From Chloroflexota bacterium (GTDB taxonomy: Bacteria > Chloroflexota > UBA11872 > UBA12225): a stretch of DNA of 41,552 nucleotides. Below, piece by piece: positions 1 to 41,552 of this stretch. A program made the translations under genes and the position numbers. The stretch's first letter is position 1. Each line of letters begins with the position of its first letter. The stretch covers positions 1 to 41,552 of the forward strand of contig JACQGX010000380.1 in the NCBI GenBank assembly GCA_016199265.1. The letters are read 5' to 3'. Under the pieces are notes generated by a model. That model was not told the origin of the DNA. It did not search any database and worked only from the letters and a program-made list of their open reading frames with translations.

Positions 1-366
1 AAAGACGGCTCAGCGCATCCATCGTCGTTACATCCCCTACTCGTCCGCGATGGTCCCCCGGCATGTAGCGCGGGCGCTCGCACGCGATTGCCCGGCCTGC
101 TGGCATCAGTGTACGCCTGTTTCAGGCGTCTCGCACAGGAGCGACGCCGCTTGGTGCGATGGATGGCGCCACCTCGACCGGAGTCGATAGGAGCGGAGAA
201 CCTGGCGCGGCTCGGGCGCAAGGTACGCATGGCCCGCCCGCACCGGCTGTTCGCTCAGGAGCGGGAGACGGTCGAGGAGGCGTACCCTGGTGACGTGGTA
301 GGCTTGGTGAACTCGGGGCTGTTCGCCATCGGGGACACGCTGTCCTCGGGCGCGCCGCTAGCGTAG
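1..366 (+). pseudogene. Remnant of peptide chain release factor 3 (RF3), domain II only
   Basis: The reading frame is open from base 1 to a TAG at 364-366. Its last ~58 codons (from about 190) read like the second domain of a bacterial RF3-type translational GTPase. The stretches [20 protein letters not shown] and [20 protein letters not shown] match the RF3 segment that normally continues into FEGIPRF. A stop codon falls exactly where that continuation should begin. No G-domain motifs are seen upstream; codons 1-60 are not recognisable as RF3. The frame has no convincing start or ribosome binding site. The best reading is a truncated, non-functional fragment of a prfC gene. The RF3 resemblance is recalled family knowledge, not a search result. 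Confidence 0.6.
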
Positions 367-453
367 GTTGCCATCTGGGGAGTCCGCCGGTCGGTGCGCT
401 GAGCGGCGGCTCGACGAGCAACGTGTGAAACCTGTGAAGAAGGTAAGGACGAA

Positions 454-1986
454 GTGACACCACCGAACATTCTCTTCTTGCTGAGCGACGAGCATAGCTT
501 CCGCTATCTGAGCTACCTCACGCATGCGGAGGGCGGCGAGCCCGTGCGCACCCCGACGCTCGATTCGCTGGCGGCGCGGGGGACGTTCTTCGAGAACGCC
601 TACTGCCAAATGCCGCTGTGCACCCCCTCGCGCATCTGTATGCTCACCGGGCGTGACCAGGAGAAGTGCGGTGCGTGGAGCAACAACGCCGTGCTGCCGC
701 CGGAGATACCCACGCTGCCGGGTCACCTGGCCGAACACGGCGGGTACGAGACCGCGTTGGTCGGCAAGATGCACTTCGGCGGCTCGCGCCAGTTCAACGG
801 CTTCCGCCTGCGCCCATACGGCGACTTCGCGACCAAGAACGCCGGCCACCAGCCCGACCCGCTCGAGGCATGGGAAGGCGGCCCCGGCGGGATGATGCGC
901 CGCATCCGGCTGGCGGGCGTCACGACCATCCCGGAGAGCTTCCTCCAGGAGGAGATCGTGGCGCGCGAATCGGTGGCGCTGCTGCGCGAGCACCGCCACC
1001 GTACGCCGGGCCAGCCCTGGCTGCTCTGCGCCTCGTTCAGCCGTCCCCACTTCCCCTGGACGGCGCCGCGCCGCCACTTCGAGCGCTACTGGCCTCAGGG
1101 CGTTACCCGCCCGCGCCTCGGCCGCACCGCCGACACCGACCTGCACCCCATGGTCGTCGAGCACCGCCGGCGCTTTGATACCGAGCACGTCGCCGACGAG
1201 GAGCTGCTGCGCGTCCGAGCCGCGTACATGGCGTGTGTCGACTACCTGGACGAAGTCCTGGGCGACTTCCTCGCCACGCTCGAGCGCGACGGGCTGCTCG
1301 AGAACACCATCGTCGTCTACACCACCGACCACGGTGAGATGGCCGGGGAGAACGGCATGTTCTACAAGAACACCTGGCACGAGGCCGCCGCGCACGTGCC
1401 GTTCATCATCCAGACCCCGGAGCACCGCCGCGGCGCGCTCGCGCCCTCCCGTCTCAGGACCCCCGTCAGCCTGGGCGATCTCTTTCCCACGCTTTGTGGA
1501 CTGGTAGGCGTCGAGCCGCCGGACGGGCTGGACGGCCACGACCTGTCCGGCGCTATCCGGTCCAGCGCGTCGGAGTGTGAGCGCGGGCCGGTGATCAGCC
1601 AGTCGGTCCCCGGTTGGCGCATGCTGCGCGAGGGGCGCTTCAAGTACGTCGCCTTCCGCGACATGGATGCGCCGGAGGTGCTCATCGACTTGGAGACTGA
1701 CCCCGGCGAGCAGCGCAACCTGGCCGCCGGCCCGGCGCACGCTACGGTGCTGGCCGGCCTGCGCGCCAAGGCCATGGCCGGCTTCGACTTCGAGACCGTA
1801 GCCCCGCACGCGGAGCAGCACCGGCGCGAGATGCGCGAGCGCTTCCCCATGCGCATCACCGGCCGCACCCCGAACCAGTTGCTACTGCCGGACGGGCGCC
1901 TGGTGGAAGGCGACGCCGCGCTCTACCTCCCCGAAGCCCTCGTAACGGAGCACGCCTGGGAGGCGTTCGACGACTGGCCGCCGTGA
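454..1986 (+). CDS. Sulfatase family hydrolase (alkaline-phosphatase superfamily)
   Basis: A 510-residue type I sulfatase that would hydrolyse a sulfate ester (choline-sulfatase-like or glycan sulfatase; substrate unknown). The formylglycine signature is C56-T-P-S-R60 in QMPLCTPSRICMLTG, so C56 is the expected residue for conversion by a formylglycine-generating enzyme. Metal and sulfate ligands are visible: the N-terminal LLSDEHSFR, K105/H107 in VGKMHFGG, and D292/H293 in YTTDHGEMAGENGMFYK. No signal peptide is present, so it is probably cytoplasmic. The GTG start at 454 is preceded by AAGG-containing purine-rich sequence at a reasonable distance; the length is normal for the family. It stands alone between two decayed gene fragments, so there is no operon partner to suggest the substrate. 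No sulfatase-modifying enzyme lies in the window. Confidence 0.93.
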   Translation: MTPPNILFLLSDEHSFRYLSYLTHAEGGEPVRTPTLDSLAARGTFFENAYCQMPLCTPSRICMLTGRDQEKCGAWSNNAVLPPEIPTLPGHLAEHGGYETALVGKMHFGGSRQFNGFRLRPYGDFATKNAGHQPDPLEAWEGGPGGMMRRIRLAGVTTIPESFLQEEIVARESVALLREHRHRTPGQPWLLCASFSRPHFPWTAPRRHFERYWPQGVTRPRLGRTADTDLHPMVVEHRRRFDTEHVADEELLRVRAAYMACVDYLDEVLGDFLATLERDGLLENTIVVYTTDHGEMAGENGMFYKNTWHEAAAHVPFIIQTPEHRRGALAPSRLRTPVSLGDLFPTLCGLVGVEPPDGLDGHDLSGAIRSSASECERGPVISQSVPGWRMLREGRFKYVAFRDMDAPEVLIDLETDPGEQRNLAAGPAHATVLAGLRAKAMAGFDFETVAPHAEQHRREMRERFPMRITGRTPNQLLLPDGRLVEGDAALYLPEALVTEHAWEAFDDWPP

Positions 1987-2100
1987 GCGTCTCGGCAATG
2001 ACCGACTGCTCGGCGGTACCCAGCGCGCGGGCCGCTGCATCGAGTACACCTTGGGAATCAATCACCCCCGCGAGGTCGACGAAGCATACGCCGCCCTCGA
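1986..2100 (-). pseudogene. Fragment resembling an AfsR/LuxR-type NTPase regulator
   Basis: On the minus strand the stretch EGGVCFVDLAGVIDSQGVLD is followed by AAARALGTAEQSVIAETL. It looks like the piece just after the Walker A region in large BTAD/LuxR-type ATPase regulators, whose typical pattern is GVWFVDLAPL..P..V...IA.ALG. An in-frame TGA precedes it and no family-like sequence follows; the frame then runs antisense into the sulfatase gene. About 40 residues are recognisable, far too few for a functional protein. The assignment rests on pattern memory and could be wrong. Bases 2101-2200 hold nothing I recognise. Confidence 0.35.
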
Positions 2101-2200
2101 TTCACCGCGCCGCGGGGCGCGGTCCTGGCACTCGTGCAGATCAGGGGCAAGCCTCGGCTCAACCATCATCTGCACGCCACAGTTGCCCTGGGATGCCACG

Positions 2201-3148
2201 TTAACCGCACGTGGCGGTTGCGCAGCCGGCCACTTTAAGATCGCCGTTGGTCGCGTCGTAGTAGCTGATGGCCGGGTTCCCGCCGGCCGCCAACTGCAAG
2301 GAAACGTGGGAACCGACATTTCCAGCGGTATCGGGTGCCATGACCGTGTTGCCGCTGGTGCAGGTCGCATTCCCGCAGTGGAGTACTTTCAGGTCGCCGT
2401 TGGTCGCGTCGTAGTAGGCGACGACTGGATTCCCACTTTCGTCCAGCCGCAGCGACGTGTATTGGCCGACGTTGCCCGCCATGTCCGGGGCGGCGAGGGT
2501 GTTCCCGCCGGTGCACGTGCTATTGCCACAATGCAGCACCTTCAGATCGGCGTTGGTCACGTCGTAGTAGCTGATGACCGGGTTGCCGCCGGCGTCGAGC
2601 TGCAGCGACGTGTACTGCCCGACCGAGCCCGCCGTATCGGGAGCGGCGATCGTATTGCCACTGGTGCACGTGCTGTTGCCACAATGCAACACTTTGAGGT
2701 CACCGTTGGTCACGTCGTAGTAGCTGATGACCGGGTTGCCGCCGGCGTCGAGCTGTAGCGACGTGTACTGCCCGACGTTGCCCGCCGTGTCGGGTGCGGC
2801 GATGGTGTTCGCAGAGAGAGTCGGCGTCACGGTAGGTGTTGGCGTCACCGTGGGTGTTGGCGTCGCCATCGGTATGCGGTCCGCCCCGACCCCTTCGCAA
2901 CTCTCTCCCGACTCGACGCCGACGATGTCGCCGTGGCGCCTGTGTGCGGACACGGCGTGCTCGTTCACTTCGATGAACACGAAGGGATTGCTCTCCGATC
3001 CCGTGACGTGGCAGATACCAACCTTGTTTCCGCCTCTGCCCCGTCCCCCAGCGCTATGAGCGGCGGCGGACTGAAAGCCCGATCCAATGAACACCGCCAG
3101 TGCGACGGCGGCCATGATCGCTACTGTGGGAGGTGTCCGGAGTCGCAT
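2201..3148 (-). CDS. Secreted protein with four tandem 51-residue repeats
   Basis: A 315-residue exported protein. Residues 1-30 are a signal peptide (Arg-containing n-region, hydrophobic core [17 protein letters not shown]-type cleavage area). Residues 41-75 form a small Cys/His-containing module ([20 protein letters not shown], then [13 protein letters not shown]) seen in many secreted bacterial proteins that start with KVxICHV. Residues 94-110 are a Pro/Thr linker. From residue 114 to the end there are four repeats of 51, 51, 51 and 49 residues. Each has the core [17 protein letters not shown] followed by HCGNxTC with two cysteines; the last repeat is the most divergent. An AAGGAGA ribosome binding site lies 8 nt before the ATG. 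Repeats of this type occur in Chloroflexota secreted proteins. A propeller-like or adhesive surface role is inference; no enzymatic motif is visible. Confidence 0.85.
2204..2809 (-). repeat. Four tandem 153-bp coding repeats
   Basis: The C-terminal half of the secreted protein is made of four tandem DNA repeats with a 153-bp period (2657-2809, 2504-2656, 2351-2503, 2204-2350). The two copies nearest the N-terminus are almost identical at DNA level and the last two diverge progressively, as expected for recent duplication of a 51-residue module. Confidence 0.9.
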
Positions 3149-3294
3149 CCCAAGGTCTCCTTCTCGCTGACCTCAAGCTACCCAGCCCCGCGCCTGCCGG
3201 CACGGCCGGCATCTATGGATTATTGCGGTTCGGTAGCCTGATCGACGTCGAGAGACCGTTGAGATGTTGTGAAGAAAGCGAGAATGATCACGTG

Positions 3295-3371
3295 GCGAAT
3301 GAAGAGTGAAGAGTGAAGAACGACGCATGACTGTGGGCCTTGGCCGTCGTTACCTTTCATTCTTCATTCGT
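3295..3371. repeat. Inverted repeat of GAATGAAGA/AGTGAAG words at a gene end
   Basis: The left arm has CGAATGAAG followed by tandem AGTGAAG units. The right arm is the complement of CGAATGAAGAATGAAAGG. ACGACG and CGTCG segments close to the loop also pair. The right arm covers the last six codons and the stop of the hydrolase at 3350-4099. It could act as a transcription terminator, but there is no clear U-run. The rest of the gap 3149-3294 holds only a short GC-rich palindrome (3193-3210) in the leader of the secreted-protein gene. Confidence 0.6.
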
Positions 3372-4099
3372 CTTGCCGCCGCCACAAACGCCTCGAACAA
3401 CCGCCGGTGTTCGGGACGCCTCGTCACTAGGTCCTCAGGGTGCCACTGTATCCCCATAACGAAGCGGCGATCCGGCGCTTCGATCGCCTCGACGATGTCG
3501 TCCTGCGTGTGCGCTGCCGGTGCGAGGGCAGCGGAGATCCGCTGGACTGCCTGGTGGTGGAACGAGTTGGTGTCAAACGGCCGGGCGGCGTGCTCGCCGA
3601 GGATCGCCGCCAGCGCTGTCCCGGCGTGCACCGTCACGGGGTGCGTTACCGCATCGCGCGGGGCGCGTTGTTGGTGAAGGAGGCCGTTGGGCCGCTGGAA
3701 GGGTAGGTCCTGCCAAAGGCTGCCGCCGAGCGCGACGTTAAGCACCTGGCACCCGCGGCAGATGGCGAGCACCGGAACATCGCGGGCGACGGCCTCGCGG
3801 GTCAGCGGCAGCTCAAAACGGTCGCGGTCGGGCTCCAACGCAACGCTGTCGTGCAGAATTGGTTGACCGTAATGCGCCGGATCGATGTCTTTCCCGCCGG
3901 TAAGGAGCACGCCGTCGACGCGGTCGAGCGCTGCCGCGACGGCGTGAAGATCGTCGACCGGCGGGAGCACGACCGGGATTCCGCCGGCGAGCGCCACTGC
4001 CGTCAGGTAGGCTTCCTTGGCGGTGACCATCGTCACGCCGGAGGACGTTTCGGTGCGGTGGCCGGTAACCCCGATGATCGGCCGCAGCGACGTATCCAT
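3350..4099 (-). CDS. Gamma-glutamyl-gamma-aminobutyrate hydrolase family protein (peptidase C26)
   Basis: A 249-residue class-I glutamine amidotransferase-like hydrolase of the PuuD type, which cleaves gamma-glutamyl amides such as gamma-glutamyl-GABA. The nucleophile elbow is AIC114RGCQVLNVALGG, and the His/Glu pair is H220/E222 in GIQWHPED. The N-terminus has the family pattern PIIGVTGHR, then DGVLLTGGKDIDPAHYG. The open frame extends much further upstream, but the ATG at 4099 is chosen because GAGGAG lies 6 nt before it and the family begins there. No polyamine pathway genes are adjacent, so the substrate is open. Its last codons (MKNER-stop) lie within a tandem-word inverted repeat, so the extreme C-terminus may have been altered by that repeat. 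Confidence 0.9.
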   Translation of the reverse strand: MDTSLRPIIGVTGHRTETSSGVTMVTAKEAYLTAVALAGGIPVVLPPVDDLHAVAAALDRVDGVLLTGGKDIDPAHYGQPILHDSVALEPDRDRFELPLTREAVARDVPVLAICRGCQVLNVALGGSLWQDLPFQRPNGLLHQQRAPRDAVTHPVTVHAGTALAAILGEHAARPFDTNSFHHQAVQRISAALAPAAHTQDDIVEAIEAPDRRFVMGIQWHPEDLVTRRPEHRRLFEAFVAAARRMKNER

Positions 4100-4123
4100 G
4101 TACGCTCCTCGACCTAGCATTCT

Positions 4124-5806
4124 ATGAGCGCCGACGCGATGATAACCGACGCCGCGCCGCCGCCGGGGGAGCGACAGCTCGAGCCGCGCGTGGAGCATCC
4201 GGCGGTGGTTTCGAGCGGCGTGCGGCGCGTCGCGCGCAACTCGCTCGCGCCGTTCGCCGCCACCTTTACCGGCCGGCTCCTCACGTGGGCGCTGGCGATG
4301 GTCATGGCGCGCACGCTGGGACCGGAGGGTACCGGCGCCTACGCACTGGCGGTCAACCTCTGGCTCTACGCCTCGATCGTCGCCGATTTCGGGCTGGGGA
4401 CGTGGCTCACGCGCGAAGTCGCGCGCGATCCGGCGGCGGCACGCCGGCACGTGCGGACGACGCTCGGGCTGCGACTGCTCCTTTCGGCGGCGGCGCTGCC
4501 CGTCCTGGCCGGCGCCGGCGCCCTGTGGATGCTGGCGGGGGCAGCCGACTGGCGGTTCGTCGCGACCGTCGCGCTGCTGGGCCTTGGTCTGGTGCCCGGT
4601 GCAGTCAGCGCGGCGGGGACGGCGCTGTTCAACGCCCACGAGCGCATGACCTTTCCGGCCGCAGTGCAGGTCGCCGGCGCGGCGCTGACTGCGGTTCTGG
4701 GCGGTGCGCTTCTGCTGCTCGGCAACGGCATCGTCGCGTTGGCGCTCGTCTCGCTGGTAGTCAACGTTCTCACCGCCGCGACATTCGCGGTCGCCGCACG
4801 ACGGTCATTTTTCGCGCTGAGCGCCACGCTCGACTGGCCAAAGCAGTGGCGCCTACTGAGTGACGCGATGCCGCTCATGCTCAACAATCTGCTCAATAAC
4901 GTGTTCTTTCGGGTCGACGTGCAGGTACTGCAGAGCCGAGGCAGCGCCGTCGTCGGCTACTACGCGAACGCCTACAAGATCGTCGACGCCGCCGGGGCGG
5001 TGCCGAGCAGCTTCGTGCTCGCCATCTTTCCCCTCCTGTCGCGCCGCGCGGCGGCGCAGGGAGCGGACCGTGATGAGCGCGGTGGCGGATTGGGACAGGT
5101 CTACCGGCTGGCGCTCAAGTTGCTGGTGGCGGTCGCGTTACCCATCGCCCTCGTTTGCAGCTTTACCGCCCACGACCTGACGCTGTGGCTCTGGGGCCCT
5201 GAGTTTCTGCCCGACTCGGCGATCGCGCTACAGATTCTGATCTGGTTCCTGCCGCTCAGCTTCTTCAACGGCCTAACGCAGTATGTCCTCATCGCCGCCG
5301 GCCTGCAGCGGCGCATCACCGTGTCGTTTGCGATCGCCGCCGCCTTCAACCTCACCGCCAACCTGATTCTCATCCCGCGCTACAGCTACGTCGCGGCGGC
5401 GGCCGTCACCATCGCCTCCGAGATCGTCCTGCTCGTCCCGTTCCTGGCCGCCGTCCGCGCGCGCGTGCCACTGCCCCCGATCACGCTCGCCGCGCTCCGC
5501 CCGCTCCCCGCCGGATGCACCATGGCCCTCGCACTGTGGCTCCTCCTGCCGTGGTCACTCCCCGCCGCGCTGCTGGCTTCATCCGCGCTCTACGCCGCGG
5601 TGCTCTTCGGCCCGGGCGTGCTCGGCGCCTTCGACACCGACGAGCGACGGGTGCTCTGGAGCCTGCTGCCGCGGCGTTTCCAGGTGACGGTCGAACGGCG
5701 CCGCTCTACCGCGGTATCGCCCTTGCCGCTCGGTACAACGCCGCCGTCTTCTGCGCCACCACCGGCCAGGAAAACCGCTCGGCAAAGGCCAGGCCGCCGG
5801 CGGTGA
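4124..5806 (+). CDS. Polysaccharide flippase (Wzx/MurJ-like, MOP superfamily)
   Basis: A 560-residue polytopic membrane protein with about 14 hydrophobic segments spread over residues 30-520. The N-terminus (RNSLAPFAATFTGRLLTWAL, then RTLGPEGTGAYALAVNLWLY) is typical of O-antigen/teichoic-acid flippases that move undecaprenyl-linked glycans across the membrane. Residues ~530-560 are a basic, proline-rich tail encoded where the gene overlaps, tail to tail, the glycosyltransferase on the other strand. It starts 24 bp from the divergent hydrolase gene. The neighbouring glycosyltransferases support a role in surface-polysaccharide export; the exact substrate cannot be told. Confidence 0.88.
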   Translation: MSADAMITDAAPPPGERQLEPRVEHPAVVSSGVRRVARNSLAPFAATFTGRLLTWALAMVMARTLGPEGTGAYALAVNLWLYASIVADFGLGTWLTREVARDPAAARRHVRTTLGLRLLLSAAALPVLAGAGALWMLAGAADWRFVATVALLGLGLVPGAVSAAGTALFNAHERMTFPAAVQVAGAALTAVLGGALLLLGNGIVALALVSLVVNVLTAATFAVAARRSFFALSATLDWPKQWRLLSDAMPLMLNNLLNNVFFRVDVQVLQSRGSAVVGYYANAYKIVDAAGAVPSSFVLAIFPLLSRRAAAQGADRDERGGGLGQVYRLALKLLVAVALPIALVCSFTAHDLTLWLWGPEFLPDSAIALQILIWFLPLSFFNGLTQYVLIAAGLQRRITVSFAIAAAFNLTANLILIPRYSYVAAAAVTIASEIVLLVPFLAAVRARVPLPPITLAALRPLPAGCTMALALWLLLPWSLPAALLASSALYAAVLFGPGVLGAFDTDERRVLWSLLPRRFQVTVERRRSTAVSPLPLGTTPPSSAPPPARKTARQRPGRRR

Positions 5807-6950
5807 GCTGCGCGCGCCATTCAGAATCGCCAAGCAGCTCGGCCAGTGCCACCGCGATCGCTTCGGCGCGCGGCGCGGGCAACGTCACCGCCGGTAAAGG
5901 TGCCCCCGGCCACGGCGCGCCGCTCCCCGCCGGCTCCGTCGTGACCACCGGCACGCCGTGTGCCCAACAGGCGATCAGGCTGGTGCGCCGCAACGAGGCG
6001 CCGTCGCGGAACGGCAACACCGCGACGTCGGCGCAGCGCAGCCAGGCACCGGCCGCATCGACCGGCTGGTAGCCCGTCCAATGGACGCGCGCCTCGATCC
6101 CCAGCTCCTCGACGAGCCGCCGCACTGTCTCGAAGTAGCGCGTGTTCGTCGCGTCCGAGCTGCCGAGCTCGTCGCCGATCAGCAGCATGTGGACGTCGCG
6201 GCCGGCGCGGACGAGCATGGCGACGGCGCGCACGAGCTCGTCGATCGCCTTGCTCCGGTTGACGAAACCGACGTGGCCAATCAGCGCCGCCTGCGTCTGC
6301 AGACCCAGGCTCGCCCGCCACGCCACGCGGTCGAAGCCGGCCGGGAGCGGCGCGTCGAAGTGATTACCCAGGGGAATGTGCTCGACCGCGGTGCGACGGC
6401 GCGGCGCGTGCGTCCAGGGGACGAGCTGCGCCAGGTCCTCGTTTGCGACCGCAATGATCCCTTCCGAGCCGCGCGCCATCTCGCGCACGGCGAGCGTCCG
6501 TAGGCGACCCGCTTTGGGAAAGAGATACGGCGTTCGCAGATCGTGAAACGTCGTGACGATCGCGGCCGGCAGCCGCAACCGTCGCAACCGGCTCGTCAAG
6601 AGATTGATCGCCGGATGCAGCCCGTACGCGGCTGGCTGGTAGTGGATGTGAACGACGTCCCATTCGCGCTCGAGCGCCAGCCGCGGCACGGTGAACAGGA
6701 TGCGCCAGTCCCAGCGCTTCACCAGGGGCAGCAACCTTGCCGGCGAAGTCTCGACCCGGTGGGCCGGACCGGCCGCGTGTTCGTCGTGCGGCCAAGCATG
6801 CCGCCGGCCACCGTCATCACCGGCCGCCTTCGACGTGAGCACCTCGACGGTGTGGCCCAGGCGCGCAAGCTCGGCGGCGAGCCGTGCGCAGTGATCGCCG
6901 ACGCCGCCAATCGCCGGCGGGTACTCAGCGGTGACGATGCCGATACGCAC
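5706..6950 (-). CDS. Glycosyltransferase family 4 protein
   Basis: A 414-residue GT-B fold retaining glycosyltransferase. The N-terminal acceptor domain begins MRIGIVTAEYPPAIGGVGDH, with the Gly-rich loop typical of GT4. The C-terminal nucleotide-sugar domain includes IGHVGFVNRSKAIDELVRAV, then HWTGYQPVDAAGAWLRCADV and the late segment SLIACWAHGVPVVTT. The usual donor-binding E-x7-E motif is not clear, so the donor sugar is unknown. It is the last gene of a four-glycosyltransferase minus-strand operon, 9 bp after the preceding gene. Its 3' end overlaps the convergent flippase gene by 101 bp. It is cytoplasmic or membrane-associated. Confidence 0.9.
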   Translation of the reverse strand: MRIGIVTAEYPPAIGGVGDHCARLAAELARLGHTVEVLTSKAAGDDGGRRHAWPHDEHAAGPAHRVETSPARLLPLVKRWDWRILFTVPRLALEREWDVVHIHYQPAAYGLHPAINLLTSRLRRLRLPAAIVTTFHDLRTPYLFPKAGRLRTLAVREMARGSEGIIAVANEDLAQLVPWTHAPRRRTAVEHIPLGNHFDAPLPAGFDRVAWRASLGLQTQAALIGHVGFVNRSKAIDELVRAVAMLVRAGRDVHMLLIGDELGSSDATNTRYFETVRRLVEELGIEARVHWTGYQPVDAAGAWLRCADVAVLPFRDGASLRRTSLIACWAHGVPVVTTEPAGSGAPWPGAPLPAVTLPAPRAEAIAVALAELLGDSEWRAQLTAGGLAFAERFSWPVVAQKTAALYRAARAIPR

Positions 6951-6959
6951 GTAAGGCCC

Positions 6960-7913
6960 TCATTCTTCACGGGAGAAGTGCCAGCGCACCAGTGCGCCGT
7001 ACCGTCGCACGAGTTCTCGGTCGCGCCTGGCGGTCTGAATCGCCAGTTCCCCGGCAAACAGCGCTCCCGCCGCATAGCGCATCGCTTGTGCCGGGACGCG
7101 TCCCCAGTGCCGCTCGACGAAACGGTACTTGCTGCGGAAGAAGTTGCGGTCCTTGGCCGGCAGGTCTTGATCGGCGCTGCGGCTGCCGTGGTGAACGGCG
7201 ATCGCCGCCGGCTCGTACCACGTCTGCCAGCCGTTGGCGCGCAGCCGCCGGCAGAGATCGGCCTCCTCGAAGTACATGAAGTAGCGCGGATCGAAGCCGC
7301 CGGCCGGCCGCAGCGCCGCCGTTCGACCCAGGAGACACGCGCCGGACAACCAGTCAACCGGCGCTGCCACCTCCGGGTCGCCGGCGCAGCGCATGCGCTC
7401 GAGGTGCTTCCAGCGCGGGCCACGCCACTCGAGCGGCGTGCTCTCCACGAGCAGCGAGCCAAGCGTGGGGAACCGGCGTCGCGACGGCTGCGGGCGCCCA
7501 TCGGGATAACGCAGGCGCGGCCCGGTGAGCGCGGCGGCCGGCGTCGAGCGGAGCCGGTCGAGGAGTGCCGGCAGCGCATCCGGCTCGAGCTCGAGATCAG
7601 GATTGGTGAACAACACGTAGTCGCCGGCCAGCGCGAGCCCCTGGTTGCACGCCGCGCCGAACCCGACGTTGCGGGCGTTCTCGATCAATCGCACCGACGG
7701 GTACCGCCCGCGGATCAGGTCGGCGCTGCCATCGCGCGAGGTGTTATCGACGACGACGATCGCGGCGGGCTCGCCCAGCGCGTCGAGCGCCCGCCCGAGC
7801 GCCGCCAGGCAGCGATCGAGCAACGGTCGAACGTTGTAGCTGACGACAACCGCGGTCAGCGCATCGGATAGCCGGGCGGCGTTCTCAGAGCTCATGCGAG
7901 TGCTGTCGGTCAC
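6960..7913 (-). CDS. Glycosyltransferase family 2 (rhamnosyltransferase-like)
   Basis: A 317-residue GT-A inverting transferase. Hallmarks are VVVSYNVRPLLDRCL, VVDNTSRDGSADLI, GFGAACNQGL, FTNPDLELEP (metal-binding Asp) and YFMYFEEADLCRRLRANGW, the late block of dTDP-rhamnosyl-type GT2 enzymes. The GTG at 7913 is chosen because it overlaps the stop of the previous gene as GTGA, a coupling arrangement, with CGGAG upstream. A downstream ATG at 7895 has no ribosome binding site. Third gene of the glycosyltransferase operon. Confidence 0.9.
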   Translation of the reverse strand: MTDSTRMSSENAARLSDALTAVVVSYNVRPLLDRCLAALGRALDALGEPAAIVVVDNTSRDGSADLIRGRYPSVRLIENARNVGFGAACNQGLALAGDYVLFTNPDLELEPDALPALLDRLRSTPAAALTGPRLRYPDGRPQPSRRRFPTLGSLLVESTPLEWRGPRWKHLERMRCAGDPEVAAPVDWLSGACLLGRTAALRPAGGFDPRYFMYFEEADLCRRLRANGWQTWYEPAAIAVHHGSRSADQDLPAKDRNFFRSKYRFVERHWGRVPAQAMRYAAGALFAGELAIQTARRDRELVRRYGALVRWHFSREE

Positions 7914-8719
7914 GCTGCCGGACTCCGGGCGGCTGCGGGACTGGTTCTGCCCAGGCGATAGAGCTCGACGTACATGACGAGGTTGGCAGCGGCAAGCGCG
8001 GCGCTGAGCGCGAGGCCCAGCGGGCCGGCGCGGTAGCCGCCGAGCGTCCAGTAGCGGCGCCTGAACTCGCGTAACGGTTGAAGCACCAGGTTGCGCGCCT
8101 TGGCGCGTACGCCACGGGCGTGGAGTGCCTCGGCCTCGGCGCGGGCATACCGCCGCTGCTTCGTCCAGAACTGCCGCCAGCCCACGTAGTTGTGGTGCAC
8201 GAGATGGTGGCGCAGCCGCTCCGACGGTCCGTCGAGCTGCACCAGCTCGTGTACCGGCCGGTCGGGGTCGTACCGGCCGCGATCGCGCCGGAACAGGCGC
8301 AACTGGTAATCGGGGTGCCAGCCGGCAGAGCGCATCCAGTGGCCAAGGATGATGTTCTGGCGCGGCACCCAGAAGCCGCACGGCGACGCGTTACCATCGT
8401 CCTCCATCTGGGCAGCGACGACGCTCGCCTGCGCTTCTTCGGCCAGCTCGATGGGCACGCGCTCGTCGGCGTCGACGAAAAAGACCCACGGCAGCGTCGC
8501 CCGCTCCAGCGCGAAGTTCCGCTGCCCCGCCCAGTGATCCCACGGCCGCGCCAACACGCGCGCACCCATCGCCGCGGCGAGCTCTCTCGTCCCGTCGGTG
8601 CTTCCCGAATCGACGACCAGCCGCTCGCCGGCCCACTGCAGCGTCCGCAGACAGGGGACGACGTGCGCCGCCTCGTTCTGCGTCAGCACGATTGCGGTGA
8701 TCGGTGGCACAACGGTCAT
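7910..8719 (-). CDS. Glycosyltransferase family 2 (WaaE/KdtX-like)
   Basis: A 269-residue GT2 enzyme. It opens TAIVLTQNEAAHVVPCLRTL, with VVDSGSTDGTRELA and the metal-binding FFVDADERVP. HLVHHNYVGWRQFWTKQRRYARAEA resembles the C-terminal half of the heptose/glucose-transferring WaaE/KdtX group, which is widespread outside LPS producers. A hydrophobic C-terminal stretch (GPLGLALSAALAAANLVMYV) suggests membrane attachment. Its start overlaps the preceding gene by ATGA and its stop overlaps the next start by GTGA, so the three GT2 genes are translationally coupled. Confidence 0.88.
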   Translation of the reverse strand: MTVVPPITAIVLTQNEAAHVVPCLRTLQWAGERLVVDSGSTDGTRELAAAMGARVLARPWDHWAGQRNFALERATLPWVFFVDADERVPIELAEEAQASVVAAQMEDDGNASPCGFWVPRQNIILGHWMRSAGWHPDYQLRLFRRDRGRYDPDRPVHELVQLDGPSERLRHHLVHHNYVGWRQFWTKQRRYARAEAEALHARGVRAKARNLVLQPLREFRRRYWTLGGYRAGPLGLALSAALAAANLVMYVELYRLGRTSPAAARSPAA

Positions 8720-9624
8720 AGATGCATCACTTCAAGGTAGGCCTGCGCGCGTGCCGAGTGAATCGGTGAGCCGTCTCGACGGCGGGCGTTCGCCAGCCAC
8801 TCGCCCACCAGTAGCTTGGCCACGCCGATTCGAACGAGCCAGCGCGCGGTGTGCGTGAACCACACCGGGTAATGGGTGCGGTAGAAGCGATAGCGGCTCT
8901 TGTGCAGCTCGATGAACATCGCGTCGGCGCGCTGCCGGGTGCTTCGCCCGCCCAAGTGCGTCGCCTGCGCCTCGCCGCAGTGCCAGACCTCCCAGCCGGC
9001 CTGCTTGAAACGGTAGCACCAATCGACCTCTTCCGCGTACATGAAGTACCCCTCGTCGAACAGGCCGACCTGCTCGATCGCCGCGCGCCGGACGCAGAAG
9101 AACGCGCCGAGTGGATGGTCGATGGGGAACGACCGCTCGTCCCAACGGCGTGGGTAGCGGCCGTTGAGCCCAGATTCGGCCAGACGCCGGTGCAGCGGGA
9201 AGAAGTCGAAAAAGACCTGGGCCAACGACGGAAAGCGGAACGCGCTGTGCTGGAACGTTCCGTCGCCGTGGCGCAGCCGGCCGCTCGCGACCGCCGCCCG
9301 CGGGTGCCGGTCGAGGAACGCCACGAGCCTGGCCAGGCTCCCTCGCTCGACCACGCAATCCGGATTGACGAGCGCGACGTAGCGGCCGGTCGAGCTGCGG
9401 ATCGCCGCGTTGTTCGCCGCGCCGAAGCCGGCGTTCCGCTCGTTCGCGATCAGCCGCACGTGTGGAAAACGCTCGCGTACCAGCGCGGCGCTGCCGTCGC
9501 GCGAAGCGTTGTCGACGACAAACACCTCGGTCTGCGGCGAGGCCTCGTCCACGATCAACGCGAGGCACCGCTCGAGCAGGTCCGCCGAGTTATAGCTGAC
9601 GACGACGACAGAGAGATCGACCAC
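8716..9624 (-). CDS. Glycosyltransferase family 2 (rhamnosyltransferase-like)
   Basis: A 302-residue GT2 protein paralogous in layout to the gene at 6960-7913: VVVVSYNSADLLERCL, VVDNASRDGSAALV, GFGAANNAAI, LVNPDCVVE and YFMYAEEVDWCYRFKQAGWE. The GTG at 9624 has GAGG 8 nt upstream and matches the family N-terminus; there is no good ATG nearby. It is the first gene of the operon. Only 34 bp separate it from the divergent nucleotidyltransferase start at 9659, so the two promoters must overlap. Confidence 0.88.
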   Translation of the reverse strand: MVDLSVVVVSYNSADLLERCLALIVDEASPQTEVFVVDNASRDGSAALVRERFPHVRLIANERNAGFGAANNAAIRSSTGRYVALVNPDCVVERGSLARLVAFLDRHPRAAVASGRLRHGDGTFQHSAFRFPSLAQVFFDFFPLHRRLAESGLNGRYPRRWDERSFPIDHPLGAFFCVRRAAIEQVGLFDEGYFMYAEEVDWCYRFKQAGWEVWHCGEAQATHLGGRSTRQRADAMFIELHKSRYRFYRTHYPVWFTHTARWLVRIGVAKLLVGEWLANARRRDGSPIHSARAQAYLEVMHL

Positions 9625-9658
9625 GTGCCAGACCTCAGCGCATTCTAAACTCTCACCG

Positions 9659-10324
9659 ATGGAAAAGCGTGTACGTGACCGGGAAGGCGGAACCTGGGCG
9701 GTCCTGCTCGCCGCCGGCGAGTCGACGCGCATGGGCGAGCTGAAGGCGTTGCTTCCGTGGGCAGGCCGCTCGCTCTTTGAGTTCCAGGTTGCGCAGTTGC
9801 TGGCGTCACCTATTGAACGGCTGGTGGTGGTGCTCGGGTATCGTGCCGTCGAGCTGCAGCAGCGCCTGCCTGCCGGAGATCGGCTCGTTCCGGTCGTCAA
9901 CGACAACTTTCGCTCGGGCAAAGTGAGCTCGATCGTCGCCGGCGTGGACGCGGTGCCCTGCGGGTGCCACGTCGTGATCCTGGGAGTCGACCAGCCACGG
10001 CCGGCGGCGCTCGTGTTGCGGACCTTGGCGTGCCATAATGCCGCCGGGGCACCGATCACGATCGCGACGTATCAGCGCCGTCGCGGCCATCCCGTCGTCT
10101 TTGCGCCCGCGCTCCGCGACGAGCTGCTGGCCATCGACGAGGCGACGCAAGGGCTGCGGGCCGTCCTCCAGCGTCACCAACAGGTGGTGCATCACTGTGA
10201 CGTCGACTCGCCCCTGGCGCTGGTCAATCTGAACACGCCCGCGGACTACCAGGCGGCGCTTCAGCTCTGGGAGAGCGGCGCTTTGGCCAGCTCGACGCGA
10301 AGCGCCCGCGCAGGGAACCAATAG
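9659..10324 (+). CDS. MobA-like NTP transferase domain protein
   Basis: A 221-residue nucleotidyltransferase of the MobA/MocA (NTP_transf_3) type. The signature LLAAGESTRMGELKALLPW is the nucleotide-binding loop with its Lys. Other family blocks are VVVLGYRAVELQQRLP, VNDNFRSGKVSSIVAGVDAV, VVILGVDQPRP and GHPVVFAP. MocA-type members cytidylate or guanylate molybdopterin; others activate sugars. No molybdenum-enzyme genes are nearby and it sits beside glycosyltransferases, so the substrate is unresolved. The 3' end overlaps the convergent methyltransferase by 64 bp. Confidence 0.85.
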   Translation: MEKRVRDREGGTWAVLLAAGESTRMGELKALLPWAGRSLFEFQVAQLLASPIERLVVVLGYRAVELQQRLPAGDRLVPVVNDNFRSGKVSSIVAGVDAVPCGCHVVILGVDQPRPAALVLRTLACHNAAGAPITIATYQRRRGHPVVFAPALRDELLAIDEATQGLRAVLQRHQQVVHHCDVDSPLALVNLNTPADYQAALQLWESGALASSTRSARAGNQ

Positions 10325-10935
10325 GCAAAGAGATTTTCGTACACCCGTGGGAGGCGATTGGCCCACCAAGCAATCCCCAGGAGGTGGTGGAACTTCCCGA
10401 AGACGAGGCGCCGCGCCGTGATGCGGAAGCGAGCGCCGGTGAACCAGGTGTGGCGATTCGCTTGCCAGCCGGTAGCGGCGGGCGCGCTAAAGTGCTCGAA
10501 CGTGGTGAAGGTGAACCAGCGAACGTGCGTCGGGTCGGCGTACGCGCTGACGCTGGTAAAGTACGGCACCTCGACGGTACAGCGGCCATGATCCCGCAGC
10601 ACGCGGTGGATTTCGCTCATCGCTGCCGCGAGATCGGGCAGGTGCTCGAGCACGTTGAGCGCGAGCGCGCTGCCGATCGAGCCGCCGGCGAACGGCAGCG
10701 CGTCGATGCGGGCCACCACATCGACTCCCGGCAGCGCGACGGCGTCGACGCCGTACGTGCCGGGCATGCGACGCCGGCCGCAGCCGAGATCGACCGCCGG
10801 CCAGGAACGATCGTTCCGGCGATCGGCCCGAGCACGGTCCGAGCGATTGCCCGGCGCGGCCGTCTGTGCGTTGACAAGTAAGCCAAAGATGGGCGGCGGC
10901 ATGGAGGTGAGGGTACAATTGCTACCGCTCATCAT
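10261..10935 (-). CDS. Class I SAM-dependent methyltransferase
   Basis: A 224-residue Rossmann-fold methyltransferase. Motif I is WPAVDLGCGRRRMPG. DAVALPGVDVVARIDALPFAG is the acidic loop region, and ALALNVLEHLPDLAAAMSEI is the motif-IV block seen in UbiE/Coq5-like and glycan-modifying enzymes. The first ~40 residues are poorly conserved. The ATG at 10935 is the longest choice and an ATG at 10902 is equally possible; neither has a strong ribosome binding site. It is transcribed away from mreB and towards the nucleotidyltransferase. The substrate may be a surface glycan, judging only from its neighbours. Confidence 0.8.
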   Translation of the reverse strand: MMSGSNCTLTSMPPPIFGLLVNAQTAAPGNRSDRARADRRNDRSWPAVDLGCGRRRMPGTYGVDAVALPGVDVVARIDALPFAGGSIGSALALNVLEHLPDLAAAMSEIHRVLRDHGRCTVEVPYFTSVSAYADPTHVRWFTFTTFEHFSAPAATGWQANRHTWFTGARFRITARRLVFGKFHHLLGIAWWANRLPRVYENLFAYWFPARALRVELAKAPLSQS

Positions 10936-10948
10936 CCGTTCACTAGGG

Positions 10949-10970
10949 CATCCGGCGCGCGCGCCGGATG
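10949..10970. repeat. Perfect 22-bp palindrome at the mreB start
   Basis: The arm CATCCGGCGCG is followed directly by its exact reverse complement, 11 bp per arm with no spacer. The last three bases are the first possible mreB ATG (10968). It could be an operator, or a hairpin occluding the start. Alternating CG dinucleotides in the centre make chance occurrence likelier than for mixed sequence. Confidence 0.75.
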
Positions 10971-12041
10971 GTGAAAGAGGCTATGCTGGCGCCGCTTAGC
11001 GCCCTGTTCGGGTTCTTTGCCAAAGATCTGGGTATCGACCTGGGCACCGCAAACACGCTCGTCTACGTCCGCGACCGCGGCGTGCTCATCTCCGAACCGT
11101 CCGTCGTCGCTTGCGACAAGCGGTCGGGCCGTGTCTTGGCGGTGGGCGCCGAGGCCAAGAAGATGGTCGGCCGGACACCGGCCAATATCGTCGCCATTCG
11201 ACCGCTCAAAGACGGCGTCATCGCCGACTTCGAAACAGTCGAGAGCATGCTGCGCTATTTCATCAACAAGGTCCACGACCGGTTTCTGATTACCCCTCGG
11301 CCGCGGGTGATCGTGGGCGTACCGTCTGGTGTCACCGAGGTCGAGAAGCGCGCGGTGCAGGACGCGGCGATCAACGCCGGTGCGCGCGAGGCCTACCTCA
11401 TTGAAGAGCCAATGGCGGCGGCAATTGGCGCCGGCTTGCCGATCCACGACGCCGCCGGTAGCATGATCGTCGACATCGGCGGCGGTACCACCGAAGTTGC
11501 GGTGATTTCGCTCGGCGGTATCGTGCTCAGTCGATCGATCCGCATCGGCGGCGACGAGATCGATTCGGAGATCATTCAGTTCGCCCGCCGCGAATACGAC
11601 CTCTACATCGGCGAGCGCACCGCCGAAGAAACCAAGATCGCCATCGGCTCAGCGTATGCAATCAAGGACGAGCTCAAGACGACAATGCGCGGACGCGACC
11701 TCATCACCGGCCTGCCGAAGGAGATCGAAGTCTCGGTCGCCGAGATCCGAGAGGCCATCGCCGGGCCGGTGAACCTGATCGTCGAGGCGGTCAAGCTTTC
11801 GATCGAGGAGACGCCGCCGGAGCTGCTCGCCGACATCATGGACCAGGGCATCGTCCTCGCCGGCGGTGGCGCGATGCTCAAGGGGCTCGATCAGCGGCTG
11901 CGAGATGAGACGAAAATCCCGGTCCACATCGCCGACGACCCGCTCCAGTGCGTCGTGCGCGGCACCGGCGCCTGCTTGGAAAACCTGGAGGTGTACCGCA
12001 AGGTCTTCGTGACCGAATACTACGCGCGCCTTCGGACGTAA
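10968..12041 (+). CDS. mreB: Rod shape-determining protein MreB
   Basis: A 357-residue bacterial actin that forms membrane-bound filaments steering the elongation machinery. Phosphate-1 loop is [13 protein letters not shown]; the catalytic segment YLIEEPMAAAIGAG keeps both Glu residues; phosphate-2 is [19 protein letters not shown]; the adenosine motif is GIVLAGGGAMLKGLD. The N-terminal LSALFGFF could be the membrane-contacting helix. The start is uncertain: ATG 10968 lies inside a perfect palindrome with no ribosome binding site. ATG 10983 has AGAGG only 2 nt away and gives a family-typical N-terminus. A TACAAT hexamer at 10914-10919 is a possible -10 without a clear -35. First gene of the mreBCD-mrdA-rodA-thrB run; all residues needed for ATP hydrolysis are present, unlike in the paralogue at 30408. 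Confidence 0.96.
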   Translation: MVKEAMLAPLSALFGFFAKDLGIDLGTANTLVYVRDRGVLISEPSVVACDKRSGRVLAVGAEAKKMVGRTPANIVAIRPLKDGVIADFETVESMLRYFINKVHDRFLITPRPRVIVGVPSGVTEVEKRAVQDAAINAGAREAYLIEEPMAAAIGAGLPIHDAAGSMIVDIGGGTTEVAVISLGGIVLSRSIRIGGDEIDSEIIQFARREYDLYIGERTAEETKIAIGSAYAIKDELKTTMRGRDLITGLPKEIEVSVAEIREAIAGPVNLIVEAVKLSIEETPPELLADIMDQGIVLAGGGAMLKGLDQRLRDETKIPVHIADDPLQCVVRGTGACLENLEVYRKVFVTEYYARLRT

Positions 12042-12203
12042 CGGCCCCCAGCGCCCACAACCCAACTGCTGCCGCGCACGAGCAGGCGCTTGCGACCAGT
12101 TGGTAAACGTTCGACCCAAAGCCAAACCCATAATTCGGAGTCTCGAACAACAGCGCATCCAAAGCAACTGAACGAAAGCCAAGGTGGAACCCGCAGCCGG
12201 CCT

Positions 12204-12238
12204 CACTTTGCACTTTGCACTTTGCACTTTGCACTTGG
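12204..12238. repeat. Tandem heptamer repeat (CACTTTG)n
   Basis: Four perfect CACTTTG units are followed by a variant, CACTTGG. They lie inside the 214-bp gap between mreB and mreC and end 18 nt before the mreC start. No ORF or other feature is visible in the remainder of the gap (12042-12203). A related degenerate run (CCTTGCATCTTGCACTTGC) occurs near 26190. Confidence 0.85.
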
Positions 12239-12255
12239 TTTAGACCAACCGGGAC

Positions 12256-13083
12256 ATGCTTTCCTCCCCCTCACCTAATCCGCTGGCGTGGCTCACCGTG
12301 TTCGTGGCGCTCACCATCGGCGCGACGTTCGCGAACAGCCGCCACCTGCTCGATGTGCCGCGCAGCGTCGCGGCACAGGCGCTGGCGCCGCTCCAGACGG
12401 GTGCCAGCCGGCTCGGGCACGCGATTGCCGGCGCGGCGAGCGGCTGGCAGGAGCTTAGCCGGCTGCGGCGCGAAAACGAAGCGCTGCGCCGCACCGTGGA
12501 AGAGCTGCTCCAGGAAACGGTGCGGCTGCGTTCGGCCGAATTGGAGAACCGCGAGCTGCGCGAGCAACTGCGTTACGCCGAGGGCCACCGCGCCGACGCG
12601 CCGCTTCCAGCCGAGGTGATCGGTTTCGATTCGAGCACGCTGTTGGGCTACGCGATCGTCAACCGGGGAAGTGATGCGCACCTGGAGGACGGCATGACGG
12701 TGCTTACTCCCGCCGGGCTGGTGGGCCGCATCGTCTCGCACACGCCACGCACGAGCACCGTGCTGCTCATCAACCATCCCAGCAGCGCGGTGAACGCGGT
12801 CATTCAGGGCTCGCCGGGGGCAACGGGCCTGGTCGTCGGGCGGCCCGACGGTCGCTTGCTCATGCGCTACATCCCGCAGGCCGAAACGGTGCGCGTGAAC
12901 GATCTGGTCGTCACCTCCGGGCTGGGCGGCGCGTTCCCGCGCAGCGTACCGATCGGCCGGGTCGTCCATTTCGAGACGCGCGACATCGACATGTTCCAGG
13001 AGGTTATCGTGGAGCCGTTCGTCGACTTCCGCAAGCTCGGTCACGTGCTGGTCATGACCGGCTTCACGCCGACCAAGCTGTGA
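12256..13083 (+). CDS. mreC: Rod shape-determining protein MreC
   Basis: A 275-residue bitopic membrane protein. One N-terminal transmembrane helix (about residues 9-27) is followed by a coiled coil (about 66-110, SRLRRENEALRRTVEELLQE), then the two beta-barrel periplasmic or wall-side domain with VNRGSDAHLEDGMTVLTPAG, LVGRIVSHTPRTSTVLLINH and VVTSGLGGAFPRSVPIG. MreC scaffolds PBP2 and MreD in the elongasome. The length is normal. Start sequence: only a weak GGGAC precedes the ATG. A tandem heptamer repeat directly upstream separates it from mreB. Confidence 0.95.
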   Translation: MLSSPSPNPLAWLTVFVALTIGATFANSRHLLDVPRSVAAQALAPLQTGASRLGHAIAGAASGWQELSRLRRENEALRRTVEELLQETVRLRSAELENRELREQLRYAEGHRADAPLPAEVIGFDSSTLLGYAIVNRGSDAHLEDGMTVLTPAGLVGRIVSHTPRTSTVLLINHPSSAVNAVIQGSPGATGLVVGRPDGRLLMRYIPQAETVRVNDLVVTSGLGGAFPRSVPIGRVVHFETRDIDMFQEVIVEPFVDFRKLGHVLVMTGFTPTKL

Positions 13084-13102
13084 CGCAAGAGGTGCCGGCA
13101 GC

Positions 13103-13618
13103 GTGACGTTTGGAACCCCCTGGTGGGTGCCTCCCTTGCTCTTCTTCGTCGCGGCGCTCGTGCAGGCGTCGTTTCTGCCTTCCCTCGGCTTCGTCGCTGT
13201 GCGTCCCGATTTCGTCGTGCAGTCCGTCATCATCTGGGCTGTGCTGCGGGGCGTGCGCGAGGCGCTGCTGTGGGCGTTTGCCGGCGGCCTCGTGCTCGAC
13301 CTCTTTTCGGGCGGCCCGTTTGGCACGGCGACGCTCGCGCTGCTCATCGTCGCCTTTTTCGCCAGTGTGGGCGAGCTCCGGCTCCTAAGCAGCAACGTGA
13401 TCCTGCCGGTACTGGCCGTCTTCTGGGGCTCGGTGCTCTACAGCGCGATCTTTCTCTTTCTGCTGGCGACGCACGAATACAACGTGGCGTGGCTGGGCAC
13501 GTTCCGTGAGGTGGTCGTGCCCACGGCCCTCGTCAACACCGCGCTCGCCCCCGCGACGTACTGGCTGCTTGCCCGGCTCGAGCGGCGTACCCGGCGTACC
13601 GTCCCGGTAGAGTGGTGA
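13103..13618 (+). CDS. mreD: Rod shape-determining protein MreD
   Basis: A 171-residue integral membrane protein with about five hydrophobic helices. It carries the MreD pattern of acidic and aromatic residues between helices (RPDFVVQSVIIWAVLRGVRE and GGLVLDLFSGGPFGTATLAL). Start is GTG with AGAGGTG 9 nt upstream. It lies 19 bp after mreC and 16 bp before mrdA, in the canonical elongasome order. The C-terminus is basic (ARLERRTRRT). Confidence 0.93.
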   Translation: MTFGTPWWVPPLLFFVAALVQASFLPSLGFVAVRPDFVVQSVIIWAVLRGVREALLWAFAGGLVLDLFSGGPFGTATLALLIVAFFASVGELRLLSSNVILPVLAVFWGSVLYSAIFLFLLATHEYNVAWLGTFREVVVPTALVNTALAPATYWLLARLERRTRRTVPVEW

Positions 13619-13634
13619 GCGAGAGACGATTCGT

Positions 13635-15497
13635 ATGATGACGCTTCTGCGACGCGATCCGCGGCTCTGCGCCCTCGGCGGCGCTATCGCGCTGGGATTT
13701 CTGGTGCTCGTTGGGCAGCTCTGGCGAATCCAGATCGCCGCCGGTGCGCAATACCGCCAGCGGGCCGAGGTCAATCGCATCCGGGTCGTCACCGTGAAAC
13801 CGCAGCGCGGTGTGATCTACGACCGCGACGGGCGCCAGCTCGCACGCAACGTACCGAGTTTTACCGCCAGCATCCGCCCGGCGGACCTGCCCAAGGACAA
13901 GGCCGAGCAGCAGGCCGTCTTCGAACGGCTCTCGCAGGTGATCGACGTGCCGGCAGACGAGATCCGTAAGATCGTCGACGGTGCGCGGGCCGATCCATTC
14001 ACGCCGGTGCGCATCAAGCCACGGCTCTCGCGCGACCGGGCGCTGATCCTGGAAGAGCACCACACCGTGCTGCCCGGCGTCGTCGTGCAGCTTACGCCAA
14101 TCCGCACCTACCCGGAAGGGCCACTCTTTGGCCAGATCCTAGGGTACGCCGGTCCGATCCCGGCGAGCTCACTCGAAAGTCTGCTGGGGCAAGGCTACGA
14201 GCGCGACGACAGCATCGGCTTGGCCGGCCTCGAGTCGTCGTTCGAAGAGGAGCTCCGTGGGCAGAAGGGACGCAAGCAGGTCGAAGTCGACGCCGTGGGA
14301 CGCGAACTGGGCGAGCTCGCGACGCTCGCTGAGGCGAAGCCGGGCGGCAACCTGGTGCTCACCATCGACGCCGCGTACCAGCGCCGGGTGGCCGAGATTC
14401 TGGGCGAGGCGATGGCGAAGGCGCGCTCAAGCCAGGGGGCAATCGTCGCCATTCAGCCGCAGACCGGCGAGGTGCTCGCGATGGTCAGTCTGCCGCAGTA
14501 CGACAACAACCTCTTTGCGGCGGGGATCTCGCAGGCAGATTACGCGCGACTCAGCGAAGATCCCTGGGGGCCGCTGCTCAATCACGCCATCGCCGGCCAG
14601 TATCCGCCCGGCTCGACGTTCAAGATGGTCACCGCGGCGGCGGCGCTCCAGGAAAAGGTCGTCACGCTACAAACTCCCATCAACTGCGTTGGGGCGATCT
14701 CGCTGCGCGGCGCCACCTATCGCGACTGGTACGCGCCGGGGCACGGCAACGTCAATGTACGCCAGGCGCTTGCCGTCTCGTGTGACATTTACTTCTACAG
14801 CGTGTCGGGCGGGAACCCATACACCGGGCTGCACGGGCTCGGCATCGAGCGGTTGGCGCGCTACGCGCACGCTTTTGGCTTCGGCGAGAAAAGCGGCCTT
14901 CGGTTGCCGGGTGAAGTGGCCGGCCTGATTCCCACCGAGGAGTGGAAACGCGAGCGCATGAAGGAGCCATGGTACATCGGAGACAATTACAACGTCGGTA
15001 TCGGGCAGGGCGCCGTGCTCGCCACGCCGCTCCAACTCGCCAACATGACCGCGGCGATCGCCAGCGGCGGCACGCTGTACCGGCCACACCTCGTCAAGGC
15101 CATTCGTGATGCCGAGGGGAACGTGACACAGACGACCGCGCCGGATACCATCCGCAAGCTCCCCCTCGCACCCGAGTACCTCGCGGCGATTCGCGCCGGC
15201 ATGCGCGATGCGGTTGCGGCGCAGTCTGCGACGCCGACGCAGTCGGGTACGGCATACTTCGCCCTCCGCCAGTACGACTTTCCGATGGCGGGAAAGACCG
15301 GTACGGCGGAATACGCCGGGCCGCGTGATAGCAAGGGCAACCTGCCTACCCACGCGTTGTTCGTCGGCTTCGCGCCCTATGATGACCCACAGATCGCCGT
15401 CGCGGTCATCGTGTACGGTGGCGGCGAGGGCTCGGCCACCGCCGCTCCCGTCGCCGCCGAAGCCATCAAAGCCTTCTTCGAGCTGGTACAGCCTTGA
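13635..15497 (+). CDS. mrdA: Penicillin-binding protein 2 (elongation transpeptidase)
   Basis: A 620-residue class B PBP that cross-links peptidoglycan during cell elongation. An N-terminal membrane anchor (about residues 12-36) precedes the pedestal domain with QRGVIYDRDGRQLARNVPSF. The transpeptidase has all active-site motifs: S327-TFK330 (YPPGSTFKMVTA), S382-C-D384 (the SxD variant usual for PBP2) and K554-TGTAEY. GIGQGAVLATPLQLANMTAA is the typical late block. Two ATG codons are adjacent at the start. It works with RodA, encoded next, in the SEDS/PBP2 polymerase complex. Two inverted repeats follow its stop before rodA. Confidence 0.97.
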   Translation: MMTLLRRDPRLCALGGAIALGFLVLVGQLWRIQIAAGAQYRQRAEVNRIRVVTVKPQRGVIYDRDGRQLARNVPSFTASIRPADLPKDKAEQQAVFERLSQVIDVPADEIRKIVDGARADPFTPVRIKPRLSRDRALILEEHHTVLPGVVVQLTPIRTYPEGPLFGQILGYAGPIPASSLESLLGQGYERDDSIGLAGLESSFEEELRGQKGRKQVEVDAVGRELGELATLAEAKPGGNLVLTIDAAYQRRVAEILGEAMAKARSSQGAIVAIQPQTGEVLAMVSLPQYDNNLFAAGISQADYARLSEDPWGPLLNHAIAGQYPPGSTFKMVTAAAALQEKVVTLQTPINCVGAISLRGATYRDWYAPGHGNVNVRQALAVSCDIYFYSVSGGNPYTGLHGLGIERLARYAHAFGFGEKSGLRLPGEVAGLIPTEEWKRERMKEPWYIGDNYNVGIGQGAVLATPLQLANMTAAIASGGTLYRPHLVKAIRDAEGNVTQTTAPDTIRKLPLAPEYLAAIRAGMRDAVAAQSATPTQSGTAYFALRQYDFPMAGKTGTAEYAGPRDSKGNLPTHALFVGFAPYDDPQIAVAVIVYGGGEGSATAAPVAAEAIKAFFELVQP

Positions 15498-15516
15498 ACG
15501 AGCCACAGAGTTTTCA

Positions 15517-15575
15517 TGCCCCGGCGGGCACCACCGCAGGATGGAAAAGTGAGATGCTACTGGCCCGCCGGGGCA
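15517..15575. repeat. Inverted repeat, 13-bp GC-rich arms
   Basis: TGCCCCGGCGGGC (15517-15529) and its exact reverse complement (15563-15575) enclose 33 nt. It begins 19 nt after the mrdA stop. No U-run follows, so any terminator role would be factor-dependent or only attenuating. Confidence 0.75.
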
Positions 15576-15600
15576 CCAGTAGGCGATTTTGAGAGCCGCG

Positions 15601-15657
15601 CACAGAGCGCACAGAGTCCAAGAGGACCTTCTCTCTGTGAACTCTGTGCGCTCTGTG
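15601..15657. repeat. Inverted repeat, 17-bp CACAGAGCG word arms
   Basis: CACAGAGCGCACAGAGT (15601-15617) is exactly complementary to 15641-15657. The arms are built from two CACAGAG units. A second small stem (GTCC AAGA GGAC) lies in the loop. The structure ends 17 nt before the rodA start and could affect its translation. Confidence 0.8.
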
Positions 15658-15674
15658 GCTATCCTTAACGTCCG

Positions 15675-16904
15675 ATGCAGCGGAAATCGTGGCGCCGGTT
15701 CGATCTGTGGCTGCTGTTGAGTGCGCTCGTGCTCGTCGGCTTCGGCCTCGTCGTCCTCCGCAGCGCGACGTTGCTTGCCGACCGACCCGTCAGCGCGCAA
15801 CTCCTGACGCAGGGCGCATACGCCGCGCTCGGCGTGGCGCTTATGACCGGCATCGCGTTCGTCGACTACCGCGCGCTCGGCGCCCTCGCCCCGGTCTTCT
15901 ACGCCGCCATGCTCGTGTTGCTCGTGCTGGTCGACGTGACCGGCCAGCACGTGTTCGGCGCACAGCGCTGGATACGAATCGGCTTCGTCCAATTTCAGCC
16001 CTCTGAGCTGGCCAAGGTTATCGTCATTCTCTCTCTCGCGCGTTATCTGGCGGCGCAGGAGAAGCAGATCCGCTCGCCGAAGACGCTGTTGGTGTCGTTC
16101 GCCATCGTCGCCGTGCCGGTTGCGCTGGTCTATCAGCAGCCGGACCTGGGCACGTCGCTCGTGCTTCTTGCCATCTGGATGGGCATGACCTTTGCCGCCG
16201 GCGCGCCGCTCCCGTGGCTCGGCGCGATTGCCGGCGTGCCGGTGTTCGGCTTCCCGCTGGTCTGGCGGCTGCTGAAAGACTACATGCGGCGGCGACTGAT
16301 GACGTTCGTTTCGCCGGAGCGCGACCCGCTCGGCGAGGGCTACAACATCATTCAGGCGCGGATCAGCGTCGGATCGGGCGGCTGGTGGGGACGCGGCTTG
16401 GGCAACGGCACGCAGACACAGCTCAACTTTCTGCGGGTGCAGCACACCGACTTCATTTTCGCCGTGCTCGGCGAGGAGCTCGGCTTTATGGGTGCGGTGG
16501 CGCTGCTGGCGCTGTTTGGCGCGCTGCTGTGGCGCTGCTTGCGCGTCGCCACGCGCTCGCGCGATGCGTTTGGGAGGCTGCTCGCCGCTGGTGTGGTGAG
16601 CATGGTGCTGTTCCAGGTGTTCGTCAACATTGGGATGAATGTCGGCCTGATGCCGGTAACTGGTATTCCATTGCCGTTCATCAGCTTCGGCGGCTCCTCG
16701 CTCGTCTCCACGTTCATCTGCCTCGGGCTGCTGCAGAGTGTGTTGATCCACGCCCAGGCACGCCGCTACGATACGCGCCCGAACGTCCGCGTGCCGGTGC
16801 GACTGCGGCTGGGCCGGGTCCGCTTCCCGCTCCGGTTTGCCGGGCCTCGGTCGCGCCACGCCACCGCCGCCCGCCGCCCGCGACCCGACGGGCGAGCAAT
16901 CTGA
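15675..16904 (+). CDS. rodA: Rod shape-determining protein RodA (SEDS glycan polymerase)
   Basis: A 409-residue SEDS-family membrane glycosyltransferase that polymerises lipid II during elongation. It has about ten hydrophobic segments and the family blocks VLVDVTGQHVFGAQRWIRIG, FQPSELAKVIVILSLARYLA, YQQPDLGTSLVLLAIW (catalytic-site Asp), GSGGWWGRGLGNGTQTQLNF, then HTDFIFAVLGEELGFMG and NVGLMPVTGIPLPFISFGGS. The tail (about residues 360-409) is basic and Arg-rich. The ATG at 15675 has no clear ribosome binding site and follows a strong inverted repeat by 17 nt. It partners with the PBP2 encoded upstream. Confidence 0.96.
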   Translation: MQRKSWRRFDLWLLLSALVLVGFGLVVLRSATLLADRPVSAQLLTQGAYAALGVALMTGIAFVDYRALGALAPVFYAAMLVLLVLVDVTGQHVFGAQRWIRIGFVQFQPSELAKVIVILSLARYLAAQEKQIRSPKTLLVSFAIVAVPVALVYQQPDLGTSLVLLAIWMGMTFAAGAPLPWLGAIAGVPVFGFPLVWRLLKDYMRRRLMTFVSPERDPLGEGYNIIQARISVGSGGWWGRGLGNGTQTQLNFLRVQHTDFIFAVLGEELGFMGAVALLALFGALLWRCLRVATRSRDAFGRLLAAGVVSMVLFQVFVNIGMNVGLMPVTGIPLPFISFGGSSLVSTFICLGLLQSVLIHAQARRYDTRPNVRVPVRLRLGRVRFPLRFAGPRSRHATAARRPRPDGRAI

Positions 16905-16914
16905 GCGAAAAACC

Positions 16915-17856
16915 ATGAGTGGTGCACCAAGATCAGAAGAGAAGAGCGTGCACGTGCGGGTGCCCGCGACGACGGCCAACCTCGGTCCGGGGTTCGATGC
17001 GCTTGGGCTCGCCCTCGAGCTGCACGACGAGGTCGTGCTGCGGCGACGGCCGCGAGGCGCCACTGCCCCGGTGATCCGCGTAACCGGCATCGCGGCGGGA
17101 CGTCTGCCGGAAGACCCCAGAAACCTGCTCGCCTACCGCGCCGCCGCCGCGGTGTACCGCCCCCTCCGCCGCCGCCCGCCGTGGCTCGAGCTCGACCTGC
17201 ACACCCGCATCCCACGCTCCGGTGGGCTCGGCGGCAGCGCCGCGGCCATCGTCGCCGGGGCGGTGGCGGCGAACGAGCTCGAGGGACGGCCATTTTCGCA
17301 GCAGGAGCTCCTCGAGCTCGCCGCCGAGCTCGAGGGGCATCCCGACAACGTCGCCCCCGCATTGCTCGGCGGGCTGGTCATTTGCGTGCACGGTCGGCGT
17401 GGCCTGATCGCGAAGCGACTCGAGCCACCGCGCGAGCTCTTGGCCGTGGTCTGCGTGCCCGAGCACGCGATCTCGACCAAGCACGCACGCGACGTGATCC
17501 CACAAACGGTGCCGCGCGAAGACGCCGTCTTCAACCTCGGACGCACCGCGCTGTTGATCGCGGCCTTGCAGACGCGCGATTGGGAAGTGCTCGCCGACGC
17601 GATGGACGATCGCCTGCACCAGCCGCCGCGCGGCCGGCTCTACCACGCGCTGTACCCCACCGTCGAGGCGGCCCTCGGCGCCGGCGCCCACGGCGCCGCG
17701 CTGAGCGGTTCGGGCGCGGCGATTATCGCGCTCGCCACCGACCGCGTCGACGAAGTCGGCACGGCGATGAGCGCCGCCGCCGCGGCCCAAGGCTTCCCCA
17801 ACCACGTCGAGGTCTTGCGCCTCGCCTCAGCCGGCGCGACGGTACTGCAGCCCTAA
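16915..17856 (+). CDS. thrB: Homoserine kinase
   Basis: A 313-residue GHMP kinase that phosphorylates L-homoserine in threonine synthesis. Family blocks: VRVPATTANLGPGFDALGLA at the N-terminus, the ATP-binding IPRSGGLGGSAAAIVAGAVA, LEGHPDNVAPALLGGLV, and the C-terminal GAHGAALSGSGAAIIALA. The start at 16915 is chosen because the family begins there; the frame upstream of it lies inside rodA. It follows rodA by 10 bp, so it is likely cotranscribed with the elongation operon although functionally unrelated. No other threonine genes are in the window. Confidence 0.95.
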   Translation: MSGAPRSEEKSVHVRVPATTANLGPGFDALGLALELHDEVVLRRRPRGATAPVIRVTGIAAGRLPEDPRNLLAYRAAAAVYRPLRRRPPWLELDLHTRIPRSGGLGGSAAAIVAGAVAANELEGRPFSQQELLELAAELEGHPDNVAPALLGGLVICVHGRRGLIAKRLEPPRELLAVVCVPEHAISTKHARDVIPQTVPREDAVFNLGRTALLIAALQTRDWEVLADAMDDRLHQPPRGRLYHALYPTVEAALGAGAHGAALSGSGAAIIALATDRVDEVGTAMSAAAAAQGFPNHVEVLRLASAGATVLQP

Positions 17857-17996
17857 CCCGAGCTATCCATCACCACTGATCTACCGCCCAGCCCGGAGTA
17901 GTCACGCGGGCTCCGCTCACCCCTCGCTCCCCTCCGCTCATCCAGAGCTTGTCGAAGGATGCGCACGCACTGCCCCGGAGCGGTGGATAATCCAGG

Positions 17997-18731
17997 CTAA
18001 TTCAGCGACGGCCGGCTGATCGTGGGCGAAATGGGCGTGCGGGCGAGCTCGAGAAGCTGGCGGCGCAGGCGCTGTTCACGCTCGACCAGCGGCATCTCCA
18101 GGCGCAGCCGCTCGCGCGCCGAAGTCGCGGCGAGGATCGCCTGCTTTTCCGCGGCACTTGCCGCCGCGAGCATCCGCGTGACGAAGTACGAGAGCTCGGC
18201 CGCCTCCGTCGGAATGGCGGCCGCCAGCGCGTCGAGCGTCTCCGGCCGCAGCGCGCCTTCCAGCGTCTGGCTCTGGGCGATCGTCACCAGCAGCTCGGCG
18301 GCCAGCCCGCGGACGCGGGTTGCGAGCGCCGCGAGCGCCGCGGCGGCTTCTGCCGGCTCGTCGTCGTCGAGCGGAGCCAGTTCGGCGACGAGATACGGCT
18401 CTCGCTGCACCATCCGCTGCAGCCGCACGCGGCGGGTGCCGATACACACGAGCTGAAAGCGTCCATCGGACAGACGGTCGGCCTGGACGATCTTGGCGAT
18501 CGTCCCCACCTCGTGCGGCACCACCGGCCGGCCGATCACCTGATGCGTCGCCGCATCTTCGACGACCTCGTCACCCTCCCGAATGAGCATCACCGCGAAC
18601 GACGGCTCGACCATTTCGAGACAGGCGCCGATCATGGTGCGGTAGCGCTGCTCGAAGATGTGCAGCGGCAGCGGCGCACCGGGAAAGAGGACGGTGTTCA
18701 GCGGGAAAACTGGCAACTGGCCGGGCATCAT
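17997..18731 (-). CDS. LON peptidase substrate-binding domain protein
   Basis: A 244-residue protein consisting of the Lon N-terminal (LAN/PUA-like) domain without ATPase or protease parts. MPGQLPVFPLNTVLFPGAPL, then HIFEQRYRTMIGACL, VGTIAKIVQADRLSDGRFQL and CIGTRRVRLQRM match the Lon N-domain. Residues ~130-235 form a helical region ending ERLRLEMPLVEREQRLRRQL, as in stand-alone members. The role is unknown, perhaps substrate recognition. ATG 18731 and 18728 are both possible; GGAG lies just upstream. The preceding gap (17857-17996) contains a GAGCTTGTCGAAGG-type dispersed word (17945-17959) and nothing coding. Confidence 0.88.
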   Translation of the reverse strand: MMPGQLPVFPLNTVLFPGAPLPLHIFEQRYRTMIGACLEMVEPSFAVMLIREGDEVVEDAATHQVIGRPVVPHEVGTIAKIVQADRLSDGRFQLVCIGTRRVRLQRMVQREPYLVAELAPLDDDEPAEAAAALAALATRVRGLAAELLVTIAQSQTLEGALRPETLDALAAAIPTEAAELSYFVTRMLAAASAAEKQAILAATSARERLRLEMPLVEREQRLRRQLLELARTPISPTISRPSLN

Positions 18732-18796
18732 CTCCAACGTAGGCGCTCAGCACAATAATCGCAGATGTACTGTTGTAGTTGAAAGTCTGAGAACCG

Positions 18797-19138
18797 ATGC
18801 CCGGCCAACCTGACGTCAAACGGTATGCACAGGAGCTCCAGTCGATGCTGCGCCGGCGCGATCCGGCAGCCTATCGCGCGTTCATCCGCAAATGGCGCGA
18901 TCTCCACCAGCGCGGCGCAGCCGAGCGCCTGCTGGCGATGAGCGACGAAGCGCTCCGCCTCCGAATCGAGCACATGATCCTCGACATGCCCACATTGAGC
19001 GATTTGCACGAGTCGGCACGGGAGTATTTGCGGGAACACGAGAAACGAGACGAAGCACGAAGGACGAAGGACGAAGGGCAGGACGAGGACCGACGACCGG
19101 GAAGTCGACCGGGCGGCGCATTTCCCAGAGAAGCGTGA
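18797..19138 (+). CDS. Small hypothetical helical protein
   Basis: A 113-residue protein I do not recognise as a named family. Residues 1-85 look like a real conserved helical domain (AQELQSMLRRRDPAAYRAFI, then ERLLAMSDEALRLRIEHMIL and LSDLHESAREYLREHEK), and codon usage is coding-like. Residues ~86-113 (ARRTKDEGQDEDRRPGSRPG) are encoded by a tandem GACGAAG word run (about 19052-19080) and are probably a repeat-derived extension. It is divergent from the Lon-domain gene (65 bp gap). No enzymatic motif is visible. Confidence 0.6.
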   Translation: MPGQPDVKRYAQELQSMLRRRDPAAYRAFIRKWRDLHQRGAAERLLAMSDEALRLRIEHMILDMPTLSDLHESAREYLREHEKRDEARRTKDEGQDEDRRPGSRPGGAFPREA

Positions 19139-19182
19139 GGCGGGCGGCGATCGCTTCCGAGTTCTTCGGTTGGCGGTCATCG

Positions 19183-20214
19183 CTATCGAACTTGCCGTTC
19201 CGGTGTGCGGCCGAGGTAGACGCGCCCGCGTTCTTGCGCCGCCTGCTCGGCGGCGAAGGCGACGGCGACGGCGTCGCGGGAGGTGCGAGTCGGCGGCACG
19301 ACGGGCACGCCGTCGAGCACTTCTGAGAGGAAGTGCTCGGTATTCTGTCGACTCGCCACGGCCAGCGTCACCGCTGGGAAATCGAGGCGCTGGACCCCCG
19401 CGCGGGTGACGCGGGTAAGGTGCCCTTCGTTCGTCGGGCTGCCGGAGACGTAGCCGCGGTACGACAGGAAGCCGTCGGAGAACATCATCGCCTGCTCCTG
19501 CTCGTCGCGCGGAACGGTGAAGCCGCGGATGTAGAGGAGTTGCGCGACGCCGCCGTTGACAAAGGAAGCGGTAAGCGTGCTGACGCTCGAACGGTAGTAG
19601 CCGGAGTCCTCGAGCCCCTCGTAGGTGCTGGTGCCATCGACCCATTCCATGGGCCCGAACGCATCGAGCAGGTGGAAGACGTAGGCGATTCCCACGATGA
19701 ACGGCGGGCCGGAGAGCTTGACGTTCCGCCAGACACTTCGCCCACCGCCGCGGGTCGGCGTGGCGAGTACGCTGTTCACGGCGAGCAGCCGCCCGAGCGC
19801 CGCCGCCTCTTGCTTGATCGCCAGATGCCAGCCGACCAGTGCCTGGTCGTGCCCGACGTGTAGCACGAGCCCTGACCGAGATGCAAGATCGATCAACTGA
19901 TCGGCGTCGGCGACGTCGAGCGCCAGCGGATACTCGACAAGAACGTGCTTGCCGGCTTCGAGCGCGGCGCGGGCAATCGGCGCGTGGCTGTCGTTGTGCG
20001 TCGCGACGCACACCGCGTCGACGTCATCGCGCTGGACGAGATGCTCCCAGCCCTCGACACACTCGACGCCGAAGCGCTCGGCCAGCGCCCGACCGGTGAC
20101 CGGGTTGCGCGAGCTAACGCACACGATCTGCGCCCGGTCATCCAGCGACAAATGCGCCGCGCGAGCATGCCCCATGCCTCCCGAACCGACAATCGCCGCG
20201 CGCACCCGTTTCAT
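19183..20214 (-). CDS. Gfo/Idh/MocA family oxidoreductase
   Basis: A 343-residue NAD(P)-dependent dehydrogenase acting on a sugar or inositol-like substrate. The Rossmann start is AAIVGSGGMGHARAAHL; VCVATHNDSHAPIARAALEA and GKHVLVEYPLALDVADADQL correspond to the family EKP segment, here EYP (Lys replaced by Tyr). The C-terminal half has the predicted substrate barrel. The usual catalytic EKP Lys being replaced is notable, since many members need it. Last gene of the minus-strand sugar cluster, which contains a second, canonical member at 20727-21824. Confidence 0.88.
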   Translation of the reverse strand: MKRVRAAIVGSGGMGHARAAHLSLDDRAQIVCVSSRNPVTGRALAERFGVECVEGWEHLVQRDDVDAVCVATHNDSHAPIARAALEAGKHVLVEYPLALDVADADQLIDLASRSGLVLHVGHDQALVGWHLAIKQEAAALGRLLAVNSVLATPTRGGGRSVWRNVKLSGPPFIVGIAYVFHLLDAFGPMEWVDGTSTYEGLEDSGYYRSSVSTLTASFVNGGVAQLLYIRGFTVPRDEQEQAMMFSDGFLSYRGYVSGSPTNEGHLTRVTRAGVQRLDFPAVTLAVASRQNTEHFLSEVLDGVPVVPPTRTSRDAVAVAFAAEQAAQERGRVYLGRTPERQVR

Positions 20215-20288
20215 CTCGCCATCTCCTTACACGTATTGCGCGGAGCCTAACACGACGCGCGGCGCGCGGCAACGTCTCGTGGGCCAGT

Positions 20289-20408
20289 GGGTGCAGGCAA
20301 TAGTTCCGGATGCGGGGATGACTTGTAGGGGCGTATCGACATACGCCCGCCCGCCGCCCCTGGGCGTATCGCCATACGCCCCTACAGGCCGTGGTGGGTC
20401 CCCGGAAC
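20289..20408. repeat. 120-bp palindromic dispersed element, copy 1
   Basis: Nearly identical in length and sequence to 33282-33401. Outer GTTCCGG/CCGGAAC arms enclose TGTAGGGGCGTAT (20324-20336) and its complement ending CCCCTACA, with two internal hairpins GGCGTAT-N4-ATACGCC. The element can fold either as one long stem or as two small hairpins. It lies 65 nt downstream of the CehA-like remnant stop and 75 nt upstream of the Gfo/Idh start. Extra GGGTGCA/TGCACCC pairing extends this copy outward. Nothing else is seen in 20215-20473. Confidence 0.85.
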
Positions 20409-20473
20409 GTGTGCATGCACCCTGGGCCAGTGTAGTCCAGCCACGTGAACGCGAGCCCCAACGCGGGCAGGCG

Positions 20474-20725
20474 TTACCGCCACACGGGGTTCGTCAGCGC
20501 CAGTATACGCCGCGCGCTACCCCGCCGGTACAACTCCGCTCGATACCACCCGGAGCCCCCGTCGTGGGGCAGCGCCAGAGAAACCAAGCCGTCGGCGTAC
20601 AGTGTCCGTCGCTCCACCGTGACGCCGTTCTGCACCAGCCGTAAGTCCGCCGGCGACCCAAGCCCGGACACCTCGAGCTGGAGTGGCCCGTCTTCGTCGT
20701 TCGCCGTGCCTCCTTCGTCTTTGGA
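20474..20725 (-). pseudogene. C-terminal remnant of a CehA/McbA-like metallohydrolase
   Basis: The minus-strand frame ends GSGWYRAELYRRGSARRILA followed by LTNPVWR-stop. This is the usual ending of PHP-type CehA/McbA hydrolases (a beta-rich tail closing with ALTNPxY). The preceding LEVSGLGSPADLRLVQNGVT and LYADGLVSLALPHDG fit the same domain. Upstream the frame runs antisense-shifted into the Gfo/Idh gene with no PHP motifs, so only about 75 residues remain. The junction (20690-20725) carries GACGAAG-type words. It is probably the leftover 3' end of a deleted gene of the sugar cluster; identification is from memory of the family pattern. Confidence 0.5.
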
Positions 20726-20726
20726 G

Positions 20727-21824
20727 CTACCGGCCGCCGGCCAGGTCCGCGATGCGAATCTCTTTGCCTGTCGTCGCCGACTGCTGGATGGCGACGCAGA
20801 TCTCGACGGCGTGGCGCGCGTCTTCGCCGGCGATGATGGGGTGGCGATTCTCCTTGATCGCCCGCACCATGTCCTCGACGTGAATGGTGTGGCCGTCGAA
20901 GCCGACCGCCATCGGATCGGACGCGCCACTGGTCGTCGTTCCGCCGTACAGCGTTTGCATCTCACGCTCTTCGTTAAGCTCGGCGTCCTGGTCGCCATCC
21001 GCGCGCACGATGCGCCACGTGACGACTCGGTCGTCGGTGACGACGATACTGCCGTCCTGGCCGAAGAGGTGCATGTCGTTGGTCAGGCCCGGGTAGGCCG
21101 CCGTGGTGCAGGTAATGTTGCCGAGCGCGCCGTTCTTGAACGTCACCAAGACGGTGCCGACGTCTTCGGCTTCGACGTCGTGCGTGTAGGTGCCCGTCTT
21201 GGCGTAGACGGTCTCGACGCCGCCCATGATCCATGAGAGCAGATCGATGCTGTGGATGCCCTGGTTCATGCAGGCGCCGCCGCCGTCCAGCGCGAACGTA
21301 CCGCGCCAGCCGGGCGGGTTGCCACCGGCGTAGTAGTCCTGCGTCCGGTACCAATACAGGTGGATGTCGCCGTAGTGCATCCGGCCGAGCCGGCCGGTAT
21401 CGACCACCTCCTTGATGCGCTTGGACAGCGGGTGCAGCCGGCGCTGAAAGATCGCCGCCAGCTTGACGCCGTGGTCGCGCGCCGCGCTGACCAGCGCATC
21501 GGCCTTCTCCAGATTGACGTCGAGCGGCTTTTCGCAGATGATGTGGCGCCCCGATTGCGCCACCTTGATCCCGACCTCGGCGTGCAGCCCGGTCGGCACG
21601 GCGACGTTGACCACGTCGACGTCGCCATCCCGCAGGAGCTCGTCGACCGAAGCGTACGCGCGACAGCCATACTCGGCGGCGGCCTTTTCGCGCCGCGCCG
21701 CGTCGATGTCGCAGATCGCGACCAGCTCGGCGCCCTGCGCCGCCTGGATGGACCGGCAATGATGCCGCCCCATGCCCAGCCCCACCACGGCAAAGCCAAT
21801 TGCGTTTGGATCTTTCTTCGCCAT
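20727..21824 (-). CDS. Gfo/Idh/MocA family oxidoreductase
   Basis: A 365-residue sugar or inositol dehydrogenase with all family features: IGFAVVGLGMGRHHCRSIQA, VVNVAVPTGLHAEVGIKVAQ, IICEKPLDVNLEKADALVSA (catalytic EKP), GACMNQGIHSIDLLSWIMGG (catalytic-region Asp/His block) and the C-terminal GHTIHVEDMVRAIKENRHPI. The ATG at 21824 follows GAGGGAGAGCG. The open frame continues upstream through a palindrome and is not used. It lies downstream of the DUF6807 gene, 88 bp apart, in the carbohydrate cluster. A typical substrate would be a levoglucosan-, glucoside- or inositol-type sugar, not decidable here. Confidence 0.93.
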   Translation of the reverse strand: MAKKDPNAIGFAVVGLGMGRHHCRSIQAAQGAELVAICDIDAARREKAAAEYGCRAYASVDELLRDGDVDVVNVAVPTGLHAEVGIKVAQSGRHIICEKPLDVNLEKADALVSAARDHGVKLAAIFQRRLHPLSKRIKEVVDTGRLGRMHYGDIHLYWYRTQDYYAGGNPPGWRGTFALDGGGACMNQGIHSIDLLSWIMGGVETVYAKTGTYTHDVEAEDVGTVLVTFKNGALGNITCTTAAYPGLTNDMHLFGQDGSIVVTDDRVVTWRIVRADGDQDAELNEEREMQTLYGGTTTSGASDPMAVGFDGHTIHVEDMVRAIKENRHPIIAGEDARHAVEICVAIQQSATTGKEIRIADLAGGR

Positions 21825-21844
21825 CGCTCTCCCTCTCTGTTTGA

Positions 21845-21901
21845 AACCACAGATGCATGCTTCGACTGCGCTCAGCGCAGTCGAAGCATGCATCTGTGGT
21901 T
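21845..21901. repeat. Perfect 57-bp palindrome (28-bp arms, 1-nt centre)
   Basis: The arms start AACCACAGATGCATGC and continue TTCGACTGCGCT; the centre is a single C. The outer AACCACAGATGCA is shared with the arms at 23146 and 23295, whereas the inner CTTCGACTGCGCT forms its own palindrome, so the structure looks nested. It ends 11 nt past the stop of the DUF6807 gene and precedes the oxidoreductase start by 20 nt. Confidence 0.9.
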
Positions 21902-21912
21902 ACTTCAGTCTC

Positions 21913-23115
21913 TTAGGCCAGTTGAACCACGGGCGGGTTGATGAAGTCGTGGTACCGTTCGACGACGCCCGCCTGGCGGGTATCACCGCGGTGAATCAGC
22001 ACCCGGTACAGGAAGTTGCGTGACTCGTGGGCCGGGATCGTCCAGTCGCCGCGGTGCGTATCCGAGTCAGCGTAGAAATCGTGCAGGCCAAAGGGGTTCG
22101 TCGTCATCAGGCCGTAGGCGCGCACGTGCCAGTGCGTTGGGTAGCGCGGGTTCGTCGGATGATCCATCAGGCAGATGCCGACGATATCGTCCTCTACCGG
22201 TCCATAGTAGTCGCACCAATTGGCGCGCTTGCCCCACGTCTCCTTCTCGTCGATGCCCCAGTACGAATTGACGATCTTCCCCTTGCCGTCGGGCCGCTGG
22301 CGTGTCGGACCGTCCATGCTCGACGCCACCCGCACCGAGATCAGCCCGCCCTCTTTCGTGTCGCCGAACGTCACCATCCCCGAGCTGGCGTTGAACCGCA
22401 GGCTGACATCGAACAGCCTCTCCTTGCTCGGTAGATTGAAGAACGTGATCCGGCGTGTCTCGACCATGATCACGTGCTCGCCGTCGCGATCGAGCCATTC
22501 GACCGTCTCGTCGAAACTGCCGTAGACCGGTCCCGAGACGAGGCGGGAGAAGCCCGCGTGGCGCATCCACGCGTGGTTCGGTCCCTCGCTCCAGTGATCG
22601 GCGCCGTTCACGTCGCCGTGGGCGACGTAGAACCCGCGATGGTGTGGGTGGTCCGCCGTCTCGCCGGGCACGTCCTTCACCATGGGAAATTGGCGCGTCA
22701 CCGGCTTGCCCGTGGGCCCGATCAACGGGTGGAAGTAGGGCTTCACGACATCGGAGCCGAAGAAGTAGGTACTGAAGAGCTCGCCGTCGATATGGATCGA
22801 GAGTTGGCCATCCGGCAGCTCGGTGAGTACCACGCCCGGACCATGATCGGTCGGCGTCTCGCCCTCGGCCACCGGCTCGACACGGTAGGGCCGCTCCTCG
22901 CCCACTTTGAGCTCGTCGACGATCCAGGTAAGCCACAGCCGGTCGTCGGTTCCCGCGCCCGACGGTTCGAGCTGGCAAGCCACCGGCTGTCCGTTCCTGT
23001 CGGTCATCCGGATCGTCGGGATCGCCCCGCCTTGCAGCGGGAGCTGTACCCACACCGGGCACCCGCTCCGGTCGTGGTTGCCCGCCTTTACGACAATGTC
23101 CATTGGCTCGATCAC
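21913..23115 (-). CDS. DUF6807 (PmoA-like) family protein
   Basis: A 400-residue protein resembling the DUF6807/PmoA family found in sugar-utilisation clusters. It has an N-terminal beta domain (VKAGNHDRSGCPVWVQLPLQ) and a beta-sandwich core with FFGSDVVKPYFHPLIGPTGK, then DHPHHRGFYVAHGDVNGADH, and YWGIDEKETWGKRANWCDYY near the end. The HPHHRG motif is the family hallmark and may bind a metal or sugar. The biochemical role is not established. The GTG at 23115 is preferred because GGAGG lies 6 nt upstream; the ATG at 23103 lacks a well-spaced site. It lies between the isomerase and oxidoreductase genes, consistent with a shared carbohydrate pathway. Confidence 0.82.
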   Translation of the reverse strand: MIEPMDIVVKAGNHDRSGCPVWVQLPLQGGAIPTIRMTDRNGQPVACQLEPSGAGTDDRLWLTWIVDELKVGEERPYRVEPVAEGETPTDHGPGVVLTELPDGQLSIHIDGELFSTYFFGSDVVKPYFHPLIGPTGKPVTRQFPMVKDVPGETADHPHHRGFYVAHGDVNGADHWSEGPNHAWMRHAGFSRLVSGPVYGSFDETVEWLDRDGEHVIMVETRRITFFNLPSKERLFDVSLRFNASSGMVTFGDTKEGGLISVRVASSMDGPTRQRPDGKGKIVNSYWGIDEKETWGKRANWCDYYGPVEDDIVGICLMDHPTNPRYPTHWHVRAYGLMTTNPFGLHDFYADSDTHRGDWTIPAHESRNFLYRVLIHRGDTRQAGVVERYHDFINPPVVQLA

Positions 23116-23145
23116 TCTACTCCTCCACTTCACCAAGGTTCTCTT

Positions 23146-23322
23146 GGAACCACAGATGCACACCGATGCACACTGATGAGCTGGCTACGGAACACCATCT
23201 GCTGAGCGCAGCGAATCACCTGGCCCATACAACCCAAAGAGCACAGATTCCTCGCTCCGCCTTAAGGACAGAAGGCTTGCACTGGCAAGAATCCGTGTGC
23301 ATCGGTGTGCATCTGTGGTTCC
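23146..23322. repeat. Perfect 28-bp inverted repeats enclosing 121 nt
   Basis: The arm begins GGAACCACAGATGCACACC (23146-23173) and its exact reverse complement is at 23295-23322. GATGCACACC-type words are repeated within the arm. The right arm begins 5 nt past the stop of the isomerase gene (minus strand). No flanking target duplication and no ORF are visible in the 121-nt interior. Confidence 0.88.
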
Positions 23323-23327
23323 GTTTT

Positions 23328-24167
23328 TTACGTGCCGCCCGCGGCGGCGTAGCATTGCTTCATGTAGTCGATACTCTTGCGCGCGATCGTCTCGGGGCCC
23401 GGCTTGAAGTCGAAGACCTCGACCGAGACGTAGCCGCCGTAGCCGACGTCGCGCAGGGCCTTGAAAATCGGCACGAAGTCGATCTCACCCGAGCCCGGAT
23501 AGCCAAGATTGGCGTCGTTGGCCTGGACGTGCTCGACGTACGGCGCGACCCGGCGAACGATGTCCGGGATCGGCACGCCCGTCAGCGTCTGCTCGCCGAA
23601 CATGCTCTTCACGTCCAGAATCAGCCGCAGCCGTGGGTGCTTGATCGCGTCGATCACGTCGATCGCCTCCGCCGTGGTCGTGATAAAGTTGCAGTCCGGC
23701 GGCGGCAGCGGCTCGAGGCAGAGCGTCACGCCCACCTGCTCGGCCACGTCGAGCGCCTCCTGGAAGCCATCGATCAACCAAGAGCGCGCCTGCTCGCGCG
23801 ACACACCCTCCTGCAAGTTGCGCTGCTTGGGCGAGCCGAAGACGAGCACTTTGCCCTCGACGTCGACGCAAAAGCGCATCAGCTCCTTGAGGTAATCGAC
23901 CGTACGGCGCCGGACCGCTTGGTCGGGATCGGTGATGTACAGCCCTTCTGGCCCGACGAGCAGCCAGTGGAGCCCGATCACCTCGACGCCACTCGCGTGC
24001 GCGAGCTGCGCGATGCGCCGGCGCTCGCCGGCAGGTACGTCGGCCACGCTCTTCGCGATCGTGAACGGGGCCAACTCGACCCCCTGGTACCCCGTCTCCG
24101 CGATGAACCGAAACTGCCGTTCGAGGTCCCAGCCCTCGAACATCTCGTTACAGGTGCCGTATTTCAT
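23328..24167 (-). CDS. Sugar phosphate isomerase/epimerase (AP endonuclease 2-type TIM barrel)
   Basis: A 279-residue TIM-barrel protein of the xylose-isomerase-like family. Blocks: MKYGTCNEMFEGWDLERQFR, ETGYQGVELAPFTIAKSV, GVEVIGLHWLLVGPEGLYIT, VGVTLCLEPLPPPDCNFITT (metal-ligand Glu), LRLILDVKSMFGEQ, HVQANDANLGYPGSGEIDFV and GGYVSVEVFDFKPGPETIAR (second ligand Glu). It probably isomerises or epimerises a keto-sugar made by the Gfo/Idh enzymes. No ribosome binding site precedes ATG 24167. An ATG at 24221 with GGTAAGG upstream would add 18 residues but is not supported by family length. Confidence 0.88.
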   Translation of the reverse strand: MKYGTCNEMFEGWDLERQFRFIAETGYQGVELAPFTIAKSVADVPAGERRRIAQLAHASGVEVIGLHWLLVGPEGLYITDPDQAVRRRTVDYLKELMRFCVDVEGKVLVFGSPKQRNLQEGVSREQARSWLIDGFQEALDVAEQVGVTLCLEPLPPPDCNFITTTAEAIDVIDAIKHPRLRLILDVKSMFGEQTLTGVPIPDIVRRVAPYVEHVQANDANLGYPGSGEIDFVPIFKALRDVGYGGYVSVEVFDFKPGPETIARKSIDYMKQCYAAAGGT

Positions 24168-24539
24168 AACTGGCGCGAGTGTAGCAATCGACGGCCTCTT
24201 GGCGTTGCCGCTCCTTTTCATTGGCGCCTTACCCGGTGGTGAAATGGAAAGGGTCGGATAACAAAACAACTCCGTTTTCCAGATTGGACCGCAGACGTGT
24301 ACCACTGAAATCGCGCAAGATTGCACGTGAAGTGCACGCCGAACCGAGTGCGTGAGGGCCGATTCCCGAGTTTCCGAGCGTCGCCGCCGGTCCAAATGAA
24401 AGCCCCCTCCGCCCGTGAGTGGGCAGAAGGGGCTTTGCCAAGCACCGGCTGTTTGCGCTCAGCACTGGACCCAGGACGAGCGCCGGTGGACCGATAGCCC
24501 CTTCGTCGTTCGTCTTCCGTCCTTCGTCCGGGCGACAGC
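24168..24539. other. 372-bp intergenic region with terminator and GACGAAG words
   Basis: No gene is seen. It contains the intrinsic-type terminator at 24399-24436 and, within 10 nt of the ATPase stop, a plus-strand CTTCGTCGTTCGTCTTCCG run (24501-24530) of the same word type as 19052-19080. The part next to the isomerase should hold its promoter. A TACACT hexamer 10 nt upstream of the ATG is the only -10-like sequence and it has no good -35. Confidence 0.6.
24399..24436 (-). terminator. Rho-independent terminator after the ABC ATPase gene
   Basis: AAAGCCCC ... GGGGCTTT arms with inner CCGCCC/GGGC pairing around a GTGAG-type loop. Read on the minus strand it follows the ATPase stop (24540) by about 100 nt and ends in GGGGGCTTTCATTT. 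The stem is A/T-flanked on both sides, so it may work in both directions. Confidence 0.7.
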
Positions 24540-25643
<1,104 letters not shown>

Positions 25644-26272
25644 TGATCTCTTCTGCTCCTGACTAGTTGTGGGCCACTCCAGATGGCTCTGGCGTCGCGA
25701 CGCACTCGGCGCGAAGTCAGAAGTCGCACGTGGAAGCCCCTTTGACGCGACTGCTTCGTCCGGCAAGGCCAAGAACTCTTCGGCGCGCGGCCGCGCCTTG
25801 CCGAAGCCGGTGTGCTCGATCGGCGGTCGCAGTTCCGAGTTCCTGGTTCCTCGTTCCCAGTTGTTGCTTTCCACGAGGAACGAGGAACCAGGAACTCGGA
25901 ACTGCGTCCATCGCCAGCGAGCGCGCCCCCATGGGGCGCACGCTCGTACTTGCCTAGGCAGTCCCTCCTGTGAATGTATCGATGAAGAAGTGTAGCACCG
26001 TTCAGCCCGTTTGGCTCAACCGGCGCCGACCTGGTGGTGGGAGACCGGCCAAAGTCGGTCCTCGAAATCAGGGTAATTCCCGATTGCGAAGTCACTCACA
26101 ATCCGCTAGTCTTAGCTTGTACACTTTTTCACAAAGTCTGCCGCCGGGCCTAACCCAAAGCCATTGTGGGACTCACAGGCCTCCTCACCTTGCATCTTGC
26201 ACTTGCTCTAGGGGCCCGCGGCACATCGCCTGAACCAGAAGCCCGGAACTCGGACGGAGAAAGAAAGGATCT
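25644..26272. other. 629-bp divergent intergenic region
   Basis: No gene is seen between the ABC ATPase and the DUF4126-like gene. It holds the 30-bp inverted repeat (25828-25906), a GCGCCCC-CAT-GGGGCGC hairpin inside larger CGAGCG/CGCTCG arms (25919-25947), a TTGTACACTTTTTCACAA sequence (26117-26134) with one perfect Rex-type half-site, and a degenerate CTTGCAC word run near 26185-26207. Confidence 0.6.
25828..25906. repeat. Perfect 30-bp inverted repeat of GGAAC/CGAGGAA words
   Basis: The left arm (25828-25857) begins CGCAGTTCCGAGTTCCTGG and its exact reverse complement is at 25877-25906, separated by 19 nt. The arm is made of repeated GTTCC units (GGAAC on the other strand). The same CGAGGAA words recur at 31473-31500. 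Confidence 0.9.
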
Positions 26273-26875
26273 GTGGAATTCATCGCTGCCGTGGCGATCG
26301 GCCTAAACCCCTATGCGGGCGTGCTCCTGCTCGCGGCGTTGGGGGCGTTCACCACTCACGTGCCGCAGGGCGAGCTTTCGGCCATCTTCTCAGGGCCGAC
26401 TATGGCCAGCGTGGCCGTCGCCTTTGGCCTGGCCTTGCCGGTCGATATTGCGCTCGGAAAGTTCGTGCGCTTCGCGCCCACTGTACGCCGCGTTAGCCAG
26501 TTTGTGGCCCCGGCGGCGGCGGCCCTCGCCGCCGTGTCGGTCACGGAGTCCGATCTGCCCTCGGGCCTGGTGGCTGTAGCGAGTGCAGCCACCGCCTGGG
26601 CAGTCGCGGCGATGCTGACGGGTGTCGCGGCACGGGCGAGTCGGTCGGCAGCCTGGATCGGCCTCGGACACATCCCGGTGCTCATGGCGGCCGCGACCGC
26701 GTCCGCGTGCATCGTGCCGTTGGGTCTGGCCAGCAGGGGGATCGGCTACAGCCTCGCCGCCATTGCGGTGGTCACGCTGGCGTGGGCGACGGCCTCGGCA
26801 ATGCGTCATTCTTCGATCGCACGGCGTGCGCCGAGGCGCGCCACCTCCCTCGCGGGTCGGAGGAGCAACCGCTAG
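26273..26875 (+). CDS. DUF4126-like membrane protein
   Basis: A 200-residue membrane protein with about five hydrophobic segments, the first being FIAAVAIGLNPYAGVLLLAA. The pattern (AxGLNPYAG opening, LALPVDIALGKFVRF and a following helical repeat) resembles DUF4126 proteins, whose function is unknown. Start is GTG 26273 with AAAGGA 3 nt upstream. The C-terminus is basic (ARRAPRRATSLAGRRSNR). The small membrane protein at 27019 may belong to the same transcript. Confidence 0.65.
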   Translation: MEFIAAVAIGLNPYAGVLLLAALGAFTTHVPQGELSAIFSGPTMASVAVAFGLALPVDIALGKFVRFAPTVRRVSQFVAPAAAALAAVSVTESDLPSGLVAVASAATAWAVAAMLTGVAARASRSAAWIGLGHIPVLMAAATASACIVPLGLASRGIGYSLAAIAVVTLAWATASAMRHSSIARRAPRRATSLAGRRSNR

Positions 26876-27018
26876 CTGGCGTTGCACATTGCTCGACCCG
26901 CGTCCCTTCCGCAGGCGCCCTGTGCGGGGTCCCGCTCAGGATGAGCTTGCCCGATGATGAGCGGGCGTTGCCCGAGTACGCGCCGCCACTCTGCGGCGGC
27001 GAGCATGAGGAGAAGGAA

Positions 27019-27357
27019 ATGACGTCAACCATCTGGGGTTGGGGTGTCCGGCCGGCGGCAGCGGCGCAGGACACCGACCGAGAAGCCAAGCCGGTGCGCT
27101 TGCCGCCCACAGCCGTGCGTGACGCACACAACGGGGTGGTCTGGCTACACGCCACCGCCACGACGATTTGGCTCTTTGTCGCCACGCTTCTTGGGGCGCT
27201 GATGATGGCGGGGAAGGCGGTGCCTCCGGCGGTGGTAGTCGGCGGCGCCGCGGCGGCGGTGGGCCACGCGCTCTTCCTCACCGCGCATCTGTATCTGGCG
27301 CATGCGGCTCGCCGTCGGGCGGCCCACTCCCCCATCGTCGACCGCGGAAACGGCTGA
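27019..27357 (+). CDS. Small membrane protein of unknown function
   Basis: A 112-residue protein with two transmembrane segments (about residues 46-66, HATATTIWLFVATLLGALMM, and 71-95, VVVGGAAAAVGHALFLTAHL) joined by a short loop. The N-terminal 40 residues are soluble. ATG 27019 follows GAGGAGAAGGAA, a strong ribosome binding site; a longer frame starting at 26941 would lack one. I recognise no family. It lies 143 bp after the DUF4126-like gene in the same direction and ends 27 bp before the convergent VWA gene. Confidence 0.6.
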   Translation: MTSTIWGWGVRPAAAAQDTDREAKPVRLPPTAVRDAHNGVVWLHATATTIWLFVATLLGALMMAGKAVPPAVVVGGAAAAVGHALFLTAHLYLAHAARRRAAHSPIVDRGNG

Positions 27358-27384
27358 AGCGCTGGCCCGGTACCTCACAGACTC

Positions 27385-29355
27385 TCAGCCTGCATAGCGC
27401 CGCGGTGCGGCGCCATTGCCGTCCTTCCAGTAGTACTTCGGCGCTTCCAGTACGAACTCACGCAACGTCGGAATCGCGGCGATGCGCATTTCCGCCACCG
27501 GCGGCTCGGGCGCGTGGTCGCCGAGCACCCACACCAGCACATCCTTCAACAGGTCGGTGCGCCGCACCGAATCAGCTTGGTCGTGGGCGCTCCACTGCCC
27601 GTCGGTGAAGACCCATAGACGCTTTTGCTCGTACGGCTGGTGGCCCAGCCACTCGGCCGTCAGCGCGACCGCCGGCCCAAAGGGCGTGCCGCCGTGCGGG
27701 GCGATCTTCCGGCCGAGAGCGACGAGCGGTGCGCCCTCGGCCGGCGGCTCCATCCGTACCCATTCCGGGCCAAACGCAAACGCGGTCACGTGCGCGCCGA
27801 CTGCCGCACACGCTGCTTCTGCCAGGATCGCTACCTCACGTAGCTGCCGCGCCCACGGGACCATCGACGCCGAGCAGTCGAGCAGCAGGTAGAGCGCATG
27901 CGCCGGCTCAGGCTCCTGGATCAGCTTGACGAAGACGTGTTCGCGACCGGTGAGCGCGGCAGGAAGCCGGTTGCGATCGATGCGGCCGCTCCGTTGGAAC
28001 CGGCGGGGCGCGTGCGCGTAGTAGTCGTCACTCGCGGCACGCAGTCTCGCCACGAGACTCTCGATCTCTGGGGCCAGCGCGCCGCGCAACTGCCAGTAGG
28101 CGGCGCGGTCGGCAGATGTCGCCGAGATGACGTGCAGCGCCCCGAGCGCGCCGGCGCCCGCGCCGGCCAATCCCGCGTGCGCGTTTTGCAGCGACTCGTC
28201 GTCGAGTCTGCCCCACTCATGGGCCGCGTCATCCCGCGCGTCGGGAGCAACCGCCGTTGCCCGTTGCGGTCCCCACTCGTTGTTGCCTTTGTCGCAGACC
28301 TCTTCGGCGCGGCTGCCGCCGAGGAGTGTCGTGGTGGCCGCTACGGCGGTCGAGCCCGGCGGGACGTGCCCTCCCACGCGCCCCACCGCGCTCGACGCCG
28401 CGTCCCACGGAGACGTTCGGGCGGCCAGAGGCCCTGCCAGGCTGGCGCGCACCTGCGCTGTGGCGGCCGCGATTGCGGCGGTGGCGGGAGAACGCGCGAT
28501 CTCTTCGAGCGCGCGCTGCAGCGCGGCGGCGTGGCGCCAGCGTCCCCACGCCGGGCGCAACCACGTTGGACGCTGCAGATGCGCTGGCGGAATGAGCTTA
28601 AGCCGCGCCGCCTGCTCGACGACGTCGAGCGTCCGTGGGATCTGCCGCAAGTCGCCGGTATCCGTACCGGCGAGCGTGCTGACCGCCTCGCGCAGATCTG
28701 CCGGCAGCGCAACGTGGTCGACCATTGCCGGTGCCAACGCCAAGAGCAACTCCTCCCACCTCGTCGCCTTGACAGATGCCGCCGGTGGCGCAAGCCGATC
28801 GGCCAGTCCGGGCCGCGCAGCGATGTCCAGCGCCCGGTCGACCCCATCGGCCCACGTAGCAGCCACCCACACCGCCGCGTCTCGGTTGCGCTGTGACCAC
28901 TCCGCAGCCCGCCGGGGCATGACCAGATCCGGATGAGCCGCCGCCAGCGCATCGCGGATGATCGGCGCGGGTACTGCAAACGCGTTCCAGGGCTCCCACG
29001 GCAGGCGGATCTCGTCGTTGGGTCGGCTCCACACGCGCCACAGGAGAGTCACTTCGCGCACGCCATGGCGATGGTGCGTGAGTAGATGCTCGAGCTCGAC
29101 CTCGGCATTGGCAAAGGCTTCCGCCGGCGGGAGGTGCCCCGGCGGGCGCGCCAGGTGGATCACCTCGTCCCAACATCCTTCGGTCACCAGCGAAAACTGA
29201 ACGGCGATGGGCACACCCGTGCGCAGGCGGGCGTACGCCGCCAATTCGGCCTCCCACGCGCCGTACGGCCGGTGTCCGTGGTCGGTCTCAAAGTCTATCG
29301 CCTGCGGTCGTGGCAGCCAGATGCCGGCTCGCAAGCGCCGCAGCAGTCCGATCAT
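27385..29355 (-). CDS. VWA-domain protein, CobT/CoxE-like partner of a MoxR ATPase
   Basis: A 656-residue cytoplasmic protein. The C-terminal ~180 residues form a von Willebrand A domain with an intact MIDAS: D493-C-S-A-S497 (LLLDCSASMVPWARQL), Thr in PHGGTPFGPA and Asp in WVFTDGQWSAHD. Before it, YYAHAPRRFQRSGRIDRNRL resembles the linker of CobT and related VWA proteins. The N-terminal ~440 residues are helical with a Gly/Ala-rich stretch (about 325-405) and no known domain. The start codon overlaps the stop of the MoxR-type ATPase gene by ATGA, so the pair is coupled. Such pairs act as metal-chelatase or protein-remodelling machines. The usual large target subunit is not encoded nearby. Confidence 0.85.
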   Translation of the reverse strand: MIGLLRRLRAGIWLPRPQAIDFETDHGHRPYGAWEAELAAYARLRTGVPIAVQFSLVTEGCWDEVIHLARPPGHLPPAEAFANAEVELEHLLTHHRHGVREVTLLWRVWSRPNDEIRLPWEPWNAFAVPAPIIRDALAAAHPDLVMPRRAAEWSQRNRDAAVWVAATWADGVDRALDIAARPGLADRLAPPAASVKATRWEELLLALAPAMVDHVALPADLREAVSTLAGTDTGDLRQIPRTLDVVEQAARLKLIPPAHLQRPTWLRPAWGRWRHAAALQRALEEIARSPATAAIAAATAQVRASLAGPLAARTSPWDAASSAVGRVGGHVPPGSTAVAATTTLLGGSRAEEVCDKGNNEWGPQRATAVAPDARDDAAHEWGRLDDESLQNAHAGLAGAGAGALGALHVISATSADRAAYWQLRGALAPEIESLVARLRAASDDYYAHAPRRFQRSGRIDRNRLPAALTGREHVFVKLIQEPEPAHALYLLLDCSASMVPWARQLREVAILAEAACAAVGAHVTAFAFGPEWVRMEPPAEGAPLVALGRKIAPHGGTPFGPAVALTAEWLGHQPYEQKRLWVFTDGQWSAHDQADSVRRTDLLKDVLVWVLGDHAPEPPVAEMRIAAIPTLREFVLEAPKYYWKDGNGAAPRRYAG

Positions 29356-30293
29356 GCTGTAAGGATGCCACGCGCTTGCGGATAGTGCGCAACGAGTACG
29401 CGCTCGAGCTGCCGCAGGCTGCGCTGGCGCTCGCCGACACCCGTCAGCGCGAGCGCGTTGAGCGTGCGCACGGCGGCGGGCAACCCTACGGCCAGCCGGT
29501 GCGCTGCGAAGTTGAGTGCAAACCGCATGTCCGGAAAGAGCCCTAGCTCCTGCTGCTCGTAGAGTTGGCGCAGATCGGTGAAGAGCGCGAGGTCTCGTGT
29601 GAACTCGGCAGGCGAACGAGCCAATTCCGGATCCGCCGCCGCCAGGCGGGCCGCCAAGATCTTGGCTTCGTCGGCCTGGCTCGGCTGGGGGAACTCGATC
29701 GCGCCCAGTCGCGAGAGCAGCGCCGGCTCGGGCATGCGACCCTGGAATGGGTTCCACGTCACGGCGACTAAGGTGCCCGGGTGCAGCAGGATCGCCTGCG
29801 GCGCGCCCTCCAAGCTGGGAATCACGACGCGCCGTTCGGAGACGAGATCGTGCAGCAGCGTCTGCATCGACGGCTCGACGGCCTGGATCTCGTTGAGTAC
29901 GAGCAGCGCCCCGCGTTGCGCCCACCACGTCAATTTCCCGACCCGTTCGACGGTCGTGCCTGACAACAGCGCGGTACCGCCGACGAGCTCGACGAGGTCG
30001 AGCCCCGCCGAGAGGTCGACGGCAAACATCGGGATCCTGAGCGTCGCCGCTGCCTGGCGCAGCAGCGCGTTCTTCCCGGTGCCCGGCACGCCGAAGATTC
30101 CGATGCAGCCGAAGCCGAGCCGCCAGCGCAGCCCGAGGTGCTCGGCCATCAAGATCTGCGTTTGCCCGACGATGTACGCCGGATCGGGCATGGGGATCGC
30201 GCTCTCCCAAACGGCGCACTCCTGCGACTCACTGCCCTCCCAACGCGGCGGCCGCCACCGCGGCGACCCCAGGGCCTCAGCAAAGGTTTGCAT
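29352..30293 (-). CDS. MoxR-family AAA+ ATPase with atypical Walker motifs
   Basis: A 313-residue AAA+ protein. The P-loop is G68-VPGTGKN75, where the usual Thr/Ser after Lys is Asn. Walker B is LLVLN134E135, with Asn for the usual Asp. Sensor-1 N181 (VAVTWNP) and the arginine in PEPALLSRLGAIEF (R195) are present. Residues ~200-313 are a helical lid. MoxR proteins power maturation of enzyme complexes together with VWA partners such as the one encoded next. Both Asn replacements could weaken Mg2+/ATP handling, so the protein may hydrolyse ATP slowly or act as a binding-only switch. Start: ATG 30293 begins the conserved region; no strong ribosome binding site is seen. Confidence 0.85.
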   Translation of the reverse strand: MQTFAEALGSPRWRPPRWEGSESQECAVWESAIPMPDPAYIVGQTQILMAEHLGLRWRLGFGCIGIFGVPGTGKNALLRQAAATLRIPMFAVDLSAGLDLVELVGGTALLSGTTVERVGKLTWWAQRGALLVLNEIQAVEPSMQTLLHDLVSERRVVIPSLEGAPQAILLHPGTLVAVTWNPFQGRMPEPALLSRLGAIEFPQPSQADEAKILAARLAAADPELARSPAEFTRDLALFTDLRQLYEQQELGLFPDMRFALNFAAHRLAVGLPAAVRTLNALALTGVGERQRSLRQLERVLVAHYPQARGILTA

Positions 30294-30407
30294 GTCCGAC
30301 TAGGGAATTGTAGGCGGCCGCGACGAAACGTGAAACGAGCGCGTAACATGTAGTGCGTTATTGGGGTGTCGCGTCAGCTACCGGCTGCGCATTACGCACG
30401 ACGGTCT

Positions 30408-31412
30408 CTATCGTCCCAGCGACTTACGCAGGATGTCGAGGTTTTCGAGAGCAAGCCCTGTGCCCAGCGCGACGCAGTCGAGTGGGCGTTCGGCGACGTG
30501 GCACGGGATACCGGTCACGTTCGTGAGCAGTTGGTCGAGGTTGCGCAGCAGCGATGTGCCTCCCGTCATCACCATGCCCTTGTCGATGATGTCGGACGAA
30601 AGCTCGGGCGGCGTCTGCTCCAGCACGTGTTTGACCGCGGCGACGATCTGGTCGAGCGGCTCGGAGATCGCATCGGTGATCTCGTCGGAGGTCACCGTCA
30701 CGGTCTTGGGCAGGCCGGCGATCTGATCCCGCCCGCGCACGTCGACTCTCAGCGGTGTCTCCAGCGGCAACGCGCTGCCTACCTGGATCTTGACCTCCTC
30801 GGCCATGTGTTCGCCGATGATCAGGTTGTAGCGCCGCTTGATGTAGGCGGCGATCGCGTCGTCGATCCGGTTGCCGCCCACGCGCTCCGAGCGCGAGACG
30901 ACGATCCCGTTCAGCGAGATGACCGCCACCTCGGTCGTCCCGCCGCCGATGTTGACGATCATGTTGCCGCTGGGATACGAGATCGGCACGTTGGCGCCGA
31001 TCGCGGCGGCGAGCGGCTCCTGGATCAGGTAGACGTCGCGTGCGCCGGCCTGAAGCGCCGCGTCGGTCACGGCGCGCCGTTCAACGCTCGTGACGCCGCA
31101 GGGGACGGACACCATGACCTCCGGCTTCCATATCGGAAACCGGCCACACACCTTGTGGATGAAGTACCGCAGCATCGCCTCGGTGACGACGTAGTCGGCG
31201 ATGACGCCGTTGCGCATCGGGCGGATCACCTGGATGCTGCCCGGCGTGCGGCCGAGCATCTGGCTCGCGTCGTCGCCCACGGCTTCGATGCGGTTGTCGG
31301 CCGTGGAGATGGCCACGACCGAGGGCTCGTTGATCACGATCCCCTTGCCGCGCACGAAGACGAGCACGTTGGCCGTGCCGAGGTCGATGCCGATCTGTCG
31401 GGAAAATGGCAC
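30408..31412 (-). CDS. MreB-like actin homologue (second paralogue)
   Basis: A 334-residue MreB/Mbl-type protein. The phosphate-1 loop is [20 protein letters not shown]. The catalytic segment is YLIQ131E132PLAAAIGAN, where the Glu before Pro (catalytic in MreB) is kept but the preceding Glu is Gln. Phosphate-2 is MIVN154[13 protein letters not shown], with Asn in place of the nearly invariant Asp. The adenosine motif is [15 protein letters not shown]. It lacks the N-terminal hydrophobic extension of the operon MreB, so membrane attachment must differ. It lies between murA (184 bp upstream) and the MoxR/VWA pair on the same strand. A wall-related or regulatory filament is likely; its polymer dynamics may be slower. 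Confidence 0.93.
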
Positions 31413-31472
31413 GCCGGAATTCTACCGTGATTACGCCACGATTCGCGTGCCAGGGGGACAGTCGAACCTCAA

Positions 31473-31605
31473 ACGAGGAACGAGGAACGAGGAACGCCCT
31501 TCGACAGGCTCAGGGTGAGCGGTGTGGGTAGTGTGAGAGGCGCACCCATCCGCTCGTGGTGAGCCTGTCGAACCACGTTCTTCGTTCTTCGTTCGTCATT
31601 CGTCT
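31473..31605. repeat. Composite inverted repeat of AACGAGG/AACGAAG words with nested TTCGACAGGCTCA core
   Basis: The left arm carries AACGAGG tandem units, then CCTTCGACAGGCTCAGGGTG and AGCGG. The right arm read on the minus strand carries AACGAAG units with GTTCGACAGGCTCACCACG and AGCGG at the inner end. The two halves align along ~48 bp with word-level substitutions. The outer word on the right overlaps the last codons and the stop of murA (31596). The left end lies about 60 nt upstream of the mreB2 start. Confidence 0.75.
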
Positions 31606-32888
31606 GTCTCCACCAGCTCCGCCCCCAGCGACCGGAACCGCCCGGTGATGTCCTCATAGCCCCGCTCGGCGTGTTGGAAGTCGGCGATGTGCGTCGCACC
31701 TTCGGCGACCAGGCCGGCGATGATCAGCGCGATGCCGCAACGGAGATCGAGCGCGCGCACATGTCCTCCCTGCAGCCGGGCAGGACCGTAGACGTACGCC
31801 TTGCTGGCGTGCTTCGTCGTGCCGTTGACGCCGTTGGTCTCGATCGCGGCGCCCAGCTTTTGCAGCTCCTCGACGTAGCCGAAGCGATCCTCGAACACGC
31901 GCTCGTGGATGATGCTGGTGCCGTCTGCCTGCGTCAGCAACGCGCAGAATGGCGTTTGTAAATCGGTCGGGAAACCGGGGTAATGGATCGCCTGCACCTC
32001 CACCGCGCGGAGCGGCTTCGAGCGCCGTACCAGGATGGCGTTGTCGCGCTCGTACACTTCCGCGCCGCACTGCTCGAGCTTGAAGCGCACCGACTCGAGG
32101 TGCTCTGGTACGACCCGCCGGATCACCACGTCGCCGCCGGTCGCCGCGGCCGCGATCGCGAAGCTGCCGGCCTCGATCCGGTCTGGCATCGCCCACGTAC
32201 GTGCGCCGTGCAGCGCCGGGACGCCGACAATTTCGATCTTCGGGGTTCCCGCCCCTCGAATCATCGCTCCCATGCGGCACAGGTGCTCGGCGAGGGCGAC
32301 GACCTCCGGATCGCACGCTGCGTTGAGAATCGTGGTCGTTCCGTCGGCCAGGCACGCCGCCATCATCAGATTCTCGGTGCCCGTGTGGCTGGGGTAGTCC
32401 AGGTAGATCTTGGCGCCGCGCAGCCCGGTCGTCTGCGCCCGGTACGTGCCGTTGTCGTGCAGCACCTCGGCGCCCATGAGCTGGAACCCGTGCACGTCGA
32501 CGTTCACCGGACGCTCGCCGATCTTACAGCCGCCCGGCTTGGGCGCGTCGACCATACCGTGCCGGGCGAGCATCGGGCCGACGAGCACGAACGACGAGCG
32601 TTCCTTTTCCGCCAGCGCCGCCGGAATCGAGGAGGCCTTGAGCCGTTCGGCAATGAGGGTCATGCGGTGCGCGCCGGCGTCGTACTCGACGATCGCGCCG
32701 AGCGCACGCAGAATCTGGGCCTGTGTCCGGATGGCCTCGATGTTCGGCACGTTCTCCAGCACGACCGGTTCACGCGTGAGCAGTGCCGACGCCATCATCT
32801 TGGTCGCGGCGTTCTTCGCGCCGTTGACGGTCATTTCACCCGTGAGACGCGCACCTCCGGTGACGACCATCCGGCGTCGTGCGCTCAT
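31596..32888 (-). CDS. murA: UDP-N-acetylglucosamine 1-carboxyvinyltransferase
   Basis: A 430-residue enolpyruvyl transferase catalysing the first committed step of peptidoglycan precursor synthesis in the cytoplasm. K25-N26 in TVNGAKNAATKMM and the active-site C121 in KPGGCKIGERPVNVDVHGFQ are present, so a fosfomycin-sensitive type is expected. SHTGTENLMMAACLADGTTT and the C-terminal DLRCGIALIIAGLVAEGATH also match. The ATG at 32888 is chosen because AGGAG lies 8 nt upstream; the ATG at 32894 has it too close. Located between the ATP synthase operon and the second MreB. Its last codons (ETDE-stop) fall in a tandem-word repeat arm. Confidence 0.96.
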   Translation of the reverse strand: MSARRRMVVTGGARLTGEMTVNGAKNAATKMMASALLTREPVVLENVPNIEAIRTQAQILRALGAIVEYDAGAHRMTLIAERLKASSIPAALAEKERSSFVLVGPMLARHGMVDAPKPGGCKIGERPVNVDVHGFQLMGAEVLHDNGTYRAQTTGLRGAKIYLDYPSHTGTENLMMAACLADGTTTILNAACDPEVVALAEHLCRMGAMIRGAGTPKIEIVGVPALHGARTWAMPDRIEAGSFAIAAAATGGDVVIRRVVPEHLESVRFKLEQCGAEVYERDNAILVRRSKPLRAVEVQAIHYPGFPTDLQTPFCALLTQADGTSIIHERVFEDRFGYVEELQKLGAAIETNGVNGTTKHASKAYVYGPARLQGGHVRALDLRCGIALIIAGLVAEGATHIADFQHAERGYEDITGRFRSLGAELVETDE

Positions 32889-33426
32889 TGTCATTGCTCC
32901 TACGGCGTCAACCGGAAAGGGGACGGCGGCGAGAGCCGGCACGGTCCTGATCGATGGCGTCATGCGAGGTGCCCCATTCGCGTCCGCCGGCGCCGGCAAG
33001 CGAACCGTGCCGGGTACGTGGGTCGGGTGGGCTGCGCGGGCTGGCGAAGCTGGATGTACGGCTGGGGTTGGGGAAATCGACGGCCGGCTGATCGCAACCA
33101 CAAGAGGTCTCCACCGGACCCTAACGCGGGAGGGCCCGCAGCGCCTCGCCGGCTCTGCCGTCCAATGCCGGTGCTCGACCGGGCACTCACGTCGCCGCCG
33201 TCGTTCGCGTCGCTTACATCACCCCACATTACCAGAATGGTACCGCGCGCGAGAGCCGAAGAAAAGCGGACGAAACTCGGCGGGTGCAGACAAATGTTCC
33301 GGATGCGGGGAGGACGTGTAGGGGCGTATCAAGATGCGCCCGGCCGCCGCCCCTGGACGTATAGCTATACGCCCCTACAAGCCGGTGGCGGTCCCCGGAA
33401 CTTTGCCAGACCCCGGCGTCGTTCTC
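32889..33426. other. 538-bp intergenic region between atpC and murA
   Basis: No gene is seen. It contains copy 2 of the 120-bp element starting 25 nt past the atpC stop; 32900-33240 is GC-rich sequence that presumably includes the murA promoter. I could not identify a convincing -35/-10 pair in it. Confidence 0.55.
33282..33401. repeat. 120-bp palindromic dispersed element, copy 2
   Basis: Same length, orientation and order of parts as 20289-20408: GTTCCGGATGCGGGG, TGTAGGGGCGTAT, a Gly-codon-like CCGCCCCTGG centre, ATACGCCCCTACA, GTCCCCGGAAC. In the left internal hairpin, ATACGCC of copy 1 is ATGCGCC here, which still pairs through G-U; one position of the right hairpin is unpaired. It lies directly downstream of atpC and could act as an operon-end structure. 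Confidence 0.85.
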
Positions 33427-33882
33427 TCAGGCCGCTCCGCCCACACCGCCGGCGACGGGCGGCGGACGGCTGCCACGCCGCCGCCGCATTCGCTCGACGG
33501 CTTGGAGGCGAGCGAGCGCCCGTGCCAGAGCAGCGCGCGCCCGCTCGTAGTCGATGTCGGGTGCCCGCTGCGCCAGCCGCGCGAGCGCCCGGCGCCGTGC
33601 CTCCTCGGCACGCGCGACGTCGATCTCCTCCGCCCGCTCGGCCGAGTCGGCGAGGATGACGACTCGGTTGTCCCCGACTTCCATGAAGCCGCCGGCAATG
33701 GCGAGCACCACTTCGTCGGCACCCTTCTTCAGGCGTACCTCGCCGGGCGAAAGCAGCGTGAGCAGCGGGGCATGGCGGGGCAGAACGCCTATCTGCCCCC
33801 CTGGTGTGTTGGCGAGCACCTCGTCCACAGTCTCACTGAGCACCGAGCGCTCGGCGGCGACGACATCAACGTGTAGCGGCAT
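33427..33882 (-). CDS. atpC: ATP synthase epsilon subunit
   Basis: A 151-residue F1 epsilon subunit that links the gamma stalk to the c-ring and can inhibit ATP hydrolysis. The N-terminal beta-sandwich (MPLHVDVVAAERSVLSETVD, GQIGVLPRHAPLLTLLSPGE, VVLAIAGGFMEVGDNRVVIL) is followed by the C-terminal helical hairpin (about 85-130) and a short Pro/Gly/Arg-rich tail (RMRRRRGSRPPPVAGGVGGA) that is longer than usual. Last gene of the atp operon. A GTAGGCA word repeat occupies the gap between atpD and this start, and no strong ribosome binding site is seen. Confidence 0.96.
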   Translation of the reverse strand: MPLHVDVVAAERSVLSETVDEVLANTPGGQIGVLPRHAPLLTLLSPGEVRLKKGADEVVLAIAGGFMEVGDNRVVILADSAERAEEIDVARAEEARRRALARLAQRAPDIDYERARAALARALARLQAVERMRRRRGSRPPPVAGGVGGAA

Positions 33883-33892
33883 GGCAATGTCT

Positions 33893-33981
33893 CAGTAGGC
33901 AGTAGGTAGTAGGCAGTAGGCGGTGGTTCGCTTCGCTCGCCGGGGTGGGGCGGGAACTGCTTACTGCCTACTGCCTACTCG
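33893..33981. repeat. Inverted repeat of CAGTAGG(CA/TA) words between atpD and atpC
   Basis: The left arm has tandem CAGTAGG/TAGTAGG units (33893-33923); the right arm, the complementary ACTGCCT units, is at 33956-33980. The loop is GC-rich. The right arm starts 1 nt past the atpD stop and the left arm ends 10 nt before the atpC start, so the whole gap is the element. Confidence 0.85.
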
Positions 33982-35604
<1,623 letters not shown>

Positions 35605-35606
35605 CG

Positions 35607-36506
35607 CTAAGCCCCGGCTTGGGCGCCGGCCGAGACTTCGATGATCTCTCGTGTAATCGTCGCCTGACGTGTCTTGTTCAGGCCCAGCCGCAGCTCATTG
35701 ACCAGCTCGGTCGCGTTGTCGGTGGCGTTGCGCATCGCCACCATCCGTGCGCTGAACTCGCTGGCGATCATTTCCAGCACCGCCTGGTACATCTGGATCT
35801 CGACGTACCGCGGCAAGAGACCCGCCAGGACGCTGGCGGGGTCAGGCTCGTAGATGTACTCGGTCGCCGTCTTGGCGTGCCTGCCGGCGGTCTCCGGCGG
35901 CTGGATAGGGAGCAACGGCACCACCGCCGGCTCCTGTCGCAGCGTGCTGACGAACCGCGGATAGACAAGCACCACGTCGTCGTATTGCCTGCCGGTAAAG
36001 GCATCCATCGCGACGCGCGAGATCGGCGTCACGCGCGTGATGTTGGGGTAGTCCCCCAGCGCGGCGAACTCGGCCACCACCGGCAGCACATGCCGGCGGA
36101 GCGACTGGACTCCCTTGCGTCCAACGGCGATGAATTCGACCGTGCGTCCCTGGTTCTGCTGTTCGAAGGTGAACTGCAGCGCCGCGCGGATCGTACTACT
36201 GTTCAGTGCACCACAGAGTCCGCGATCGGTCGTCAGCAGGATGACGGCGACACGGCGTACCGGCCGCCGCTCGAGCAGCGGATGCTGCACCTCGAACTCG
36301 TCGACTTCCTCGTCGCTCCGTAACGTCACGCGCTCGACCAGGTCGGCGAGCACCTGGCGCATCTTGTCGGAATACGGGCGCGAGGCGAGCACGCGCTGCT
36401 GCGCCCGGCGCAGGCGCGTCACCGCGATGAGTTCCATCGCGCGGGTGATCTGCCGAATATTGCCCACCGACGTCATGCGCCGGCGGATGTCACGTGCGGT
36501 AGGCAT
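35607..36506 (-). CDS. atpG: ATP synthase gamma subunit
   Basis: A 299-residue rotor subunit of F1. Terminal helices match the family: RDIRRRMTSVGNIRQITRAM at the N-terminus and NATDNATELVNELRLGLNKT followed by RQATITREIIEVSAG at the C-terminus, with VILLTTDRGLCGALNSSTIR in the Rossmann-like middle. The start is 5 bp past the atpA stop, so translation is probably coupled. Length is normal. A loop (about 190-220, RQEPAVVPLLPIQPPETAGR) is slightly longer than in E. coli. Confidence 0.97.
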   Translation of the reverse strand: MPTARDIRRRMTSVGNIRQITRAMELIAVTRLRRAQQRVLASRPYSDKMRQVLADLVERVTLRSDEEVDEFEVQHPLLERRPVRRVAVILLTTDRGLCGALNSSTIRAALQFTFEQQNQGRTVEFIAVGRKGVQSLRRHVLPVVAEFAALGDYPNITRVTPISRVAMDAFTGRQYDDVVLVYPRFVSTLRQEPAVVPLLPIQPPETAGRHAKTATEYIYEPDPASVLAGLLPRYVEIQMYQAVLEMIASEFSARMVAMRNATDNATELVNELRLGLNKTRQATITREIIEVSAGAQAGA

Positions 36507-36511
36507 CTCTC

Positions 36512-38098
<1,587 letters not shown>

Positions 38099-38149
38099 TT
38101 GTTCTTGCTCTCTCTGTCTAGGGACCGGGCCATTGCTTGGTGATCACCT

Positions 38150-38680
38150 CTAATTCAGCCTGGCGCGCAGCGATTCGAGCCGGCCGCGAAGGCTGTAGTC
38201 GTGGATGACGTCACCCTGTTGCAGAACAAGGCCGCCGAGCACGGCGGGATCGACTCGTTCGACGATCACCACCTGCCCGTCGCGGCCGGTCAATTGCGCG
38301 CGCAGCCGCCGCCGTTCCTGTTCGGTGAGCGGCACGGCACTCGTGACGGTGTAGTGCCGGATGCCGAGCGCCTGATCGGCCAGATCACCGAACCAGGTGA
38401 TGAGATCCGGCAAGAGCTCGAGCCGGCCGCGCTGCGCCATCACCAGAACCAGGTTGCGGATTTCGTCGTCGACCGCGTCGCGCAGCGCGCCTCTCAGCCG
38501 CTCCTGCTTGCTGTGCATCGGCAGCCGAGGGCTGTCGAGCGAGAGGCGCAGCGCCGGGTCGTGCATGGCCGTATCGACCACGCCGAGCTGCTCCCGCCAG
38601 CGCTGCCACGTGTTCCGCGGGCGGGCAAGCCCGGCAAGCGCTTCGGCAAAGCGCTTCGCTGCGGTAGTGCGTCGAGGCAT
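38150..38680 (-). CDS. atpH: ATP synthase delta subunit
   Basis: A 176-residue peripheral-stalk subunit capping F1. It has the N-terminal helical domain (TTAAKRFAEALAGLARPRNT, DDEIRNLVLVMAQRGRLELL) and the C-terminal DVIHDYSLRGRLESLRARL block (VDPAVLGGLVLQQGDVIHDY). Its ATG overlaps the atpF stop by one base (TGATG), giving translational coupling. Confidence 0.95.
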   Translation of the reverse strand: MPRRTTAAKRFAEALAGLARPRNTWQRWREQLGVVDTAMHDPALRLSLDSPRLPMHSKQERLRGALRDAVDDEIRNLVLVMAQRGRLELLPDLITWFGDLADQALGIRHYTVTSAVPLTEQERRRLRAQLTGRDGQVVIVERVDPAVLGGLVLQQGDVIHDYSLRGRLESLRARLN

Positions 38681-39198
38681 CAGTGCGTGCTCACCGTGTT
38701 GGCCGTTGCCGTGCCGGCGCGTGCCAGCGCCTCCTCAACCAGCCGGCGATGATCCGCCCCGTCGAGGCTGCGGCCAATCACCTGGCTTGCCGCCAGGACG
38801 GCGAGATCGGCCACCTCGCGGCGCAGCTCGGCCACGGCCGCCTCCTTCTCCCGGACAATCTCGTCGCGGGCGCGTTGCAGCATCGCGGCGTTGTGCGCCT
38901 CGGCGTCGATCAACGCCTGCTCGCGGATGCGCGCCGCGACGTTGTTCGCCTCTTCGAGAATGGCACGCGACTCATCCCGCGCGCGATTGAGTTGCTGGCG
39001 ATAGGTTTCCCGGTCTTGCTCGCCCTCCTCGCGTAGATGGCGCGCTTCATCCAGATCGTTCCGGATGCGCGTGCTCCGCTCGTCGAGCATGCGCATGAGC
39101 GGCTTGTACGCCAGCTTCCGCAGCAGGAACAGCAAGAGGAGAAAGTTGAAAGCCTGGATCGCCAGCTTGATGGGGTCAATGCCAAGTTGTTCGGCCAT
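38680..39198 (-). CDS. atpF: ATP synthase b subunit
   Basis: A 172-residue peripheral-stalk subunit: one N-terminal membrane helix (about residues 9-29, IKLAIQAFNFLLLLFLLRKL) then a long heptad-rich helix (30-150) and a C-terminal delta-contact region (VIGRSLDGADHRRLVEEALA). Single b gene with no b' partner in the operon. The 173-bp gap to atpE (39199-39371) contains a GAGCCTGCCCTGAGGGTAGA-type dispersed word (39291-39310) and no ORF. Confidence 0.95.
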   Translation of the reverse strand: MAEQLGIDPIKLAIQAFNFLLLLFLLRKLAYKPLMRMLDERSTRIRNDLDEARHLREEGEQDRETYRQQLNRARDESRAILEEANNVAARIREQALIDAEAHNAAMLQRARDEIVREKEAAVAELRREVADLAVLAASQVIGRSLDGADHRRLVEEALARAGTATANTVSTH

Positions 39199-39371
39199 GT
39201 GAGTGCGCCAGTTGCGCCGGTTTCAACACGTGAAAAATACCCGAAAGTGCCCAGCCAACGTCTCGCTCATCCCGAGCTTAGTGAAGAGCCTGCCCTGAGG
39301 GTAGACGAAGGGGGAAGCGCGATGTCCGTTATCGATCTACATCGAGAGTAGACCGACCGTCGATCGACGAG

Positions 39372-39620
39372 CTAGACGAACGCGATGATCAGCGCAACGA
39401 CGAAGCAGTAAATCGCCACCGCCTCGGCGAGACCGAGGCCGATGATCATTGTGGTGCGGACGGCGTTCTCCGCCTCAGGATTGCGACCGATCGCCTGCAT
39501 CGCCGCATGGACGCCGAAACCAATCGCCAACGCCGGCCCAAGACCGCCGAAGCCAATCGCAATCGCGGCGGCGATTCGCCGGATGGCCTCCGCCTCGAGC
39601 CCCGTAAAGTTCAGGAACAT
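39372..39620 (-). CDS. atpE: ATP synthase c subunit
   Basis: An 82-residue two-helix hairpin of the Fo rotor ring. The polar loop is AIGRNPEAENAVR, and the ion-binding carboxylate is E66 in GLGLAEAVAIYCFVVALII. The residue after E66 is Ala rather than the Ser, followed by Thr, of Na+ c-rings, so proton coupling is more likely. The N-terminal helix carries GFGGLGPALAIGFGVHAAMQ with GxGxG-like packing. High copy needed relative to other subunits; the flanking stem-loops at 39672-39720 might influence mRNA stability. Confidence 0.96.
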   Translation of the reverse strand: MFLNFTGLEAEAIRRIAAAIAIGFGGLGPALAIGFGVHAAMQAIGRNPEAENAVRTTMIIGLGLAEAVAIYCFVVALIIAFV

Positions 39621-39671
39621 TCGTCAAGATCCTCCGCTTATTCTGTCTGCAGTGTGCAGTAGATTGACTGT

Positions 39672-39720
39672 CGCCGTGTCTCACGGCGCCAGAGCATTCC
39701 CGATGCCTACGGGGCATCGG
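39672..39720. repeat. Two adjacent stem-loops between atpB and atpE
   Basis: CGCCGTG-TCT-CACGGCG (39672-39688) and CCGATGCC-TACGG-GGCATCGG (39700-39720). In the minus-strand atp transcript both lie just upstream of atpE (39620), the high-copy c subunit gene. A role in RNA processing or stability is possible but only inferred. Short GTGCAGT words precede them at 39649-39661. Confidence 0.7.
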
Positions 39721-39792
39721 CTGAGCCTTCACGCTGGTTCGTCGGCGGCCCAGCGACCGTCTGCCGTCTCGTGTCTCGGCCGCAATTGCGGG

Positions 39793-40713
39793 CTATGCGT
39801 GTGAGGCCGACGGCTGGCCGTGCGCTCCCTGGGGCATCGCTCCGTGCGCCTCCCCATGCCCTTCTTCGTGGTGCCCTCCGTGCGCTTTATGCCCGGGCGG
39901 AATGTAGACCGCCAGCCCGGTAAAGATGAGCGTCAACATCGAGAAGATCAACGCCTGAATGAACCCGAATAGCAGCTCCATGACCATGAATGGCAGCGCC
40001 ACCACCGGGAACGCCATGACGGTCAAGAGCATCTCGCCGCCAAAGATGTTGCCAAAGAGACGCATCGACAGCGACACCGGCAAGAACGCCTCGATGATGA
40101 TCTTCACCGGCGTTAAGATGAGCGGTGTCGAAAGCTCCTTCCAGTATCCGGAGAGCCGGTGGACGATAACGCCCGAGGCGTGAATGAAGATGAAGGCGAC
40201 CAGGCCCATGCCCAGCGTCATGTTCACGTCGGCGTTCGCCGCCCGCAACAGCGGCACGAAGTCCGGCTCGTGGCGTTCTTTGGCTTTGCCACGGCCATCC
40301 GCTGCCGGCGAAGAAGCCGGTACACCCCCAGGCTCACCGAGGTGCGCCGTCGCGCCGCCGGTCGCCGCCGCTTCTTGGGCAACGTGGGGATTGCGGATCA
40401 GGATCGTGCCGAGCCCCGGCAACAGGCCCATGTAGTTGGCGACAAGAATATAGATGAACAGCGTGGCGATCAGGGGAAAGACGCGGCGGGCGTAGTGCCC
40501 CGCCGTATTCTCGCACAGCGTCGCGATCGCCTCGAGAATGGCCTCGAAGACGTTCTGGGCCCCCCGCGGCACAATCTGTGGGTTGCGGCCGGCGACGTAG
40601 GCAAAGGCGACCAGCACGATCATCGTCGCCCACGCCATGGCCATCGAATTCGTGATGGCGACGGGACCGATGAGGAAAATGTCCTCGGCGCGCAGGCTGG
40701 CGTGGATCTCCAT
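39793..40713 (-). CDS. atpB: ATP synthase a subunit with insertion and His-rich tail
   Basis: A 306-residue Fo stator subunit forming the proton half-channels. The essential Arg is R218 in SLSMRLFGNIFGGEMLLTVM; GLVAFIFIHASGVIVHRLSG and the last helices FMVMELLFGFIQALIFSMLT, LIFTGLAVYIPP are normal. Two oddities: residues ~112-148 (QEAAATGGATAHLGEPGGVP, then ASSPAADGRGKAKE) are a hydrophilic insertion between membrane helices. Residues 275-306 form a tail with about eight His (HKAHGGHHEEGHGEAHG). Both should lie outside the membrane. Placed 10 bp after atpI. Confidence 0.96.
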   Translation of the reverse strand: MEIHASLRAEDIFLIGPVAITNSMAMAWATMIVLVAFAYVAGRNPQIVPRGAQNVFEAILEAIATLCENTAGHYARRVFPLIATLFIYILVANYMGLLPGLGTILIRNPHVAQEAAATGGATAHLGEPGGVPASSPAADGRGKAKERHEPDFVPLLRAANADVNMTLGMGLVAFIFIHASGVIVHRLSGYWKELSTPLILTPVKIIIEAFLPVSLSMRLFGNIFGGEMLLTVMAFPVVALPFMVMELLFGFIQALIFSMLTLIFTGLAVYIPPGHKAHGGHHEEGHGEAHGAMPQGAHGQPSASHA

Positions 40714-40724
40714 GGTCGAGCCGG

Positions 40725-41015
40725 TCAGTCTCCCTCGTTGCTCGTGTTGTTCGTGCTCGTTCCGCGGCTTGTGTGTCGTCTACCTGATGCGGCACCGACG
40801 CCCTGCCGGCGCTGCACTTGGATCTGCACGCGGTAGATCATGTAGATCAGATAGATGCTAAAGACGAAGCCCCCGATGAGCCCAATGAGAAAAAACGTCG
40901 GGGCTGTGCCCAGCCGCCGATCGAGAAACTGCCCAAACAACACACCCCCGAGCAGCGAGCCGACGACGGCGAAGCCAAACTCCGTCGCCAGTGCGGCCGC
41001 ACGCCATGCTCCCAT
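40725..41015 (-). CDS. atpI: AtpI/AtpZ-family protein
   Basis: A 96-residue two-helix membrane protein: helix 1 about residues 12-31 (FGFAVVGSLLGGVLFGQFLD) and helix 2 about 40-61 (TFFLIGLIGGFVFSIYLIYM). The G-x3-G-x6-D-x3-GT-x-P pattern around LDRRLGTAPTFF is typical of AtpI/AtpZ, which assists c-ring assembly or transports Mg2+/Ca2+ for the synthase. The basic, Ser/Thr-rich tail is not conserved. First gene of the operon, directly before atpB. No strong ribosome binding site precedes ATG 41015; the frame is open upstream to a stop without another start codon. Confidence 0.85.
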   Translation of the reverse strand: MGAWRAAALATEFGFAVVGSLLGGVLFGQFLDRRLGTAPTFFLIGLIGGFVFSIYLIYMIYRVQIQVQRRQGVGAASGRRHTSRGTSTNNTSNEGD

Positions 41016-41204
41016 CGATTGGTGCTTATCGCGCTTGTCTTCCCTGCGGTAGCTCTGGTGCCTCTCGTGGCGCCGGTCGTTTCAGTCGCCCAGCTTCCTC
41101 CCCGGCCGCCAGGAAGCACGGCCGCCGGAGTATAGCACAGGCGCTCGACTCCCTCCCGCCGGCTTTCCCTCCACCGAACCTCAGTCTAGCCGCCGGCGCC
41201 GACT

Positions 41205-41222
41205 TCGTGAACGAATTCACAA
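41205..41222 (-). promoter_or_regulatory. Rex-like operator overlapping the atp transcription start
   Basis: On the minus strand the sequence is TTGTGAATTCGTTCACGA. It matches the Rex consensus TTGTGAA-N4-TTCACAA at 13 of 14 defined positions. It starts 4 nt after the -10 hexamer, so it covers the expected transcription start, a position where a repressor would block RNA polymerase. Rex senses the NADH/NAD+ ratio. No rex gene is in the window. Confidence 0.6.
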
Positions 41223-41226
41223 AGTA

Positions 41227-41255
41227 ATTGTAGCCGCAACGGCAGCAGCAGGCAA
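41227..41255 (-). promoter_or_regulatory. Sigma-70-type promoter of the atp operon
   Basis: Minus strand -35 TTGCCT (41255-41250), a 17-bp spacer, then -10 TACAAT (41232-41227). Four of six and five of six bases match consensus with ideal spacing, in a high-GC genome where A/T-rich hexamers are scarce. It precedes the atpI start by ~210 bp and follows the tRNA-Leu terminator. Confidence 0.6.
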
Positions 41256-41271
41256 CCTCCTCGCAAAAGAA

Positions 41272-41295
41272 AAACGGCCCCGCTCGAGGCCGTTT
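41272..41295 (-). terminator. Rho-independent terminator of tRNA-Leu
   Basis: Minus strand AAACGGCC-TCGAGCGG-GGCCGTTT followed by TTCTTTT: an 8-bp perfect stem with a U-run, 34 nt downstream of the tRNA end. It isolates the tRNA from the atp promoter that follows. Confidence 0.85.
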
Positions 41296-41328
41296 CCAAA
41301 CCGATGCGATGTTATGTGGTGCGTGCGG

Positions 41329-41413
41329 TGCCGAAGGTGGGACTCGAACCCACACGGGGGTGAACCCCACTACGCCCTGAACGTAGCGCGTCTACCAATT
41401 CCGCCACTTCGGC
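41329..41413 (-). tRNA. tRNA-Leu (anticodon CAG)
   Basis: An 85-nt class II tRNA including the discriminator A. Acceptor stem GCCGAAG/CTTCGGC, D-arm with GGTAGACGCG, anticodon stem CTACG-TTCAGGG-CGTAG giving anticodon CAG, a long variable arm (TGGGGTTCACCCCCG) as expected for Leu, and the T-loop GTTCGAGTC. The CCA end is not encoded. Reads CUG codons, the commonest Leu codon in this GC-rich DNA. Confidence 0.96.
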
Positions 41414-41425
41414 TCAGGCTCTCAA

Positions 41426-41431
41426 AGTATA
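41426..41431 (-). promoter_or_regulatory. Possible -10 element of tRNA-Leu
   Basis: Minus strand TATACT, five of six consensus bases, 12 nt before the mature tRNA 5' end allowing for a short leader. No matching -35 was found at 16-18 bp. Confidence 0.4.
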
Positions 41432-41454
41432 GCAGATTCTGGTTTGGCGCTCGT

Positions 41455-41552
41455 GGCCCCCTCACCCCCCGGCCCCCTCTCCCACGTTGGGGAGAGGGGG
41501 AGTCCGCCGTTCCCCTCTCCCCTGGTGGGAGAGGGGCTAGGGGTGAGGGGGC
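41455..41552. repeat. CCCCTCTCCC-word inverted repeat at the window edge
   Basis: GCCCCCTCACCCCCCGG and CCCCTCTCCC words on the left pair with GGGAGAGGGG and GGGGTGAGGGGGC on the right; an inner pair (CCCTCTCCCACG/TTGGGGAGAGGG) makes a second hairpin. The element may continue beyond the window. It lies upstream of tRNA-Leu. Confidence 0.8.

Follow-up and report, generated by a model that had tools for sequence, protein, structure and literature searches.

A putative Rex operator on the promoter of the ATP synthase operon in an uncultured Chloroflexota bacterium

We propose that the palindrome at positions 41222-41205 of the window (the whole stretch of 41,552 nucleotides that was analysed) very probably serves as an operator for Rex, a repressor that senses NADH/NAD+, and that it lies on the one promoter of the atp operon that is recognisable in the sequence. 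According to this model, a Rex dimer carrying NAD+ would lie over the transcription start, just 3' of the -10 box, and would sterically block RNA polymerase at the atp promoter. With respiration stalled and NADH on the rise, Rex would bind NADH, change shape and leave the DNA, such that the atp operon would be transcribed along with nuo, an NDH-2-like gene and nadA. It has been described that, once NADH is bound, the recognition helices of a Rex dimer come to lie too near each other and the DNA is released (PMC8836258), and in S. avermitilis Rex represses atpI via TTGTGATACGGTTCACGA (PMC5355995). Since expression of the S. avermitilis atp genes drops under oxygen limitation even without Rex (PMC5355995), induction of the ATP synthase by high NADH may perhaps be just a part of its control. 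The features that this model concerns are the following.

33427-39620, minus strand: atpE, F, H, A, G, D and C, assigned from order and sequence
39793-40713, minus strand: atpB, F0 subunit a
40725-41015, minus strand: atpI-like gene, first of the operon (PF09527, ATPase_gene1)
41205-41222, minus strand: putative Rex operator (ROP) TTGTGAATTCGTTCACGA, a palindrome over the predicted atp transcription start
41227-41232, minus strand: -10 hexamer TACAAT of the atp promoter, 17-nt spacer from the -35 hexamer
41250-41255, minus strand: -35 hexamer TTGCCT of the atp promoter, from the promoter scan
41266-41298, minus strand: G+C-rich hairpin followed by a T-rich run (fold z = -2.6), between tRNA-Leu and the atp promoter
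41327-41413, minus strand: tRNA-Leu (CAG), upstream of and codirectional with atp

All atp genes lie on one strand (minus) in the order atpI-like, atpB, E, F, H, A, G, D, C. A preliminary description of this DNA had placed the promoter TTGCCT-17-TACAAT 4 nt ahead of the palindrome, and both its coordinates and its sequence proved correct: on the minus strand the four nucleotides TACT separate TACAAT from TTGTGAATTCGTTCACGA, and a scan of 40900-41552 returned this promoter as the sole promoter-like match (mean of shuffles 0.0, sd 0.1). The operator lies 189 nt upstream of atpI, and atp transcription would be expected to start inside the palindrome, about 205 nt upstream of atpI; judged on this predicted promoter, the palindrome overlaps or abuts the promoter of its target. 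As had also been claimed, TTGTGAATTCGTTCACGA is an inverted repeat of the Rex type, TTGTGAA-N4-TTCACAA, with one mismatch among the 14 fixed positions, or with three among 18 if the spacer must consist of A/T only, as in S. aureus.

Further upstream, the hairpin at 41266-41298 is probably the terminator of the tRNA-Leu transcript. Because it is strong and has a T-rich tail, we suggest that this transcript ends upstream of the atp promoter; the hairpin was not among the hits of a terminator scan, which applies stem and loop limits of its own. An Rfam search of the atp leader returned nothing besides the tRNA. The region 41460-41552 contains a dispersed G+C-rich inverted repeat of the CCCTCTCCC...GGGAGAGGG type.

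The window, whose G+C content is 67%, is contig C346 of assembly G000, which comprises 5.59 Mb in 430 contigs and is 77% complete; by AtpA, its closest named relatives are Chloroflexota metagenome-assembled genomes at about 63% identity. Base composition predicts 0.0005 sites with at most one mismatch for the window and 0.065 for the genome of 5.59 Mb; pattern searches, the source of all genome-wide positions in G000, returned one and six, respectively. With up to two mismatches allowed, 15 sites were observed in the genome versus 1.8 expected, and in 41 genomes of the class the pattern with no more than one mismatch matched at 137 places, a reversed-pattern control at 3. That the palindrome arose by chance and has no function is thus extremely unlikely: apart from the general possibility that any 18-mer may arise randomly, nothing speaks for it, and both the expectation of 0.0005 in the window and the recurrence of the operator at the equivalent place across families speak against it.

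This recurrence was surveyed in 70 regions upstream of atp, with up to two mismatches allowed. The operator was found at 27 of these 70 loci, most of them in the class, whereas a control pattern gave no match in any of the 70. Within the class the sites lie 285-890 nt upstream of atpB, which places them near atpI or ahead of it. They occur in two genera of family f1 (G000 and G030, the latter with three sites), in perfect form in both G025 and G026 of f2, in most f3 genomes, in three of the four genomes seen in f4 and in all five seen in f5. In f1, f2 and f3 a -10-like box (TACAAT, TACACT, TATACT, TAGACT or TAAACT) stands 4-16 nt upstream of the operator, which would therefore cover or follow the predicted start. 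The site is hence conserved at orthologous genes, apart from the f1 genera g3 and g5, in which six genomes were without an atp operator and five of these carried rex. Outside the class, single sites before atp in L108 (Thermomicrobiales), L117, L143 (Thermoflexaceae) and L148 (Gemmatimonadetes) constitute weaker evidence. Several atpB matches (L057, L059, L062, L072-L077) contain one in-frame stop.

The model is also consistent with the other genes that carry the motif. In G000 a perfect operator stands directly upstream of the quinolinate synthase gene nadA (C136; L001 1501-1546), and the nadA operator is likewise perfect in G027, G030, G033 and G025, in some cases divergent from a flavin reductase gene, which suggests that NAD synthesis is under control of the NADH/NAD+ ratio. 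The preliminary description had pointed to nuo and ndh as places to look for a shared motif, and operators were indeed found upstream of nuoA (C62, and also in G033) and of the NDH-2-like gene (C87). Further operators of G000 precede suf (C382), a gene for a PEP-synthase-like protein (C281) and one for a molybdoenzyme of the DMSO reductase II type (C362); cytochrome oxidase (cox) genes carry operators in relatives of f2 and f5, and at the f3 rex loci an operator lies directly downstream of rex. The motif thus stands before genes of NADH metabolism and respiration in this genome or its relatives, and the predicted targets, being mostly NADH-consuming, NAD-making or respiratory as they are for Rex elsewhere, form a classic Rex regulon. 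No convincing target could be named for the sites on C318, C27, C188, C309, C33 and at C382:416, which may be due to chance.

The predicted regulon of G000 also takes in the gene at 26273 of the window, which is preceded by a tandem pair of less perfect sites.

26084-26101, no strand assigned: ROP-like site TTGCGAAGTCACTCACAA, two mismatches, the first of the two sites
26117-26134, no strand assigned: ROP-like site TTGTACACTTTTTCACAA, two mismatches, 33 bp from the TTGCGAAGTCACTCACAA site

A -10-like TAGTCT lies between the two sites of 26084-26134, and the gene at 26273 encodes a membrane-protein-like product of 200 aa with a weak match to DUF4126 (E 0.005). A pair with the same 33-bp spacing also precedes its orthologue (48% identical) in G030, a gene that is divergent from the atp operon there and adjoins it. 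At 26128-26138 and 41201-41211 the operators have a common 3' extension, TTCAC(A/G)AAGTC, and AAGTC also follows the operators at C382 and at the f3 atp loci.

Rex itself was found in 38 of the 41 class genomes. The proteins score above the NCBIfam (equivalog) cut-offs for Rex and match solved Rex structures at E values of about 1e-47; they contain the PF06971 and PF02629 domains, the Rossmann motif GxGNLG, the recognition helix and the RGVGY wing, and most of the residues by which T. maritima Rex contacts DNA are kept (PMC8836258), with Lys49 replaced by Arg. The preliminary description had held that absence of a rex gene from the genome would refute its reading, and none was detected in the 77%-complete G000, either with the Pfam N-terminal domain, with the full G030 Rex or with the DNA of the G027 rex locus. 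The matches of the latter were a short one within another gene and a dispersed repeat, and an aminotransferase gene on C402, which has gat-like genes beside it, is a different gene from the one linked to rex. Short repeats that adjoin rex in G027 are present in many copies in G000. In f1 relatives rex lies near a CvpA-like gene, which in G027 encodes a longer protein with a protease-like second half; this neighbour is absent from G000 too, with paralogues present for the protease-like half alone. Given the 77% completeness and the simultaneous absence of this neighbour, a gap in the assembly is the simplest reading of the missing rex locus. The same two facts argue against the view that the species lost rex and that its operators are relics read by nothing, a view favored by the lack of any rex match in 5.59 Mb; with the nadA operator still perfect and six sites still within one mismatch, we regard it as very improbable. 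The claim that Rex regulates atp in this organism is backed by the conservation at atp, by the predicted regulon, by the 38 rex-bearing genomes and by the precedent at the atpI promoter of S. avermitilis, with the rex gene missing from the 77%-complete G000 as a reservation.

Alternatively, the palindrome could be a site for a protein of the CRP/FNR family (TGTGA-N6-TCACA, equally spaced), most likely one repressing from over the start. The core found here, TGTGA-N6-TCACG, is a CRP core with one mismatch, G000 has six HTH_Crp_2 genes above cut-off while rex was not found in it, and the Crp/Fnr-like ArcR of S. aureus binds similar motifs (PMC2883068). However, only the spacing and the core fit. 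When TTGTG...CACAA alone was held fixed, the 45 half-sites with A at position 6 continued with A in 29 cases and with T in 10 (TTGTGAA versus TTGTGAT), which is the preference of Rex. CRP sites of E. coli, in contrast, prefer T after TGTGA. Moreover, the strongest sites stand before nadA, nuo and atp, and an operator over the start would be ill-suited to an activator of the CRP type, a repressor being likelier. Finally, G024, the one high-quality genome (96% complete) without rex, has neither a TTGTG-N8-CACAA site nor an atp operator, as would be expected were Rex the reader; this is only suggestive, because the f3 genus g7 has few sites despite having rex. On balance, we consider a CRP/FNR-family site unlikely. 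It is more doubtful still that the species truly is without Rex and that a CRP/FNR-family protein took over an intact Rex operator network including those of the ATP synthase and nadA.

Taken together, the sequence comparisons largely support the preliminary interpretation of the palindrome as a Rex operator. The single experimental case of Rex control of the ATP synthase that we found is in Streptomyces; the comparisons would extend such control to an uncultured class of Chloroflexota, in which one NADH sensor would link the ATP synthase with complex I and with NAD synthesis (nadA). The general picture of Rex is left unchanged. A collection for Chloroflexi is mentioned in the RegPrecise paper, which does not state the content of its Rex regulon, and an earlier computational prediction in Chloroflexi may thus exist. 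The predicted regulon is testable with Rex from a relative.

The predicted circuit is the one known from Streptomyces, now in a further lineage and with small differences in geometry. In S. avermitilis, binding of Rex to the atpIBEFHAGDC promoter was demonstrated by EMSA, ChIP and a footprint at TTGTGATACGGTTCACGA; the operon order and the 18-bp motif are as here, both motifs ending in the deviation CGA, and the regulon likewise includes nuo and ndh2 (PMC5355995). The Streptomyces operator, however, overlaps the -35 region (-50 to -22), whereas the one described here follows the -10 box and lies over the predicted start, and rex is accompanied by hem genes in Streptomyces but by a CvpA-like neighbour in the family studied here, where nadA is a main target. 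S. aureus Rex recognises the consensus TTGTGAAW4TTCACAA and represses from promoter operators, as proposed here, but its targets are genes of fermentation and of nitrate and nitrite respiration (PMC2883068), and its spacer is composed of A/T only, in contrast to TTCG here. CRP/FNR sites, TGTGA-N6-TCACA, share spacing and core with the operator described here, which differs from them in that A is favored after TGTGA and in a promoter position that suits a repressor.
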